Origin: Acidimicrobiales bacterium
GTDB lineage: Bacteria > Actinomycetota > Acidimicrobiia > Acidimicrobiales > RAAP-2
NCBI GenBank assembly: GCA_025362585.1
Contig: JANYFR010000025.1
Span: 1-64,000 of the forward strand
Length of the DNA stretch: 64,000 bases
Direction of reading: 5' to 3'
Position 1 is the stretch's first letter, and every line of letters starts with the position of its first letter. Positions 1-64,000 of this stretch are shown here, piece by piece. A program made the position numbers and the translations under genes. The notes under the pieces are model-generated. The model saw nothing but the letters and a program-made list of their open reading frames with translations. It did not search any database and had not been told where the DNA came from.

Positions 1-327
1 CAAAGTGATTGCCCACACCAACCTCTATTGGCAGTGGCAGAACGCTCCCGGCCGACGGGGCGCAACCGTCGAGACCACCGCTGTCAGCTTCGGGGCACTC
101 GACAGCTGAGGCTAATGGGGTCGTAGCTGGGTGTCTCGACCAGAGAATTAGCCGGCCCAGTCAAGTGGCACCAGAGCTTCTGCGCGAATGACCGAATTGG
201 AGCTGTCGGCCGGGGCGGGGTACCGCGTCGTCGCGCTGGGGAAGCGCCAGGTGAGGTCCCCGTCAAGTTGGAGCAGCGAAGGGTTCCGTCAGTGGCTATT
301 GTCCGGTACGACAAGGAAAGAGGAAGC
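1..327. other. no gene recognised
   Basis: Open frames exist here on both strands, but none has a plausible ribosome binding site, a recognisable product or a family-like composition. A purine-rich stretch just before 328 is the ribosome binding site of the next gene. The window may begin inside an intergenic region or a degraded gene. Confidence 0.5.
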
Positions 328-612
328 ATGGCATACGTAATTTCGCATTTTTTCGCAGGTGGCACTTCCGCCCAGTACCACAAGACCCTTGAGGCGGTCC
401 ACACCGGCGGCGTCCTGCCTCCCGGGCAGTCCTATCACGCTGCTGGACCGACCGATGACGGCTGGCTCGTCGTCGCGGTGTGGGACTCGAAAGAGAGTTA
501 CGACAACTTCGTCAGTGCGACACTGATGCCCGCGCTGCAGAGTATGGAGGGTGGACTGCCCGGTCCGCCCCACGAACACGGCGCAGAAGTAGCAAATCAA
601 ATTACGCGATAG
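328..612 (+). CDS. small ABM-like (dimeric alpha-beta barrel) protein
   Basis: This is a 94-residue cytosolic protein of unassigned function. The ATG at 328 follows a purine-rich Shine-Dalgarno region (aaggaaagaggaag). The frame opens upstream at 268, but that extension lacks a binding site and homolog-like sequence. The core motif GWLVVAVWDSKESYDNF and the overall length resemble antibiotic-biosynthesis-monooxygenase-like dimeric alpha-beta barrel proteins common in actinobacteria. That family includes small monooxygenases, isomerases and proteins with no known activity, so no reaction can be given. It stands alone, with about 400 bases of non-coding DNA after it. Confidence 0.7.
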   Translation: MAYVISHFFAGGTSAQYHKTLEAVHTGGVLPPGQSYHAAGPTDDGWLVVAVWDSKESYDNFVSATLMPALQSMEGGLPGPPHEHGAEVANQITR

Positions 613-1018
613 CTATTTGAACATTCTCCGTTCGGAGCGATTGAATTATGAGGCGATCGGAAGCGACCGAGCCACTGACATAGTTGGGCGACGGCCGTCT
701 GGGAACGAGAGGAACGCGCGAGCGACGGGTTCGTTCTCCGCTCGGTTCATCGGATGGTCGTGCGTGTTGACGTGTCACGCGTCAGCCGGTGTTCATTGAA
801 GTAGCCGAACATCCTTATAGTGCAATTCGACTGAATCAGTGACGGTGCACGTCCGCCAAAGATCACTTCGGATGCTCGCAACCAGTCACCGATTGCGTGG
901 TGCGCTCGAACACGGACTCCTCAGCATTCACGTACGGCTTTTCTATACAATTGAATAAGTTGGGATTAAGTTGAGAATCCGTAGATGTCATGTTGATGAA
1001 TGAAATCAACAATCTTAA
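613..1018. other. intergenic, no gene recognised
   Basis: About 400 bases with no supported coding frame. The last 100 bases are clearly AT-richer than the surroundings (TATACA near 944) and probably hold the promoter and leader of the GGDEF-EAL gene at 1019. No clean -35/-10 pair can be assigned. Confidence 0.5.
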
Positions 1019-3490
1019 ATGGATGGTTTTGGACGCGACACGTCACTTTCTCCGGATACCTGGTGGGAACGGCGACTCAACCGCCCAAGAAGCGAAGCTG
1101 GGTCGAGGGTCGTCATTTCGTCCGATCCGACAACGTGGCTGAGTGACCACAGTGGAAAGTTCGGTCGGCCGAGGTTGGCCCTTCGTCGCGAGATCGGCCT
1201 ACAGGTCTTCATTGGTGTCATGGTCGCGGCCTACGCCGTCTCGACGTTGACAATTCATAGGCACCAGGGCTACAACGTGTTCTGGGACGGTTGGGTCCAG
1301 CACATTGACTACGCGTTGCCCGTGATCCCCATGATGTGGTGCGTGAAACGTTCGCCAGAATTTCGAACGGCGTGGAGGTTCATGGCGGTGGGCACCATGC
1401 TCAACGCCGTCGGCAGCCTGTTGTTCTCTTATCACGGCGGTGGCGGTCTGGCTCAGGCAGTCCCCTCGAACGTCCAATCGAGGATGACCCTTTCGGACGC
1501 GACCATTGTCAACTTTCTCTCGTACGCGACCTTCATTGTCGGCGTCGCACTGTTGACCCAGGGCCGGGTGGGTCGCGCAAACGCGAGCGTACGTCTCGAT
1601 GGTCTCATCGCCGGGCTCGCCTTGGCATCGGCCGCCGGTCTTCTGTGGCTCGACCGCGTGTTAACGGTGAGCGGCAATCCCTCCGCCATAGCGGTGGCGA
1701 TTGCGTTTCCCGTCTCCGACCTCGTGCTGATCACCCTTCTGGTCGCCGGACTTGCACCAAACCGCTATCGACCTAATTGGTCGACAGTGCTGTTGGTCCT
1801 CGGTGCGTTGAGTTTCGTGGTGGGCGACGTCATTAATTTGAACTGGCAGTCGACGGACCGGGCGATGAACGGAACTTTCTTGGCGTCATCGTGGGTCATT
1901 GGCGTGTGGCTGATGGGTCTGGCGGCATCGGTGCACGATCGACGCAGGGTCGAACGTGCCCGGAGCGGAAAGGTTGTGTCCAGTAGCGTCGCCTCGGTTC
2001 CGGTGGTGTCCGGCCTGCTGTCCGTCGGCGTCATGGCGACGGCGGTCGCGAACAATTACACGTCACCAGTGGTACTATTTCTGGCGCTGGCGGCGTTGAC
2101 ACTGGTGATCATACGGATGCGCATGACGCTGCGCGAAGAGCGTCGTTCGCTGGTCAATTTCCAAGATGCTCGCACTGATGCGCTGACGGGCCTGCCGAAT
2201 CGTCGATCGCTGTTTGAAGAAGTTCAGTCAATGATTGAACCGAAGGAGGGTCGTGCGGCCGGTGTCGTTCTCATCGATCTTGACGGCTTTAAGGAGGTCA
2301 ACGACGCACTCGGGCACGGAGCGGGTGACGAGCTTCTCTGCGCCATAGCGAAACGGTTCGAGAGTGAAACGTCCCAACGCGGAATGTTGGCTCGCCTCGG
2401 AGGCGACGAATTCGCCTTCACGTCGTTCGTCCGTTCGGAAGATGAGCTCGTGACAATGGCCAACGCCCTTCAGGCCACCCTGATCGAGCCGTGCGTCATT
2501 GATGGTGTCTCGGTTCAGGTCCACGCCAGTATGGGCGTAGCGGTCGCGTCGAAGGAAAAGTCCAGTGTTATCGAGGTGTTACGCAGCGCTGACGTCGCCA
2601 TGTACGAGGCGAAGCGCCTCAAGATTGACGTCGAGACCTACAAGGCGGAGAATGATCCACACAGCCGAGAAGCATTGGCCCTCGTGGCCGATCTTCGTGA
2701 CGCCATTGACCAACACGCGCTGGTTCTTTACTATCAGCCGACACTCGACATGCAGTCAGCAAACGTCCGAGGCGTGGAGGCACTTGCTCGATGGCAACAC
2801 CCCGAACTGGGAATGCTGTATCCGGACGCCTTCATACCGATAGTCGAGCGAATCGGTCTGATGCCGAAGCTCACTCGGTTCGTTCTCCAACAGGCCGTGG
2901 TTCAAGCGGCCCACCTGCATCAATCTGGACACGATCTGCAAATGAGTGTGAATATCTCACGTCACGACCTCGTCGACAAGACACTGCCTGATTTCATCGA
3001 GCAGCTGCTTCATGAGAACGACTATCCCGCCCATCAGCTCACGCTGGAGATCACGGAATCAGTTCTTGGCAGCGACCCGGTCCGATCGGCCGAATGTGTG
3101 TACGAACTTCGTGCGAAGGGTGTCCGGATATCAATCGATGACTTTGGGGTTGGCTATTCCTCAATGTCGCAATTGTTGGGGCTGGCTATCGACGAGCTCA
3201 AGGTTGACAAGTCGTTCATCATTGGACTTTGCGGCGATTCTCGTGCACAAGCGATTGTGAGATCCGCCATTGAGCTCTCGCGCGCCCTCGACCTCAGCCT
3301 GGTCGCCGAAGGTATCGAAGAGGGCGACGTCCTGCGCATCCTGCAGAGCATTGGCGCCGACGTTGGTCAAGGTCACTACATTGCGAGGCCGTTGACGTCG
3401 GTCGATCTCGACATTTTCTTGGCCGCCGGTAGTCGGGGTCACGGCATTCAACCGGCCTCCTGCTGGTCCGCTGCCGACTTGACACACTGA
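1019..3490 (+). CDS. membrane GGDEF-EAL cyclic-di-GMP protein
   Basis: An 823-residue predicted cyclic-di-GMP turnover protein. Residues about 60-370 contain many hydrophobic segments and form a membrane sensor region of no type I can name. A diguanylate cyclase domain follows, with DALTGLPNRR, DLDGFKEVND and an intact GGDEF at residues 461-465. The C-terminal EAL domain carries EAL at 587-589, EITES, IDDFGVGYSS, KVDKSF and VAEGIE, so the main phosphodiesterase residues look present. Both domains therefore appear catalytically competent, and which activity dominates cannot be read from sequence. The ATG at 1019 has no strong Shine-Dalgarno, so the N-terminus is uncertain. It is monocistronic. 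Confidence 0.92.
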   Translation: MDGFGRDTSLSPDTWWERRLNRPRSEAGSRVVISSDPTTWLSDHSGKFGRPRLALRREIGLQVFIGVMVAAYAVSTLTIHRHQGYNVFWDGWVQHIDYALPVIPMMWCVKRSPEFRTAWRFMAVGTMLNAVGSLLFSYHGGGGLAQAVPSNVQSRMTLSDATIVNFLSYATFIVGVALLTQGRVGRANASVRLDGLIAGLALASAAGLLWLDRVLTVSGNPSAIAVAIAFPVSDLVLITLLVAGLAPNRYRPNWSTVLLVLGALSFVVGDVINLNWQSTDRAMNGTFLASSWVIGVWLMGLAASVHDRRRVERARSGKVVSSSVASVPVVSGLLSVGVMATAVANNYTSPVVLFLALAALTLVIIRMRMTLREERRSLVNFQDARTDALTGLPNRRSLFEEVQSMIEPKEGRAAGVVLIDLDGFKEVNDALGHGAGDELLCAIAKRFESETSQRGMLARLGGDEFAFTSFVRSEDELVTMANALQATLIEPCVIDGVSVQVHASMGVAVASKEKSSVIEVLRSADVAMYEAKRLKIDVETYKAENDPHSREALALVADLRDAIDQHALVLYYQPTLDMQSANVRGVEALARWQHPELGMLYPDAFIPIVERIGLMPKLTRFVLQQAVVQAAHLHQSGHDLQMSVNISRHDLVDKTLPDFIEQLLHENDYPAHQLTLEITESVLGSDPVRSAECVYELRAKGVRISIDDFGVGYSSMSQLLGLAIDELKVDKSFIIGLCGDSRAQAIVRSAIELSRALDLSLVAEGIEEGDVLRILQSIGADVGQGHYIARPLTSVDLDIFLAAGSRGHGIQPASCWSAADLTH

Positions 3491-3671
3491 AGAGAGCCAC
3501 GGCGTCCTACGCGAGAGATTTACGTATGGAGTGCAGGCAGCAGATTGTTGAAAGACCTCTCGTTTCCCGGCCCCGGCGTCGCACTCAATGAGTAGCAGAG
3601 GAACCGGTGCATCGAAGGCCGAAATGCCGAGCGCCGGATCGAAACTCCGTGTCACGTCGAAGGGAGCCCGT

Positions 3672-4136
3672 TTACGCGGCAGTCGCACACAGCGCAGAAC
3701 TGGTGTATACGGTCCCGGTTGACAGCGAGCTACCAGGGGTCGGAGACGAATTCCACGTCGAGGTGCCGGCAATCTCAATATAGAGCACGCCCGCGATCAG
3801 TCCAAAAGCGTAGTGGGGCAGATTAGAGGGCCACGACAAGATGTACGGGTGTAATCCGTTGGTGGAAGTTCCACTGAGTAATTTCGAAACCACGGGCGTG
3901 GCATCGGGAGTATTTTCGTTCTGACTCTTGTAGATCTGTATTGCGTTGGCCAAGGTCGCACCATCGGCCTGACAGGAAGCAGAGGCAGTTTTGCTGACTA
4001 CGCCGCCCAGAGCAAAGATCACGACCGCCGACAAGATGCCTAGAACCACGATGACGATGAGAACTTCGAGCAAGGTGAAGCCACCGATTGCGCTAGGTTT
4101 TCTTTTGCTTTGCAGCCAACGATTATGGCGCATCAT
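3672..4136 (-). CDS. type IV pilin-like prepilin (N-methylation motif)
   Basis: A 154-residue class III signal peptide protein. A basic leader of about 19 residues ends in Gly and is followed by FTLLEVLIVIVVLGILSAVV, the classic prepilin cleavage and assembly helix with Glu at position +5. The mature globular part has two cysteines (ASCQADG and SALCATAA) able to form a C-terminal disulfide. Two adjacent ATG codons (4136 and 4133) give the short leader typical of pilins. A GTG at 4220 would add 28 residues and is less likely. No prepilin peptidase, ATPase or platform gene is nearby, so the assembly machinery must lie elsewhere. It could be a minor pilin or a pseudopilin. Confidence 0.85.
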   Translation of the reverse strand: MMRHNRWLQSKRKPSAIGGFTLLEVLIVIVVLGILSAVVIFALGGVVSKTASASCQADGATLANAIQIYKSQNENTPDATPVVSKLLSGTSTNGLHPYILSWPSNLPHYAFGLIAGVLYIEIAGTSTWNSSPTPGSSLSTGTVYTSSALCATAA

Positions 4137-4290
4137 CGCTTTAAGCCTACTAAGGGCGCTTCGCAATCTCGGTGATGTCCGCGCACGAAGCAGCTCGCAA
4201 CGTACTGCGAAATCCGGCACCCGCCGAAGGCCGACGCTACTTCATCGAATCTCGAGTCCCTAGAACTGAGCTATAAATCTGGCGCATTCA

Positions 4291-4329
4291 AACAAACGGG
4301 CGACCCTTTCGCAGGGTCGCCCGTTTGTT
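4291..4329 (-). terminator. strong hairpin terminator
   Basis: A perfect 16-bp inverted repeat (4291-4306 and 4314-4329, arms aacaaacgggcgaccc and its complement) encloses a 7-nt loop. It lies just downstream of the secreted protein gene that ends at 4363 on the minus strand and separates it from the pilin-like gene. The arms end in TTTGTT, a partial U-tract on the minus transcript. Confidence 0.85.
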
Positions 4330-4362
4330 GTTAAGTCATAGTTGGAACGAGTAGTGTGCGCC

Positions 4363-5307
4363 TCAACTTTCGTTACCGTCGCCACCCTCGCCATTCGAAT
4401 GGCCATTTCCGCTGGCGTTGAAACGCACGGCCGGCACGTACCACGGAGCAGTGGTGAAATCGCCGCTGACGCCCCAGCAGGCGGAAGTTGATGAATCCAG
4501 CCTGAAGGTACCGACTCCCGCCAGCCCTTTGTCGCAGTAGTACAAGGGTGTAATGGAGTTCCCGTAAGTGGTCCCTTGAAGTGGATCACTCCCGACAGCC
4601 GGCTGGGGATTGACGGTCGCGAGAGCAACGTTCAGTGAGTCGTAACCGCAGCCCGCAGGCGTCTGGGCACACGTCGTGCTATAGCCGTGCGGCGTCGCCC
4701 CGTAACCGCTGGTGTTGAATGCAACCCCAAATATGAGGCTGTCGGGAAGGTGCACCTGTGTACTGAACTTGAAGCTGATGTTGACGGCCACGCCGTTGTT
4801 ACAAGTGTTGTCCTTCGCGCTAAACCATTTTTCGGGAGTGGTGGGACAGAGCGTCGCACCAGCCGCCGATGGGCGGTAGGGGATATTAAAGACCTTGGTG
4901 GTCGTCGCTATCAGACTCCCCACGGCACCCAGGGGTCCGACGTTATAGAGGTTGAGGGTAATCGGCTCGCTAAAGGTCGATCCCGGCGTGGTGACGCAGT
5001 TGCCGAGGTTCCAATTTCCGGATTGACAGCCCCAGCTGCTCATGGTGACCACGACGTTCTTCAAGTTGCGCGCTGTCCCGCCAAAGGCGATTTGATTGCC
5101 GAACTCCGATACCTGCTGAGCCTGAAACGCCTGACTGACCAAATTCCCTGGAAGTGGACGAACTGTGCTGTCATAAATTGCTTGACTGTGACCTTCTTGG
5201 GCGTCCGCACCAGCAGGAGAGCTCGCCAAGGTCGCGGCGAAGGGAAAGAGTAGAGCCGCGGCGACCACCATCGGTAGTCGGCTTGACCTCGTAGGAATTA
5301 ATCTCAT
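4363..5307 (-). CDS. secreted protein of unknown function with eight cysteines
   Basis: I do not recognise this 314-residue protein. The ATG at 5307 has a well-placed GGAG nine bases upstream and starts a clear Sec signal peptide (basic MRLIPTRSSR, a hydrophobic core, then cleavage near SSPAGADA). The upstream ATG at 5376 would bury that signal and is rejected. The mature part is rich in Thr, Ser, Asn and Gly, is predicted mostly beta, and has eight cysteines in a roughly paired pattern (for example GCQSGNWNLGNC), consistent with extracellular disulfides. There is no sortase motif, and the end (HSNGEGGDGNES) is polar. It lies upstream of the pilin-like gene on the same strand but is separated from it by a strong terminator. 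Confidence 0.8.
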   Translation of the reverse strand: MRLIPTRSSRLPMVVAAALLFPFAATLASSPAGADAQEGHSQAIYDSTVRPLPGNLVSQAFQAQQVSEFGNQIAFGGTARNLKNVVVTMSSWGCQSGNWNLGNCVTTPGSTFSEPITLNLYNVGPLGAVGSLIATTTKVFNIPYRPSAAGATLCPTTPEKWFSAKDNTCNNGVAVNISFKFSTQVHLPDSLIFGVAFNTSGYGATPHGYSTTCAQTPAGCGYDSLNVALATVNPQPAVGSDPLQGTTYGNSITPLYYCDKGLAGVGTFRLDSSTSACWGVSGDFTTAPWYVPAVRFNASGNGHSNGEGGDGNES

Positions 5308-5724
5308 TTGTTGTATCTCCGTCTCCACCCCGAGGGGCAGCATCTTCATCAAAGTGACCGTGGTGTACGACCACAACTAGGTCTATCAGGGCCGTCTGAC
5401 ACCACGATTCCCGGCACCATCAGGCGAGTCTCGTGGTTCTTCGCCAGATCGGATCGAGCAGGGTGATTGCCGTTACTTAACCACGTGACGCACGCGAAAA
5501 TCGGGCCCATCGACGGGATTCGATCGTTTGGAAGAACTCCGGGGGCCTTGAAGCGTTGTGGGATTGGTCGAGGGCGATCTCGTTGGTGGAGGTCAATGGA
5601 TTCCCAACATTATGTATTGACAGGGAGTCGGTGACCTGGGAATCGAATCTTGCGAGCCCGTACGTCTCAAGTTTTGTCGCGCGCGGAATGATACATTCAC
5701 ACAATCGTCGATCGGGGGATCGAG
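5308..5724. other. intergenic region between divergent genes
   Basis: About 415 bases between the secreted protein gene and the DUF2182 gene with no supported coding frame. A consensus-like TTGACA occurs at 5617-5622 on the plus strand, but the expected -10 position holds no convincing hexamer, so no promoter is called. The DUF2182 ribosome binding region (gggggatcgag) lies at the right edge. Confidence 0.5.
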
Positions 5725-6486
5725 ATGGCGTACCCAGGTGAGATTCGAGCCGCACAGGCCCGCAACTACATGATGCCCTTGACTCTTTTGGCAGTCGCCG
5801 CGCTGGGTTGGTGGTTATCAGTCGCAACGTCATCATCGATGACGCCATCAATGAACGTGAGCGGCGTCATGGTCGCGATGTCACTGTCGTCCTTCATGGT
5901 CGCCTGGGTGGCGATGATGGCCGCGATGATGCTGCCGGCGGTACTTCCTGTGGTCCGGCTCTACCAACGTGCGGCCGCTCGGGGCGCCGTGGCGCCCGCG
6001 GCCTACTTCATCGCCGGCTACGCGGTGATCTGGTCGGCCGTTGGTCTGCCAACGTACGTGGCGTGGCGATATCTGCAGCTCCCATTGTCGCAGGCGACGC
6101 CGACGGTCGGTCGTGTTGTGGGCACGGTGCTGATCGGCGCAGCGGTCTACCAGTTCTCGCCGCTCAAGGCTTCGTGTCTCCGACACTGCCGCTCGCCGCT
6201 CAACTTCTTTATGGCGCACGCCAGAAATCTTCGCTCCGACGCTGGAGCGCTCACACTGGGTGTCCGACATGGGCTGTACTGCCTCGGTTGCTGCTGGATG
6301 CTCATGGCGGTGCTCGTAGCCTTTGGCACCATGCAGCTGGCGTGGATGGCGATTGTCGCCCTGCTGGTATTCATCGAAAAGGTGACCTCCGTTGGCGAGT
6401 ACGTCGCCAAAGGTGCGGGAATGATCTTTCTCGCCTTGGGCGTCGTTCTCTTGATCGCACCGACGACCGTAGGAACTCTGACGTAG
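5725..6486 (+). CDS. DUF2182 integral membrane protein
   Basis: A 253-residue polytopic membrane protein of the DUF2182 family, annotated in databases as predicted metal-binding. Visible hallmarks are the Met-rich helix WVAMMAAMMLPAVLP, SPLKASCLRHCRSP, the Cys-rich helix LYCLGCCWMLM and FIEKV near the C-terminus. About six or seven helices can be drawn. The ATG at 5725 follows a G-rich site. The DUF1326 gene starts 16 bases after the stop, and this pair recurs together in many bacteria, which points to a shared and still undefined role. Metal handling is inferred only from the Met and Cys clusters. Confidence 0.88.
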   Translation: MAYPGEIRAAQARNYMMPLTLLAVAALGWWLSVATSSSMTPSMNVSGVMVAMSLSSFMVAWVAMMAAMMLPAVLPVVRLYQRAAARGAVAPAAYFIAGYAVIWSAVGLPTYVAWRYLQLPLSQATPTVGRVVGTVLIGAAVYQFSPLKASCLRHCRSPLNFFMAHARNLRSDAGALTLGVRHGLYCLGCCWMLMAVLVAFGTMQLAWMAIVALLVFIEKVTSVGEYVAKGAGMIFLALGVVLLIAPTTVGTLT

Positions 6487-6502
6487 CAAAGGAGAAATGG
6501 CA

Positions 6503-7132
6503 ATGACCGTCACGACCACCCAAACCAAATGGTTCCTCAAAGGCAGGGGCTACGAATTCTGCAACTGCGCACCCGGGTGCAGTTGCAACTTCTCGGGTTT
6601 CCCCAGTTCATCCGATGGAAGTTGCAAGGCGTTCGTCGGGAACTTCATCGACGAAGGCCGTTGCGGCGACGTGGATCTCGCAGGCCTCAAGGCCATAGCA
6701 ATTATGGACTGGCCGAAGGCGATTCACGACGGCAACGGCAAGGCCGTCTTCGTCGTCGAGCCAGAAGTAACCGACGAGCAGATCGGTTGCCTGTCGCAGA
6801 TCTACACCGGTCAGCTGGGCGGCAACCCCTGGGCCATCTTGGGTACCACCTTCGAAATCGCCGGTCTGGTGAAGGCCCGCATCACGGCAGAAGGTGCTGG
6901 ACTCTCCATCACCCTGAACGCCGAAGGTGTGGGACGTGGCGTGGGTGACCACTTCAAGAATCCAGTGACGGGCGAGCCCCACGACGCCCAGATCGTCTTG
7001 CCCGATGGGTTCATCTGGCAAAAGGGTGACTGTGGCGTCGGCTCCTTCACGGCCAAGGCCGAGGGATTCGACCTCTCCTTCAAGAACTCCAACTGGATCT
7101 CCTACGAGTTTGATTGGTCGGACGACAAGTAG
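6503..7132 (+). CDS. DUF1326 domain protein, partner of the DUF2182 protein
   Basis: A soluble protein of about 209 residues. Its N-terminus carries the Cys cluster FCNCAPGCSCNFSGFPS, the hallmark of DUF1326, followed by GNFIDEGRCGDVDLAGL and a beta-rich remainder. No signal peptide is seen, so it is probably cytoplasmic or membrane-associated. GGAG at 6491-6494 lies only two bases before the ATG at 6497 but eight before the ATG at 6503, so 6503 is preferred; the difference is two residues. It is co-transcribed with the upstream DUF2182 gene. Biochemical function is unknown; the closely spaced cysteines suggest metal or thiol chemistry. Confidence 0.88.
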   Translation: MTVTTTQTKWFLKGRGYEFCNCAPGCSCNFSGFPSSSDGSCKAFVGNFIDEGRCGDVDLAGLKAIAIMDWPKAIHDGNGKAVFVVEPEVTDEQIGCLSQIYTGQLGGNPWAILGTTFEIAGLVKARITAEGAGLSITLNAEGVGRGVGDHFKNPVTGEPHDAQIVLPDGFIWQKGDCGVGSFTAKAEGFDLSFKNSNWISYEFDWSDDK

Positions 7133-7501
7133 GCACTGCGGGCCGTCGAGAGACGTGGTCCCGCCGGGGTGGCGAGCGCTCGATGATCAATGCCCCTGGA
7201 AGGACCACTTCGGAATTGATCAATCCATCGACGGTCCCGTCGAGTCTCCAGAGGAGGCCCCGCACGCCATTTTGTCGACGCTTCGTAGTGACGAGGGAAG
7301 AACTGTCCTTCGCCCGAGAGGATTGCGTGGGGAGCCAGTGATTGGGCAGTGCGGCGACGACGCTCGTCGCGCGAGATTAATGGCCGCAAAGCCCGTCACG
7401 GCGACCAACATTCTCGTCGTTAATTCGTTCATTTCCGCTTCTCAGGTCGATGGCGGGGGTGCGATGCGGCGACGTCTGCTCCAACATGAGCCCAGTCCTA
7501 C
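7133..7501. other. intergenic, no gene recognised
   Basis: About 370 bases between convergent genes (DUF1326 and metH). The short open frames here have no binding sites and compositions typical of chance frames in GC-rich DNA. No strong hairpin terminator is evident. It may be remnant DNA. Confidence 0.5.
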
Positions 7502-10500
7502 CTAAGCCACGAAGTACTTGGCCATCGGATGATGACAGATAATCGCGTCGGTGGTCTGCTCGGGGTGCAACTGGAATCCCTCTGACACGGTGACGCCAAT
7601 TCGATCCGCCTCGAGCAGCGCGGCAACTTTCGCGTTGTCGGCGAGGTCCGGACAGGCGGGGTAGCCCCACGAGTAGCGCCCCCCCCGATACTGCTGGCGG
7701 AACAGGCCCGTCAACGTCGGACCGTCCTCTTGGGCAAACCCCAACTCCTCACGGATTCTGCGGTGCCACTTCTCCGCCAGCGCCTCGGCCATCTCGACAC
7801 CTAGGCCGTGCAGCATCAGGTAGTCGTTGTATCGATTCTCTGCAAAGAGCTCGGCGCACCGTTCCGAGACCCTTGAACCCATGGTGACGAGCATGAACGC
7901 CGCGTAGTCGTGGTCGGGGCTGGCGGTGGGGCGAAAGAAGTCGGCGACGCAGAGAAAGGGGGCCTGACGTTGGCGCGGGAAAGTGAATCGCGCGGCCTCG
8001 ACGCGGCGATCATCGTCGCCGTAGACGACCAGGTCGTTGCCGTCGGCGGCGACGGGAAAGTGGCCCCAGACGACCTGGGGCACGAGGAGATTCTCTTCCT
8101 TGGCGATGGCGATCTGTTCTCGCAGCGTCGCGCCGACCCGCTCCTTGAAGGCGGGGTCGTCCTCACCTTGCTCGGGTCGAAAGCCCCATTGGTTTCGAAA
8201 GAGCGCAGTGAGGTTGAGGTAGTCGCTGATCTCGTCGATGGACATGCCCTTCGCGACGCGACTTCCGAGGAAGGGCGGCGCGAAGAGGGGACTATCCGGG
8301 TCGACGTCGGGGCTCCGCGACGGTAGTCCTTCGGGAACGTCACCGTTGTCGCCCCGGATTCGGCGAGAGACCTTCCTCTCCGAGATCACTCGACCGAAGG
8401 TCGGGTCGACGTCCTCGCCGCGACGCAACTCACCGAGCCGGTCGAGCACGCGCAGGCCCTCGAAGGCGTCCTTGCCGTAGAAGACGCGACCCTGGTAGAC
8501 CTCTCGTAGGTCCCGTTCCACGTAGGTGCGCGTGAGGGCCGCGCCGCCGAGCAGCACCGGCACTGCGCTCATCCCTCGCTCGTTCATCAGCTCGAGGTTC
8601 TCGCGCATGATGAGGGTCGACTTCACGAGCAGACCGCTCATCCCGAGCGCGTCGGCCTGGTGCTCTTCGACCGCGTTCAGCATCTCGTTGACGCCGACCT
8701 TGATACCGAGGTTGATCACCTCGTAGCCGTTGTTGGTGAGGATGATGTCGACGAGGTTCTTGCCAATGTCGTGAACGTCGCCCTTGACCGTCGCAATAAC
8801 GACGCGACCTCGGCCGCCCTGATCGCTCTTTTCCATGTGCGGCTCGAGGTACGACACGGCCGACTTCATGGTCTCGGCGCTCTGCAGCACGAAGGGCAAC
8901 TGCATCTCGCCCGAGGCGAAGAGGTCGCCCACTTCGCGCATGCCGTCGAGCAGCAGGTCGTTCACAATCGAGAGCGGCGCCATGCCCTCGCGCATTGCTT
9001 GCTCGAGGTCGGTCTCCAGTCCGACGCGCGCCCCGTCGATGATGCGCCGTCGCAGGCGATCGTGCAGGGGCAGGTCAGCCAGCGATTCGGTCGTCGTCGT
9101 CGAACTCGACAGGCCCTCGAAGAGCCCGAGCAGCACGGTGAGCGGGTCGTAGTCGTCGTTGCGTCGGTTGTAGATGAGGTCGAGACAGACCCGACGAGCC
9201 TCTTCGTCGACGCGATTGAGGGGGAGGAGCTTGGAGGCGTGGACGATGGCGGCGTCGAGACCCGCCTCGGCAGCCTCGTGCAGGAAGACACTATTGAGGA
9301 CCTGACGCGCGGCCGGGTTGAGGCCGAACGAGATGTTGGAGAGACCGAGGATTGTGCGAACGCCGGGCAGCTCGGCCTTGATGCGCCGAATCGCCTCGAG
9401 CGTCTCGATGCCGTCGCGCCGCGACTCGACCATGCCGGTCGACAGCGGGAGCGCGAGCGTGTCGATGAAGATGTCGTGCGCGTCGAGCCCGTAGCGCGAG
9501 ACGGCGAGGTCGGTGATGTTCTGGGCGGCGCGGACCTTCCAGTCGGCGGTTCGGGCCTGGCCCTCTTCGTCGATGCAGGTCGCGACGACCGCGGCGCCGA
9601 ACTCGGAGGCCAACGACAGGAAACCGTCCAGTCGGGTACCGGGGCCGTCACCCTCTTCGAGGTTCACCGAGTTGAGGATTGCCTTGCCCCCGAGCCACGT
9701 GAGGGCCTGACGGGCCACCTTCGTCTCGGTGGTGTCGACCATGACCGGTACTGATGATTGCGTGGCGAACCGACCCATGATCTCGTTCATGTCGGCGACG
9801 CCGTCGGCGCCGGTGAAGTCGACGCAGACGTCCAGTACGTGGGCGCCCTCTTTGATCTGGTCTCGTCCTATCGCGACGCACGTGTCCCAGTCACCGTCGA
9901 GCATCGCCTCGCGAAACTTCTTGGACCCGTTGGCATTGGTCCGCTCGCCAACCAGCAGCACCGACCGGTCCTGTTGGTAGGTGGTGGCCGAGTAGATCGA
10001 CGCGACGGCCGGCTCAAGCACCGGCGTACGCGAGGCCGCGCGCAGTGGTCGCACCACGTCCACGACGCGCGCCAGATGCTCGGGCGTCGTGCCACAACAG
10101 CCCCCGACGATCTGCACGCCGTACTCGGTGACGAACTTGCCGAGGTGCTCGGCGAGCGCGTCGGGCGAGAGGTCGTAGTGCATCTTGCCGTTGACGACGC
10201 TCGGCAGGCCGGCGTTGGGCAGGCACGACAACGCCACGGGGGCCGTCTCGGAGAGTTGGCGCAGGGGCTCGTACATCTCGACCGGCCCGGTCGCGCAGTT
10301 GAGGCCCACGACGTCGACGCCGAGGGGGGCGAGGGCCGTGATCGCGGCGCCGATCTCGGTGCCCGGCAGCATCCGCCCAGTGATCTCGATCGTGACCTGG
10401 GCCTGGATGGGGACGATCCGGCCGTGGCGCACCATGGCGCGATGACAGGCGGCGATCGCCGCCTTGCCCGAGAGCAGGTCGTAGACCGTCTCCACGAGCA

Positions 10501-11008
10501 GCAGGTCGACGCCGCCCTCGAGCAGGCCGTACGCCAACTCCTCGTAGCTCGCCGACAGCGCGTCGTACGAGATCTGGCCGAGCGTCGGAAACTTCGTGCC
10601 CGGGCCGATTGAACCCGCGACGAACCTCGGCGATCCGGCACTCGCGTACTCGTCGGCGACGCGCCGTGCGATCACGGCGGAGGCGAGGGCCAGTTCGTGG
10701 GTCCGTTCAGCGATGCCGTACTCGGCCAGGACGACGGAGAAGGTCCCAAACGAATCGGTCTCGATCACGTCCACGCCGACGTCGAGGAACGACCGGTGGA
10801 GCCGTTCAATGGCGTCCGGCCTCGTCACGGTCAGGATCTCGTTGCAGCCCTCGAGGGCCTCGCCGCCGAAGTCGTCGGCGTGTAAGTCCTGGAGTTGCAG
10901 GTTCGTCCCGGTAGCGCCGTCGTAGATCAACACGCGATTGGCCAGTGCCGCGAGGTAGGGGTCGTGCTCGCTCGGACGAGCGAAGGGCTGGTAGACGCGG
11001 GACTCCAT
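7502..11008 (-). CDS. metH: cobalamin-dependent methionine synthase
   Basis: This 1168-residue enzyme transfers a methyl group from 5-methyl-tetrahydrofolate through cobalamin to homocysteine. All modules are present in order: the homocysteine-binding barrel (DGATGTNLQ, zinc motif GGCCGTTPEH near residue 303), the pterin barrel (LLVGERTNANGSKKF), the helical cap, the B12 domain with the lower-ligand motif DVHDIGKN near residue 745, and the C-terminal S-adenosylmethionine reactivation domain ending in GYPACPDLADN. Length matches the family. A -10 element nine bases before the ATG suggests a leaderless mRNA. It is divergent from the cobalamin adenosyltransferase gene. The short upstream region has no room for a cobalamin riboswitch. 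Confidence 0.98.
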   Translation of the reverse strand: MESRVYQPFARPSEHDPYLAALANRVLIYDGATGTNLQLQDLHADDFGGEALEGCNEILTVTRPDAIERLHRSFLDVGVDVIETDSFGTFSVVLAEYGIAERTHELALASAVIARRVADEYASAGSPRFVAGSIGPGTKFPTLGQISYDALSASYEELAYGLLEGGVDLLLVETVYDLLSGKAAIAACHRAMVRHGRIVPIQAQVTIEITGRMLPGTEIGAAITALAPLGVDVVGLNCATGPVEMYEPLRQLSETAPVALSCLPNAGLPSVVNGKMHYDLSPDALAEHLGKFVTEYGVQIVGGCCGTTPEHLARVVDVVRPLRAASRTPVLEPAVASIYSATTYQQDRSVLLVGERTNANGSKKFREAMLDGDWDTCVAIGRDQIKEGAHVLDVCVDFTGADGVADMNEIMGRFATQSSVPVMVDTTETKVARQALTWLGGKAILNSVNLEEGDGPGTRLDGFLSLASEFGAAVVATCIDEEGQARTADWKVRAAQNITDLAVSRYGLDAHDIFIDTLALPLSTGMVESRRDGIETLEAIRRIKAELPGVRTILGLSNISFGLNPAARQVLNSVFLHEAAEAGLDAAIVHASKLLPLNRVDEEARRVCLDLIYNRRNDDYDPLTVLLGLFEGLSSSTTTTESLADLPLHDRLRRRIIDGARVGLETDLEQAMREGMAPLSIVNDLLLDGMREVGDLFASGEMQLPFVLQSAETMKSAVSYLEPHMEKSDQGGRGRVVIATVKGDVHDIGKNLVDIILTNNGYEVINLGIKVGVNEMLNAVEEHQADALGMSGLLVKSTLIMRENLELMNERGMSAVPVLLGGAALTRTYVERDLREVYQGRVFYGKDAFEGLRVLDRLGELRRGEDVDPTFGRVISERKVSRRIRGDNGDVPEGLPSRSPDVDPDSPLFAPPFLGSRVAKGMSIDEISDYLNLTALFRNQWGFRPEQGEDDPAFKERVGATLREQIAIAKEENLLVPQVVWGHFPVAADGNDLVVYGDDDRRVEAARFTFPRQRQAPFLCVADFFRPTASPDHDYAAFMLVTMGSRVSERCAELFAENRYNDYLMLHGLGVEMAEALAEKWHRRIREELGFAQEDGPTLTGLFRQQYRGGRYSWGYPACPDLADNAKVAALLEADRIGVTVSEGFQLHPEQTTDAIICHHPMAKYFVA

Positions 11009-11017
11009 TGACCACTC

Positions 11018-11023
11018 AGGCTA
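11018..11023 (-). promoter_or_regulatory. -10 element of metH
   Basis: TAGCCT on the minus strand ends nine bases before the metH ATG. The spacing predicts a transcript starting at or very near the start codon. Confidence 0.45.
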
Positions 11024-11043
11024 CCGGCGCCGTCGTGACTCAC

Positions 11044-11049
11044 TACGCT
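11044..11049 (+). promoter_or_regulatory. -10 element, leaderless cobalamin adenosyltransferase gene
   Basis: TACGCT is followed by exactly six bases and then the GTG start at 11056. The same hexamer and spacing precede tldD. No Shine-Dalgarno is present. Confidence 0.55.
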
Positions 11050-11055
11050 GACGTC

Positions 11056-11598
11056 GTGAAGATCTACACGCGTGACGGCGACGACGGCACGACGGGTCTC
11101 TACTTCGGTGGCCGAGTTGCGAAGAGTTCTGATCAGATCGAGGTGAACGGCGCGGTTGACGAGGCCCAGGCGGCCCTCGGCGCGGCGCGCTCGTTGAGTG
11201 AACCCGACGCGCCGCTCAACGACCTGCTCGTCACCCTCGAACGAGACCTCTGGGTGCTGATGGCCGAAGTAGCGACGTCGTCCGCCAACCGTCACAAACT
11301 GACCGCCAACAAGTCTCTCGTCACGAGCGCCATGGTCGTCAGGCTCGAAGAGCGAATCGACGCGCTCTCCGAGGAGATCGAGATGCCCAAAGAGTTCGTC
11401 GTGCCGGGAGAGAACCGACTGTCGGCCTCGCTCGACGTGGCGCGCACGGTCGTGCGGCGCGCCGAGCGGATTGCGGTCAGCTATCCGCTCGAGGACTCCT
11501 TCGTGGTGGCCTACCTCAATCGACTGAGTGACCTCGTGTGGACAATGGCCCGCTACGCCGAGGGATCGCACCACCGCACGACGCGCGTCCACGACTAG
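11056..11598 (+). CDS. PduO-type cob(I)alamin adenosyltransferase
   Basis: A 180-residue enzyme that adenosylates corrinoids with ATP to make adenosylcobalamin, the coenzyme of the mutase at 15.6 kb. Family motifs are IYTRDGDDGTTGL at the N-terminus, GAVDEAQAALGAAR and EFVVPGENRLSASLDVARTVVRRAER near the C-terminus. The open frame extends upstream to 10945 on the opposite strand from metH, but homologs begin at the IYTR motif. The GTG at 11056 sits six bases after a -10 element, so this start is chosen. It is divergent from metH and 11 bases upstream of pepA. Alternative substrates such as cobyrinic acid diamide cannot be excluded. Confidence 0.93.
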   Translation: MKIYTRDGDDGTTGLYFGGRVAKSSDQIEVNGAVDEAQAALGAARSLSEPDAPLNDLLVTLERDLWVLMAEVATSSANRHKLTANKSLVTSAMVVRLEERIDALSEEIEMPKEFVVPGENRLSASLDVARTVVRRAERIAVSYPLEDSFVVAYLNRLSDLVWTMARYAEGSHHRTTRVHD

Positions 11599-11609
11599 GA
11601 AGGAACCAA

Positions 11610-13118
11610 ATGTCACCCATCGCTCGGATCTCGACGCTCGCCGACGGCCTCGCCCTACCCACGGTGGTAGTGCCGGTGACCTTCGAGGACGGCGTGGGAT
11701 TGATTGACGGGTCGGTGCCGGGAACTATTGGTGAACACGAACTGCCGCGAACGCTCACGAAAGAGTGGTGCGCGCAACGGGGCCTCCTGAGCGAGCCCGG
11801 CAGTGCCACGGTGCTGCGCTCGGTGTTCGGCACCAGTGTCGCCCTCGTGAGCCTGGGGGTGAACGACGGAGCGCTCGAGTCGTACCGCCTGGCGGGCGCC
11901 TGCGCGGTGCGCTGCGCCAACGACGCCTCGGTCGCGTTCCTCGTCCCGACCGAGGAGATCGAGCGACCCCGCGAGGTGGCCCAGGCGCTGGTCGAGGGCG
12001 CGCTGCTCTCCACCTACCGCTACAAAGGGGGCTCGACAGAGTGGAACTTCGACGTGGTCGCGCTCGGCACGCCCTTGCCGAGCGTGGCGGTGCACGACGC
12101 CGTGAGCGAGGGCGTCGCGCGCGGCGCGGTCGTGGCCGACGCGGTCAACTGGGCCAAGCGTCTGATCGACGCGCCGCCGGCGTCGATGCCGCCTCGAGAG
12201 TTGGCCCGCGAGGTCGCCGACAGGTTGGAGGGCGAATCCTTCGTCCGAGTCGAAGTCTGGACCGAACCGAAAATTAAGGACGAGCGCCTCGGGGGACTGC
12301 TCGGCGTCGGTGAGGGCTCGGCCCAGCCAACGCGCCTGGTGTACGCCGTCTACGACCCCCAGCCGGGCGCGTCACTCCCGCACGTGGCGCTCGTCGGCAA
12401 GGGAGTCACCTTCGACTCTGGAGGTCTCTCGCTCAAGCCGCCCGCGAGCCAGGAGACCATGAAGACCGACATGACCGGCGCCGCCGTCGTGATGGCGGCG
12501 GTGTCGATGGCGAGCCAACTCGAGTTGGCGTTACGCATCACGGCCATCGCCCCGATGACCGAGAACCTCCCCAGCGACAAAGCACTGAAGCCCGGTGACG
12601 TGCTGACCATCCGCAACGGCATGACCATTGAGGTTTTGAACACCGACGCCGAGGGTCGACTGATCCTCGCCGACGGCCTGTGCCTCGCGGTCGAGGCCCG
12701 GCCCGACGCCATTGTGGACGTCGCGACGTTGACCGGCGCCCAGCGCGTGGCGCTCGGTGACGAGATCGGGGCCTTCTTCGCCACCACTGACCAACTCGGC
12801 GAACGACTCGCGGCGGCCAGTGCCCTCAGTGGCGAATCGCTCTGGCGGATGCCGCTGCACGCCGCCTACGAAACCCACGTCGAGTCCGACGTCGCCGACA
12901 TGAAGAACACCGGCAAGGCCGGTAGCGCCGGGATGATCTCGGCGGCCCTCATCCTCCAACGGTTCACCGACGGCTGTCCGTGGGTGCACCTCGACATCGC
13001 GGGACCCGCCCGGTCCGATGTCAGCCGCGGCTACACCACGAAGGGGGCGACCGCCTTTAGCGCGAGAGCGATCGTCGCATTCCTCGAAGCGTGCGCTAAC
13101 GACGCCGCGAGGTCCTAG
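11610..13118 (+). CDS. pepA: leucyl aminopeptidase, M17 family
   Basis: A 502-residue cytosolic metallo-aminopeptidase that removes N-terminal residues from peptides. Catalytic-domain motifs are VGKGVTFDSGGLSLKP near residue 262 (metal ligands and catalytic Lys) and NTDAEGRLILADGL near residue 343 (metal ligands and catalytic Arg), so the two-metal site looks complete. The N-terminal domain is poorly conserved, as is usual. A GGAAGGA site precedes the ATG at 11610. The gene is probably co-transcribed with the adenosyltransferase gene. Its stop codon overlaps the stop of the convergent nitroreductase gene within CTAG. Confidence 0.95.
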   Translation: MSPIARISTLADGLALPTVVVPVTFEDGVGLIDGSVPGTIGEHELPRTLTKEWCAQRGLLSEPGSATVLRSVFGTSVALVSLGVNDGALESYRLAGACAVRCANDASVAFLVPTEEIERPREVAQALVEGALLSTYRYKGGSTEWNFDVVALGTPLPSVAVHDAVSEGVARGAVVADAVNWAKRLIDAPPASMPPRELAREVADRLEGESFVRVEVWTEPKIKDERLGGLLGVGEGSAQPTRLVYAVYDPQPGASLPHVALVGKGVTFDSGGLSLKPPASQETMKTDMTGAAVVMAAVSMASQLELALRITAIAPMTENLPSDKALKPGDVLTIRNGMTIEVLNTDAEGRLILADGLCLAVEARPDAIVDVATLTGAQRVALGDEIGAFFATTDQLGERLAAASALSGESLWRMPLHAAYETHVESDVADMKNTGKAGSAGMISAALILQRFTDGCPWVHLDIAGPARSDVSRGYTTKGATAFSARAIVAFLEACANDAARS

Positions 13119-13711
13119 GTTCGTACACGTCGAACACGCGACGTCCGCGAGGGCACGTCGCGTTCGAGCGACGCCGAGGTGACGTCCAGTCCGTCACCAC
13201 GGCCCACCAGTACCGTGCCCAACAGTTCGTCGTCTGGTGCACCGATCCAGTCGAGCAGTTCCTTCGCGTGGCGAAAGCTTCCCCAGATCGTCGCCTGCCA
13301 GCCGGCCTCTTCGATCAGCAAGAGCAGGGCCATCGTCGCCATCGCGGCGTCGGTGTGCCAGTAGGGAACCGACCACGCCGCCTCGACGTCGAGGCCCGAC
13401 GTTGCCTTGTCGGGTTCCGCGTAACGCGCGAGGTAGTCCTGGGGGCGCGAGGTCACGAGCACGGCGCCGCCGGCCCTCGCGAGGCCTTCGGCCCGTCGCG
13501 ACGACGCGCGCCACGCCTCGTCGGTCGCCAGCGCAAGGTACGCGCCGACCTGATCGGCGCCGAGGGTGTGCATACGAACTCCCGCGGAGTTGCCCGCGGT
13601 CGGCGCCCACAGGGCCTGCGCGCAAAGTTCGTCGAGCCAGTCCGGTTCGACGGGCGTCCCGTCGAAGGAACGAACCATGCGGCGTCGGGCTAGGAGATCG
13701 CGTAGTTCCAC
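13115..13711 (-). CDS. nitroreductase-family flavoprotein
   Basis: A 198-residue FMN-dependent oxidoreductase of the nitroreductase superfamily. The N-terminal signature RDLLARRRMVRSFDGTPV (FMN phosphate-binding Arg residues) and the ALWAPTAGNSAG loop are clear, as is the C-terminal GTVLVGRGDG segment. The substrate is unknown; members reduce nitroaromatics, quinones, enones or flavin. Because an F420 biosynthesis gene is in the window, deazaflavin-linked chemistry is possible but not indicated by sequence. The start is a GTG at 13711, six bases after TAGACC, an imperfect -10. The last four bases are shared with pepA. Confidence 0.85.
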   Translation of the reverse strand: MELRDLLARRRMVRSFDGTPVEPDWLDELCAQALWAPTAGNSAGVRMHTLGADQVGAYLALATDEAWRASSRRAEGLARAGGAVLVTSRPQDYLARYAEPDKATSGLDVEAAWSVPYWHTDAAMATMALLLLIEEAGWQATIWGSFRHAKELLDWIGAPDDELLGTVLVGRGDGLDVTSASLERDVPSRTSRVRRVRT

Positions 13712-13787
13712 GCGTTGGGTCTAGCAGCCGTGATGACCGTGAATGTTGACTCGGCAGGTAAGATTTCGAAACACAAAGGAGTGACCG

Positions 13788-14951
13788 TTGTCAACGCCCC
13801 GAGATCTGTTGAACGCCGCAAAGGCCGAGATTCGCGAAGTCGAGCCCCAGGAGGTCGGTGCGCGACTGGACCACTTCACCCTGCTCGACGTGCGAGAGCC
13901 CGACGAGTACGAGCAGGGTGCCGTCGCGGGCGCGGTCCATGTTCCTCGCGGCCAACTCGAGTTCAGCGTCGAAGGGCGCCTGCCCGATAAGAGCGTGCCA
14001 ATCGCGGTCTACTGCGCCGGCGGCGTCCGCTCGGCCTTCGCCGCCAAGACGCTGCAGGACCTTGGGTACGCCGACGTCGTCTCCATAATCGGCGGCTTCA
14101 ACAAGTGGAAGGACACCGGTCTGGCGTGGACGACGCCGCGCACCATGACGCAGGACCAGCGCGTGCGCTACCACCGTCACGTGCTGCTGCCCGAGGTGGG
14201 CGAAGCGGGCCAGATGAAACTGCTCGACTCGAAGGTCCTGCTGCTCGGAGCGGGCGGTCTCGGTTCTCCGGCCGCGCTCTACCTCGCCGCCGCCGGTGTC
14301 GGCACTCTCGGCATTATCGACATGGACGTCGTCGACTCGTCGAACCTGCAGCGTCAGATACTGCACAATCTGGAACGGGTCGGCATGCGCAAGGTCGAGA
14401 GCGCGAAGTTGACGCTGACCGCCATGAATCCCGACCTGAAGGTCATTACCTACGACACTCGCCTCGGCGCCGACAACATCCTCGACATCATTGACGGGTA
14501 CGACGTGATTCTTGACGGCACGGACAACTTCCCGACGCGCTACCTCGTCAACGACGCGGCGCTCGTAAAGGACATCCCGGTGGTGCACGGTTCGATTTTC
14601 CGGTTCGACGGGCAGGTCACCGTCTTCAGCCCCTACGTCGGTCCCTGCTATCGGTGCATGATCCCCGAGCCGCCGCCGCCCGAACTGGCCCCGAGCTGCG
14701 CCGAGGCGGGCGTGCTCGGCGTTCTGCCCGGCATCGTCGGGTCCATTCAGGCCGTCGAGACGATCAAGCTACTCCTCCACCTGGGAGAGCCACTCATCGG
14801 GCGCCTGCTCACGTACGACGCCCTCGATCAGAGTTTTCGGACCTTCAAAGTGCGCCGCGACCCGTCGTGCCCGGCCTGCGGCGAGGACGCGGCGCCGATC
14901 CAGATCGCCGAGTACGACGACCTGTGCATGCCCCATCCGGTGCACGCTTAG
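13788..14951 (+). CDS. rhodanese-MoeB/ThiF fusion, sulfur-carrier adenylyltransferase
   Basis: A 387-residue protein that likely adenylates the C-terminus of a small sulfur-carrier protein (MoaD- or ThiS-like) and delivers sulfur. Residues about 15-110 form a rhodanese domain with active-site loop CAGGVRS. Residues about 120-387 form a MoeB/ThiF domain with GAGGLGSPAALYLAAAGVG, DNFPTR and two zinc CxxC pairs (CYRC and CPAC). The mycobacterial MoeZ order is the reverse, with rhodanese last. The start is TTG at 13788, with AAAGGAG seven bases upstream. Its stop overlaps that of the RDD gene in TTAG. MoaC is encoded at 34.3 kb; the carrier protein is not in the window. Confidence 0.92.
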   Translation: MSTPRDLLNAAKAEIREVEPQEVGARLDHFTLLDVREPDEYEQGAVAGAVHVPRGQLEFSVEGRLPDKSVPIAVYCAGGVRSAFAAKTLQDLGYADVVSIIGGFNKWKDTGLAWTTPRTMTQDQRVRYHRHVLLPEVGEAGQMKLLDSKVLLLGAGGLGSPAALYLAAAGVGTLGIIDMDVVDSSNLQRQILHNLERVGMRKVESAKLTLTAMNPDLKVITYDTRLGADNILDIIDGYDVILDGTDNFPTRYLVNDAALVKDIPVVHGSIFRFDGQVTVFSPYVGPCYRCMIPEPPPPELAPSCAEAGVLGVLPGIVGSIQAVETIKLLLHLGEPLIGRLLTYDALDQSFRTFKVRRDPSCPACGEDAAPIQIAEYDDLCMPHPVHA

Positions 14952-15490
14952 GCCATCACCACAATCGTGCCGGCGACCATGTCGTGCAGGGTCTGCTTGC
15001 GGCCACTACAGAGTGGCGTGAGATCGTCGATCGCCGTGGCGACGACGAAGGCGACGAACGAGTAGCGACCAGCGACCAGGGCAATGACGACCTGGTAGGC
15101 GCCAACCGGGGCCCAGCGCATCGTCGCTTGACGAAACGACAACGCCTGACCGGTCCGGGCGTCGCGGACCCGGGTGACGGCGATGCGGTTACCAACGGTC
15201 TGGCCCGGGGCCGTCGAGAGCAGTTTCACGAGGTAGAGGCCCTGGAGCGCGACGACGGCCAGGAAGCCTAGGAGCGCCCCCGACGTCGACGTGAACAGCG
15301 CCAGCGCGAAGTACAGCGGCAGGAACAAGATGACGTTGTCGGCGAACGTGGCGCCCACGCGACGCCACCAGCCCGTCAACACCAGACCCGTCGCGGTGTC
15401 GACGTTGCGCGAATCTGGCGCCACCGCGCCGCAGTGACGACAGGTCGGCGTCGTCACTTGAGAGCCGCAGGTGGCGCAGTGCATCCGCAC
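14948..15490 (-). CDS. zinc-ribbon RDD-family membrane protein
   Basis: A 180-residue protein. The N-terminus is a small zinc ribbon (CATCGSQVTTPTCRHCG), followed by an RDD domain with its characteristic opening (LTGWWRRVGATFADNVIL), a second hydrophobic hairpin containing GQTVGNRIAVTRVRDARTG, and a C-terminal segment ending in RKQTLHDMVAGT. RDD proteins are membrane proteins of mostly unknown function; some have been linked to ion transport. The start could be GTG at 15490 or ATG at 15484, a two-residue difference. The gene is convergent with the MoeB-like gene and shares a 4-bp stop overlap with it. Confidence 0.85.
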   Translation of the reverse strand: MRMHCATCGSQVTTPTCRHCGAVAPDSRNVDTATGLVLTGWWRRVGATFADNVILFLPLYFALALFTSTSGALLGFLAVVALQGLYLVKLLSTAPGQTVGNRIAVTRVRDARTGQALSFRQATMRWAPVGAYQVVIALVAGRYSFVAFVVATAIDDLTPLCSGRKQTLHDMVAGTIVVMA

Positions 15491-15572
15491 ATCTTTCTAC
15501 AGCGTGTTACGGGGACGCGAATTGATCCAGCGAGCAAGTTCTTCAGGCTCCGGGGTCCGGGCGACCAGCGCC

Positions 15573-15578
15573 TAACGT
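15573..15578 (+). promoter_or_regulatory. -10 element of the mutase gene
   Basis: TAACGT is followed by seven bases and a GTG at 15586. This favours 15586 over the in-frame GTG at 15577, which would overlap the hexamer. Confidence 0.35.
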
Positions 15579-15585
15579 GGCCAAC

Positions 15586-17166
15586 GTGACACCAGAGGAT
15601 CGACGGACCGATTCGGGCATCGAGGTGCGACCGGTCTACGACGCCCACGACCTCGAGGGCTTCGACGAGGCGGCGTTGCTCGGCGAGCCCGGCGCCTACC
15701 CCTACACCCGCGGCGTCCAGCCGACCATGTACCGCGGGCGACTTTGGACGATGCGTCAGTACGCCGGCTTCGGCACCGCCGAGGCGACCAACGAGCGTTT
15801 CAAATTCCTGCTGGGCGCCGGCCAGACGGGGCTCTCGTGCGCCTTCGACCTGCCCACCCAGATGGGCTACGACGCCGATCACCCTCGCGCCGAGGGCGAG
15901 GTCGGCAAGGTCGGCGTGGCGATCTCGTCGCTCGAGGACATGCGGCTCCTGCTCGCCGGGCTCCCGCTCGACGAGGTCACGACGTCGATGACGATCAACT
16001 CGACCGCCTCGACGCTGCTCTTGTTGTATCAGCTCGTCGGGGAGGATCAGGGCGTGACGGGCGACCGCCTCCGCGGCACGATTCAAAACGACATCTTGAA
16101 GGAGTACGTTGCCCGCGGGACGTACATCTACCCACCCCGACCCTCGATGCGGCTCATCGTCGACACCTTCGCCTACTGCGCCGTCGAGATGCCGAACTGG
16201 AACACGATTTCGATTTCGGGCTACCACATTCGTGAGGCCGGTTCGACCGCGGTCCAAGAGGTCGCCTTCACGCTCGCGAACGGCGTTGCCTACGTGGAGG
16301 CCGCGCTCGCGGCCGGTCTGGTCCTTGACGACTTCGCGCCCCGGCTCAGCTTCTTCTTTAACGCGCACAACAACCTCTTCGAGGAGGTCGCGAAGTACCG
16401 GGCCGCCCGGCGACTCTGGGCAACGATCATGCGCGACCGCTTTGGTGCGACCGATCCCAAGTCCCTGATGCTGCGCTTCCATACTCAAACGGGCGGATCG
16501 ACGCTGACCGCCCAGCAACCCGAGAACAACATCGTGCGCGTCACCGTCCAGGCGCTGGCGGCCGCACTCGGCGGAACCCAGAGTCTGCACACCAACGGTT
16601 TCGACGAGGCCCTGGGGCTACCGACCGAACGAGCGGCGAAGTTGGCGCTGCGTACTCAGCAGGTGCTCGGCTTCGAGTCGGGCGTCGCCGACACCGTCGA
16701 TCCGCTCGCCGGTTCGTACTACGTCGAGTCGCTGACCAACGAGGTCGAACGCCTGGCGCGTGTCTACCTCGAGGCGATCGACGCCCAGGGCGGCGCCGTG
16801 GCGGCGATCGAGTCGCGCTACATGCAGAACGAGATCGAGACCGCGGCCTACGAGTTCGCCAAGGCCGTCGACCGCGGCGACAAGGTCGTGGTCGGGGTCA
16901 ACCGCTTCAGCGAGACCGCGTCGACCAAGGCCGACGTCTTCCCGGTGAACGTCGAGCAGCAGCGCGACCAGGTTGCGCGGGTGACGGCGCTCAAGTCGTC
17001 GCGCGACGCGCACGCGGTGCGCGCTGCCCTGATTGACGTCGCCACCGCCGCGCGCGGGTCGGCCAACCTGCTCTATCCAATGAAGGTGGCGCTGTCGTCC
17101 AGAGCCACCCTCGGGGAGGTCGCCGACGTGTTACGCACCGAGTTCGGCGTGTACCAGCCCGGCTAG
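15586..17166 (+). CDS. methylmalonyl-CoA mutase, catalytic subunit without B12 domain
   Basis: About 526 residues comprising the substrate-binding TIM barrel of acyl-CoA mutases. The substrate-binding stretch [23 protein letters not shown] and [14 protein letters not shown] are clear. The Tyr in RQYAG and the Arg in VARGTY match residues that distinguish methylmalonyl-CoA mutase from isobutyryl-CoA mutase (family knowledge), so interconversion of methylmalonyl-CoA and succinyl-CoA is inferred. The protein ends before any DxHxxG cobalamin-binding domain, so a separate small subunit is required and is not encoded here. GTG starts at 15577 and 15586 are both possible. Stop shared with the convergent ABM-like gene (CTAG). 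Confidence 0.93.
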
Positions 17167-17456
17167 CGCTTGATCGGCTCGTGAAAGTGCGTCACGCTCG
17201 GTCGCTCGCGGTAGAACGGGTGCGTCAGGCTTCGCCACTCGTCAAAGAGAGGTGAAGCGCGAAAGGCCATATGGGCCTGCACCGACCCCCATCGCACCAA
17301 TAGGAGGTACGTCGAATCGTCCTCGTCCTGACGGCGCACCTCCGCCCCAAAGCAGTCGGGGGCCGACTCGATGATGGGCAGGGCCCTCACCACCGAGGCC
17401 TCGAACTCCTGCTCACGGCCGGCGGTGACTGGAAGGAGTGCGTGTTCGAGGATCAT
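17163..17456 (-). CDS. ABM-domain small protein
   Basis: A 97-residue single-domain protein of the antibiotic-biosynthesis-monooxygenase-like fold. It shows the N-terminal strand [19 protein letters not shown], the central [20 protein letters not shown] and a C-terminal HFHEP. Members form dimeric barrels; activity cannot be assigned. It is the last gene of a minus-strand operon (carboxylase alpha, M20 peptidase, this gene), overlapping the M20 gene by four bases. Confidence 0.85.
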
Positions 17457-18610
17457 GCGCGCGAGAGTAGTCGCCGTCGCAAGGGGCCGTCCTGCGCGAC
17501 GGCCACGGCAGTGCGCGCCAGTGCAATCGCGCCATCGACCATGGCGCGATCGGCCTCGGGGGTGATGCAGGCGAGGGTGAACTCGGGCTGGTGGTTCACC
17601 GCCCCGTGGGTCGGTATTGCGAGCAACGGATGGATCGTCGGCACGACCAGTGAGACGTTGGCCATGTCGGTCGAGATCGTTGGGCGCGCCACGCCCTCGT
17701 CGTCGAGGCTGAAGCGGCGTCCGATTCCTTCGGCCTCGACGCGGTAGTGGGCGAGCAGCTCAGCGTCGGACTCCATGTGGGAGAACGCGTGGCCGAGCTC
17801 TCTGATCTCGAGTGTCGCGCCCGTGGCGAGGGCGCCGGCCTCGAAGCAACCGTGCAGGCGACGACGCCACTCGGCGAGGCGCTCACTCGTTAGCGAACGG
17901 GCCATGTAGCGCCCGACCGCTCGGCTCGGAATGATGTTCGCGGCCGAACCGCCCTCGGCGACGTAGCTGTGGACCTGGTCGCCCGGACGCAGCTGTTGGC
18001 GCAGGAGTCCCACGGCGACCTGGGCAATGGTCAGGGCGTCGAGGGCGTTGACGCCCTCCCACGGGGCCGCCGACGCGTGCGCCTCTTTGCCCGCGTAGGT
18101 GACGTCGAAGTGGTCGACGGCCAGACACGTCGCCTCTAGTCGTTCGTCCGGCCACGGGTGCACCATCATCGCGGCGTGCACGTCGTCGAAGCAGCCGGCG
18201 TTGATGAGGTCGATCTTGCCCCCACCGCCCTCTTCGGAGGGCGTGCCGAGGAGCGTCACGCGAAGGTTTAACTCGTCGGCCACGGCGCCGAGACCGATAG
18301 CCGCCCCGAGCGAGGAGGCGGCGATGATGTTGTGCCCGCAGGCGTGGCCGACGTCGGGCAGCGCGTCGAACTCGGCGCAGAACACGATGTGGAGCTCGCC
18401 GCTGCCCCGGGTGGCGCGAAAGGCGGTGGCTAGTCCGGCGAGGCCGCGCTCGAGTGTGAAGCCGGCGCGCTCGACGGCGTTTGCTACCGCGGCGCTGCTC
18501 TCGTACTCCTCGTAGCCGAGCTCGGGGTGGCCGTGCACGAAGTGGCTCAAGTCAACGAGCTCCTGGCGCGCCGCGTTGATCGCCGCGGTGGCGTCGTCGC
18601 GGGCCGTCAT
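17453..18610 (-). CDS. M20-family amidohydrolase/peptidase
   Basis: A 385-residue metallo-hydrolase that most likely cleaves an amide bond of an acylated amino acid or dipeptide. M20D-type features are HGHPELGYEEYES, AEFDALPDVGHACGHN (metal ligands and the M20D Cys), TPSEEGGGGK and a dimerisation lid around residues 170-290. It resembles AbgB and PM20D2-type enzymes more than carboxypeptidase G2. It overlaps the carboxylase gene by four bases and the ABM gene by four, so all three are translationally coupled. The link to acyl-CoA metabolism is unclear. Confidence 0.88.
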   Translation of the reverse strand: MTARDDATAAINAARQELVDLSHFVHGHPELGYEEYESSAAVANAVERAGFTLERGLAGLATAFRATRGSGELHIVFCAEFDALPDVGHACGHNIIAASSLGAAIGLGAVADELNLRVTLLGTPSEEGGGGKIDLINAGCFDDVHAAMMVHPWPDERLEATCLAVDHFDVTYAGKEAHASAAPWEGVNALDALTIAQVAVGLLRQQLRPGDQVHSYVAEGGSAANIIPSRAVGRYMARSLTSERLAEWRRRLHGCFEAGALATGATLEIRELGHAFSHMESDAELLAHYRVEAEGIGRRFSLDDEGVARPTISTDMANVSLVVPTIHPLLAIPTHGAVNHQPEFTLACITPEADRAMVDGAIALARTAVAVAQDGPLRRRLLSRA

Positions 18611-20361
18611 TCGATCACCACGACGACGTCGCCGGCACTCACCGAGTCCCCGGCGGCGACGCGGATGCTCTTGACGATCCCCGCCTTTTCGGCGTTGACC
18701 GAGTTCTCCATTTTCATGGCTTCGAGGATAATCACCGTCTCACCGGCCTCGACTTGTTGGCCGACCTCGACGTTGACTTTGACCACGGTGCCCTGCATCG
18801 GCACCGTGACGCTATCGGAGCCGCTGCCCACGACGCCGGGGTGGTGCTGGCGGCGGGGCTTGGCGGCGGTGCTGCGCGCGCGCGCCAGTCCGGTGTCGTC
18901 GAGGTCGGGAAGCCAGAGGGCGACGTTGACCCGACGGCCGTTCACTTCGGCCGTGACGTCCTTGCGGACCGTGCCGTCGCCGAGTGCCGCTCCGCTCGAC
19001 GCCACGCTCTCGAGCACCGAAAAATCGAGGTCCGTTTCGACCCACTTCGTCGAGTGGGTCCCGTTGACGAACTCCTCGTCGGAGAGAATGATGACGTCGG
19101 CGGGCAGCGTGGTCGCCACTCCCTCAATGACGGTCTCTTCGATGGCGCGCAGCATTCGGCGCCGCGCCTTCTCGCGGTCCGAGCCCCAAACCACGAGTTT
19201 GGCGATCAGGTTGTCGTAGTACTGCGAGATCGTGTCGCCGGCCTGGTACCCGGCGTCGAGGCGCACTCCAGGCCCCGAGGGCTGGTCGAAGCGGGTGATG
19301 GTGCCCGGGGACGGGGCGAAACGACCGTCCGACGGGTCCTCGGCGTTGATGCGCACCTCGATGGCGTGGCCGGTTCGCGTCACCTCGTCCTGGGTGAAGT
19401 CGAGCGACTCGCCGGCAGCGATCCGCAGCTGCCACTCGACGAGGTCGAGTCCGGTCACGAGTTCGGTGACGGGGTGTTCGACCTGGAGGCGCGTGTTCAT
19501 CTCTAGGAAGTAGAACTCGCCGTCCTGATAGAGGAATTCGACCGTGCCGGCGTTGACGTACCCGCAGGCCCGCGAGACCTTGACGGCGGCGGCGCCCATG
19601 GCGCGGCGCACGTCGTCGGGGAAGTTGGGCGCTGGGGACTCTTCGACGAGCTTCTGGTGTCGGCGTTGCGCCGAGCAGTCGCGCTCGCCGAGCCACAACG
19701 TGTGGCCCTGGACGTCGGCCAGGACCTGCATCTCGATGTGACGGGGCCAGGTCAAGTAGCGCTCGACGTAGCATTCGGATCGCCCGAAGTAGCTCAGCGC
19801 CTCACGCTGCGCACTTTCCAACGCCTCCTTCGCTTCGCTCGACACGTTGACGACCTTCATGCCTCGACCGCCGCCCCCGAAGGCGGCCTTGATCGCGACG
19901 GGCCACCCGAACTCGTCGCCGAATGCTTGGACCTGGGATGGATCGGTCAGGGTCTCATTGAGGCCCGGCACCCCTTGGACACCGGCCTTCTGCGCGGCCA
20001 GACGCGAGGAGATCTTGTCGCCCATCACCTCGATGGCCTCGGGCGGGGGACCGACAAAGATGACGCCGCGTGACGTGATGGCCCTGGCAAAGTCGGTGTT
20101 CTCGGAGAAGAACCCGTAGCCCGGATGCACGGCGTCCGCGCCGCAGCGCTCGATCACGTCGAGGATCGCCTCGGTGTTCAGGTAGCTCTCGGCCGCACTC
20201 TGGCCCCCGAGGCCGTAGGCCTCGTCGGCGAGACGAACGTGCAAGGCGTCACGGTCGAGCTCGGAGTAGACCGCGACGGTCGCGATCCCCATCTCACGGC
20301 AGGTGCGCATGACGCGAACCGCGATCTCGCCACGATTGGCGATGAGCACCTTCTTCAGCAC
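18607..20361 (-). CDS. acyl-CoA carboxylase alpha chain (biotin carboxylase + BCCP)
   Basis: A 584-residue subunit that carboxylates its own biotin with ATP and bicarbonate for acetyl- or propionyl-CoA carboxylation. It has the biotin carboxylase N-domain (KVLIANRGEIAVRV), the ATP-grasp loop KAAFGGGGRGMK, RDCSAQRRHQKLVEE, EMNTRLQVEHPVTE and the C-terminal biotinyl domain with EAMKMEN (acceptor Lys near residue 549). Proximity to methylmalonyl-CoA mutase favours a propionyl-CoA role, but one alpha chain often serves several beta chains in actinobacteria. The GTG at 20361 has GGAGG five bases upstream; TAGAAA near 20388-20393 is a possible -10 with a normal leader. No beta subunit is in the window. 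Confidence 0.94.
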   Translation of the reverse strand: MLKKVLIANRGEIAVRVMRTCREMGIATVAVYSELDRDALHVRLADEAYGLGGQSAAESYLNTEAILDVIERCGADAVHPGYGFFSENTDFARAITSRGVIFVGPPPEAIEVMGDKISSRLAAQKAGVQGVPGLNETLTDPSQVQAFGDEFGWPVAIKAAFGGGGRGMKVVNVSSEAKEALESAQREALSYFGRSECYVERYLTWPRHIEMQVLADVQGHTLWLGERDCSAQRRHQKLVEESPAPNFPDDVRRAMGAAAVKVSRACGYVNAGTVEFLYQDGEFYFLEMNTRLQVEHPVTELVTGLDLVEWQLRIAAGESLDFTQDEVTRTGHAIEVRINAEDPSDGRFAPSPGTITRFDQPSGPGVRLDAGYQAGDTISQYYDNLIAKLVVWGSDREKARRRMLRAIEETVIEGVATTLPADVIILSDEEFVNGTHSTKWVETDLDFSVLESVASSGAALGDGTVRKDVTAEVNGRRVNVALWLPDLDDTGLARARSTAAKPRRQHHPGVVGSGSDSVTVPMQGTVVKVNVEVGQQVEAGETVIILEAMKMENSVNAEKAGIVKSIRVAAGDSVSAGDVVVVIE

Positions 20362-20412
20362 GCGAACCTCCGTCTACTGCCTGTCATTTTCTACCACCCT
20401 GGACCAAAACCC

Positions 20413-20418
20413 TAATCT
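20413..20418 (+). promoter_or_regulatory. -10 element, leaderless birA
   Basis: TAATCT is followed by exactly six bases and the birA ATG at 20425. There is no Shine-Dalgarno before this start. Confidence 0.55.
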
Positions 20419-20424
20419 CTTGCT

Positions 20425-21171
20425 ATGTCCGCAATGATCTGGCGTCGAGAGCACTTGGCGGAGATCGACTCCACCAACACGTGGCTGAGCGTCCGGGCCG
20501 CCGAGGGCGCCGCCGAGGGCCTCGTCGTCTTCGCCGATCACCAGCGCGCCGGTCGCGGGCGTCTCGAACGCACCTGGGAGTCGACGGTTGGCGGCTCCCT
20601 CCTCTGCTCGATCCTCCTTCGTCCGAACGTCGGACCCGATGACTTGCAGCTGGTCGTCGCGTCGGTGGCGCTGTCGGCGCGCGCGGCCCTCGTGCGTCTG
20701 AGCGGACTGCGCCCCGCCCTCAAGTGGCCCAACGATCTCATCATCGGCGATGAAAAGATTGGAGGCCTCCTCGCCGAACTGGTCCGGGGCGCGACGGGCC
20801 AAGGTATCGTCGTGGGGTTGGGCGTGAACCTCACGTACGCCGGCCCCGATGACGTGGCCGCGACCAGCGTCCTCGAACAGACCGGCGTGACGATCACGGC
20901 CGAGGCGCTACTCGACATTCTGCTCGATGAGCTCGAACCGCGACGTGCGCTGCTCGACGATGTCAAGGGGCGGGCCTCGCTGCGTAACGAGTACGAGCGC
21001 GCCCTCGCGACGATCGGCCGTCATGTCCGTCTCGAACGGCAGCACGACACCGTCGTCGGGCTCGCCACGTCGATTGACCGGGCCGGGCGCCTGGTGCTCG
21101 ATCTGGACGGTGTCTCGACGGCCTTCGCGGTGGGCGACGTGGTGCACGTGCGCACGACGGACGAGGCGTGA
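20425..21171 (+). CDS. birA: biotin-[acyl-CoA carboxylase] ligase
   Basis: A 248-residue biotin protein ligase that activates biotin with ATP and attaches it to the Lys of biotinyl domains, such as the carboxylase encoded divergently 63 bases away. Motifs include STNTW, the biotin-binding loop GRGRLERTW, KWPNDLI, KIGGLLAEL and GLGVNL. It lacks the N-terminal helix-turn-helix of E. coli BirA, so it is a group I ligase without a repressor function. The rmlD ATG overlaps its stop by one base. Confidence 0.95.
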   Translation: MSAMIWRREHLAEIDSTNTWLSVRAAEGAAEGLVVFADHQRAGRGRLERTWESTVGGSLLCSILLRPNVGPDDLQLVVASVALSARAALVRLSGLRPALKWPNDLIIGDEKIGGLLAELVRGATGQGIVVGLGVNLTYAGPDDVAATSVLEQTGVTITAEALLDILLDELEPRRALLDDVKGRASLRNEYERALATIGRHVRLERQHDTVVGLATSIDRAGRLVLDLDGVSTAFAVGDVVHVRTTDEA

Positions 21172-22097
21172 TGGAGCGGCCCCTTCGCGTCCTCGTCACC
21201 GGATCGGCCGGTCAGGTCGGCCTCGACCTGTTGGACGTCCTGGCGGGCTTGACGCCGCTCGGCGGCGACGAGACGTTTCAACCCGACGGGCGACCCGTCG
21301 GGCGCGACGAATTCGAGGTGTTGGGTCTGACGCGACACGAACTAGACATCACCGATCATGACGCCGTGCTGCGCTGCGTCGAGGCGGTGCACCCCGACGT
21401 GATCGTGCACCTCGCCGCCTACACCGCCGTCGACCGCGCCGAAGGGGACAGCCTTAGCTGCTTCGCAGTGAACGCGACCGCGACCGAGACCATGTCGTTC
21501 GCGGCGATGGAGACTGGCGCCCACCTGATCTCGATCTCGACCGACTACGTCTTCGATGGTGAAAAGGGTGCGGCCTACGTCGAGGACGATGCCGCGAACC
21601 CGCTCAGCGTCTACGGCGCGTCGAAGTTCGCGGGCGAGTTGCTCTGTCGCGAGGAAGACACCATCGTGCGCACCTCGTGGGTGATGGGGGTACGGGGCAA
21701 GAACGTCGTGCACGTGATCGCCGAGCGTGCGCTCAGTGGCGCCACCGTGCGCTTCGTCAGCGACCAGACCGGTACGGTCACGGCCGCGAGCGATCTCGCG
21801 CGGGCGCTCGTCACGTTGGTGCGCGAGCGGCCCGGGGGCACCTGGCACGTCGCGAACACCGGCACGACCACGTGGTTCGACGTGGCGGCCCACGTGGGGG
21901 CCCTGCTCGGGCGGGGCGACGACTTCGCCACGGCCATTGCGACCGCGCAGCTCGACCCCGCACCACTCGCGACGCGCCCGACGCGTAGCGACCTCGCCAC
22001 GACGAAGTTCGCCCATCGTTGGAGTCACCTGCCGGAGTGGCGCGACGGGGTCGAGCGCCTCGTCCTCGACCGTGCTCGACGACCCGACCGGTCATGA
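21171..22097 (+). CDS. rmlD: dTDP-4-dehydrorhamnose reductase
   Basis: A 308-residue extended short-chain dehydrogenase that reduces dTDP-4-keto-L-rhamnose to dTDP-L-rhamnose. It shows the glycine motif VTGSAGQVGLDL, HLAAYTAVDRAE, TDYVFDGEKGAAY and the active-site YGASK of RmlD. The ATG at 21171 overlaps the birA stop (TGATG); a GTG at 21168 is also in frame. In mycobacteria rmlD is followed by wbbL, as here, linking it to rhamnose-containing cell-wall polymers. Other rml genes are not in the window. Confidence 0.93.
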   Translation: MERPLRVLVTGSAGQVGLDLLDVLAGLTPLGGDETFQPDGRPVGRDEFEVLGLTRHELDITDHDAVLRCVEAVHPDVIVHLAAYTAVDRAEGDSLSCFAVNATATETMSFAAMETGAHLISISTDYVFDGEKGAAYVEDDAANPLSVYGASKFAGELLCREEDTIVRTSWVMGVRGKNVVHVIAERALSGATVRFVSDQTGTVTAASDLARALVTLVRERPGGTWHVANTGTTTWFDVAAHVGALLGRGDDFATAIATAQLDPAPLATRPTRSDLATTKFAHRWSHLPEWRDGVERLVLDRARRPDRS

Positions 22098-22933
22098 TCG
22101 ACGTCGCCAACGACGTCGCCGCAGTGATCGTTGACTTCCACGCGGGCCAGGCACTGAGTGACTGCGTTGACTCCCTGCACGCGAACGGCGTCGCCGACAT
22201 CGTCGTGGTGGAGAACGGCGAGGCCGGTTCGACGATGCCGGGACTTTCCGGGCAGCGCGTCGTGCTCGTCGAGCCCAATATGAACCTCGGCTACGGACGG
22301 GGCGTCAACCGTGGCGCCGCGCTCGCGTCGCCGCGCCCGTACCTGCTCGTCTCCAATCCCGACGTGATCGTGCACGACGGCTGCGTCACGGCGCTCGTGC
22401 ACTTCCTCGACCAGAGCGCGAGCGTCGGCATCGTCGGACCCCAGATCGTGCGACCCGACGGCACCGTCTATCCATCCCAGCGCGTCTTTCCCAACTTCTG
22501 GCTGGCCGGGCTCCACGCGCTGCTTGCTCCGATCTGGCCGGGTAATCCCGCGACGCGCCGGTACCGGTCGCCGCGCGCCGACGGCAGCGTCGACTGGGTG
22601 TCGGGTGCCTTCTTCCTCGTTCGCCGTGAGGCCTTCGAGTCGGTGGGCGGCTTTGACGAGCGCTACTTCATGTTCGCCGAGGACATGGCCCTCTGTTGGG
22701 CGCTGCGCGAACGGGGCTGGGGGGCCGCGGCCACCTCCGAGGCGGTCGTCACCCACATCGAGGGCCTTTCGCGCTCGCGCGCCTCGCGCGACATGCTTAT
22801 CGCGCATCACCGCAGTGCGCTGCGGTTCGAGTGGCAGACGGCCCGGGGCTTTCGCCGGCTGCTGGCGCCGCTCGCCTCGCTGGTGCTGGGAGTACGGCTC
22901 TGCGTAGTCCTGATCATCCGCCCTACGGCCTGA
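22094..22933 (+). CDS. GT2 glycosyltransferase, WbbL-like rhamnosyltransferase
   Basis: A 279-residue family 2 glycosyltransferase. It has the nucleotide-sugar fold opening (VAAVIVDFHAGQALSDCVDSL), a metal-binding SNPDVIV, VDWVSGAFFLVRREAF and FDERYFMFAEDMALCWALRERGW. These are typical of WbbL and related rhamnosyltransferases. Its ATG overlaps the rmlD stop in ATGA, matching the conserved rmlD-wbbL order of mycobacteria, where WbbL adds rhamnose to GlcNAc-PP-decaprenol. Rhamnose as donor is inferred from context. The C-terminal LVLGVRLCVVLIIRP is hydrophobic and may bind the membrane. Confidence 0.87.
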   Translation: MIDVANDVAAVIVDFHAGQALSDCVDSLHANGVADIVVVENGEAGSTMPGLSGQRVVLVEPNMNLGYGRGVNRGAALASPRPYLLVSNPDVIVHDGCVTALVHFLDQSASVGIVGPQIVRPDGTVYPSQRVFPNFWLAGLHALLAPIWPGNPATRRYRSPRADGSVDWVSGAFFLVRREAFESVGGFDERYFMFAEDMALCWALRERGWGAAATSEAVVTHIEGLSRSRASRDMLIAHHRSALRFEWQTARGFRRLLAPLASLVLGVRLCVVLIIRPTA

Positions 22934-23251
22934 CCAGCGCCAACGTCTAGAATCACTGGAGGGCTGCGAGTGGTTCTGTGGTTGCAAGTCGAAGCCAGTC
23001 GCGGGCAAAACGACCCACGTAAGGCGTCTTATTGACGCTGAGCATGGCGCGGTTTAGAAGTAAGTCCTGCCTCGGACCGGTCAGATCGATCGATTCGAGC
23101 GCCGGTGAAGTGTGCGGCTACGCCGCCGGAGAGCCTCGTGCTGCCGGCGACGCGTACGGACACCGCTGCAGGCAAGTGTGGGGTCAAAGACCAGGTCAGC
23201 ACTCGCAGCCCTAGTGAAATGACGAAGAGGACCGGTAGGGTACATCGAGAT
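22934..23251. other. intergenic upstream of secA
   Basis: About 320 bases with no supported gene. No tRNA-like cloverleaf or hibernation-factor gene is seen, although hpf precedes secA in many actinobacteria. TAGAAT at 22948-22953 could be a -10 for a long secA leader; TAGGGT at 23236-23241 is closer to the start codon. Confidence 0.45.
23236..23241 (+). promoter_or_regulatory. possible -10 element of secA
   Basis: TAGGGT lies ten bases before the secA ATG. The distance allows a leader of only a few bases. No good Shine-Dalgarno is present. Confidence 0.35.
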
Positions 23252-25904
<2,653 letters not shown>

Positions 25905-25918
<14 letters not shown>

Positions 25919-27050
25919 GGCCGAGAACGCGCTTCGCGAGGCGCTGGCCACGATCGAGGACCTCGAGGCCCGCTGGAGCGCGGCGCGCGACTACCTAAAG
26001 ATCGACGCCAGCCGCGCACGCCACGTGGTCCTCACCGCCGACGTGGCCGATCCCGATCTCTGGCACCACCAGGACCACGCCCGCGAGGTCACGACCGAGC
26101 TGGGACGGCTGACCAACGATTTGGGCTCCTTCGATGAGCTGCGCGCGGCGCTCGATGACAGTCTGGTGCTGGTGGAGTTCTCGCGTGAGGCAATGGCGAA
26201 CGGCGAACCGGACTGGTCGTTGTTGAACGAGCTCGATGCCACCGTCGCCTCGCTCGACACCTCCATCACCGCGCTCGAGACGCGCAGCCTCTTTACCGGG
26301 CAGTACGACGAGAACGACGCCATCGTCGAACTGCACGCCGGGGCTGGCGGCACCGACGCCCAGGACTGGACCGAGATGCTCGTGCGCATGTACTCGCGCT
26401 GGGCCGAGCGCCGGGGATTCGGGGTGGAGCTCGACGAAGCAACGGAGGGTCAGGAGGCCGGGCTCTTGTCGGCGACGTTCATCATGAAGGGCCGATTCGC
26501 CTACGGCTGGCTCTCGGCCGAACGGGGTGTGCACCGCCTCGTGCGAATGAGCCCGTTCGACTCGCAGGCGCGACGCCAGACGAGCTTCGCCAGCCTCGAC
26601 GTGACGCCGCTCCTCAACGACGACGCGAGTGAGGTCGAGATCGACGAGAAGGACCTGCGCGTCGACACGTTCCGTTCCTCGGGCGCCGGTGGTCAGCACA
26701 TCAACAAGACGGACTCGGCCATTCGCATCACCCACCTGCCCACCAACATCGTGGTGAGCTGTCAGAACGAGCGCAGCCAACACCAGAACCGGGCGCGGGC
26801 CATGCAGATCCTCGAGGCGAAGCTCGCCGACCGGGCGCGCGCGCAGCGCCAGGCCGAGATGGACGCGCTCTCGGGCAACCGCGGCGACAACGCCTGGGGC
26901 TCTCAGATTCGCAGTTACGTGCAGGCGCCGTACCAACTGGTGAAAGATCACCGCACCGACTTCGAGACGGGAAACGTCGAAGCGGTGCTCGATGGTGAAC
27001 TCGACGGCTTCATGGAGGCGGAGCTCCGCCGACTGCGGGCGCGATCATAA
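25905..27050 (+). CDS. prfB: peptide chain release factor 2
   Basis: A 381-residue class I release factor that recognises UAA/UGA. The RF2 anticodon-like motif SPF occurs in MSPFDSQARRQTS, and the catalytic GGQ is in GAGGQHINKTDSA. The ATG at 25905 lies inside the last codons of secA in another frame (14-base overlap), implying translational coupling. The reading frame is continuous from this start, so the autoregulatory +1 frameshift of many bacterial prfB genes is absent. Confidence 0.97.
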
Positions 27051-27110
27051 GAAATTTTAGAACCCTGTAACGCCAACGTTTGCTGGCATGGATTGTTGGG
27101 GCCATCAAAC

Positions 27111-27116
27111 TAGAAT
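27111..27116 (+). promoter_or_regulatory. possible -10 element of ftsEX
   Basis: TAGAAT lies about 60 bases before the ftsE ATG, so this transcript would have a leader with a Shine-Dalgarno, unlike the leaderless genes nearby. No matching -35 at 16-18 bases is evident. Confidence 0.35.
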
Positions 27117-27175
27117 GGTCCCTACGTAGATCAGCACCGCGCGCTGAGTTGAGCTAACCCGAAGGGGGTGTTGCC

Positions 27176-27873
<698 letters not shown>

Positions 27874-27874
<1 letters not shown>

Positions 27875-28728
27875 TGCGCGTCTACCTTCGCTACGCGGTC
27901 AAGGAGACCTTCTCCAACCTCTGGCGCAACCGGATGATGACGATCGCCGCGGTGCTGACGGTCGCCGTTTCGCTGTCGCTCGTCGGCTCGGCGCTGTTAT
28001 TGAAGCAGAGCGCCGCCCAGGCCTCGGCCCAGTGGCAGCAGGGTACGCACGTCACCATCTGGATGCAGCCGACCGCGACCACGAGTGAACTAACCAACGT
28101 GAAGTCCCAGTTGGCCAACCTCCCGATTGTGAAGAGTTGCGTCTTCTACACCCAACAGCAGGACTACCAGGAGGCCATCATCCTCCTACCGCGTTCGGAG
28201 ACCGGTGGGCTGAAGGTCGCGGATATGCCGACCTCCTTTCGTTGCGTCCCGACCATCCCGGCTGACGCCTTCACCGTCGAGTCGACCTTTGCCGGTCAAC
28301 CGGGGATCTTCCAGGTCACCGCGCCCGATCAACAGATTCGTCAGATGAACCACGCGATTCGTGTACTGCAGATCGTCTTCTTGGCGCTCGCCGGGGTGCT
28401 CTTGCTCTCGGCGACGGTCCTCATCCTCAACACAATTCGCATGGCCATCTTCGCGAGGCGTCGAGAGGTATCCGTGATGAAGCTCGTGGGCGCCACGAAC
28501 TGGTTCATTCGCATTCCCTACATCACCGAAGGATTCATCCAAGGTCTGCTCGGTTCGGCGGTCGCGATGTTGGCCGTGACAGCACTGCACACCTGGTACC
28601 CGTTACACAATGAGTTTCAGCTGAACTCGAGCGCCCTCATCGGGACCGATGCCGTGGTCCTGATTGTCGGGGTACTGATTGGCTCGGTCGGCTCGGCAAT
28701 CGCGATCCGGCGATTCCTCGACGTCTAA
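27874..28728 (+). CDS. ftsX: cell division protein FtsX
   Basis: A 284-residue permease-like protein without transport activity. It has an N-terminal cytoplasmic helix, TM1 (MMTIAAVLTVAVSLSLVGSA), a large extracellular domain (about residues 45-165) that in relatives contacts hydrolase partners, and three C-terminal TM segments with RRREVSVMKLVGATNWF. The GTG start shares a base with the ftsE stop. The peptidase M23 and smpB genes that often follow ftsX are absent; instead msrB is convergent, sharing CTAA with its stop. Confidence 0.96.
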
Positions 28729-29123
28729 CTCTTCTCTTCATCAAAGTCAATGGCCAGAGAGTTCACGCAGTAGCGCAGACCCGTCGGGGTCGGGCCATCG
28801 TCAAAGACGTGCCCGAGGTGACCGCCGCATTTCGCACAGAGAATCTCGGTTCGCGAGCGAAAGAGGGACTTGTCGGTCCGTTCGATGATCGTGCCGGGCT
28901 CGCAGGAGTCGAAGCTCGGCCAGCCGCAGTGCGAGTCGAATTTCTGTCCGCTATTGAACAGGACCTGACCGCATCCCGCGCAGGTGTACGTCCCGTTGGC
29001 GTTCACGTTGAGCAGCGAGCCGGTGAACGGCGGCTCAGTCGCGGCCTCGCGCAAGACCGCGTAGCGGTCGGCGGTGAGCTCATCGCGCCACTGGGCGTCG
29101 GACTTTTCGATGTCGAATTTCAT
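28725..29123 (-). CDS. msrB: peptide-methionine (R)-S-oxide reductase
   Basis: A cytosolic protein of about 132 residues that reduces R-methionine sulfoxide in proteins. It has the two zinc CxxC pairs (CAGCGQ and CAKCGG), HCGWPSFDSC, GHLGHVFDDGP and the catalytic Cys in RYCVNS. The ATG at 29123 is exactly six bases after TAGTTT, so it is preferred over a GTG at 29129 that abuts the -10. The Cys in FDSCEP could serve as a resolving residue (inference). Its stop overlaps that of ftsX. Confidence 0.96.
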   Translation of the reverse strand: MKFDIEKSDAQWRDELTADRYAVLREAATEPPFTGSLLNVNANGTYTCAGCGQVLFNSGQKFDSHCGWPSFDSCEPGTIIERTDKSLFRSRTEILCAKCGGHLGHVFDDGPTPTGLRYCVNSLAIDFDEEKS

Positions 29124-29129
29124 TGTCAC

Positions 29130-29135
29130 AAACTA
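29130..29135 (-). promoter_or_regulatory. -10 element, leaderless msrB
   Basis: TAGTTT on the minus strand is followed by exactly six bases and then the ATG at 29123. Confidence 0.5.
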
Positions 29136-29160
29136 ACGGTCTCGCGCACCGCTGCCCGCG

Positions 29161-31086
29161 TTACAGGTAGCGAGGGCGCGGCGACTCGGGCACGACGCGC
29201 GGAAACTCGGGCTCGTCGTGCAAGAGCCGGGTGAAGGCGCCGGCGAGACCCTCGGGGTCGAGGCCCAACTCGGAGAGCAGGGCGTCGGGGCGGTGCTGTT
29301 CGAGGTAGGCCCGGGGCACGCCGAGGATTCTCGTCGACGGAAAGCGGCGCGACGTCTCCTGGGCGCGACCCCGAATCGCCGAGACCATCAACGTGCCGGC
29401 ACCGCCGTGACGAGTGCCGTCCTCGACGGTGATGACCCGATCGTGAGCAAGAGCGTCGTCGATCATGTCGGTATCGGGCGGCAGGACCCGCACGTCGTAG
29501 AGGGTCACTCGCTCGGCGTCCTCGCCGAGCAGTTCGAGCGCCCGAAAGGCGGTGGGCGCCATCTTGCCCACCGCGAGCACGCAGAGCGAACCGTCGCCGC
29601 AGGTCACCTTGCGGGCCTCGAGGCCGTCGCCGACCTTCGCGTCGAAGGGCTTCGGGAGGGTCTTGGGGAACCGTAGGGCGGTCGGCGTGCTCATCGAAAG
29701 CGCCGTCGCGAGCATGCCCGGGACCTCCTCGGCCGAGGAGGGTGCGAAGATCGTCATGTTGGGGATCGCGAGGCAGAGTGCGATGTCGAGGACCCCGTGG
29801 TGGCTCGGACCGTCGTCGCCGGTGATCCCGGCGCGGTCAAAGACGAAGACGACCGGCAGGTTCAAGAGACCCACGTCGAGATGAGCCTGGTCGAAGGCGC
29901 GAGAGAAGAACGTGGAGTAAATCGCCACGACCGGTTTCAAGCCGCCCATGGCCATGCCCGCGGCCGCCGTCACGGCGTGCTGCTCGGCGATGCCGACGTC
30001 GAAAAAGCGCTTCGGGAAGTGGTCCTGGAAGTTCAAGAGACCGGTCGGTCCCGCCATCGCCGCGGTAATCGCGACAATACGGTCGTCGGCGCTCGCGAGG
30101 GCCACGAGTGCGTCGGAGAATGCCTGGGTGAACGACTTGGGGGCGACCTCCTCATCGTTCAGGCGCGGGGGGAGCTTGAAGTCGTGCATCTTCAGGTCGT
30201 CGCTGACGGCGGGGGCGTAGCCCCGACCCTTCTGAGTGAGCACGTGGACGATGATTGGCCCGTCCCACGTCGCGGCGCTCTTGAGTGTCGTTTCGAGCGA
30301 TTCGATGTTGTGGCCGTCGATGGGTCCGATGTAGCGCACGCCGAGGTTCTCGAAAAACGTGTGGGGCGTGACCATTTCGCGCACCACCGACGTGACGGCG
30401 TCGATGCCGCGGTAGGCCTCCTTGCCGACGCGCGGCAAGTGCGGGACCATTCGGCGCAGCCGTTCGCGCAGGGTGAGGTAGTGCTTGTTGAGTCGCAGCG
30501 TCGTGAGCGAGCCCGAGAGCCGCGAGATCGTCGGGCCGTAGCTACGGCCGTTGTCATTGAGCACGATCACCACCCGTTGGCCGGAGTGGCCCAGGTTATT
30601 GAGCGCCTCGTAGGCCATGCCACCGGTCAGCGAGCCGTCGCCGACGACCGCGACCACGTGGCGCTTGCCGCCGTGTCCGACCAACTGCTGTTTCTGCTCG
30701 AGCGCTACCGACAGGCCGTGAGCGTAGGAGAGGGCCGTGGACGCGTGGCTCGACTCAATCCAGTCGTGCTGGCTCTCCGAGCGACTGGGGTAGCCCGATA
30801 GACCGCCGCGCTGGCGCAGGTTCTTGAAGCCGTAGCGCCGCCCGGTCAACAGCTTGTGGACGTAGGACTGGTGCCCGGTGTCCCACAGGATGATGTCCTG
30901 GGGCGAGTTGAAGACGCGATGCAGGGCGAGGGTCAGTTCAACGACCCCGAGGTTGGAGCCCAGGTGGCCGCCCGTGGTCGTCACCGTCTGAATAATGAAC
31001 TCTCGAATCTCCTCGCTCAGTTGATTCAGTTCGGCGTAGGAGAGCGCCTTCAGGTCGGTGGGAGTTTCGATGGACGGGAGAATCAC
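29161..31086 (-). CDS. dxs: 1-deoxy-D-xylulose-5-phosphate synthase
   Basis: A 641-residue thiamine-diphosphate enzyme that condenses pyruvate and glyceraldehyde 3-phosphate, the first step of the MEP isoprenoid pathway. It has GGHLGSNLGVVELTLALH, TPP motif GDGSLTGGMAYEALNNLG, the transketolase-type pyrimidine domain with DVGIAEQHAVTAAAG and GDDGPSHHG. Length is normal. The GTG start at 31086 lies six bases after TAGGCT. It is divergent from tldD. It would supply decaprenyl-type carriers used by the GT2 and cell-wall enzymes in the window. Confidence 0.97.
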   Translation of the reverse strand: MILPSIETPTDLKALSYAELNQLSEEIREFIIQTVTTTGGHLGSNLGVVELTLALHRVFNSPQDIILWDTGHQSYVHKLLTGRRYGFKNLRQRGGLSGYPSRSESQHDWIESSHASTALSYAHGLSVALEQKQQLVGHGGKRHVVAVVGDGSLTGGMAYEALNNLGHSGQRVVIVLNDNGRSYGPTISRLSGSLTTLRLNKHYLTLRERLRRMVPHLPRVGKEAYRGIDAVTSVVREMVTPHTFFENLGVRYIGPIDGHNIESLETTLKSAATWDGPIIVHVLTQKGRGYAPAVSDDLKMHDFKLPPRLNDEEVAPKSFTQAFSDALVALASADDRIVAITAAMAGPTGLLNFQDHFPKRFFDVGIAEQHAVTAAAGMAMGGLKPVVAIYSTFFSRAFDQAHLDVGLLNLPVVFVFDRAGITGDDGPSHHGVLDIALCLAIPNMTIFAPSSAEEVPGMLATALSMSTPTALRFPKTLPKPFDAKVGDGLEARKVTCGDGSLCVLAVGKMAPTAFRALELLGEDAERVTLYDVRVLPPDTDMIDDALAHDRVITVEDGTRHGGAGTLMVSAIRGRAQETSRRFPSTRILGVPRAYLEQHRPDALLSELGLDPEGLAGAFTRLLHDEPEFPRVVPESPRPRYL

Positions 31087-31092
31087 CTCGCC

Positions 31093-31098
31093 AGCCTA
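31093..31098 (-). promoter_or_regulatory. -10 element, leaderless dxs
   Basis: TAGGCT on the minus strand, six bases, then GTG at 31086. The identical hexamer and spacing occur at kgd (51079). Confidence 0.6.
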
Positions 31099-31142
31099 CC
31101 GGCGACGCAATTTCGCTACGAGGGGTGCCGTGGTCCTTCCGG

Positions 31143-31148
31143 TACGCT
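31143..31148 (+). promoter_or_regulatory. -10 element, leaderless tldD
   Basis: TACGCT, six bases, then ATG at 31155, the same arrangement as at 11044. The dxs and tldD -10 elements are 44 bases apart on opposite strands. Confidence 0.6.
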
Positions 31149-31154
31149 CTGCTC

Positions 31155-32546
31155 ATGAATTCGACCCTGGTAGAACGAGACGTCCTCGAACGAGTACTGC
31201 GCGAGGCGATGGGTCACGGCGGCGACTTTGCCGAAGTCTTCGTCGAGGACCGGTCGACCTCGTCGGCCACACTCGATCAGCGCCGCGTCGAGGAGTTGAG
31301 CTCCGGTCGCGATCGCGGGGCCGGTGTACGGGTCGTGGTCGGTGACACGACGGGCTTCGCCCACACCGCCGATCTCAGCGAACGGGGACTGCTCCGCGCC
31401 GCCCAGGCCGCCGCGTCGGTGGCGCGCGGCGGCGGGGGGGTGCGCGCGGTGGCGCTCGACACGCTGGTGGAGCGTCGAACGCGCGTCGCCACCATGCCGG
31501 GCGACGTCGACAAGGCTCGTAAGATTGAACTCTTAGTGCACGCCGACGACGTGGCACGTTCGACGGGCGCGGCGATCAGCCAAGTGCAGGTCGCTCTCGG
31601 CGATTCGACGCGGCGCTTCGTCGTGGCCAACTCTGAGGGCGTCTACGCCGCCGACCATCAAGTGCGTACGCGCTTCAACATCTCGTGCATCGCCACCGGC
31701 GACACGGGCATGCAGACCGGCTACCGGCCGATCGCCGGTACCCGGGGATTCGAGATGCTCAGTCCCGAGGCGGTCGGGGAGGCGGCGAGCGGCGCCGCGC
31801 GCCAGGCCATCACCAAACTCGACGCGCGACCGGCGCCGTCGGGCGACCTGCCCGTGGTCCTCGCCGGGGGATCGGGGGGCATCTTGTTCCACGAGGCCTG
31901 CGGCCACGGACTCGAGGCCGACGCGATCTTGAAAAGGTCGTCGGTCTACGCCGGACGGCTCGGCCAGCAGGTCGCCAGTCCGCTCGTCACGCTGGTCGAC
32001 GACGGCACCGTCGAGGGCGAGTGGGGCTACCTCGCACTCGACGACGAAGGTCGACCGGGCTCGCGCAACGTACTCATCGAGAACGGCGTACTGACCGACT
32101 ACATGTGGGACCACCTGCGCGCACGAAAAGAAGGTCGCGTCTCGTCGGGCAACGGTCGCCGTCAGAGCTACCAGCACCTGCCCATGGTGCGCATGACCAA
32201 TACCTACCTGCTCGAGGGGGACGCCGACGCCGAGGAGATCATTGCCCAGACGCCTCGGGGCGTCTACGTGGCCCAGCTCGGTGGGGGCCAAGTGAACACC
32301 GCAACCGGCGACTTCGTCTTTGGGATGACCGCCGCCTTCATGATCGAGAACGGCCGCATCACGACGCCGCTTCGTGACTGCAACCTCATTGGCAACGGCC
32401 CCGATGTCCTCCAGCGCGTCGACGCGGTGGCCTCGGACTTCTCCATGACGCCCGGCACCTGCGGTAAGGACGGTCAGAGCGTGCCCGTCGGCACCGGACA
32501 GGCCACGATGCGCCTCACGGGCGTCACCATCGGCGGGGCGGCCTGA
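31155..32546 (+). CDS. tldD: metallopeptidase TldD
   Basis: A 463-residue zinc protease subunit. With TldE it forms a heterodimer that digests unfolded peptides and, in other bacteria, matures modified peptides or degrades antitoxins. The zinc motif HEACGH (HExxxH) is present near residue 250, and the third-ligand Cys is in PGTCGKDGQSVPVGTGQ near the C-terminus. The ATG at 31155 follows a leaderless -10; an in-frame ATG at 31125 is upstream of that promoter. tldE starts at the stop (TGATG). No obvious peptide substrate gene is adjacent. Confidence 0.95.
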   Translation: MNSTLVERDVLERVLREAMGHGGDFAEVFVEDRSTSSATLDQRRVEELSSGRDRGAGVRVVVGDTTGFAHTADLSERGLLRAAQAAASVARGGGGVRAVALDTLVERRTRVATMPGDVDKARKIELLVHADDVARSTGAAISQVQVALGDSTRRFVVANSEGVYAADHQVRTRFNISCIATGDTGMQTGYRPIAGTRGFEMLSPEAVGEAASGAARQAITKLDARPAPSGDLPVVLAGGSGGILFHEACGHGLEADAILKRSSVYAGRLGQQVASPLVTLVDDGTVEGEWGYLALDDEGRPGSRNVLIENGVLTDYMWDHLRARKEGRVSSGNGRRQSYQHLPMVRMTNTYLLEGDADAEEIIAQTPRGVYVAQLGGGQVNTATGDFVFGMTAAFMIENGRITTPLRDCNLIGNGPDVLQRVDAVASDFSMTPGTCGKDGQSVPVGTGQATMRLTGVTIGGAA

Positions 32547-33901
32547 TGAGCGATCTGCTCGAACTGGCCGAGCGAATTCTCTCGTCAGCCACCGCCCGCG
32601 AGCAGGTCGAGGTCTACGTCTCTCGAGGGACCGACACCGAGGTTCGCGCCTACGACGGTGCCGTCGAGAACCTTTCGACCGCGGTCTCGTCGGGGATCGG
32701 CATCCGCGTGCTCGTGGACGGCGCCGCGGGAGCCCAGGTGGGCACCGCGTGGGCGGGGTCGCTTGACGAGGACGCCGTGGCGGGGGCGCTGCGTGACGCC
32801 CGCGACAACGTCCGCTTCGCGACGCCCGACGAGTACGTGGCCCTCGCACGACCCGACGGCGTCGCGCCGGTGTCGCTCGATCTGAGCGGTGACGCCGTTA
32901 CGTCCACGCCGCTTCACGAGAAGATCGCCATGGCGATCGAACTCGAGCGGATGGTGCGATCCTCGGACCGGCGCATCCGCCAGGTCGAGTCGGCCGATTA
33001 CTCCGACTACGTCGCCGAAGCCGCCATCCTCTCCTCGACCGGTATTCGGGCCTCCTACGCGCGCTCGGGGGCGTACCTTTCGGTTGAGGCGATCGCCAAC
33101 GACGGCGGCGACGACCAGACTGGTTGGGGACTCTCGACGGGACGAGCGCCGAGCGATCTCGACCTGCACCGAGCCGCGAACGACGCCGTGACGCGGGCCA
33201 CGCGCATGCTCGGTGCGGTCAAACCGGCGTCAATGAAGTGCACCGCGGTCTTTGATCCGCGCACCGCCGCCACCTTGTTCGCCATCATCGGCGGCGCCTG
33301 CAGTGGCGAGGCGGTGGTGCGGGGTCGATCCTTCTTCACCGGTCGGATCGGTGAGACGGTGGCCTCGCCGCTCTTCACGCTGCTCGACGACCCGACGGAC
33401 CCCCGGCACTTTTCGGCGAGCGTCTTTGACGGTGAGGGCCTCGCCTGTCGTCGCAACGTGCTGATTGAGAACGGTCAGTTGCGGTCCTTCGTCTACGACA
33501 CGGTCTCGGCGCGCCGCGCCGGTACGTCCTCGACCGGCAGCGCCGTGCGCGGCGGCATTGCCGGCTCCCCGAGCGCGGGGTGCCGCGCGTTGCAGCTCGC
33601 GCCGGGCGACCTCGATCAGGCGGAGATCTTTCGTCGCGTCGGCAACGGCGTGTTCGTCGAGTCGCTGATGGGGGTGCACTCGGGGGTCAATCCGGTCTCG
33701 GGCGACTTCTCGGTGGGCGTCACGGGTCTCATAATCCGCGACGGCCAGTTGGCGGAGCCGATCCGCGAGGTCACCGTTGCCTCCACGCTCCAACGAATGT
33801 TGCTCGGCGTTCTGCACGTCGGTCGAGACGTCGAATGGTTGGCGGGCAGTGCGGCGGGCCAGACCGTCGCCATCGAGGGAATCGCCCTCTCGGGCTCTTA
33901 G
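32546..33901 (+). CDS. tldE: TldE/PmbA, non-catalytic partner of TldD
   Basis: A 451-residue paralog of TldD. The HExxxH motif is replaced (the equivalent region reads IIGGACSGEAVVRG), as expected for the TldE/PmbA subunit that shapes the proteolytic chamber. Family motifs are GIGIRVLVDGAAGAQVGTAW, FDGEGLACRRNVLIENGQL and NPVSGDFSVGVTGLIIRDG. It starts at the tldD stop. Its stop shares TTAG with the convergent FmdB-type gene. Confidence 0.94.
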   Translation: MSDLLELAERILSSATAREQVEVYVSRGTDTEVRAYDGAVENLSTAVSSGIGIRVLVDGAAGAQVGTAWAGSLDEDAVAGALRDARDNVRFATPDEYVALARPDGVAPVSLDLSGDAVTSTPLHEKIAMAIELERMVRSSDRRIRQVESADYSDYVAEAAILSSTGIRASYARSGAYLSVEAIANDGGDDQTGWGLSTGRAPSDLDLHRAANDAVTRATRMLGAVKPASMKCTAVFDPRTAATLFAIIGGACSGEAVVRGRSFFTGRIGETVASPLFTLLDDPTDPRHFSASVFDGEGLACRRNVLIENGQLRSFVYDTVSARRAGTSSTGSAVRGGIAGSPSAGCRALQLAPGDLDQAEIFRRVGNGVFVESLMGVHSGVNPVSGDFSVGVTGLIIRDGQLAEPIREVTVASTLQRMLLGVLHVGRDVEWLAGSAAGQTVAIEGIALSGS

Positions 33902-34224
33902 TCGCCGCTCGACGACGAGCTCGTCGAAGCGCTGGGCGCCGGGGCGGGCGTGGCGGGCGTGGCGGGCGTGGCCGCCGGCACGGCCGGCACCGACGCGGAC
34001 GTCGCGTCACTCGGTGCCGCGACGGGCGTCGTGGAGGTTTTACTCGTCGCGCGACTATCGTTCTTGTAGAAACCGCTGCCCTTAAAGACAATGCCCACGG
34101 CGGAGAAGACCTTGCGCAGCTCGCCGGCGCATCGTGGGCAGGTGGTGAGCGCGGAATCGGCGAACTTCTGCACTGCCTCCAGCCTCTCGTGGCACGTCTG
34201 GCACTCGTATTCGTAGGTCGGCAT
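33898..34224 (-). CDS. FmdB-family zinc ribbon protein with Pro/Ala/Thr tail
   Basis: A 108-residue protein beginning MPTYEYECQTCHERLEAVQKF, the standard FmdB zinc-ribbon opening, with a second CPRC pair and GIVFKGSGFYKND. FmdB-type proteins are small regulators or chaperone-like zinc ribbons with no settled function. The last 45 residues are low complexity, with ATPATPATP-like repeats and a Ser run, encoded by a tandem DNA repeat. The frame opens 43 codons earlier, but homologs start at MPTYEYEC. It is divergent from moaC. Confidence 0.92.
   Translation of the reverse strand: MPTYEYECQTCHERLEAVQKFADSALTTCPRCAGELRKVFSAVGIVFKGSGFYKNDSRATSKTSTTPVAAPSDATSASVPAVPAATPATPATPAPAPSASTSSSSSGD
33943..33969. 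repeat. three tandem 9-bp units
   Basis: Three perfect copies of ggcgggcgt encode the ATP/PAT repeats in the tail of the FmdB-type protein (minus strand). Unit length keeps the frame, so copy number could vary harmlessly between strains. Confidence 0.85.
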
Positions 34225-34295
34225 TCGTCTCTCTCGTGCTAGGGCGTGGCTAGCGCAGTTTACTCGCCCCGTCCGTGGTCGGTCCGCGCCGTCGG

Positions 34296-34301
34296 TATCA
34301 T
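34296..34301 (+). promoter_or_regulatory. -10 element, leaderless moaC
   Basis: TATCAT, exactly six bases, then GTG at 34308. It supports that start for moaC. Confidence 0.55.
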
Positions 34302-34307
34302 TACGCG

Positions 34308-34823
34308 GTGGACGACTTCCACCAACTGCGCCGTCCTTCGGGCGCGGGAGCATTCTCCCGCGACCTCGGACCTTCGGAGATCTCGGCCCGGCGCGCGCTC
34401 GCGAAATGTCGTATCAACATGCTGGCGACGACGACGGCCGCCGTGGCGGCCAACGCGATGCACAAGGGTGACGTCCTCGCGACTGCCCGGGTCGCGGGGA
34501 TCCAGGCGGCCAAGCAGGCTTCTTCGTTGTTGCCAATGTCGCACCCGGTCCTCGTGGGCAACGTCTACGTGAACTTCACGATTGGTGACACCTTCATTGA
34601 CGTCGAGGCGAGTGTGGACACTGTGGACCGCACCGGCGTGGAGATGGAGGCCCTCATGGCAGTGACCGTCACGGCGCTCACCGTCTACGACATGTGTAAG
34701 TCCGCCGACCGCTCGATGACCATTGAAGCGGTGGCGATCTGGGAGAAGTCGGGCGGGCGATCAGGGACCTACCGCCGTGAAGAGGACCTCGCAGCGAGCG
34801 ACGTCGCGGAACCGACCCCCTAG
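34308..34823 (+). CDS. moaC: cyclic pyranopterin monophosphate synthase
   Basis: A 171-residue enzyme that converts the MoaA product to cyclic pyranopterin monophosphate in molybdenum cofactor synthesis. Conserved MoaC blocks are MHKGDVLATARVAGIQAAK, PMSHPVL, TGVEMEALMAVTVTALTVYD, MCKSADR and EKSGGRSG, so the catalytic Lys residues and the His are present. The N-terminal MVDVS-type motif is degenerate (GAFSRDLGPSE), and CHP reads SHP. The GTG at 34308 follows a leaderless -10. The rhodanese-MoeB fusion at 13.8 kb may act later in the same pathway. moaA, moaD and moaE are not in the window. Confidence 0.9.
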   Translation: MDDFHQLRRPSGAGAFSRDLGPSEISARRALAKCRINMLATTTAAVAANAMHKGDVLATARVAGIQAAKQASSLLPMSHPVLVGNVYVNFTIGDTFIDVEASVDTVDRTGVEMEALMAVTVTALTVYDMCKSADRSMTIEAVAIWEKSGGRSGTYRREEDLAASDVAEPTP

Positions 34824-34881
34824 TTCGAATCGGTGTCCCGGTCCGCGGCGACCGGTACCCTCGGGGTGACGAAGGAGATCG

Positions 34882-36837
34882 ATGAGCAGTATCCGTGGTG
34901 GTGTCGAACAGAGCCGTGAGCGCTTGATTGCGCTCGTGCTGCTGCTCCAGCGCGCGTGGCAGTACGGGGCGTTGACCCAGGACCAGATCGTTCGCGAACT
35001 GAAGATCGACGAATACCCGATGTCGGCGAAGGGGCCGCACAAGGTCCTCGCCTATGAGGGCAACGAGGGTGCCGTGCGCCAGAAGTTCGAACGCGACAAG
35101 GCCCGTATCCGCGAGCTCGGTTTCGAGATCGAGACCGAGAGCCACGACGACGGAGGTGTCGGCTACAAGATCGACCCCTCGAGTGGCTACGCGCCACTGA
35201 TCTACTTCACCCCCGACGAGGAACGCGTGGTCAAACTCGCGCTGCGCCTGTGCGGCTTTGGCTCGTCGGGCGCGTTCAGCGTCTTTAACGAAGTCCCCGC
35301 GAGCGACGGCGGTCTCGAGTCCTCCATGTACTTCACGCCGGTCCTGCGCGCTCTGCACCTGCACCGATCACTGACCTTCGATTACCAGTCGGGTGCCAAC
35401 AAGCCCCGGATGGTCGATCCGCTGCTCATTGGCGTCTTTGGCGGCGTCTCGTATCTCGTCGCGCGAGTGATGGGTGCCGAGGAGATCAAGGGCTACCGCT
35501 TCAGCCGCATGACGTCGATGCCCATCGTGCTGCCCGACGGCTTCGAGCCCAGTGAGGAGACTCTCGCCATCGCGAAGGCCTGGCGGCCGGAGTTCACCAA
35601 ATCACCGACGCCGATCGACCTCGTGGTGACGACCAACGAGAACTACGCCGACCTGCTCGTACGCCAGTATCGCGGCGCCCTCGCGGCGAACAAGAAGGAC
35701 GGTCGTGTCGAGGTCGGTCTGAGCCTCGACAGCCCTCGCCAGGCGCTGCGCTTCGTGCTCGACGCCGCGGACCGGGTCCGCCTGGAGTCTCCCAAGTCGT
35801 TGCGGGCCGAACTGGCCGCGTGGCTGAACAACGTGAACCGCGGCAAGGCCCGATCTCTCGACGCGCTGAAGTTCGGTGGTCCAGCGACGAACGACGTCCT
35901 GGGTCAGACCCTGCAACTGCTGCACGCCGTGTACGTCGCTGAAGATGGACTGCGCGTCAGTGAGCTCGCGCACCGATTCGCCCTCGATCCCGCGCACGTA
36001 CGCCTGATAATGGACCGACTGGTCTCGCTCGAGCCCATGGTCGGATCGACCGACGGCACGGGTGCCTTCCCGGCCCACGTGATCAAGGACTGCGACGACT
36101 GGGACGACGAGGCCCACGACGACTCGACCTACCGCGCCGACTTCAGTGACCTGCCCGAGGGTGTCGACGAGCCGTCGCCCTTCATGTGGCGTGATCTGTT
36201 CGAGCTGAACATTGCGTTGCGCGAGGCCTCGCGTGTCTACCGGGACCCCTCGATCTTTTCCGCCATCGAGAAGATCGAAGCGGCGACCAGTTCGTACGTG
36301 CAGGTCGAAATGACGACGAACGAAACGCTGCTCGCCGACGTGACGCGGGCCATCGACGAAGGCCTCCAGATCAAGATCCTCTACACCTCGGGCGTCGACG
36401 AACAACCGGGGACCCGTTCAATCGAGCCGCGCGAGATCAAGGTGCTGAACGGCCACACCTACGTCCGGGCCTACTGCACCACGCGGGTGGCGTGGCGAAC
36501 GTTTCGAGTCGACCGAATCAACGCCATTGTCGCCACCTCGCCCACCACCGAGGAGCGACCCATGGACGCCGTGGCGAACTGGCTCACCCAGGTGGGCGAC
36601 GAGGGTGACGAGGTCATCGTCATCGTGGAGTCGCACCTGCGGTGGCTGTTCGAACCGCTGCCCAACGCTCAGTGGTGCGCCCTGCCCGACGGGCGCCACG
36701 CCGTGAAGTTTCGGGTGAGCGGAGAGCAGTTCCTTGATTACCTAATGCTCCGTGCGGGCGCCGGGGCTGTCGTGGCGACGCCCGCGTTCGCCAAGGCCGG
36801 CCACGATCTCGCCAAGAGGATCGCCAGCCAGCTGTAG
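34882..36837 (+). CDS. PafB-PafC fusion, double WYL-domain transcription regulator
   Basis: A 651-residue protein with two tandem HTH-WYL units. Unit one has an N-terminal winged helix (SRERLIALVLLLQRAWQYG) and a WYL domain around residues 155-240. Unit two has a second helix-turn-helix (LRVSELAHRFALDPAHVRLI) and a WYL domain around residues 490-555, then a C-terminal domain. In mycobacteria PafB and PafC are separate proteins forming an activator of the RecA-independent DNA-damage response; fused forms occur in other actinobacteria. GGAG lies six to nine bases before the ATG, with TACCCT at 34856 as a possible -10. The pafA and proteasome genes that usually neighbour it are absent; a relaxase gene follows. 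Confidence 0.9.
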   Translation: MSSIRGGVEQSRERLIALVLLLQRAWQYGALTQDQIVRELKIDEYPMSAKGPHKVLAYEGNEGAVRQKFERDKARIRELGFEIETESHDDGGVGYKIDPSSGYAPLIYFTPDEERVVKLALRLCGFGSSGAFSVFNEVPASDGGLESSMYFTPVLRALHLHRSLTFDYQSGANKPRMVDPLLIGVFGGVSYLVARVMGAEEIKGYRFSRMTSMPIVLPDGFEPSEETLAIAKAWRPEFTKSPTPIDLVVTTNENYADLLVRQYRGALAANKKDGRVEVGLSLDSPRQALRFVLDAADRVRLESPKSLRAELAAWLNNVNRGKARSLDALKFGGPATNDVLGQTLQLLHAVYVAEDGLRVSELAHRFALDPAHVRLIMDRLVSLEPMVGSTDGTGAFPAHVIKDCDDWDDEAHDDSTYRADFSDLPEGVDEPSPFMWRDLFELNIALREASRVYRDPSIFSAIEKIEAATSSYVQVEMTTNETLLADVTRAIDEGLQIKILYTSGVDEQPGTRSIEPREIKVLNGHTYVRAYCTTRVAWRTFRVDRINAIVATSPTTEERPMDAVANWLTQVGDEGDEVIVIVESHLRWLFEPLPNAQWCALPDGRHAVKFRVSGEQFLDYLMLRAGAGAVVATPAFAKAGHDLAKRIASQL

Positions 36838-36866
36838 TAACGACCGTTGGGCCCCGGGGGTGCACG

Positions 36867-37955
36867 GTGCTACGACTGTTCGTGCGACGTTCAGACGACG
36901 TTCGCTATTTCACCGACGACCGGGCCCGGGAGATCGACGGCCTGCGTGAGGGGGGCCCGGGGCGATGGCTGCGCGGCGACGGCGACACGGGCGACTGCCG
37001 CCAGGTCGCCCGGGTCCTCCAGACGACCGAGCGCTCGGCGGTCAAGGGCTACGACATCGTCGTGGCGGCTCCTCGTCCGGTCTCGATACTGCTCGCCGTC
37101 GACCCCGCGCATGGTGGGGGCGTCATTGAGGCCCATCGCGCGTCAGTGGCCGCGGCCGTTGACTACCTAGAGCGCCACGCGGTCGTCGTGCGTGATCGCC
37201 GCCACGGCCAGGACCGTGACGGGGCCGGTACGTGGCGCAGCATCGTTGCCTACACCCACGGCGTCAACCGTCACGGCGAGCCGCACTTGCACGACCACGT
37301 GCTGGTCGGCGCCCGTCCCGATGGCGCGGGCACCGTTCTCGACAGTCGCGCGCTCTTCGCGCACGCGACGGCGGCCGATGCCCTCTATCGTGCGTCGCTG
37401 CGGTACGAGCTCGCCGAGCGCACTCCGTGGTCGGCGTGGCGCTCCTTCGAGGGCGTCGAGCATGTTGTCGGTCTCGACGAAGGGTACCGAGTCCTTTGGG
37501 GCGGCCACCACCGCGATCGCGGTCAGAAGCTCCAGTGGGGGAGGGCCGAGACCGTGACGGCGTGGGCGAAGGACCTCGAGCGCTTCGAACCGGAAGGTTT
37601 CCTCGGGGCACCGACGCGGAGTCGGACCAGTCTCGACGAGCATTCGTTCGCCGGCGCCCTCGAGGGTCGCCCCGACGTGGCCCGGCGACACGTTCTCCAA
37701 GCGTGGTCGAACGCCGCGAGCTTTGGTCAGCACCCCCAACGTGCGGACGCCGCACTCGCCGATCTCTTTCCGTCGCTCGGGGGCGCCCGGGGCGTGCGCG
37801 AACCGACCATCTCGGTGCGCGAAGCTCGAATGACGTCACTCGTGCGCGAGCACGGCCCTCGGCCCCTCGAGGATCCCGAACTCGCACGGTGGCGTCAACG
37901 GTCGCGCGAGCGCTCGCTCGACGAATCGCGCGACCGCTCCGAGCGCTCGAGGTAG
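36867..37955 (+). CDS. MobF/TrwC-type relaxase domain protein, no helicase
   Basis: A 362-residue protein with a TrwC-like relaxase fold, which nicks one DNA strand at an origin of transfer and stays attached to it. The block DIVVAAPRPVSILLAVDP matches the family's conserved APKSVS region. The metal-binding triad is H131, H142 and H144 (in YTHGVNRHGEPHLHDHVLV), with the same 11 and 2 spacing as TrwC H150/H161/H163. A single Tyr (Y14 in VRYFTDD) is the candidate nucleophile. The C-terminal helicase of classical MobF proteins is missing. The tail is Arg/Ser-rich and overlaps the convergent coupling-protein gene by 61 bases. GGGGG six bases before GTG 36867 supports the start. Confidence 0.85.
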   Translation: MLRLFVRRSDDVRYFTDDRAREIDGLREGGPGRWLRGDGDTGDCRQVARVLQTTERSAVKGYDIVVAAPRPVSILLAVDPAHGGGVIEAHRASVAAAVDYLERHAVVVRDRRHGQDRDGAGTWRSIVAYTHGVNRHGEPHLHDHVLVGARPDGAGTVLDSRALFAHATAADALYRASLRYELAERTPWSAWRSFEGVEHVVGLDEGYRVLWGGHHRDRGQKLQWGRAETVTAWAKDLERFEPEGFLGAPTRSRTSLDEHSFAGALEGRPDVARRHVLQAWSNAASFGQHPQRADAALADLFPSLGGARGVREPTISVREARMTSLVREHGPRPLEDPELARWRQRSRERSLDESRDRSERSR

Positions 37956-39214
37956 CCGCGGAATCTCACGTCCTCGTGCGCGGGAGTGAGACCGACCCAC
38001 CGCATACGCTTCGCGGCGTCGAGAGCGATGGCGTGGCCCGGGCGCCCCTGGGCCAGTTCGCTGATCGAGGCGCGGTCGCGTTCGACCCAGCTCGTCGAAC
38101 GCCCGGCCTGTCGGCCTCGCGGGCCGTACTGGGTCGTCGGCGTCGGCTCCATGGTCCTTCCCGCCAAGTGTCGGAGCATTTCGAGGGTCGAGCGGTCGGC
38201 AATGCCCCCGAGCACCACGGTCGTGGGGAAGAGCGAGAGAAAGCCGTCCGCGGCGGCGCCCCAACGACTTCGGGCCTGGCTGAGGTCCTGGAGACACGCG
38301 AGGGTGAGGACACCCTGTCCTCCGCCCTCGGAGACGATGGCCGCGAGGCGCGGCAGGGGAGCGACGTTGGCCAGTTCGTCGAGGGCCAGCAAGAGACGTG
38401 CTCCCTGATCGTGACGGTCGTAGGTCGCGTGCACCAGCTCCTCGATGAGGCCCACCACGAGCGGAATCGACACGGCCTGGTGTCGACTGGGCGCCACGAT
38501 GTGGAGTTGGTGGGGACCGGCGAGGAAGGCATCGACGTCGAGGGGAGCCTCACGCGCTGACGCGCGAGCCGCGTCGGTGCGCACGCCGGCAAAGAGCCCC
38601 GCGGCAGTCGACCAGATGGCCGAGCGCTCGCGCTCTTCCGTGGCGAGGACGCCGCGAAGTGACGAGACGGACGGATGGTGTTCACCGTGGCGTTCACTCA
38701 GTTCACGAGTGATGTCGTCGCAGTTTCGCTCATCGACGCGCGTGGCGAGTTGGCCGAGCGACTCGTCGCGCAACGCCGCGGCGTGCAGCATGGGAGCGAC
38801 GAGGGTGCCGGCACGCTCCGTCCAGTGATCGTCGCCACGTTCACCTCGACCCCGTCGCGCGACGTCGATGAGGGTCCGAGAGGCCAACACGGCACCGTCC
38901 CACGAAAGAGACTGTCGAATTGGGGAGTAACCAATTCGGTGTACGCCTGGTGGTGTGGGAACGGTTCCCGATGGATCGAAGAGCAACGTCGCGCCGTCAC
39001 TGCGCGCGTGACTCATCATCGAGACGATGTCGTTTTTCGTCGACGTGACAACGCAAGAACGAGTGGTGATCAGGAGATTCGGAACGACAATGGATGACGT
39101 CTTTCCACTACGACTCGGACCCAACACGAGTGTCGATCGCTCGTGACCACTCATGGCGTCACCGTCATCACCTCGACCGAAGTAGATGCCCGCGCAGTTG
39201 CTCACCGAAGACAT
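37895..39214 (-). CDS. VirD4/TraG-like coupling ATPase lacking membrane anchor
   Basis: A 439-residue ATPase of the type IV coupling protein family, which in conjugation brings relaxase-bound DNA to the secretion channel. Near the N-terminus are IYFGRG and Walker A LGPSRSGKTSSIVVPN; Walker B is LLLALDELANVA, followed by the TraG-like GGGQGVLTLACLQDLSQ and LGGIADRSTLEML. There is no N-terminal transmembrane pair, so it should be cytosolic unless a partner anchors it. The start is ATG 39214 with no Shine-Dalgarno; the motif-containing region excludes much later starts. The tail, rich in Arg, Ser and Asp, is encoded opposite the relaxase tail. No VirB channel genes are in the window. Confidence 0.85.
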   Translation of the reverse strand: MSSVSNCAGIYFGRGDDGDAMSGHERSTLVLGPSRSGKTSSIVVPNLLITTRSCVVTSTKNDIVSMMSHARSDGATLLFDPSGTVPTPPGVHRIGYSPIRQSLSWDGAVLASRTLIDVARRGRGERGDDHWTERAGTLVAPMLHAAALRDESLGQLATRVDERNCDDITRELSERHGEHHPSVSSLRGVLATEERERSAIWSTAAGLFAGVRTDAARASAREAPLDVDAFLAGPHQLHIVAPSRHQAVSIPLVVGLIEELVHATYDRHDQGARLLLALDELANVAPLPRLAAIVSEGGGQGVLTLACLQDLSQARSRWGAAADGFLSLFPTTVVLGGIADRSTLEMLRHLAGRTMEPTPTTQYGPRGRQAGRSTSWVERDRASISELAQGRPGHAIALDAAKRMRWVGLTPAHEDVRFRGYLERSERSRDSSSERSRDR

Positions 39215-39500
39215 CTGTTGTAAAAATCTTGGAAATGCTTGACATTGGTCTTCAAAACGAGTGAACTTTTGATTGTCCTTCTGCGGAGGAGGTGAACGAA
39301 GAGTAAATCGTTGCCCGCAACGATTTACGAAGCGCTTCTTCGCGTAGGACCGTGCACTGCGATCAGTCGCTGCACAGCCGTGAGGCTGGGTGGCACATGA
39401 GCGAGTTCACGTCGGTCAATGCGGTACCCGATTTCGAGAACGCCACGGTGGCGCCCTCGAGGTCCCAAATTGATTCAACGTTGAGTCCCAAGGAGGGAAA
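39215..39500. other. non-coding region with inverted repeats, upstream of the coupling ATPase
   Basis: About 285 relatively AT-rich bases between the coupling ATPase gene and the H1-like gene. It contains the inverted repeat and palindrome listed separately, a purine-rich GGAGGAGG at 39285-39292 with no good start codon after it, and a 37-codon frame at 39397-39510 that overlaps the H1-like start and lacks a binding site. It may hold the ATPase promoter, a small RNA or an origin of transfer; none is proven. Confidence 0.5.
39303..39338. repeat. 26-bp near-palindrome followed by a 10-bp palindrome
   Basis: Arms gtaaatcgttgc (39303-39314) and gcaacgatttac (39317-39328) are perfect complements separated by two bases. 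The perfect palindrome gaagcgcttc follows at 39329-39338. The pair could form a cruciform or RNA hairpin, or bind a dimeric protein. Confidence 0.85.
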
Positions 39501-39761
39501 GTGGCTATAGCCGCGAAGAAGAAGGCTCCGGCCAAGAAGGCCCCAGCTAAGAAGAAGGCTGCTGCCAAGAAGGCTCCGGCGAAGAAGAAGGCCCCTGCGA
39601 AGAAGGCCGCTGCTAAGAAGGTAGCCAAGAAGGCTCCGGCCAAGAAGGCGGCGAAGCGTCCGGCCAAGAAGGCGGCGAAGCGTCCGGCCAAGAAGGCGGC
39701 GAAGCGTCCGGCCAAGAAGGCGGCGAAGCGTCCGGCCAAGAGGGCCGCCGCCAAGAAGTAG
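39501..39761 (+). CDS. histone H1-like Lys/Ala/Pro-rich protein
   Basis: An 86-residue protein made almost only of Lys, Ala, Pro and Arg (units such as APAKK and AAKRP), resembling the tails of histone H1, the chlamydial Hc proteins and actinobacterial HU tails. It probably binds DNA or RNA nonspecifically. There is no folded domain. The GTG start has AAGGAGGG just upstream at 39490-39497, the strongest Shine-Dalgarno in this region, so high expression is likely. Four perfect 24-bp repeats encode its second half, and a strong terminator follows. Confidence 0.88.
   Translation: MAIAAKKKAPAKKAPAKKKAAAKKAPAKKKAPAKKAAAKKVAKKAPAKKAAKRPAKKAAKRPAKKAAKRPAKKAAKRPAKRAAAKK
39639..39734 (+). repeat. four perfect 24-bp tandem repeats
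   Basis: Unit gccaagaaggcggcgaagcg plus tccg, repeated four times without change inside the H1-like gene, encoding AKKAAKRP. Identity at the DNA level implies recent expansion or ongoing homogenisation. Confidence 0.93.
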
Positions 39762-39794
39762 GAGTCTTGGGCCCCCTTCGGGGAGCCGCGGCGA

Positions 39795-39817
39795 GGGGGG
39801 CCTTCGGGCCCCCCTTT
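39795..39817 (+). terminator. terminator of the H1-like gene
   Basis: An 8-bp all-GC stem (39795-39802 with 39807-39814) and a ttcg tetraloop, followed by TTT and a T-rich tail. It lies 34 bases after the stop codon and just beyond the end of the convergent cofC gene. Confidence 0.85.
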
Positions 39818-39830
39818 CCTGTTGTTGGGC

Positions 39831-40373
39831 TCACTCCAGGTCGCTCGGCTCGTCGACGTCGAAGCGCCAGGGACTATCTCGTACGACCTCACAGTCAATG
39901 TGGAGACGTCGTGCCTCGAACAGGTGCCGACGCGCCGAATCAGGTCCGTAGGCGAAGCGAAAGTCCAGTCCCGTCGGGAGCGTGAGCACGTTGGTCCCGG
40001 TTCCGTGATGGTCGGCCACGATGGTGACGGTCGCGAGCGGGCGGTACTGGCCGAGTCCCTCGGGACGGAGCAGATCGCCGTGGACAATGATGAGGCGGTC
40101 GTAGCGATCGCCGAGCAGCTCGTACGCGCCGGCGACCACCTCGTTGAGTGACGTGCCGTACGATTCGACCACCTCGACGTCGAGGGCACGCGTGAAGGTC
40201 GTCACCTCCTCGCTGTCGCTGAGGACGATTACCTTTCGTGGTGCGCAGGCCGCGAGAACGTGCGACGCCAACGTTCGCGCGAGGGCACTGACGTCCGGGA
40301 CGCCGCCGGCGCGAAGTCGCTCCTTTGCAATCGTGAACGCTTTGATCGGAACCACGAAGGCGTCGTTGGTCAT
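39831..40373 (-). CDS. cofC: CofC, phospholactate/phosphoenolpyruvate guanylyltransferase of F420 synthesis
   Basis: A 180-residue nucleotidyltransferase that couples GTP to 2-phospholactate or phosphoenolpyruvate for coenzyme F420 assembly (FbiD in mycobacteria). It shows VVPIKAFTIAKERLR, VIVLSDSEEV, a D-containing HGDLLRP loop, and the diagnostic DHHGTGTNVLTLP plus FRFAYGPDSARRHLFEA. Its ATG is eight bases after TATCAT, suggesting a leaderless mRNA. It is divergent from rnhB. No other F420 gene is in the window, but its presence indicates F420-dependent redox enzymes in the organism. Confidence 0.93.
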   Translation of the reverse strand: MTNDAFVVPIKAFTIAKERLRAGGVPDVSALARTLASHVLAACAPRKVIVLSDSEEVTTFTRALDVEVVESYGTSLNEVVAGAYELLGDRYDRLIIVHGDLLRPEGLGQYRPLATVTIVADHHGTGTNVLTLPTGLDFRFAYGPDSARRHLFEARRLHIDCEVVRDSPWRFDVDEPSDLE

Positions 40374-40381
40374 GGAGGTGC

Positions 40382-40387
40382 ATGATA
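40382..40387 (-). promoter_or_regulatory. -10 element of cofC
   Basis: TATCAT on the minus strand lies eight bases before the cofC ATG. It coincides with an upstream in-frame ATG of rnhB, an argument against that rnhB start. Confidence 0.45.
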
Positions 40388-40404
40388 CGTGGCGCCGCCT
40401 TCGA

Positions 40405-40410
40405 TACCCT
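40405..40410 (+). promoter_or_regulatory. -10 element of rnhB
   Basis: TACCCT is followed by seven bases and GTG at 40418. This supports the shorter rnhB start. Confidence 0.4.
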
Positions 40411-40417
40411 TACGAAG

Positions 40418-41092
40418 GTGACCGCTGTCTCGCTCGACCTCCTCGTCTACGAGCGAACGTTGATCGAGCGAGGCGAGATTGTGGTCGGCGTCGACGAAGT
40501 CGGTCGTGGTGCGCTGGCGGGACCGTTGACGGTAGGTGCGGTGGTGCTCGACGTCGTCGGCGCACCACCCGAGGGGCTCGACGACTCGAAGCGGCTTACC
40601 GCCCGACAGCGTTCTGCACTAGTGGGGCCGCTGCAGTCGTGGGCCGCCGATTGGTCCCTTGGATCGGCGAGCGCCGAGGAGATTGACGCCTGGGGCCTGC
40701 GCCTCGCACTAGCGGTCGCCGCGACTCGGGCCCTCGCGGGGCTGACCATCGTGCCGACGTACGCCCTCGTCGACGGGTCGTTCAATCTGCTGCGCGCGCC
40801 ACTCAACGGGGCGTTCGACGTCGAGGGGGCGCCGCGCCTCGCCTACGAGAACCTGGCCGTCACGACCGTCGTTCGCGGTGATCAGGCGTGCGCGTCAATC
40901 GCGGCCGCCTCGGTCCTGGCCAAGGTCTCGCGCGACCGGTTTATGGTCGGGTTGCACGACCAGTTCTCCCAGTACGGATGGGCCGGCAATAAGGGATACG
41001 GTGCCGCGAGCCACCTGGAGGCGATTCGGCAGTGGGGACCGACGACGTACCATCGTCGATCGTGGCAACTACCGGAGCGGCGGCTGGCGTGA
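40418..41092 (+). CDS. rnhB: ribonuclease HII
   Basis: An enzyme of about 224 residues that removes ribonucleotides from DNA and cleaves RNA in RNA-DNA hybrids. The active-site motif GVDEVGRGALAGP, LDDSKRLT, VDGSF and ASVLAKVSRDRFM are intact, giving the acidic metal site. An ATG at 40382 would add 12 residues and has GGAGG only three bases before it. The GTG at 40418 lies seven bases after a -10 element and gives a family-typical length, so it is chosen. Confidence 0.93.
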   Translation: MTAVSLDLLVYERTLIERGEIVVGVDEVGRGALAGPLTVGAVVLDVVGAPPEGLDDSKRLTARQRSALVGPLQSWAADWSLGSASAEEIDAWGLRLALAVAATRALAGLTIVPTYALVDGSFNLLRAPLNGAFDVEGAPRLAYENLAVTTVVRGDQACASIAAASVLAKVSRDRFMVGLHDQFSQYGWAGNKGYGAASHLEAIRQWGPTTYHRRSWQLPERRLA

Positions 41093-41137
41093 TCCCGTGG
41101 ATGACGGGGACAACAAGGGTCCGGCGCATCAGGAAAA

Positions 41138-41163
41138 TGGTCCCTGACGGGTAGGATGGACCA
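41138..41163 (+). promoter_or_regulatory. -10 element flanked by an inverted repeat, ABC ATPase gene
   Basis: TAGGAT (41152-41157) lies nine bases before the ATG. It sits inside an inverted repeat, TGGTCC at 41138-41143 and GGACCA at 41158-41163, which would be well placed for a repressor. Confidence 0.35.
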
Positions 41164-41166
41164 ACT

Positions 41167-43200
41167 ATGTCCTCGCTGCTCTCCGTCAACAGTCTGAGGG
41201 TGCAGTTCTCAACCCGCAAGACTTTCGTTACCGCCGTCGACGACTTTTCACTCACGATCAATCCGGGCGAGTGCGTCGGGCTCGTCGGCGAATCGGGTTG
41301 TGGCAAGACGACGACGGGACTGGCCATCATGCGGCTCTTGCCCGGCAATGGCAGGATCGCCGAAGGCCACATCCTGCTCGATGGCGTCGACCTGGCGTCA
41401 CTCTCCGAGAGCGAAATGCAGAGCCAGCGGGGCCGCACCGTGGCTCTCATCCCCCAAGACCCGATGAGTTCGCTCAATCCGACAATGAAAATTGGTCGTC
41501 AGATCGGTGAAGGACTGCGCATTCATAACGGAGCGAGCGAGGACGAGGCCCGCAAGCGCGCCCTCGAGGTCCTCGAGATGGTGGAGATGCCCCGTCCCGC
41601 CGAACGGCTCGACCAGTATCCGTTCGAGCTCTCCGGTGGACTCCGCCAGCGCGTCATCATTGCCATGGGTCTGGTCTGTGAACCTCGCCTCTTGATTGCG
41701 GACGAGCCGACCACGGCCCTTGATGTCACGATTCAGGCCCAGATTCTCAACATCATCGACTCGCTGCGTTCTCACCTCAACATGGGTGTGCTGCTCATTA
41801 CCCACGACATGGGCGTCATCGCCGGTCGCACCGACCGCGTCGTCGTGATGTACGGCGGAAAGAAGGCCGAGGAGGCGACGACCGATGAGTTGTTCGGTTC
41901 GATGCGCCACCCCTACTCTCAGGCCCTTCTCGCGTCGATGCCCAATCTCGAGAACACGTCCAAGCACGAACTGGCCTCGATTGCTGGTCTGCCGCCCGAT
42001 CTCACCAAAGAGATTGTCGGCTGTCGATTTGCCCCGCGCTGCGCCTACGCGACCCAACGCTGTCGCGACGAAGATCCCCCACTCACCTTCGAGGGCGACC
42101 ACGCCTACGCGTGCTTCCACCCTGTGTCGGGACCGCTGCCAATCGTGGTGCACGCGCCGAACGAGCGCGTCGCGCGGACCGCACAGCCCAAGGAGATTCT
42201 TCGGGTCGAGGGGCTCGTCAAGGAGTTCTCCATCAAGGCCGGTCTCGTCCGGCACAAGGTTGGGGCAATCCACGCCGTGTCGAATGTCGACTTCACGATC
42301 AACGAGGGCGAAACGTTCGGGCTCGTCGGCGAATCGGGCTGTGGCAAGACGACCATCGGTCGCATGGTCGTCGGCCTCGAAGCGCCCACGGATGGCCAGA
42401 TATCGTTCGAAGGCAACGTCGTGTCGTCCAAGAGTCATAAGCCCTCGCGCGCTGATCGGCGCCAACGACAGATGATGTTTCAAGACCCCTACTCCTCACT
42501 GAACCCTCGCATGAAGGTCGGGCAGATCATCCAAGAGCCCCTCACCGTTCAGCGCGAAGGCAACAATGCCCAGCAGGAAGCCCGGGTCAACGAACTCCTG
42601 TTGTCGGTCGGACTCGAGCCGCTCGCGGCCGATCGCTACCCACACGAGTTCTCCGGGGGTCAGCGCCAGCGCATTGGCCTCGCGAGGGCCCTCGCGCTCA
42701 ATCCCCGCCTGATCGTCGCCGACGAGCCAGTATCGGCCCTCGACGTCTCGGTCCAGGCGCAGATTCTCAATCTCATGAAAGAGCTCCAGCGCGAGCACAA
42801 CCTCTCCTACATCTTCGTCAGCCACGACCTCGCCGTCGTGTACTACATGGCGGACACGATCGGCGTCATGTACCTGGGCAAGATCGTGGAGATCGGCGAC
42901 GCCGAGTCGGTGTTTCGCACTCCGGCGCACCCCTACACCCAGGGGCTCCTCGAGGCCGTCCCGGTTCCGGATCCGAAGGAAGCGCGTGCCCGGCGGGGCC
43001 AACAGGTGAAGGGTGAGCTTCCTTCCCCGGTCCATCCGCCTTCGGGCTGCCGCTTCCGAACCCGTTGCAGTCGCGCTCAGGACGTCTGCGCCAATGTCGA
43101 ACCACCGTTCGAGAACTTCGGCGGTTTTCACCAAGCGGCCTGTCACTTCCCGTTGCGCACTCCCGTGGCGCTGGCGACGCGCACTTCCTCGTCCGAATAG
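41167..43200 (+). CDS. oligopeptide-type ABC transporter ATPase, DppD-DppF fusion
   Basis: A 677-residue protein with two ABC ATPase domains. Domain one (about 1-325) has [21 protein letters not shown] and [12 protein letters not shown]. Domain two (about 345-677) has [21 protein letters not shown] and [12 protein letters not shown]. Each ends in the Cys-containing oligopeptide/dipeptide C-terminal region ([15 protein letters not shown] and [15 protein letters not shown]). The two ATPases usually made separately are thus fused. It faces the permease and binding-protein genes, so it is transcribed separately from the rest of its transporter. Likely substrates are peptides, but nickel or sugars are possible in this family. 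Confidence 0.93.
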
Positions 43201-43238
43201 GACCGCGAACCCTTCAGCACTGTGAAGGTCGGCAGCGC

Positions 43239-44180
43239 CTATCGCTCAATGAGGCGCACTTCAAAGGCGTCACGCAGGGCGTCGCCGATGTAGTTGATCG
43301 ACACGACGACGAGGATGAAGACCGCGGCGAGTGGGTAGATCTCCCACCAGAAACCGTTCTGCACCTGACTCGTTCCCGATTGGAGCATCGTGCCCCAGTC
43401 GGTCTGCGGCGTTTGGATTCCCAGACCGAGGAACCCGAGCGCGGAGAGAAAGAGGATTGCGTCGGCCACCGAGAACGTGGCGACCGTCACAATGTTGCTG
43501 ATTGAGTTGGGGAAGACGTGTCGACGCACGATGTGCATCTTGCTCGCTCCCATCGCCGTGGCGGCCTGGGAGTACTCGAGATTTCGAATGAGCAGGGCAT
43601 CACCGCGAATGATTCGGGCGTTTCCCCACCATCCGGTGAGGCCAATGACGGCAATCAAGAACGTCGTTGAGCGATTGAAGACGGCAATCAGGGTGAGCAG
43701 TAGGAAGATGTAGGGAATTGAGAGGAAGGCGTCGAGCAGGCGCATCATCATGGTGTCGGCCAGTCCGCCAAAGAATCCGGAAATCATGCCGTAGAGGGTC
43801 CCAATCACGATGGTAATAAACCCGGCGAGGAACCCGAGCGTCAGCGAGTACTCGCCCCCGTAGAAGATGCGGCCGAGCTCATCAAACCCCGAACTGTCGG
43901 TGCCGAGGGGGTGGTGGAGTGATGGTGGAGCGTTCCACTTGTAGCCGAATGTCAAGGCTTGGTTGGTCTGGTTGGTGGGGTGAATGAGGGGCCCGAGGTA
44001 ACAGGCCAGCGTGAGCAGAAAGAGGAAGACCACCGAGGCGATCGCCAACTTGTTGTGCGTGAATATACGGAACCGTTGCTTCCACATCGGTATGACGTGG
44101 TCGCCACGATCACCCGACGCCGATGCTGTCGCGGTGGCCGCCAGCTCCGACGAAATACGGTTCTCGATGTTCGTGGTCAC
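43239..44180 (-). CDS. ABC transporter permease, DppC/OppC type
   Basis: A 313-residue permease with a cytoplasmic N-terminal extension, about six transmembrane segments and the EAA-like coupling motif (YSQAATAMGASKMHIVRRHVFPNS). It is the second permease of the oligopeptide-type importer, overlapping the upstream permease gene by four bases. The only candidate energy source nearby is the fused ATPase that converges on it. A short 6-bp stem at 43211-43228 in the gap between the two genes could act as a weak terminator. Confidence 0.93.
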   Translation of the reverse strand: MTTNIENRISSELAATATASASGDRGDHVIPMWKQRFRIFTHNKLAIASVVFLFLLTLACYLGPLIHPTNQTNQALTFGYKWNAPPSLHHPLGTDSSGFDELGRIFYGGEYSLTLGFLAGFITIVIGTLYGMISGFFGGLADTMMMRLLDAFLSIPYIFLLLTLIAVFNRSTTFLIAVIGLTGWWGNARIIRGDALLIRNLEYSQAATAMGASKMHIVRRHVFPNSISNIVTVATFSVADAILFLSALGFLGLGIQTPQTDWGTMLQSGTSQVQNGFWWEIYPLAAVFILVVVSINYIGDALRDAFEVRLIER

Positions 44181-45145
44181 CGGGTACCTTCAATTCGAAT
44201 CCGGGGGTTGACCAAGCCCAGGGTGACGTCCGCGATGAGGTTGCCCGCCAGCGTCAAAATCGACACCAACAACGTAATACCCATAACGGTCGGGATGTCG
44301 AGGTCGGTGGCGGCGATTACCGTTTGGATCCCGAGCCCGGAATAGTTGAAGACGCTCTCGACGATCAGTGCCCCACCGAGCAGACCCGGGATGGAGAGTC
44401 CGAGAATGGTCACAATGGGACCAAGGGCGTTGCGAAATGCGTGGCGAAAGAGCGTGCGGCGGCTGCTGCAGCCCTTGGCTCGGGCGGTGCGGACGTAGTC
44501 CTGGACCATCACTTCAAGAACAGTGCCACGCATGTACCGGCTGATACCGGCCACGGAGAGCATTGTCAAACTCGCCACGGGAAGGATGAAGCCGATTGGA
44601 TCCGTGAACATCGCCCACGGCGCGACCTGGGTCGGCGGCGAACTCGGCAGGTGCAGTGAGTGAAAGCTGAACGCATCAATCATCAGCATGCAGAGCAGGA
44701 ACGACGGCATCGCGTAGAGGACGAAAGCCGAACCGGTGGCCGCGTAGTCAAAGGCCGTGTTGCGACGCGCGGCCTGCATGACGCCAAGGGGAATGGCGAT
44801 GACGACCGTCAGGATCAACGATGAAAGCGCGAGCCAGATGGTGCGCGGAACGTAGAGGGCGATGATCGCCCACACCGAGAGGTTCTGCTTGTAGGAGTGA
44901 CCGAGATTGAAGTGAAAAACGATCTGATTCACGTAGGCGAAGAAACGCACAATGTACGAGTGGTTCATTCCGTGTTGGGCGCCCCACAGGGCCACCGTGC
45001 GCGTGTTGGCGTGAGTGCCCAGAACTTCGTAGGCCGGCGCCACGATACCGTGCGGCTGGAAATAGGGCAACGTGAAGGTGATTAATAAGACCATGATGAG
45101 AACGATGACCGACTGAAAGAGTCGTCGGAGAATGTAGGTTCCCAT
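44177..45145 (-). CDS. ABC transporter permease, DppB/OppB type
   Basis: A 322-residue permease with the N-terminal hallmark YILRRLFQSVIVLIMVLLITF, a periplasmic-side loop, and the coupling helix VQDYVRTARAKGCSSRRTLF. It pairs with the OppC-type permease immediately downstream. It follows the binding-protein genes but is separated from them by a strong hairpin, so it would be transcribed at a lower level if expressed by read-through. Confidence 0.93.
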   Translation of the reverse strand: MGTYILRRLFQSVIVLIMVLLITFTLPYFQPHGIVAPAYEVLGTHANTRTVALWGAQHGMNHSYIVRFFAYVNQIVFHFNLGHSYKQNLSVWAIIALYVPRTIWLALSSLILTVVIAIPLGVMQAARRNTAFDYAATGSAFVLYAMPSFLLCMLMIDAFSFHSLHLPSSPPTQVAPWAMFTDPIGFILPVASLTMLSVAGISRYMRGTVLEVMVQDYVRTARAKGCSSRRTLFRHAFRNALGPIVTILGLSIPGLLGGALIVESVFNYSGLGIQTVIAATDLDIPTVMGITLLVSILTLAGNLIADVTLGLVNPRIRIEGTR

Positions 45146-45205
45146 GTCAAAATGCTAGCAGCGCACTACGCTCCAGCACTGGTCGAGACCTCGCCATACA
45201 CTACA

Positions 45206-45239
45206 GAAGAAGGAGGCCCCTTCCGGGGCCTCCTTCTTC
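45206..45239 (-). terminator. hairpin between binding-protein and permease genes
   Basis: A perfect 15-bp stem (45206-45220 with 45225-45239) and ttcc loop, 29 bases after the binding-protein stop. Arms end in a TTCTTC tract on the minus transcript. It probably sets a high binding-protein to permease ratio or ends the first transcript. Confidence 0.88.
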
Positions 45240-45268
45240 CATTAGGTGACGGAGTCAAAGGACTCGGT

Positions 45269-47083
45269 CTAGTAGTGGTAGTACTCCGGCATGAAGTTCA
45301 AGAGCGGGTCGGCCTTGAAGCCGTTGGTGCTCTTGAGCGTCTTGAGGACTTCTGCAAGGCCCGCGCTGTTGGGTTCGAAGAGGACCGGCAGCTGCTGCGC
45401 GGCGAAGTTCTCGAACGCGGTCAACTTCGCGGTTCCAAAGATCGTGTCCTTGATCAGCGTCTCCATCTGGGGGTCGCTGTAGGTACCGACGTTGAATCCT
45501 CCCTGGCTCGAGAACAGTGACTCACCTGACGGGTAGTAGTCGGGTGCGTAGACCCATCCACCAAACTGGCACATCTCGTACCCCGAGGTCGCTGACGCAC
45601 AGCCCGCCGCAATCGTGTTGAAGCGGCCCGTGGAGTGAGTGAACTGGATGCCGATGGAGGCCCAGTCGGCGATCTGCGTCGCCCACTGCTGGTCAAAGGA
45701 CGGTGAACCACTGGACCAGATCACGCCGAAGCTCAAGGTTGCCCCTTGGGCGATGCCGGCGCCGCACTGGTTGGCTCCGGCGCCAGGACTAGTGCAGGTC
45801 TGCACGTTGTTCTGAATCGTCCAGCCATGTGAGGTCAGCAGGGCCTTGGCCTTGGCGAGGTCAAAGGGGTACGGATTGTTGACCGGAGCACTAATCGAGG
45901 CGGGAGCGAACGGCGGCAGCGGGCTCGAAGTCACGAATCCATAACCCTTGAAAATGTTGTTGATGATGCCAGTCTGGTCAATGCCCAACTGGAGGGCTTG
46001 GCGCACGTACAACTGCTTGATCAACGCGGCCTTCGGGTCGCTCGGGTTGAAGTTCAGCGGTGCGTAGTTAAATGCCCACGACGAACCCGACAGCAGGTTG
46101 TACCGCGAAACCAACGGGGCCCAGTTCGGCCCCGCGACTCCCGGCGCCTTTGCCGGTGACGTGAGGACTGACGCGTCCACGTAGCCGAGCGTGACTTTGC
46201 CCGCTTGGAGGTCGTTCTCTTCGGCCGTGGCCGTCGTGTAGGCCACCTGCTTCACGAAGGCGACTTTCGCCTTTACCGGTCCGCTGTAGCGGTTGTTCGG
46301 CTGGAACGTCGCGTTACCCAGGCTGTCGAAATGGGTCAGACGCCATGGACCGTCCACGCCGCTCTGCCAGAGCTTGCCGGTGTACGTTGCGAAGTTTGCC
46401 GACTGCGCGTTCAAATACGCCTCGACGTTCTTACACGCCACGTTGGTCGACGTCGCACCGTAGACACCTGTCGAGCACTTACCGGCGACGCCGCCACCGG
46501 TGGTGTCCCACGCCTTTGGCATCGGCACGAGCATCGAAAGGTTGTTGTACAGCGCGTAGCCGGGGTTCAACGACTTGGTGAAGTTGATCTTCACGGTGTT
46601 GCCATGTCCCGAGGCTGACTTAATGAGGGCCGGGATCGAGAGCGAGCCGTTGTTGCCACAGTAACCACCCGGGTCGGCCGCGTACATGTTCAAGAAGAAC
46701 ATGACGGACTGCGCGTTGACGGTCTGGCCGTCCGCGAACTTCCAACCCTTCATGGTGATGGTCGCGGTCTTGTTCCCATTAGTAAAGACAGGAGCCTTCG
46801 CCGGCGAAAGTGGATAGGAGATTCCCGCAGTTCCAGGAAGGCCGAACCAGTAGAGCGGACGGAACATCATGAATTGGAACTGGTTGATGTTATTGACATT
46901 GAAGTACGTGCAACTCATATACGGGAATATGTAGTTAGCGCTCGCCCCTGGTGCATCGGCCCAAACGATGGTTCCCGAAGGAGCGCTGGCACCGCTAACA
47001 GTCGGAGCAATGAGGCCTATCGATAACGCACTGGCGGCGACGCCAATTGTCATCGCAAGCCGGAGTCTGCGTCCAAGTTGCAT
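45269..47083 (-). CDS. ABC transporter substrate-binding protein, family 5 (copy 2)
   Basis: A 604-residue extracytoplasmic solute-binding protein of the oligopeptide/dipeptide type. It has a Sec signal (basic start, hydrophobic core ending near TVSGASA), then NYIFPYMSCTYFNVNNINQF, MFRPLYWFG and the family's typical MKGWKFADGQTVNAQSVMFF. There is no lipobox Cys, so it is not an evident lipoprotein. GGGAGG is about ten bases before the ATG. It is clearly a paralog of the next gene upstream and has the same length. A substrate cannot be named. Confidence 0.92.
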   Translation of the reverse strand: MQLGRRLRLAMTIGVAASALSIGLIAPTVSGASAPSGTIVWADAPGASANYIFPYMSCTYFNVNNINQFQFMMFRPLYWFGLPGTAGISYPLSPAKAPVFTNGNKTATITMKGWKFADGQTVNAQSVMFFLNMYAADPGGYCGNNGSLSIPALIKSASGHGNTVKINFTKSLNPGYALYNNLSMLVPMPKAWDTTGGGVAGKCSTGVYGATSTNVACKNVEAYLNAQSANFATYTGKLWQSGVDGPWRLTHFDSLGNATFQPNNRYSGPVKAKVAFVKQVAYTTATAEENDLQAGKVTLGYVDASVLTSPAKAPGVAGPNWAPLVSRYNLLSGSSWAFNYAPLNFNPSDPKAALIKQLYVRQALQLGIDQTGIINNIFKGYGFVTSSPLPPFAPASISAPVNNPYPFDLAKAKALLTSHGWTIQNNVQTCTSPGAGANQCGAGIAQGATLSFGVIWSSGSPSFDQQWATQIADWASIGIQFTHSTGRFNTIAAGCASATSGYEMCQFGGWVYAPDYYPSGESLFSSQGGFNVGTYSDPQMETLIKDTIFGTAKLTAFENFAAQQLPVLFEPNSAGLAEVLKTLKSTNGFKADPLLNFMPEYYHY

Positions 47084-47358
47084 AATAAATTGCCTCCCAG
47101 TGCCACATTGTGGTCACAGTAAATTTGCCGTTCCATCTCAGATGGAGTCGAAGCAACTGTATCCCTCCTTAAGAAGTGCTACACGTTCACCCCAGGGCGA
47201 ATTTGTTGAAATCTTTGAATTTCTTGGGCCTACGTGTCGTTGGAAGCCCAGTGATTGTAAGAAATGATGCAAATCTCGCTAAATCGTGCCCGAGGGTTCA
47301 TCGTGAGACCCCCTACAGGTTGTTTGGGTCAAAACGACCTCTACGTGGGCGAAGGGAG
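47084..47358. other. spacer between the two binding-protein genes
   Basis: A 275-base gap that is AT-richer than its surroundings. On the minus strand a perfect AAGGAGG (47164-47170) stands seven bases before a TTG at 47156, which opens a 53-codon frame overlapping the binding-protein start in another frame. It may be a leader or chance. No strong terminator follows the upstream gene. Confidence 0.45.
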
Positions 47359-49173
47359 TTAGAAGTGAAGGTACTCGGGCATGAAGTTGCCCAGGGGGCT
47401 CGGGACGACACCGACCTTGCTTCGCAGAGTACGAATGACTTCAATGGCTCTGGCCGGTGTGGGCTCGTAGAGAACGGGTAGCTGTACGGCCGCGTACTTC
47501 GCGTACGCCGCCAAGTTCGCGCTGCCCGTTACCGTCGCACCAATGAGTGACGTCATCTGCGGACTGCTGTAGGAGCCGACGTTGAAGTCACTCGTGGGGT
47601 TGAACAGGCGCTCGCCGGAGGGGAAGTAGGCCGGCTGGTAGGACCAGCCGCCGGCCCAGGAGCAGATCTCGAAACCCGACGCACCGCCGCAGTCCGCAAT
47701 CACCTTGTCGTTGCTCTCGGTTGCATGGGTGACGATGATGCCGATCGACGACCAGGCGGCAGTCTCATTGGCGAACGCCAGATCGAGCGACGGCGAGCCG
47801 GCAGTCCACACCATGTTGAAGTTGAGGGTGTAGTGGACCGAAATGTTCGCGCCGCACTGGTTCGCTGCAGAACCCGGCGTGGTGCACGTCATCACGCCGT
47901 TCTGGAGCGTCCACCCGTGTCCAATGAGGAGGTTCTTCGCCGCCGTCAGATTGAAGGGATAGGGATTGACCAGCCGCCCCCCGATTGCTGTCGGGGTGCT
48001 CGGAGGGAGTGGGCTGTAGGACGGGAACGCGTAGCCCCGGAAGGCCCGGGTGATGATGCCCGACTGGTCGACCGCCGTCTGGAGGGCTTGGCGGATGTAG
48101 AGCTGGGCGAGGGCCGCCGCCTTGGGGTCCGTCGGACTGAAGTTAAACGCGGCGTAGTTAAAGGCCCACGGAGATGCTGCGAACAGTCGGTAGCGACTCG
48201 ACAACGGACCCCAGTTGGCCCCCGCCACGCCCGGTCGGGGAGCGGGCGTGGGCAGAACTGACGTGTCCACGTAGCCAATGTCGAGCGAGCCGGCTTGCAG
48301 CCGGTTCTCTTCCGCTAACGAGGTCGTGAACGCGACCTCGCGTACGTAGCGCACCATGGGCCGCTGGGGTCCGGAGTAGCGCGCGTTGGGCTGAAAGGTA
48401 ACGTTGCCGCCGTTGTCAAAGTTGGTCAGTTTCCAGGGCCCGTCGACGCCGCTCTGCCACATCGAACCGGTGTAGGTCGACGTCTTCGTCGCCGTGGCGT
48501 CGAGATAGTGCTCGACGTTGAGACAGGCCGCGGTGGTAGTGCTCGCCCCGAAGTCGCCGCTAGCGCAGTGACCTCGTACGCCGGGAGCCGTGAAGTCCCA
48601 GGCGTTCGGCATGGGCGTGATCTGTGAAAGGTAGTTCGAGAGCACCCACTGATGATCGACCGGTGTCGCAAAGGTGATCGTGACGGCATTGGCGAGCGCC
48701 GACGCGGAGATCACCTGGTCCGGGATGCCCACGTTCGCCGTGTAGCCGCAGTACGAGGTCGGGTCGGCTCGGTACATATTGAGAAAGAACATGACCGATC
48801 GGGCGTCGACCACTTGGCCGTCGGCAAATCGCCATCCCTTCATCGCTATGGTGACGGTCCGATTGCCGTGACTGAACTGCGGGGGTTTAGCGAGGGAGAC
48901 GCTCGGCGCGAAGGCGCTCGATCCACCCACCCCGAACCAGTAGAGGGGCCGGAACATCAACTCTTGAAACTGATTGACGTTGTTGATCGAGAAGTAGGCG
49001 CAGCCCATAAAGGGAAAGATGTAATTGGGGCTCGCCCCGGCGGCCTCGGCAAACGTGATGGTGCCCGCGGGGGTGGCGGCAGTACTGACGCCCGGGTGCG
49101 CGAGAAAAATTGACGTGGCGCTGATCGCCGCCACGAGAATGCCGCTGACGCGAGCTCGGCGACTTAGTTGCAT
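47359..49173 (-). CDS. ABC transporter substrate-binding protein, family 5 (copy 1)
   Basis: A 604-residue paralog of the protein encoded just downstream, same length and organisation (NYIFPFMGCAYFSINNVNQF, MFRPLYWFG, MKGWRFADGQVVDARSVMFF). It has a Sec signal peptide with no lipobox. The two copies are aligned along their entire length but diverged enough to bind different ligands. It is the first gene of the transporter block on this strand. The start is ATG 49173 with AAGG about eleven bases upstream. Confidence 0.92.
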   Translation of the reverse strand: MQLSRRARVSGILVAAISATSIFLAHPGVSTAATPAGTITFAEAAGASPNYIFPFMGCAYFSINNVNQFQELMFRPLYWFGVGGSSAFAPSVSLAKPPQFSHGNRTVTIAMKGWRFADGQVVDARSVMFFLNMYRADPTSYCGYTANVGIPDQVISASALANAVTITFATPVDHQWVLSNYLSQITPMPNAWDFTAPGVRGHCASGDFGASTTTAACLNVEHYLDATATKTSTYTGSMWQSGVDGPWKLTNFDNGGNVTFQPNARYSGPQRPMVRYVREVAFTTSLAEENRLQAGSLDIGYVDTSVLPTPAPRPGVAGANWGPLSSRYRLFAASPWAFNYAAFNFSPTDPKAAALAQLYIRQALQTAVDQSGIITRAFRGYAFPSYSPLPPSTPTAIGGRLVNPYPFNLTAAKNLLIGHGWTLQNGVMTCTTPGSAANQCGANISVHYTLNFNMVWTAGSPSLDLAFANETAAWSSIGIIVTHATESNDKVIADCGGASGFEICSWAGGWSYQPAYFPSGERLFNPTSDFNVGSYSSPQMTSLIGATVTGSANLAAYAKYAAVQLPVLYEPTPARAIEVIRTLRSKVGVVPSPLGNFMPEYLHF

Positions 49174-49311
49174 GTCGAGTGGCCTTCTCTAGTTCTGGTG
49201 GGCCCGTGGGTCGCCAACGCTGACGTCACGACAATCGGTTCATCAGCAAACTTACGACTTTTCGTCGGTCGGAAGTACGCACCTCGCGGCGTTGTCTCTG
49301 GGCCTGCATCG

Positions 49312-50223
49312 TCAGCGAACGAGCGCGGCGCGAAGGATCTGCGCGGCGTTGGCGTGTTCGAAGACGAATCCCGCACCCTCTAGGGCTCGGGGTTCGACGC
49401 GCTGGCTCGCGAGGACCACCTCAATGGCGAGTGGGGCGCCGAGGGCCATTCGAAGCGCGGCGGCGGGGACGGCGAATGGCGCGCGGCGGCGCAACTGGCG
49501 CGCGAGCGCCATTGTGAAGTCGACGTTCGTGAGCGGCTGGGGGGCGGCGAGGTTGAAGGGTCCGGCACTTCGATGATCGAGCACCCAGAGGATCGCTCGC
49601 ACTTCGTCAACGAGTGAGATGGGACTTACCCACTGCTGGCCCGAGGCCAACCGACCCCCGAGGCCGAGGCGGAAAAGAGGCAGTTGCCGCTTCAGAGCCC
49701 CGCCACGAGAACTCATCACAATTCCCGTGCGCAAGAGGGCGACCGTAGCGCCCTGGCGCCCGAGCGCCAGGGCGGCCTGCTCCCACTGACGACAGACGTC
49801 CGCGAGGAAATCGTTGCCGGGTGATGAGGTTTCGTTAAGCCGTTCGTCGCCACGAGAACCGTAGAAGCCAATCGCCGATCCGCTGGCGAGCATGGGTGCA
49901 CCGGACTTCATGGAACCAATGGCGCGCACGAGGAGTTCTGTCGAAGCGGTGCGTGACCTGAGAATCTCGTCTCGTCGCGCTGGCGTCCATCGTCGATCGG
50001 CGATGCCGGCGCCCGCGAGGTTCACGACGGCGTCAAAGCCGCCGACGCGCGCCAGGTCCCGTTCATCGACGTCGCCGCTCGACGGGTCCCAGCGAATGCC
50101 AGCCGGAGCATTCGCGCGCGTCGACGGTCGGATAAAGCAGATGACGTCGTCGCCGCGCTCGCGCAGCGCCTCGACCAGGGCCGAGCCAATGAAGCCCGAG
50201 GCCCCCGTTACACCGATTCGCAT
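49312..50223 (-). CDS. TIGR01777-type NAD-dependent epimerase/dehydratase
   Basis: A 303-residue extended SDR protein of the TIGR01777/DUF1731 family. It opens MRIGVTGASGFIGSALVEAL and has VNLAGAGIADRRWTPARRDE, SGSAIGFYG, and the C-terminal DUF1731 block (FAVPAAALRMALG). Related proteins have been tied to division or lipid metabolism, but no activity is firmly known. The start at 50223 gives the normal N-terminus; 50235 would add four residues. It overlaps the upstream hydrolase gene by 16 bases, indicating coupling. Confidence 0.88.
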   Translation of the reverse strand: MRIGVTGASGFIGSALVEALRERGDDVICFIRPSTRANAPAGIRWDPSSGDVDERDLARVGGFDAVVNLAGAGIADRRWTPARRDEILRSRTASTELLVRAIGSMKSGAPMLASGSAIGFYGSRGDERLNETSSPGNDFLADVCRQWEQAALALGRQGATVALLRTGIVMSSRGGALKRQLPLFRLGLGGRLASGQQWVSPISLVDEVRAILWVLDHRSAGPFNLAAPQPLTNVDFTMALARQLRRRAPFAVPAAALRMALGAPLAIEVVLASQRVEPRALEGAGFVFEHANAAQILRAALVR

Positions 50224-51020
50224 ACCCGGTCCCATTCCGCGTCAATCTGCTCGGCGAGTTGATCGGGCGTCGACAGGTGCGCGCCGTGACTGGCGTTGGC
50301 GAAGGCGCGGCACTCGATGCCAGGGTTCGCCTTGACGAGCTCGTTGCATAGTTTGGCGTAGTACTCGTGCAGGAGCCCGTCACCGTAGACGTAGACACAG
50401 GGCACCGTCAACTGAGCGAGGTCGAAGGGGGCGTTGGGTTGGCGAAGGCTCGTTAGGTCGCTCACGAGGGCCGGGCCGTCGAGGCGACGCGAATCACGTT
50501 CACGCTCGCTCAAACGCTCCCACGCCCCATTGGAGACAATGCGACGAAAGAAGTGCTCGGCTTCGGTGGCGGGATTGGCGCCGAGGGGCGGACGGGCGCG
50601 GTCGCGAGGGAGAATCCACGGCAGCGGTGCTTCGTAGAGCACCGCGAGTTCGAAAAGCGACGGTTCACTCACGGCCGCACCGAGGGTCACGACGCCGCCA
50701 AAGCTGTGGCCGAGGGCGATGACGGGTCCGCGGGCCGCTTCTCTTCGCGCAACGTCGACCAAGTCGGCGATGTCGCGCTCGAAGCCGAGGGGACGGAGTT
50801 CGCGCGAGGCCTGGTAGCCGCGGCGGTCGTAGGCGACGAGGTCGAATCGTTCGGTTCGCCGCGCCAATCGCGCGAACGAGCCGCCCCGATCGAGGCCACC
50901 GTGCACGCACACAATCGTCGCTTCGGGATGTTCGACGCGGCGCTCGAGTAGTGCGAGTCCCGCCACCGGGGTTGCGACGACGTGGTGGAGTCCGAGCGGC
51001 GGCGTCGCAGTGGAACTCAC
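50208..51020 (-). CDS. alpha/beta hydrolase
   Basis: A 270-residue alpha/beta hydrolase. It has the HGGLDRGGSF oxyanion-loop region, nucleophile elbow GHSFGG, an acid residue in YVYGDGLL and the catalytic His in ASHGAHLS. It is cytosolic with no signal peptide. The substrate is unknown. The GTG start at 51020 follows TAGATT by exactly six bases. It is first in a two-gene unit with the TIGR01777 gene and divergent from kgd. Confidence 0.87.
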   Translation of the reverse strand: MSSTATPPLGLHHVVATPVAGLALLERRVEHPEATIVCVHGGLDRGGSFARLARRTERFDLVAYDRRGYQASRELRPLGFERDIADLVDVARREAARGPVIALGHSFGGVVTLGAAVSEPSLFELAVLYEAPLPWILPRDRARPPLGANPATEAEHFFRRIVSNGAWERLSERERDSRRLDGPALVSDLTSLRQPNAPFDLAQLTVPCVYVYGDGLLHEYYAKLCNELVKANPGIECRAFANASHGAHLSTPDQLAEQIDAEWDRVCESV

Positions 51021-51026
51021 CCAGAG

Positions 51027-51032
51027 AATCTA
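51027..51032 (-). promoter_or_regulatory. -10 element, leaderless alpha/beta hydrolase gene
   Basis: TAGATT on the minus strand, six bases, then GTG at 51020. Confidence 0.5.
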
Positions 51033-51078
51033 CTGGCTCGTGACCGTCGCGAACCTACGTTGGCGACGGATAGACCCC

Positions 51079-51084
51079 TAGGCT
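51079..51084 (+). promoter_or_regulatory. -10 element, leaderless kgd
   Basis: TAGGCT, six bases (agaggg), then GTG at 51091. The intervening AGAGGG abuts the start and is too close to act as a Shine-Dalgarno. Confidence 0.55.
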
Positions 51085-51090
51085 AGAGGG

Positions 51091-54000
51091 GTGACCACGC
51101 CCTCGGACGCCTCGCCCTCTCAATCGAGCAAGGGGTCCTTTGGACCAAACGCCTGGCTCGTCGACGATATGTACGACCGCTTTCTGGCCAATCCCGATTC
51201 CGTGGCCGAGAGTTGGCGTGAGTTCTTCGCGGGCTACCAGCGCTCGACGGTCCCGTCCGTCGCCATCGCGAACCCCGTCGCCGTCAAGCCCAAGGTCGCG
51301 ATCGACGCCGACGCGACGCCGCTTCGCGGCGCCGCGGCGCGCATTGTCGCGAATATGAACGCGAGTCTCGCCGTTCCCACCGCCACGAGCGTGCGGACCG
51401 TCTCGGCGCGGCTCCTCGAGATCAACCGTGCGGGCCTCAACGAGTCGCTCGCGCGATCGAGTGGCGCGAAGGTCTCCTTCACCCACTTCATTGCCTTCGC
51501 CGTCATCAAGGGCCTCGCCGCGATTCCCTCGCTCAACGCAACGTTCGTCGACGCCGTCGACGAGAAGGGCACGCCGGGCGTGCGCCACCACGAGCACGTC
51601 GGACTCGGCCTCGCCGTCGACGTGCAACGGCCCGACGGCACCCGCAATCTCCTGGTGCCGGTGATTCGTGACGCCGACACCCTGAACTTTCGTGAGTTCC
51701 TCTTCGCCTACGAGGACCTGGTGCGCAAGGTGCATAACGTCAGTTTCGGCGCCGACGACTTCGTCGGCGCGACGGTCACGCTCACCAATCCCGGCACGCT
51801 CGGCACGGTCCAGTCGGTGCCTCGACTGATGCCGGGCCAGGGCGCGATCATTGGTGTCGGATCACTCACGTGGCCCGCGGGCTTTGAAGCGGCCGATCCT
51901 CGCGCACTGGCTGAACTCGGGGTGGGCAAAGTGATGACGTTGACGTCGACGTACGACCACCGCATCATTCAGGGCGCCGAGTCAGGTCTCTTTCTCAAGT
52001 TCGTCGCCGAGTGCCTGACCGGCCAGCACCGGTTCTACGACGAGGTCTTCGAGGCCCTCGGGATCCCGTACGAACCGGCGAGGTGGGCCATGGACCGCAA
52101 CCCCTCGCTCAGCGACGGCGACGCCGAAAGGATTCTGAAACAGATCCGGGTCCAGGAGCTCATCAACATGTATCGGGTCCGCGGGCACCTGAACGCGCAC
52201 TTGGACCCCCTGCACAGCGAGCCGCCGGCGCTGCACGCGGAACTGGACCTCGCTAACTACGGACTGACCATCTGGGACCTGCAACGCAGCTTCGTGGTCG
52301 ACCGGCTGGCCGGGCGCAGCGTGGCGACGCTCGAGGAGATCCTGGCGATCCTGCGTGACGCGTACTGTCGGACGATTGGTATTGAGTACGGCCACATCAT
52401 GGACCCCGTCCAGAAGCGTTGGATCCAAGAACGAGTGGAGGGCGTGAACCCTGCGATGGGCGTTGACCAACAGCATCGCGTTCTCGAAGCCCTCAACGAG
52501 GCCGAGGTCTTCGAGCGGTTCCTGCACTCTCGCTACGTCGGTCAAAAGCGATTCGGTCTCGAGGGAGGGGAGTCGACCATCGTGGCGCTCCAGACCATCC
52601 TCGACGTCGCCGCCGACGAGGGGACCCGCGAGGCGGTCATCGCGATGGCCCACCGGGGGCGACTGAACGTGCTCGCCAACATCGTCGGCAAGTCCTACAG
52701 TGACATTTTCTCGGAGTTCGAGGGTAACCTCGACCCCGAAAGCGTCCAGGGCAGCGGAGACGTCAAGTACCACAAGGGCGCGCGCGGCGTGTTCAAAAAC
52801 CCCCGGGGCGCGACGGTCGAGGTCTCGATGGCCTCGAACCCATCACACCTCGAAGCGGTCAGTCCCGTGGTCGAAGGCATCGTGCGGGCCAAGCAGGACC
52901 TCGTCCTTCGACCGAGCGACGTCGTCACGGTCGACCAGCCCGGGACTCACTTCCCGTACTTGGCGATCCTCATCCACGGTGACGCGGCCTTCGCCGGACA
53001 GGGCGTCGTCGCCGAGACCCTCAACATGTCCCAGCTCTCGGGCTACCACGTCGGCGGGGCGCTGCACATCGTCATCAACAATCAGGTGGGCTTCACGACG
53101 GCCCCCGACTCGGCGCGCTCGAGCTTCTACCCGACCGACGTCGCCAAGATGATCCAGGCGCCCATCTTTCACGTGAACGGCGACGACCCCGAGGCCTGCG
53201 CGCGAGCCGCACGTCTCGCCTACGACTACCGCGAGACGTTCCACCGCGACGTCGTGCTGGACATTGTCTGCTACCGACGATTCGGTCACAACGAGGGTGA
53301 CGACCCCAGCTACACCCAGCCCCAGATGTACAAGGTCATCGACCAGATGCGCTCGGTTCGAAAGGTGTACACCGAGACCCTGGTGCGCCGTGGTGATATC
53401 TCGATCGATGAGGCCGAAGAGGCGCTCAACGACTTCAACGCTCGCCTCCAGAGTGTGCTTGACGAGGTGCGCGCGGTGCCGGTGCCCGAACTCACCGGCG
53501 TTCCGGTCGCCGAGGTGCCCGACGACGCCCCGGCGCCCGACACCGGCGTGGACCGAGAGACCCTGCTCGAGATCGCTCGCGCGACGGTCAGCGCGCCCGA
53601 GGGATTCACCATCCACCCCAAACTCGAGCGCCAGTTCGCCCAGCGTCGCACCCTTGTCGAAGGCGGTGAGGTGGACTGGGCGCTCGGTGAGGCGCTGGCC
53701 TTTGGCACCCTCGTGGTCGAAGGCTCCAACGTCCGGTTGATGGGCCAAGACTCGCGCCGGGGCACGTTCTCGCACCGTCACGCCGCCCTCATTGACTACG
53801 ACACCGGCGCTCAGTACGTGCCGCTCGCGAGCATGGGTGCGCCGGGGTTCTTCACGGTGCGCGACTCGTTCCTGAGTGAGTACGCGGCGCTCGGCTTCGA
53901 GTACGGCTATTCGGTCGAGGCCCACAACACGCTGGTCGCGTGGGAGGCCCAGTTTGGCGACTTCATGAACGGCGCGGAGGTCATTATCGACAATTTCCTC

Positions 54001-54687
54001 GTCGCGGCCGAGGACAAGTGGGGCCAACTGGCGAGCCTGGTGATGCTCCTACCCCACGGCTACGAGGGCCAGGGACCCGAACACTCGAGTGGACGCATCG
54101 AGCGCTTCCTGTCGCTGTGCGCACGCAACAACATTCGCGTCGCGCAACCAACGACCGCCGCGCAGTACTTCCACCTCCTGCGCAGCCAGGTACTGCGTGA
54201 TCGCCCGACCCCGTTGGTGGTCTTCACGCCGAAGTCACTGCTGCGTGCCAACCAGACCCGGTCGCCGTTGACCGACTTCGAACGAGGTTCGTTCCAGAGC
54301 GTCCTTGACGACTCCGTGATCAACGCGTTGGCCGTCACCCGCGCGGTCGTGGCGTCCGGCAAGGTGGCCCACGAGGCGATCGCGCGGCGCAATGAGCTCG
54401 GACGTGACGCGGTGGCGGTCATCCGGGTGGAACAGCTCTACCCGTGGCCGGCCGGCGTCCTCGAGTCGGTGCTCGCGAACTACCCGAACCTCCACGAGAT
54501 CGTGTGGCTCCAAGAGGAGCCCGAGAACATGGGCGCCTGGCCCTTCGTCCACCATCGGATGCACGACCAGTTCCGCGGCCGGGCGGTCAGCCACGTGGCG
54601 CGCGCGGAGTCGGCCAGCCCCGCGACGGGTAGCGGCCTGATTCACGGCGCCGAGCAGGCCGACCTTCTCGTTCGGGCCATCGGATGA
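51091..54687 (+). CDS. kgd: multifunctional 2-oxoglutarate metabolism enzyme (KGD/OdhA)
   Basis: A 1198-residue actinobacterial-type fusion. A short N-terminal segment (FGPNAWLVDDMYDRFLANPDSV) is followed by an E2-like acyltransferase domain (about residues 95-330, with TSTYDHRIIQGAESGLF) and a full thiamine-diphosphate 2-oxoglutarate dehydrogenase E1 (GMAHRGRLNVLANIVGKS, HGDAAFAGQGVVAETLNMS, INNQVGFTT). It oxidatively or non-oxidatively decarboxylates 2-oxoglutarate. There is no lipoyl domain, as expected, because in this class it borrows one from another E2. It produces the succinyl-CoA level of the TCA cycle, where the methylmalonyl-CoA mutase also feeds. The NYN gene overlaps its end by four bases. 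Confidence 0.96.
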   Translation: MTTPSDASPSQSSKGSFGPNAWLVDDMYDRFLANPDSVAESWREFFAGYQRSTVPSVAIANPVAVKPKVAIDADATPLRGAAARIVANMNASLAVPTATSVRTVSARLLEINRAGLNESLARSSGAKVSFTHFIAFAVIKGLAAIPSLNATFVDAVDEKGTPGVRHHEHVGLGLAVDVQRPDGTRNLLVPVIRDADTLNFREFLFAYEDLVRKVHNVSFGADDFVGATVTLTNPGTLGTVQSVPRLMPGQGAIIGVGSLTWPAGFEAADPRALAELGVGKVMTLTSTYDHRIIQGAESGLFLKFVAECLTGQHRFYDEVFEALGIPYEPARWAMDRNPSLSDGDAERILKQIRVQELINMYRVRGHLNAHLDPLHSEPPALHAELDLANYGLTIWDLQRSFVVDRLAGRSVATLEEILAILRDAYCRTIGIEYGHIMDPVQKRWIQERVEGVNPAMGVDQQHRVLEALNEAEVFERFLHSRYVGQKRFGLEGGESTIVALQTILDVAADEGTREAVIAMAHRGRLNVLANIVGKSYSDIFSEFEGNLDPESVQGSGDVKYHKGARGVFKNPRGATVEVSMASNPSHLEAVSPVVEGIVRAKQDLVLRPSDVVTVDQPGTHFPYLAILIHGDAAFAGQGVVAETLNMSQLSGYHVGGALHIVINNQVGFTTAPDSARSSFYPTDVAKMIQAPIFHVNGDDPEACARAARLAYDYRETFHRDVVLDIVCYRRFGHNEGDDPSYTQPQMYKVIDQMRSVRKVYTETLVRRGDISIDEAEEALNDFNARLQSVLDEVRAVPVPELTGVPVAEVPDDAPAPDTGVDRETLLEIARATVSAPEGFTIHPKLERQFAQRRTLVEGGEVDWALGEALAFGTLVVEGSNVRLMGQDSRRGTFSHRHAALIDYDTGAQYVPLASMGAPGFFTVRDSFLSEYAALGFEYGYSVEAHNTLVAWEAQFGDFMNGAEVIIDNFLVAAEDKWGQLASLVMLLPHGYEGQGPEHSSGRIERFLSLCARNNIRVAQPTTAAQYFHLLRSQVLRDRPTPLVVFTPKSLLRANQTRSPLTDFERGSFQSVLDDSVINALAVTRAVVASGKVAHEAIARRNELGRDAVAVIRVEQLYPWPAGVLESVLANYPNLHEIVWLQEEPENMGAWPFVHHRMHDQFRGRAVSHVARAESASPATGSGLIHGAEQADLLVRAIG

Positions 54688-55739
54688 CCCCCCCCAAGAG
54701 CCCGCGCGAACGCGTTATTGTCGACGGATCGAACTTCGCGACCGAGGGTCGCGTCGTGCCGAGCCTCGCCCAGCTCGACGAGGCCGTTCGGGCCTTTTTG
54801 GACGAGCACCCCCACGCCGAGATGATCGTCGTCGCCGACGCCAGCTTCGAGCATCGCGTCGCGTCGGGAGAGCGAGCGCGCTTCAAGGAGGCCGAACTGG
54901 CCGGCGAGATTGTGACCCCGCCGGCGGGCGCCGTGGGTCGAGGCGACGCCTTCATCTTGAAGATCGCCGACCGGATCAACGGCGTGGTACTCAGCAACGA
55001 CTCGTTCCAAGAGTTTCACGACGAGTACCCGTGGCTCTTCGACGTGGGTCGGCTCATTGGAGGAAAGCCGGTGCACGGCGTCGGGTGGGTCTTCACGCCC
55101 CGACTACCGGTGCGCGGAATCAAGTCCACCCGCGGCGCCAAGAAGCTCTCGGTGACTCTGGCGGGCGGCGTGAAGCCGTCCATTGGCACGACCCTGACCC
55201 CGGTGAAGACAGAAAAGTCCCTCGTGAAGAAGGCGGCGGCCAAACCGGCGAAGGCGACCGTGAAGGCGACGAAGAAGGCCCCAAAGCTGGACGAGGCACC
55301 CGCCAAGAAGGCGGCCAAGCGGGTACCGGCCAAGAAGCCGGCGACGAAGAAGGGCACCGAAACGGTGGCCGAGGTCGCCGTGAGGGCCCCGCGACGCACC
55401 GCCAAGGCACCCGCGTCGACGGTCTCCCCGGCCCCGACGGTTGCCCTACAGCGAGGGCGCCATCCCGTCAACCCCGAGGCCGAATTCACGGCCTTTCGCC
55501 ACGCGCACCGTCTCGGCGCGAAGGTCGAAGGTGAGGTCACGGCCTTCACGTCGCACGGCGCAGTGATCAAGGTGACCCTGAAGGGGGGCCAGCAGATTGC
55601 GTGCTACGCGCCCACGACGGGGCTGGGCGATCCGGCTCCCGCGCGCGCGCGCGACGTCTTGCAGCGCGGCGACCGACGCACGTTTCGCCTGACGACCGTC
55701 GACGTTGATCGACGAATTGCGGAATTGGCTCTTTCGTGA
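54684..55739 (+). CDS. Regnase-like NYN ribonuclease with Lys-rich linker and S1-like tail
   Basis: A 351-residue putative RNase. Residues about 8-150 form a Zc3h12a/Regnase-like NYN domain with conserved acidic positions: VIVDGSNFATEGR, MIVVADASFEH, GRGDAFILKIAD and GVVLSNDSFQEF. Residues about 180-250 are a Lys/Ala-rich H1-like linker (KKAPKLDEAPAKKAAKRVPA). The C-terminus (about 265-351) looks like an S1-type OB fold (AKVEGEVTAFTSHGAVIKV and TVDVDRRIAELALS). A nuclease with two RNA-binding appendages is inferred. It is coupled to kgd and to the FabZ-like gene by 4-base overlaps. Substrate unknown. Confidence 0.8.
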   Translation: MTPPKSPRERVIVDGSNFATEGRVVPSLAQLDEAVRAFLDEHPHAEMIVVADASFEHRVASGERARFKEAELAGEIVTPPAGAVGRGDAFILKIADRINGVVLSNDSFQEFHDEYPWLFDVGRLIGGKPVHGVGWVFTPRLPVRGIKSTRGAKKLSVTLAGGVKPSIGTTLTPVKTEKSLVKKAAAKPAKATVKATKKAPKLDEAPAKKAAKRVPAKKPATKKGTETVAEVAVRAPRRTAKAPASTVSPAPTVALQRGRHPVNPEAEFTAFRHAHRLGAKVEGEVTAFTSHGAVIKVTLKGGQQIACYAPTTGLGDPAPARARDVLQRGDRRTFRLTTVDVDRRIAELALS

Positions 55740-56170
55740 GCGGCCCGTCGCTCGACCCGACAGATTGGCTGCCCCACCGCGCGCCGTTTCTGTTGGTCGA
55801 TTCGATGGTGAGCATCGAGCCGGGGCGGCGCGCGAGTGGACGGTGGACCCTGCGCGGTGACGAGTGGTTCTTTCCCGGCCACTTTCCGGGCCGACCGACG
55901 ACGCCGGGCGTCCTGCTCCTCGAAGCCATTGCCCAGTGCGGGGCCGTCGCCGTCTTGGCCGATCCCAAGTACACCGGACGGCTGCCGCTCTTTGGGGGCG
56001 TCGAGCGGGCGCGTTTCCGTCGCCAAGTCGTGCCCGGTGACACGGTGCTGCTCGAGTGCGAGATGACCCAGCTCTCGGCGCGTGGCGGCAAGGGTCACGG
56101 ACGTGCGAGCGTTGATGGCCAAGTGGCGGCCGAGGCCGACATTCTGTTCATCCTGGCCGACCGGGCATGA
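55736..56170 (+). CDS. FabZ-like 3-hydroxyacyl-ACP dehydratase
   Basis: A 144-residue hotdog-fold protein. It carries the FabZ/FabA active-site pattern FPGHFPGRPTTPGVLLLEAIAQ (catalytic His and Glu) and LPHRAPFLLVD near the N-terminus. It probably dehydrates 3-hydroxyacyl thioesters, although in actinobacteria the main dehydratase is often a different system, so its acyl carrier is uncertain. GTG start at 55736 overlaps the preceding stop; the xth ATG overlaps its own stop. Confidence 0.88.
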   Translation: MSGPSLDPTDWLPHRAPFLLVDSMVSIEPGRRASGRWTLRGDEWFFPGHFPGRPTTPGVLLLEAIAQCGAVAVLADPKYTGRLPLFGGVERARFRRQVVPGDTVLLECEMTQLSARGGKGHGRASVDGQVAAEADILFILADRA

Positions 56171-56943
56171 GGGTAGCCACCTGGAACGTGAATTCGCTGA
56201 CGGCCCGCTGGCCCCGGGTCGAGTCGTGGCTGCTCGAGCACCAGCCCGACGTCGTGTTGATTCAAGAGACGAAGCAGACCGACGCGAAGTTCCCCTTCGA
56301 GGCCCTCGCCGAACGCGGCTACGCGGCGGCGCACCACGGGCAAGGTCAGTGGAACGGCGTGGCCATCTTCTCCAAGGTCGGACTCGGGGACGTGACGCGG
56401 GGATTCGGCGATGAGGACCCGGAGGCGCGCTTCATTGGGGCGACCTGTGGTGGTGTGCGGTTCTACTCGTGCTACGTTCCCAACGGCCGCGCCCTCGACG
56501 ACCCGCACTACGCTTACAAACTGCAGTGGCTCGCCAAACTTCGCGACCTGCTCGAACAGCGCGACCGCTCGACACCCGTGGTGGTGGGCGGCGACTTCAA
56601 CGTGGCCCCCACGGACCTTGACTGCTACGACCCGGCCGTCTTCGTGGGCGCGACTCACGTGAGCGAGCCCGAGCGCGCCGCCCTGCGCGCGATTGAAGCG
56701 ACGGGCCTCGTGGACCTCACGAGGTCCCTGCACCCCGACGAACCGTCATTCTCGTGGTGGGACTACCGCAACGGCGCCTTCCACCGTGGATGGGGACTGC
56801 GTATCGACCTGCTCTACGTCGACGAGAGCCTGCGCGCCACCGTGACGGCGAGCTACGTCGACCGCGACGCGCGAAAGGGCGAGAAACCCTCCGACCACGC
56901 CCCGGTGTTCGGAGAGTTTGACCTGACGAAGAGACCTAACTGA
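56167..56943 (+). CDS. xth: exodeoxyribonuclease III
   Basis: A 258-residue AP endonuclease/3'-5' exonuclease that repairs abasic and damaged 3' ends. It shows MRVATWNVNSL, the metal Glu in LIQETKQTD, VVGGDFNVAPTDLD and the catalytic pair in RIDLLYV and SDHAPVFGEF. Length is normal. It ends the kgd-NYN-fabZ-xth run of overlapping genes and overlaps the convergent TPP-enzyme gene by eight bases. Confidence 0.95.
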   Translation: MRVATWNVNSLTARWPRVESWLLEHQPDVVLIQETKQTDAKFPFEALAERGYAAAHHGQGQWNGVAIFSKVGLGDVTRGFGDEDPEARFIGATCGGVRFYSCYVPNGRALDDPHYAYKLQWLAKLRDLLEQRDRSTPVVVGGDFNVAPTDLDCYDPAVFVGATHVSEPERAALRAIEATGLVDLTRSLHPDEPSFSWWDYRNGAFHRGWGLRIDLLYVDESLRATVTASYVDRDARKGEKPSDHAPVFGEFDLTKRPN

Positions 56944-58492
56944 GGCCCTTGGGCAGCATCACCTCGATGAACATCGGCCCGGGCGTCGCGTAGGAACGCC
57001 GCAGGGCCGCGACCAGTTCGTCGGCCGTGGTGACGCGCACGCTCGGCACTCCCAGACTGGCCGCGAGGGCGTGCAGGTCCAGCGCGGGACTGTCGAGGTC
57101 GAGCATCCGCTGGCTGACGGCCCCGTCGCTCGTCGCGCCTACGCGCTGGCGTTCGAGGTTCAGAATCGCGTAACTGCGGTTGGAGAGTCCGAGGATCGTC
57201 ACGTCGAGGCCCTCGCGCGCCATCGTCCACAGCGCCTGGGGGGTGTACATCATTGAGCCGTCGGACTCGAGGGCGAGGACCCGACCGCCGCTCGCGACCG
57301 CGGCGCCGACGGCCAGGGGGAGGCCCATGCCGATCGCGCCACCGGTGAGGGTCATCCACCGGTGTGGTGGCGAGGACGCCGTCGCCCCCCAGAGGTGCAC
57401 GACGCTGGTGTTCGACTCGTCCGAGACGAGGACCCCTTCAGGCATCGTGGCCCCGACCGCGGCGGCCATCGAGCGGACGTTGAGTTCGCCGGTCGGCGCC
57501 TCCACCAGGGACGGAGCGTCGTGGACGATGGGGCCGGCGCGGAGCGCGTCGACGAGATGCGCCAGCGCCGCCCGGGTGTCGGTGCCCGGAGGCGCCAGGT
57601 CGACCACCGCGCAGCCGCTACCGACCAATTGGCTCGCGACGTCGGGGTAGGCAAAGAAGCCGACCGGCACCTTCGCCCCCACGAGCACCAGTGCCTCAAG
57701 GTCCGCGAGTTGGGCGATCGCGAACTCGCTCAAGTAGATGAGGCGCTCGGGCTCGACGCGTCCCGCGCCGCGGTCGATGATCGCGGGGAACGTCTCGACG
57801 ATGAGTTTGGAGGACGTCGCCGCGGCGACGCGCCCGGCGAGCTCCAGTTGCGCGGCGTCGAGGGCGCCGCCCCCGACCAGAAGCGCGCTGCGCCCGCGGC
57901 GCAGCACCTCGAGCGCACGTTCGAGCTCGTCGTCGTGGGGTTGCGAGAGCCGGGGGCGCACCGCGACGGGCCAGGTAGGCGGCACGGTCGGCACCTCGCT
58001 CCACGACACGTCGGCGGGGAGCACGAGCGTGGCGACCCGGCCCGGGGGACCGTAGGCGGCGCTCAGGGCGTCGGCGACGTCCACGGCCAGGTCCTCGGCA
58101 CGCAGCGTTCGCCGGTACCAGCCCTCGAGCGCCGACGCGACGGCTTCGATGTCGCTCTGGAGCGCGGCGTCGAAACGTCCGTGGTACGTCGCGTGGTCAC
58201 CCACGATGTTGAGGACTGGGGACCTCGCCCGGCGCGCGTTGTGGAGGTTCGCCCAGCCGTTGGCGAGGCCCGGTCCCAGGTGCAGCAGGGTCGCGGCGGG
58301 CGTGGCGCTGACGCGTGCGAAGCCGTCGGCGGCCCCGGTCGCCACACCCTCGAAGAGGCACAGGATGGCCCGGACCTCGGGGACGTCGTCGAGGCCCGCG
58401 ACGAAGTGCATCTCGGAGGTGCCGGGGTTCGCGAAGCAGGCCGTGACGTGATTCGCGCGAAGGGTCTCGAGTAACGCGTGGGCACCGTTCAT
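56936..58492 (-). CDS. thiamine-diphosphate enzyme, acetolactate synthase/benzoylformate decarboxylase-like
   Basis: A 518-residue TPP enzyme. The N-terminal domain has CFANPGTSEMHF and the cofactor-activating Glu in CLFEGVATGAADGFAR. The C-terminal TPP motif reads SDGSMMYTPQALWTMAREGL followed by LSNRSYAIL. This resembles the acetolactate-synthase-like subgroup of unknown substrate more than true IlvB. The long open frame extends to 58813, but ATG 58492 has GAGGGG at the right distance and matches homolog starts. It follows the class II aldolase gene by 31 bases, so the two probably act in one catabolic route. Confidence 0.88.
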   Translation of the reverse strand: MNGAHALLETLRANHVTACFANPGTSEMHFVAGLDDVPEVRAILCLFEGVATGAADGFARVSATPAATLLHLGPGLANGWANLHNARRARSPVLNIVGDHATYHGRFDAALQSDIEAVASALEGWYRRTLRAEDLAVDVADALSAAYGPPGRVATLVLPADVSWSEVPTVPPTWPVAVRPRLSQPHDDELERALEVLRRGRSALLVGGGALDAAQLELAGRVAAATSSKLIVETFPAIIDRGAGRVEPERLIYLSEFAIAQLADLEALVLVGAKVPVGFFAYPDVASQLVGSGCAVVDLAPPGTDTRAALAHLVDALRAGPIVHDAPSLVEAPTGELNVRSMAAAVGATMPEGVLVSDESNTSVVHLWGATASSPPHRWMTLTGGAIGMGLPLAVGAAVASGGRVLALESDGSMMYTPQALWTMAREGLDVTILGLSNRSYAILNLERQRVGATSDGAVSQRMLDLDSPALDLHALAASLGVPSVRVTTADELVAALRRSYATPGPMFIEVMLPKGLS

Positions 58493-58523
58493 GGTGAAGG
58501 CCCCTCGAAGGTGATGGGACAGT

Positions 58524-59321
58524 TCAGTCGAACAGCTCGGGGTCGGTGCGCACGATGTCGTCCCACAGGGGCTGGAAGGAGAACCAGCCGGCCAGCGGAA
58601 AGCCGGTCTGGTCACGGGTGTAGCGAGCGTTGTCGGCGTCGACGTGGATCGGAGCCCCGGCCGCCTCGGCGAGCAGTTGGGCCTGACACGTCCGCTCCAT
58701 CGTGATGAACCACCACGCCGCTTCGTCGACGGACTGGCCGACCGTGAAGAGGCCATGGTTCTGATGGATCGCGGCCTTCGCGGCGCCGAGGCCGCGGGCG
58801 ATGGCCCGTCCACTCTCTTCGTCGAAGGCCACGCGGCCGGCGCCTTCGGTGACGAGGGCGTGGTCCTCGAAGAAGATGCAGGCGTCCTGGGTGATCGGGC
58901 TCAGCTCGCGCCCGAGCGAGGAGAACGCCTTGCCGTAGATGGAGTGGGCGTGGGCCGCCGCGACGACGTCGGGTCGCGCGGCGTGGACCGCGGCGTGGAT
59001 GACGAAGGCGGCGCGGTTCACGGGGCGCTCGCCCTCGACGACATCGCCGGCGTGGTTGACGAGAATCAGGTCCGACACGCGGACGTGGCGAAAGTTCATG
59101 CCAAAGGGATTGACCCAAAAGTGGTCGAGATGCTCGGGATCGCGCGCGGTGATGTGACCGGCCACGCCTTCAGAGAAACCGAGGCGACCAAAGATTCGCA
59201 ACGCGCCCGCGAGGCGCTCTTGGCGGTGGCGACGCTCCGCCTCGAACGAATCGAACGTCGGGGGCGCGGGCATCACCTCGTGACGCTTGTTCGTGGTGTC
59301 ACGCTGCGTCACGTCCGTCAT
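58524..59321 (-). CDS. class II aldolase/adducin-family protein
   Basis: A 265-residue zinc-dependent aldolase or decarboxylase fold. Motifs are GVAGHITARDPEHLDHF, the metal pair AAHAHSIYGKAFS and the third ligand region HQNHGLFTVG. Members cleave sugar phosphates or decarboxylate aromatic or keto acids, and the substrate cannot be read from sequence. ATG 59321 has GAGGGG about seven bases upstream; a TTG at 59336 would overlap that site. TATAGT at 59353-59358 could be its -10. It is followed by the TPP-enzyme gene. Confidence 0.88.
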   Translation of the reverse strand: MTDVTQRDTTNKRHEVMPAPPTFDSFEAERRHRQERLAGALRIFGRLGFSEGVAGHITARDPEHLDHFWVNPFGMNFRHVRVSDLILVNHAGDVVEGERPVNRAAFVIHAAVHAARPDVVAAAHAHSIYGKAFSSLGRELSPITQDACIFFEDHALVTEGAGRVAFDEESGRAIARGLGAAKAAIHQNHGLFTVGQSVDEAAWWFITMERTCQAQLLAEAAGAPIHVDADNARYTRDQTGFPLAGWFSFQPLWDDIVRTDPELFD

Positions 59322-59352
59322 GGTCGTCCCCCTCAATTGGTCACTCGTGCGA

Positions 59353-59358
59353 ACTATA
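59353..59358 (-). promoter_or_regulatory. possible -10 element of the aldolase/TPP-enzyme operon
   Basis: TATAGT on the minus strand, about 31 bases before the aldolase ATG and just beyond the end of the helicase gene. This gene pair would have a short leader with a Shine-Dalgarno. Confidence 0.4.
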
Positions 59359-59368
59359 ACGTCGGGCC

Positions 59369-60985
59369 TTAGCGCAACGAGCGAGGTGGGGCCGGTTCGG
59401 CCAGGGCCTCGGACGCCTCGAGGTTGGCCCTGATCGCGGCGAGGCGCGCCCTTCGCGCGTCGCCGGTGAGCGGGGCGTTGCGCGACTCGATGTCAGCGAT
59501 CACCTTTTCTATAGCGGCGAGGAAGCGTGACGGCGCACGATCGGGGTATCGAGGGTCGTTGCGCCCGCGACTCCAGGTGATGAGCAGTGAGTCCTCCGCG
59601 CGACTCAGCGCCACGTAGGCGAGCCGTTGCTCTTCGGCGATCTCCGCCGCGGTCGTCGCGTTGTAGTTGGGCAACTGGCCCTCCGCCCAGCCCACGGCGG
59701 CGACGTGCTGGAACTCGAGGCCCTTGGAGCGATGGATCGTCGAGAGGGCGACGGCGTCGCGCTGGTCGTCCTCGACGCGCCGCGTGGAGGCGTCGGGCAC
59801 GATAAACAGATCCGAGGCCGGCGAGTGTTCCGGTCCGCGTCGTTCGTTCGGCACGTCGGCGGCGTCGAGGTGGCCGGCGATGACCTCGAGCTGAGCGTTG
59901 GTACGTGCGAGCACCGCCATCGAGCGCCACGGCGTGCCGGGTCGGTGCTTCACGGTCAGCCAGGTCGCGACGTGCTGGGCCTCTTCGGCGTCGGTGTTGT
60001 AGCTACGCACCATGGGGACGTCGCCGTCGTCCTTGGCCGGCATGATTCCCTGGGCGCCGTCCTCCAGAAGGGTGTTGGCGACCGCGATGATGTTGGCCGT
60101 CGATCGGTGGTTGCGGGTGAGGTCGAGCACCACCGTGTCGGGCCAGGTGCGGATGATCTCGTTGAGCAGCTGGGGATTGGCGCCGTTGAAACCGTAGATC
60201 GACTGATTGGGGTCCCCGACGCAAAAGAGATCGGGATCGTCGCCGGCCATCTGTCGCAGCAGCATGAACTGCAGGGGGTTCATGTCTTGGGTCTCATCGA
60301 CGTAGATGGACTTGTTGCGGTGGCGAAAGGAGGCGAGGACGTTGGGCTCGTCGCGCAACAGCGTGATCGCCTCACTGAGCAGGAGGTCGAAGTCCAAGAC
60401 GCCACGACTGCGACAGAGACCGACGTAGCGGTCGAGGACCTCGGCGAAGAGCGCGGGGGGCAACGGCGCGTCGCGGCGCAGGCGACGGGCGCTCTTGGCG
60501 TAGAGGGTGCCATTGAACCCTTGACTGAGGGCCCATCCGATCTCTTGCTCCACGCGAGGCAGCTGCCACTCTTCGAGCTGCAGGTCGTCGCTGTGGCGGA
60601 GTTGGGTCGCGAGCGCTCCGACCAGGCGACGTCGACTCGCTTCGAGGGCGAGTGGCTTGAGGTGGTGGTCCTCGCGATACTGCGTGACCAGCGTGAGGGC
60701 GGCGCGGTGGAAGGTGCCGGCGCGTACGTCGCGAATGCCCGCGCGAAAGAGACGCTTTCGCAGTTCGTCGCCGGCCTTGCGAGTAAATGTCATGGCGAGG
60801 ACCTGGTCCGAGGTGAACTCCTGGTCGGCGATCCGTCGCTGGATGCGGAGGGTGAGAACGTGGGTCTTGCCCGACCCGGCGGTGGCGCGAACGAGGAGGC
60901 GACGGGCCGGTGACATCACGGCCTCGCGTTGCTCGGGCGTGAGGCCCACGAGGAGATCTTGGGTGAATGTTGACTCGTCGCTCAT
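59369..60985 (-). CDS. UvrD/Rep-type superfamily 1 DNA helicase
   Basis: A helicase of about 538 residues. All core motifs are visible: LTPEQREAVMSP, Walker A ATAGSGKT, TFTRKAGDELRKRL, YVDETQDMN, VGDPNQSIYGFNGA, TRNHRST, STIHRSKGLEFQ and YVALSRAEDSL. At this length it lacks the large insertions and C-terminal regions of UvrD1 or the HRDC of UvrD2, so it is a compact UvrD2-like protein with a probable role in DNA repair. The start could be ATG 60985 or GTG codons just upstream (60994). Confidence 0.93.
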   Translation of the reverse strand: MSDESTFTQDLLVGLTPEQREAVMSPARRLLVRATAGSGKTHVLTLRIQRRIADQEFTSDQVLAMTFTRKAGDELRKRLFRAGIRDVRAGTFHRAALTLVTQYREDHHLKPLALEASRRRLVGALATQLRHSDDLQLEEWQLPRVEQEIGWALSQGFNGTLYAKSARRLRRDAPLPPALFAEVLDRYVGLCRSRGVLDFDLLLSEAITLLRDEPNVLASFRHRNKSIYVDETQDMNPLQFMLLRQMAGDDPDLFCVGDPNQSIYGFNGANPQLLNEIIRTWPDTVVLDLTRNHRSTANIIAVANTLLEDGAQGIMPAKDDGDVPMVRSYNTDAEEAQHVATWLTVKHRPGTPWRSMAVLARTNAQLEVIAGHLDAADVPNERRGPEHSPASDLFIVPDASTRRVEDDQRDAVALSTIHRSKGLEFQHVAAVGWAEGQLPNYNATTAAEIAEEQRLAYVALSRAEDSLLITWSRGRNDPRYPDRAPSRFLAAIEKVIADIESRNAPLTGDARRARLAAIRANLEASEALAEPAPPRSLR

Positions 60986-61042
60986 GGTCACCACGACGCT
61001 ACCGGTACGCGGTGACGTCAGTTGCGCGAGGTCCCACGTCAG

Positions 61043-61048
61043 TAACCT
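61043..61048 (+). promoter_or_regulatory. -10 element of the 61.1 kb hydrolase gene
   Basis: TAACCT is followed by seven bases and GTG at 61056. An AAGGA lies inside those seven bases, too close to the start to function well. Confidence 0.4.
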
Positions 61049-61055
61049 GAAGGAC

Positions 61056-61805
61056 GTGCTGCGCGCCTACGGTGAAGGAGATCTCTTTGGAGAGCCCTAC
61101 GGCGAAGGCCCCGTGCGGGTGGTGTGGCTCCACGGGTGGGGCCGTCGGGGCCAGGACTTCGCCGCCGCCGCCACGACGTTGGCCGAGGGTGGCGTCGCTT
61201 CGGTGGCGCTCGACCTGCCGGGCTTCGGGGCAACGCCGCCGCCGGCGGTCGCCGGTGGAGCACGTCACTACGCCGATTTGGTCGCGCCGGCGCTCGCGGC
61301 GATGGGCGACGCGCCACTGGTCCTGGTGGGACACTCCTTCGGGGGACGTGTCGCGACGGTGCTCGCGGCCACGCGGCCCGAGCTCGTGCGGGCCCTCGTC
61401 CTCACCGGCGTGCCGCTGCTGGGACCGACAGCGTCGGTGCGGTCGCCCTTGGTCTATCGCGCGACGCGATGGTTGCATCGTCGCGGGCTCCTCAGTGATC
61501 GACGTTTGGAGGCGGCGCGCCAACAGTACGGTTCGACCGACTATCGCCACGCGCGTGGCGTAATGCGTGAGGTCCTGGTCGTCGTCGTCAACGAGGGCTA
61601 CGAGTCGGAACTGGCGCGCGTGGCCGCGCCCGTGACGATGGTCTGGGGCGACGAGGACCACGAGGTATCGATTGATGTGGCGACTCGCGCCGCGACGTTC
61701 CTTTCGGGCCGGCACACCCTTCGTCGACTGGCGGGCGTCGGCCATCTGGTACCGACCGAGGCGCCGCGCGAACTCGCTGCGGTCGTGCGCGAGGCCCTCG
61801 CCTGA
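61056..61805 (+). CDS. alpha/beta hydrolase
   Basis: A 249-residue hydrolase with WLHGWGRRGQDF, nucleophile elbow GHSFGGRVA, an acid in WGDEDHEV and His in GVGHLVPTEAP, a complete catalytic triad. The frame stays open far upstream to 60657, opposite the helicase gene, but the family start and -10 element place the N-terminus at 61056. It overlaps the Mur-ligase-like gene by one base, so it may act on a cell-wall or lipid substrate; that is inference. Confidence 0.88.
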   Translation: MLRAYGEGDLFGEPYGEGPVRVVWLHGWGRRGQDFAAAATTLAEGGVASVALDLPGFGATPPPAVAGGARHYADLVAPALAAMGDAPLVLVGHSFGGRVATVLAATRPELVRALVLTGVPLLGPTASVRSPLVYRATRWLHRRGLLSDRRLEAARQQYGSTDYRHARGVMREVLVVVVNEGYESELARVAAPVTMVWGDEDHEVSIDVATRAATFLSGRHTLRRLAGVGHLVPTEAPRELAAVVREALA

Positions 61806-63373
61806 TGCGCGTCGCTCTGGACGTCGGGGCGGTGCTCGCCCTGGTCGCCGCGTTCGCGGCGCAGATGCTTCGTTGGCTTCGAGTGTTGCAGCGCGAACAC
61901 TACGATCCCAGTGCGCTGCGTCGCTTCCTCGGTCGATGGACGTCGCCCCAGGTTCGCGCGGCGTCGGCACCCCGCCGGGTCCGAGGTCAACGGCCGTTGA
62001 CGTTGAGCCACCTACTCGTGGTGGCCCTCTTCGTGACGGTGGTGGCGAGGCTTGACGCGCTCGTCATCGTTGTCACGGTGCTCTACGGCGTGCTCTGTCC
62101 CGTCGGTCTCTCGATCAAGGGCCGCACCAGCAAACTCGAGTGGACCCGTCGACTGACGACGGTCGCGGTCGTGGCGAGCGCCGTCTCGGTCGTTGTCGCC
62201 CTGCTCGGCCTGTTCGCCCCACGGCCGTGGCTGCTCGGCGCGGCCGCGGTCTGGGCGGTGCCGGTGGTGCTCGACGTCACGACCCGCGCACTCGCTCCCT
62301 ACGAGTCTCGTCGCGCGCAGCACTTCGTCGACCTGGCGACGGCGCGACTGGCCCGCGTGGCGCCGCGCGTCGTGGCGATCACCGGCTCGTACGGCAAGAC
62401 GTCGACGAAAAATCACCTGATCGACCTACTGCGAGGCGACGGTGGCGTGGTTGCCTCGCCGCGCAGCTTCAACAATCGCGCGGGACTCTCGCGGGCCATC
62501 AACGAGAACCTCGCCGACGGCAGTCGCGTCTTCATCGCCGAGATGGGCACCTACGGCCCCGGCGAGATCCGCGAGCTCTGTTCGTGGTGCGTCCCCGAGA
62601 TTGCGGTCGTCACGGCGATCGGACCGGTGCACCTCGAGCGGATGAAGACCCTCGACGGCGTCGAAGGTGCCAAGTTCGAGGTGACCGAGCGGGCGAAAGC
62701 GGTCGTGGTGAACGTCGACGACACCCGACTCGCGCGTTGGCCCGAGCGACTTGAGTCGTTGGGCGTCCGCGTGCGCTCGGCCGCGAGCACCCGCGCGGAC
62801 GCCTCGGTGCGCGTCGTGCTCGACGAGGGCCATTGGACGATCATTGTGGACGGGGCCACTCTGGGCACGATCGATGCCGTCGTCGGGGTCCAGCCGACCA
62901 ATCTGGCCTGCGCGATTGGCGCCGCCCTCGAGCTCGGGCTTCCGGTACTCGAGGTCGTTTCGCGCGCGCGCGCCGTCACGACCGTGCCCAACCGCTTGAA
63001 TGTCACGCGTGCCGCGTCCGGTGTTGTCGTGCTTGACGACACCTTCAACGCGAATCCGGCGAGCGCGCTGGCGGCGCTGGCGGCGCTCACGGCCGAACGA
63101 CTTGCCGGTCGGCGCGTCGTCGTCACCCCCGGAATGATTGAACTGGGTCCGGACCAGTACCCCGAGAACCTCTCGTTCGCCAAGAAGGTGGCCTTCGCCG
63201 GCGCCGAGCTGGTCGTCGTGGGGCGCACGAACGTCCGAGCGCTCGAGGCCGGCTTCGAGGGGTCCGTGCGCCGCTTCGAGCACCGCGACGAGGCGGTCGC
63301 GTGGGTTCGCTCGTCGCTCGTCATTGGTGACGGCGTGTTGTACCTCAACGACCTGCCCGACCACTACCCTTGA
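61805..63373 (+). CDS. membrane-anchored Mur ligase, MurF-like
   Basis: A 522-residue protein. Residues 1-185 contain about five predicted transmembrane segments instead of the N-terminal UDP-binding domain of MurF. Residues about 190-522 form the central ATPase and C-terminal Mur-ligase domains: ITGSYGKTSTKNHL (P-loop), AEMGTYGPGEI, AVVTAIGPVHLERM, NVDDTRL, VLDDTFNANPASALAAL and VVTPGMIELG. It should form an amide or peptide bond with ATP on a membrane-bound or lipid-linked substrate. Adjacency to a D-Ala-D-Ala ligase gene suggests D-Ala-D-Ala or a similar dipeptide as the amine partner. Confidence 0.85.
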   Translation: MRVALDVGAVLALVAAFAAQMLRWLRVLQREHYDPSALRRFLGRWTSPQVRAASAPRRVRGQRPLTLSHLLVVALFVTVVARLDALVIVVTVLYGVLCPVGLSIKGRTSKLEWTRRLTTVAVVASAVSVVVALLGLFAPRPWLLGAAAVWAVPVVLDVTTRALAPYESRRAQHFVDLATARLARVAPRVVAITGSYGKTSTKNHLIDLLRGDGGVVASPRSFNNRAGLSRAINENLADGSRVFIAEMGTYGPGEIRELCSWCVPEIAVVTAIGPVHLERMKTLDGVEGAKFEVTERAKAVVVNVDDTRLARWPERLESLGVRVRSAASTRADASVRVVLDEGHWTIIVDGATLGTIDAVVGVQPTNLACAIGAALELGLPVLEVVSRARAVTTVPNRLNVTRAASGVVVLDDTFNANPASALAALAALTAERLAGRRVVVTPGMIELGPDQYPENLSFAKKVAFAGAELVVVGRTNVRALEAGFEGSVRRFEHRDEAVAWVRSSLVIGDGVLYLNDLPDHYP

Positions 63374-63403
63374 GTGCTTGACGCAGGCAATCAGAGGAGT
63401 TTG

Positions 63404-64000
63404 GTGACAACCGGTGTGCTCTTTGGCGGTCCGACGCCCGAACACGACATCTCAATTCTTACTGGACTGCAGGCCCTGGTCGAGTTGGCGAGGTCGACGC
63501 ACGACGTGGTCGGTATCTACTGGACCAAGACCGGACTGTTCTTCTCGGTGCCGAACGACGTGGAGGCCGAGTCCTTCCTCGACGGACTACCCAAGGGTTC
63601 GAGTGAGTTGAGCCTGCGTCTCGGAATCGATGGTGGTTTCTTCGCAGTCGGTGGCCGGCTCGGGCGCGAGCGTCGACTCGATCTGGGAGTGGTCGTGCTC
63701 GCGACGCATGGCGGCCCCGGGGAGGACGGTTCGCTCCAGGCGGCGCTCGACCTCGCCGGTCTGGCCTACACCGGGCCGAGCGCTGCCGGGGCCGCTCTCG
63801 GCATGGACAAGCTCGCGTTCGCCGCGGTCGTCCAGGCGGCCGGTCTTCCGACACTGCCCCGAGCCCTCTTGAGCCGCGCCACCACCGAGTTGTCGTTTCC
63901 CGGCCCCTACATCTTGAAACCCCGCTTCGGGGGTTCCTCCATAGGAATCGACGTGGTTGCCGACCTGGCGACGGCCCTCGCACGCCTCGACGCGAACGGC
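63404..64000 (+). CDS. ddl: D-alanine-D-alanine ligase (partial, runs off the window)
   Basis: The first 199 residues of an ATP-grasp ligase that joins two D-alanines for peptidoglycan. It opens TTGVLFGGPTPEHDISILTG and shows THGGPGEDGSLQAALDLAGL, YTGPSAAGAALGMDKLAF and the ATP-grasp strand ILKPRFGGSSIGID. GTG 63404 follows GAGGAG. The C-terminal catalytic half lies beyond position 64000. It forms an operon with the Mur-ligase-like gene 30 bases upstream. A D-Ala-D-Lac or related specificity cannot be excluded without the omega-loop. Confidence 0.9.
   Translation, partial: MTTGVLFGGPTPEHDISILTGLQALVELARSTHDVVGIYWTKTGLFFSVPNDVEAESFLDGLPKGSSELSLRLGIDGGFFAVGGRLGRERRLDLGVVVLATHGGPGEDGSLQAALDLAGLAYTGPSAAGAALGMDKLAFAAVVQAAGLPTLPRALLSRATTELSFPGPYILKPRFGGSSIGIDVVADLATALARLDANG

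Follow-up and report, generated by a model that had tools for sequence, protein, structure and literature searches.

The convergent relaxase and coupling ATPase genes found in the window (the whole stretch of 64,000 nucleotides analyzed here) are best explained, with a probability of roughly 0.5, as part of a vertically inherited, domesticated conjugation machine that has kept its relaxase and most likely serves chromosomal DNA exchange. The components of this reading differ in strength. (i) It is very probable that the pair (locus 1), together with a second conserved locus (locus 2), forms a domesticated cellular system. (ii) The chances that this system moves chromosomal DNA between cells are about even. 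(iii) The idea that PafBC switches it on is tentative and less likely than not.

Organization and proteins of locus 1

The first-pass annotation had placed a short MobF-type relaxase and a VirD4/TraG-like ATPase, termed T4CP1 here, in convergent orientation among housekeeping genes. The ORF list confirms this arrangement and shows that the two genes share 61 bp (Table 1). Domain profiles identified the flanking products as a PafBC-type WYL protein, MoaC, TldD/PmbA, CofC, and RNase HII.

Table 1. Features of locus 1 and its immediate surroundings in the window
Feature	Position	Strand	Remarks
PafBC-type double-WYL transcription regulator, PafB-PafC fusion type	34882..36837	+	651 aa; WYL E 3.8e-25 (2 stretches), WCX 9e-7
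MobF-type relaxase, transesterase domain only	36867..37955	+	362 aa, GTG start; Arg/Ser-rich C-terminal tail
VirD4/TraG-type coupling ATPase (T4CP1)	37895..39214	-	439 aa, ATG start
Antisense overlap (61 bp) of relaxase and T4CP1 3' ends	37895..37955	.	encodes R/S/E/D-rich tails of both proteins
Conserved structured RNA element	39226..39504	+	TTGACA promoter-like box, 4 covarying helices, SD
H1-like ORF, lysine/alanine-rich, neighboring gene	39501..39761	+	ORF; weak hist_H1_lk_Burk match, 17.8 bits versus cut-off 80
cofC, housekeeping flank marking the fixed site	39831..40373	-	CofC 1.4e-12

The window relaxase matches the Pfam family TrwC over residues 53 to 185 only (E 3.8e-25; 89.5 bits versus a cut-off of 25), and its NCBIfam MobF score of 77.1 bits lies under the cut-off of 100. 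Orthologs from another family and another genus score higher, with 221 versus 100 for MobF in L025 and 222 bits for TrwC in L204. Residues Tyr14, His131, His142, and His144 do not vary in an alignment of 32 sequences that includes one outgroup from another family, nor in a second alignment of 31 rows that spans the family and includes the same outgroup. An AlphaFold2 model (pLDDT 89.6) superimposes on TrwC (1zm5_A) with a VIA-align Z score of 21.4 and 2.9 A over 238 residues, residues 1 to 243 of the model lying on residues 1 to 291 of the chain; the predicted fold is of the TrwC/TraI type. The annotated short MobF-type relaxase with its three histidines is thus borne out by domain match, invariant residues, and modeled fold.

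MOBF relaxases usually, although not universally, carry a C-terminal helicase domain. As had been annotated, no such domain was found by Pfam in the window relaxase, nor in that of L204, TrwC being the sole match. Relaxases sampled within the family measure 330 to 514 aa, one broken frame aside. Frames of 660 to 1070 aa convergent to T4CP1 occur in the families f22 and f31, and short frames in f1, f21, and f40. The f22 relaxase carries a helicase-type AAA_30 domain, in line with a loss of the helicase that followed domestication. In G208, a single-contig genome of 2.2 Mb, a relaxase frame of 684 aa lies 28 kb from T4CP1.

T4CP1 matches T4SS-DNA_transf (E 6.4e-20, 71.9 bits) and TraG-D_C (E 7.9e-16, 58.6 bits), both above the cut-offs. 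Its Walker residues G37, K38, D279, and E280 are invariant in the alignments. Walker A occupies residues 32 to 39, and the 31 residues that precede it could hardly accommodate an N-terminal membrane anchor; no hydrophobic stretch was evident when the sequence was judged by eye, in line with the earlier description of an anchorless ATPase.

Only 29 bp separate the stop codon of the regulator from the start of the relaxase, and the two genes probably belong to the same operon. In the genus genomes the WYL regulator is present as one copy adjoining the relaxase, with some copies split over contigs and an extra partial copy in one genome (G012). In other genera separate pafB and pafC genes occupy the place of the fusion gene, and a WYL/Paf gene is the next recognized gene upstream of the relaxase at 36 of 37 family loci, the remaining one being cut by a contig end. 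The outgroup WYL copy matches Pfam HTH_PafC. No PafBC box, in the form of the motif used here, was found upstream of T4CP1 at 37 loci, these upstream regions being the ones scanned.

Between T4CP1 and the H1-like ORF lies an RNA element in which 27 of 38 pairs show double changes, and none of 500 shuffles reached any of the measures. It has a fold z score of -3.9 and is present as a single copy in the genome; no Rfam family matched it, and we consider this covarying RNA to be new. It is probably the 5' leader of the H1-like gene. This conserved stretch had been a candidate for oriT, but because of its covariation and its many G-U pairs it was taken for an RNA leader and not for an oriT.

Conservation of locus 1 across the family

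The relaxase and T4CP1 were each detected in all 37 genus genomes first searched. In a wider search, 96 of 99 genus genomes contained the relaxase, one of them by a match of only E 3.9e-6, and the three negative genomes (G134, G137, and G184) are all 64 to 70% complete. Across the family, 165 of 172 genomes gave relaxase profile matches, which covered all 21 genera; of the 101 good genomes, 100 were positive, and four of the 73 family genomes outside the genus were negative (G110, G116, G121, and G123).

Gene order is equally constant. The WYL/pafBC gene followed by the relaxase and the convergent ATPase was observed at 36/36 genus relative loci, with 3' ends that overlap by 37 to 204 nt, mostly 43 to 55, at every one of them, and the relaxase faces T4CP1 at 37/37 loci sampled from 20 of the 21 genera. 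Beyond T4CP1, cofC follows in 27 of the 36 genus relatives and at 28 of the 37 family loci, and the other nine in each set lie near contig ends. Among the sampled family loci, the relaxase frame is broken in L229, and L232 contains unread bases. A named collection of the 80 best records (79 MAGs and one other environmental assembly, L092) gave 76 loci that are convergent within 250 bp, two at contig ends, and two with the same order and broken alignments.

Over nine pairs, dN/dS was 0.07 to 0.30 for the relaxase and 0.04 to 0.19 for T4CP1. Both proteins are therefore under purifying selection, and a decaying element can be discarded. A number of other origins were rejected on the following grounds. 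(i) A strain-specific or mobile insertion disagrees with near-universal presence in the genus and fixed synteny. These same features, with constant housekeeping flanks, are not those of an ICE, IME, or plasmid, and no integrase was noticed in the ORF lists of either locus 1 or locus 2. (ii) A recently captured plasmid gene is contradicted by the distance of plasmid relatives. For the relaxase, coverage by plasmid proteins does not exceed 58% in the best 10 of 163 records, and none of the 163 covers 80%; for T4CP1, identity does not exceed 36% in the best 10 of 1163 records, and all 1163 are below 60%. (iii) For a phage origin, neither protein has a PHROG match. (iv) For anti-phage defense, neither has a PADLOC match at E 0.001; the PADLOC models WYL, mad8, and HerA are matched by the WYL, VirB4-like, and second VirD4-like proteins, which we read as shared domains.

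The annotation had judged the locus not to be an evident plasmid or ICE, which agrees with the fixed flanks and near-universal presence. It had named two observations that would speak against a distinct system, namely orthologs inside ICEs and a pair confined to one strain at this site; instead, the orthologs occupy a fixed chromosomal site, and the pair occurs in 37/37 genus genomes, the relaxase alone in 96/99. Co-occurrence of the two genes, which it had proposed to score, was seen at all 36 genus and all 37 family loci, with the WYL/Paf gene upstream at 36 loci in each set. Among the origins it had listed, a stripped mobilization element is unsupported given the fixed site and near-universal presence, which support a domesticated DNA-processing system.

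A second chromosomal locus with channel genes

Locus 2, on contig C60 in the window's assembly, encodes VirB2-like, SCO6881/VirB6-like, SCO6880-like, and VirB4-like proteins and usually a second VirD4-like protein, which is missing in three genus members; its flanks are constant in 31 genus loci and 17 other genera. The earlier statement that channel genes are lacking is thus correct for the relaxase-T4CP1 locus and incorrect for the genome. The pilin-type protein matches DUF6112 (30.7 bits versus a cut-off of 25), and the VirB4-like protein, a short ATPase, matches DUF87/AAA_10 above cut-off. The SCO6880 profile scores 267 bits versus 60 in L238 and 54 versus 60 in L037; a single-sequence model of this protein (pLDDT 45) was unusable. 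Scores of the VirB6-like protein are sub-threshold, with 15.7 bits versus 25.9 for TrbL in L030 and 56.7 versus 325 (E 2e-15) for SCO6881 in L238, and no Pfam match was obtained in L037 or L238. In a search short of genome-wide, no VirB8 or cell wall hydrolase was identified.

The VirB4-like gene was detected in 33 of 37 genus genomes. Among the misses, the contig begins inside the SCO6880-like gene beside senX in G004 and ends near senX in G001, and in G026 and G027 the gene is missing along with the flanking senX ortholog. In the family, a hand count of the 172 genomes gave 168 with a match at E <= 1e-3 and 140 with one at E <= 1e-85. The weak matches in G169 and G074 are due to contig ends, senX lying within 550 and 87 bases, respectively, of the contig start. 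G095 gave no match either, and further genomes gave only weak ones. In G089 (4 contigs, 91% complete), which keeps the relaxase and T4CP1 (L220), senX lies deep inside a contig and the lack of a VirB4 match looks real; the coupling of locus 2 to locus 1 is thus not strict. Across the lineage, VirB2- and VirB4-like genes are conserved on the chromosome at fixed flanks, although not in every genome.

Relaxase distances correlate with those of housekeeping genes (r 0.64 to 0.74) about as housekeeping genes do among themselves, and track those of the VirB4-like protein more closely (r 0.90). Partial correlations between the two loci amount to 0.68 to 0.82. The linked housekeeping gene moaC gives a partial correlation of 0.75 with T4CP1 (16 genomes), so this rate correlation is not specific. 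Given the conservation of locus 2 and the correlated distances of the two unlinked loci, the system is probably not the minimal two-gene one that had been annotated.

Related systems and possible function

We propose that locus 1 would be one half of the machine, with relaxase and coupling ATPase encoded next to PafBC, a regulator of the DNA-damage type, and that locus 2 would supply the channel, composed of a VirB2-like pilin, an SCO6881/VirB6-like pore, the SCO6880-like protein, and a short VirB4-like ATPase, to which a second VirD4-like ATPase is usually added. The relaxase may nick a chromosomal oriT through Tyr14, with His131, His142, and His144 holding the metal, and T4CP1 may pass the bound single strand to the locus 2 channel. 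The fused helicase would have been lost, so that a cellular helicase is proposed to unwind the DNA. Kin cells would in this way exchange chromosomal DNA for recombinational repair, perhaps when their DNA has been damaged.

The relaxase shares fold, catalytic Tyr, and three-His cluster with TrwC/TraI of plasmids and ICEs, and T4CP1, like VirD4/TrwB, is a Walker ATPase with a TraM-recognition-type domain; unlike those proteins, the pair lacks a fused helicase and an evident membrane anchor and is encoded at a fixed chromosomal locus. The closest known systems are archaeal Ced/Ted and Streptomyces Cmd.

The Streptomyces genes cmdABCDEF/SCO6878-6881 are chromosomal VirB4-, SCO6880-, and SCO6881-like genes found across several species (PMC2782261). 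CmdB (VirB4-like), CmdC, and CmdD are described there as acting in sporulation and chromosome segregation, a role in plasmid transfer not being supported. By analogy, the complex in this family might serve chromosome segregation or cell differentiation, with the relaxase and T4CP1 acting on the cell's own chromosome and no transfer taking place. Locus 2 does match the SCO6880 family, in L037 just under the cut-off, and SCO6881 below cut-off, and the CmdC/CmdD relatives affect those very processes; yet an intact-looking catalytic relaxase is kept family-wide, whereas the part of the Cmd account considered here names none, and Cmd belongs to another host group with its sporulation/segregation phenotype. 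We regard this reading as unlikely, albeit the strongest of the alternatives.

Ced/Ted resembles the present system in being chromosomal and lineage-wide with a minimal VirB2-, VirB6-, and VirB4-like channel, the VirB6-like scores being sub-threshold here (Beltran 2023, PMC9905601). That paper describes Ced as domesticated and as importing DNA for repair, and Ced/Ted as having no relaxases; the link to DNA damage shown there is suggested here by PafBC adjacency. The family's system differs in being bacterial and in keeping a relaxase and VirD4-type coupling ATPases. The sole sequence comparison gave a weak CedD profile match (E 0.0015, 17 bits versus a cut-off of 600). An import machine like Ced, in which the relaxase processes DNA in donors or after entry, would fit the similar channel set, but the relaxase-T4CP pair points to export, and we consider import improbable. 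The specific proposal that this is the lineage's own vertically inherited mating system beside PafBC, moving chromosomal DNA as Ced does with a dedicated relaxase in addition, falls just short of an even chance.

Patescibacteria possess a T4SS that is also widespread, chromosomal, and monoderm-type, and whose VirD4-like genes mostly lie apart from virB4; in contrast to the present system, the relaxase is mostly absent and a function other than conjugation is proposed, according to the part of the source considered (PMC12102498).

The PafBC neighbor, the lack of a helicase domain, and the occurrence of locus 1 without a VirB4 match in at least G089 are consistent with a nickase that acts inside the cell in repair or in rolling-circle replication, with another purpose for T4CP1 and locus 2. 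This is slightly less probable than import, as a coupling ATPase is paired with the relaxase at every locus examined and rates are correlated with the channel locus. Least probable is resident helper machinery, a fixed ancient element that mobile elements, and not the cell, would keep or exploit, for although some genus members and relatives do carry ICE-type loci with long MobF or channel genes (L036 and L028), the two unlinked loci show fixed housekeeping flanks, a vertical pattern, and little patchiness, and their ORF lists are free of noticed integrases.

In open-access titles and abstract openings we found nothing on such a system in Acidimicrobiales. Bacterial conjugation genes are commonly regarded as a property of mobile elements. 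This family of uncultured actinobacteria carries a scattered set of DNA transfer proteins as ordinary inherited chromosomal genes, which the cells themselves may use for DNA exchange. If true, such a case in bacteria, spanning a whole family and including a relaxase that looks intact, would open regulated bacterial sex to direct tests. It could also shed light on how these actinobacteria recombine, and it would offer a small monoderm channel for study.

The relaxase and T4CP1 at a fixed chromosomal site

Both ORFs of the convergent pair claimed in the first-pass annotation, a relaxase and the VirD4-type coupling ATPase T4CP1 (locus 1), were confirmed by ORF calling in the window, and their 3' ends share 61 bp. 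Pfam TrwC covers relaxase residues 53 to 185 (E = 3.8e-25), and Pfam gave no helicase domain on this protein, as had been claimed; the NCBIfam MobF score, 77 bits, is below the cutoff of 100. Structural modeling, one of the checks that the annotation had proposed, gave a MobF fold. The AlphaFold2 model (input, 32 sequences) had a pLDDT of 89.6, all 27 Foldseek matches at E ≤ 0.001 were MobF relaxases, including pKM101 TraI, TrwC, F TraI, and pCU1 TraI, and VIA-align of residues 1 to 243 gave a Z of 21.4 with TrwC versus ~7.6 with other relaxase classes. Neither the 32-row alignment nor a set of 31 rows covering the family and one outgroup shows any substitution at Tyr14, His131, His142, or His144. 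Asp63, aligned with Asp81 of F TraI, which we take to be catalytic, is retained in at least 90% of the 32-row set and is Ala or Gln in two genus members. The antisense overlap is retained at 36/36 relative loci. It encodes the R/S/E/D-rich tails of both proteins, which may possibly represent a charged translocation signal.

Features located in the window
Feature	Position	Strand	Evidence or remark
raiA RNA (RF03072)	22964-23208	+	149.5 bits; gathering score, 101.3
PafBC	34882-36837		Directly upstream of relaxase; likewise at loci L197-L236
Relaxase, 362 aa	36867-37955	+	Pfam TrwC
Relaxase/T4CP1 overlap	37895-37955		Antisense 3' ends
T4CP1, VirD4-type ATPase, 439 aa	37895-39214	-	Pfam T4SS-DNA_transf and TraG-D_C
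Structured RNA candidate, 279 nt, 4 helices	39226-39504	+	Covariation

Both genes were matched in 37/37 genus genomes, which rules out a pair restricted to a single strain. Identities, the window itself apart, were 41 to 72% for the relaxase; those for T4CP1 were 51 to 85%, with some matches cut at contig ends. Scoring of co-occurrence at the same flanks, also proposed in the annotation, revealed the order WYL, relaxase, and opposing ATPase at all 36 relative loci; cofC follows T4CP1 at 27, the remaining 9 being near contig ends, and tldD, fmdB, moaC, rnhB, and dpp genes flank most loci as far as contigs extend. In a scan of named genomes, 80 loci were retained of 395 encoding a relative; the pair is convergent within 250 bp at 76, two stop at the ATPase, and two (L099 and L151) have the same order with broken alignments. 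A relaxase profile search matched 165/172 family genomes, 100/101 good genomes, and 21/21 genera; the genus accounts for 96/99, G141 among them only at E = 3.9e-6, and its genomes without a match are 64 to 70% complete. Since hits outside the genus can include ICE-type relaxases, the genomic place of the best hits of chosen genomes was checked. The relaxase faces T4CP1 at 37/37 of these loci, from 20 genera; the first recognized gene upstream is pafB-pafC, separate or fused, at 36 (one is contig-cut), and cofC lies beyond T4CP1 at 28, the other 9 being near contig ends. With chosen starts, the relaxases at these loci measure 330 to 514 aa, one broken frame apart, and some open frames extend further upstream. 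In nine species pairs, dN/dS was 0.07 to 0.30 for the relaxase and 0.04 to 0.19 for T4CP1. Relaxase distances correlate with those of serS, which is unlinked (r = 0.69), and of tldD, which is linked (r = 0.64), about as these housekeeping genes do with each other (r = 0.76), which fits vertical descent. The locus 1 pair thus consists of core genes and is not mobile. In some genomes, ICE-type loci coexist with the domesticated ones, namely, a long MobF relaxase in L028 (G057:C188) and longer T4SS genes in L036 (G030:C30).

T4CP1 has strong matches, with E below 1e-100, in 12 of the order's families; at E ≤ 1e-60, 68 of 395 class genomes have a match and 327 do not. Among 29 genomes, mostly T4CP1 positive, inspected for arrangement, 7 carry the two genes convergently on one contig; the other 22 have them on separate contigs or 28 kb apart (G208). 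The convergent relaxases are short frames in families f21 and f40 (436 and 481 aa) and 660 to 1070 aa long in f22 and f31, and that of G057 (1063 aa) combines TrwC with a helicase-type AAA_30 domain and lies on the same stretch as cofC. These long frames, the AAA_30 domain, and the proximity to cofC suggest that an ancestral relaxase-helicase and coupling protein were likely fixed near cofC, the helicase part being lost afterward. Between the long relaxase and T4CP1 of G057, an Xre/RES toxin-antitoxin-like pair was noted by eye (L022, 10361-11238).

Neighboring PafBC and RNA elements

PafBC adjoins the relaxase in the family, f21, and f9, as a fusion in the genus and as two genes in other genera. 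Its usual neighbors are proteasome genes, according to PMC8223512, whereas here the neighbor is the relaxase; among five examples from other families, proteasome genes lie alongside in L159, L164, and L165 but not in L157 and L158. Mycobacterial PafBC activates DNA-damage genes (PMC6789036 and PMC5656591), which makes DNA-damage control of the transfer genes an attractive idea by analogy. A scan for one form of the PafBC motif upstream of T4CP1 at 37 loci found none.

The strongly covarying RNA candidate, highly conserved genus-wide between T4CP1 and the H1-like ORF, has a TTGACA box, and a Shine-Dalgarno sequence immediately precedes that ORF. Of its 38 base pairs, 27 are backed by double changes, and none of 500 shuffles did as well. 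It matches no Rfam family and is single copy in the window's genome. Outside the genus, only genus g44 has a clear example (L198, 56 bits); the remaining matches are short and partial.

Channel genes at a second locus

The T4CP1 search also retrieved a second VirD4-like protein of about 390 aa in many genus genomes. On contig C60 of the window's genome (L021), its gene lies behind those for a VirB4-like ATPase, an SCO6880-like protein, a TrbL/SCO6881-like membrane protein, and a VirB2-like pilin (locus 2). The claimed absence of channel genes therefore holds at locus 1 but not genome-wide. Pfam scores exceeded the cutoff for DUF6112, DUF87/AAA_10, and T4SS-DNA_transf and fell below it for T4SS_pilin and TrbL; NCBIfam SCO6880 gave 54 bits (cutoff, 60) in L037 and 267 in L238, where SCO6881 reached 57 (cutoff, 325).

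The VirB4-like gene is present in 33/37 genus genomes and, by hand count, matched in 168/172 family genomes at E ≤ 1e-3 and 140/172 at E ≤ 1e-85. At 31 genus loci, all picked for this gene, the cluster is bordered, as far as contigs extend, by a senX3/regX3-like two-component system and serS at one end and by a ROK-family gene at the opposite end (names from Pfam). A further 20 loci, chosen among strong hits and representing 17 other genera (18 loci) and the genus itself (2 loci), contained the VirB4-like gene (20), second VirD4-like gene (19), pilin (18), senX (17), and ROK (16); upstream genes in L243 were not recognized. G022, G019, and G176 have no second VirD4-like gene between VirB4-like and ROK and retain T4CP1; loci with this pattern are L255, L188, and L192. 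In several lineages (L034, L035, and L238), the gene after the second VirD4-like one looks by eye like a cytochrome P450 gene.

As to genomes without a channel match, the SCO6880-like gene starts at a contig end in G004, the contig ends near senX in G001, a senX ortholog is also absent in G026 and G027, and senX lies 550 (G169) and 87 (G074) bases from the contig start on the expected cluster side. In G089 (L220; 4 contigs), locus 1 is intact, no VirB4 match was found, and the senX flank is deep inside a contig; the cluster seems truly absent, which weakens the case for a strict link between loci 1 and 2. Relaxase distances track those of the VirB4-like protein (r = 0.90) more closely than those of serS or tldD. 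With housekeeping distances removed (16 genomes), partial correlations between the loci were 0.68 to 0.82, versus -0.17 to 0.53 for housekeeping pairs and 0.49 for relaxase-T4CP1. T4CP1-moaC, however, stood at 0.75, and values of up to 0.4 to 0.6 occurred for several pairs of a transfer gene with regX or moaC; the correlation is therefore supportive of joint working but not conclusive.

Possible function and comparison with known systems

The most likely reading, at about even odds, is that the two loci form one scheme for chromosomal DNA exchange. The relaxase would nick DNA, T4CP1 would provide the subsequent coupling step, and the VirB4-like and SCO6880-like proteins, a VirB6-like pore, and the pilin would serve translocation, so that chromosomal DNA would be exchanged. 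A role in segregation or differentiation, with a precedent in the Streptomyces chromosomal cluster Cmd (PMC2782261), appears unlikely, and DNA import as by archaeal Ced more so. That the relaxase is an intracellular nickase is slightly less probable still, and a helper function for mobile elements is the least credible of these readings.

Among the closest known systems are the archaeal Ced and Ted. According to PMC9905601, these are domesticated, lie on the chromosome, and lack relaxases, with no report of them from other organisms; newer Ced parts appear in PMC11868833. Loci 1 and 2 are likewise chromosomal, but the relaxase is kept. Patescibacteria have chromosomal T4SSs mostly without relaxase (PMC12102498), and in a survey (PMC3218068) the subclass yielded no elements of the AICE type. 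Since no publication on this Acidimicrobiales system was found by title or abstract start, loci 1 and 2 would be, as far as is known, the first bacterial case of domesticated conjugation machinery that has kept its relaxase.
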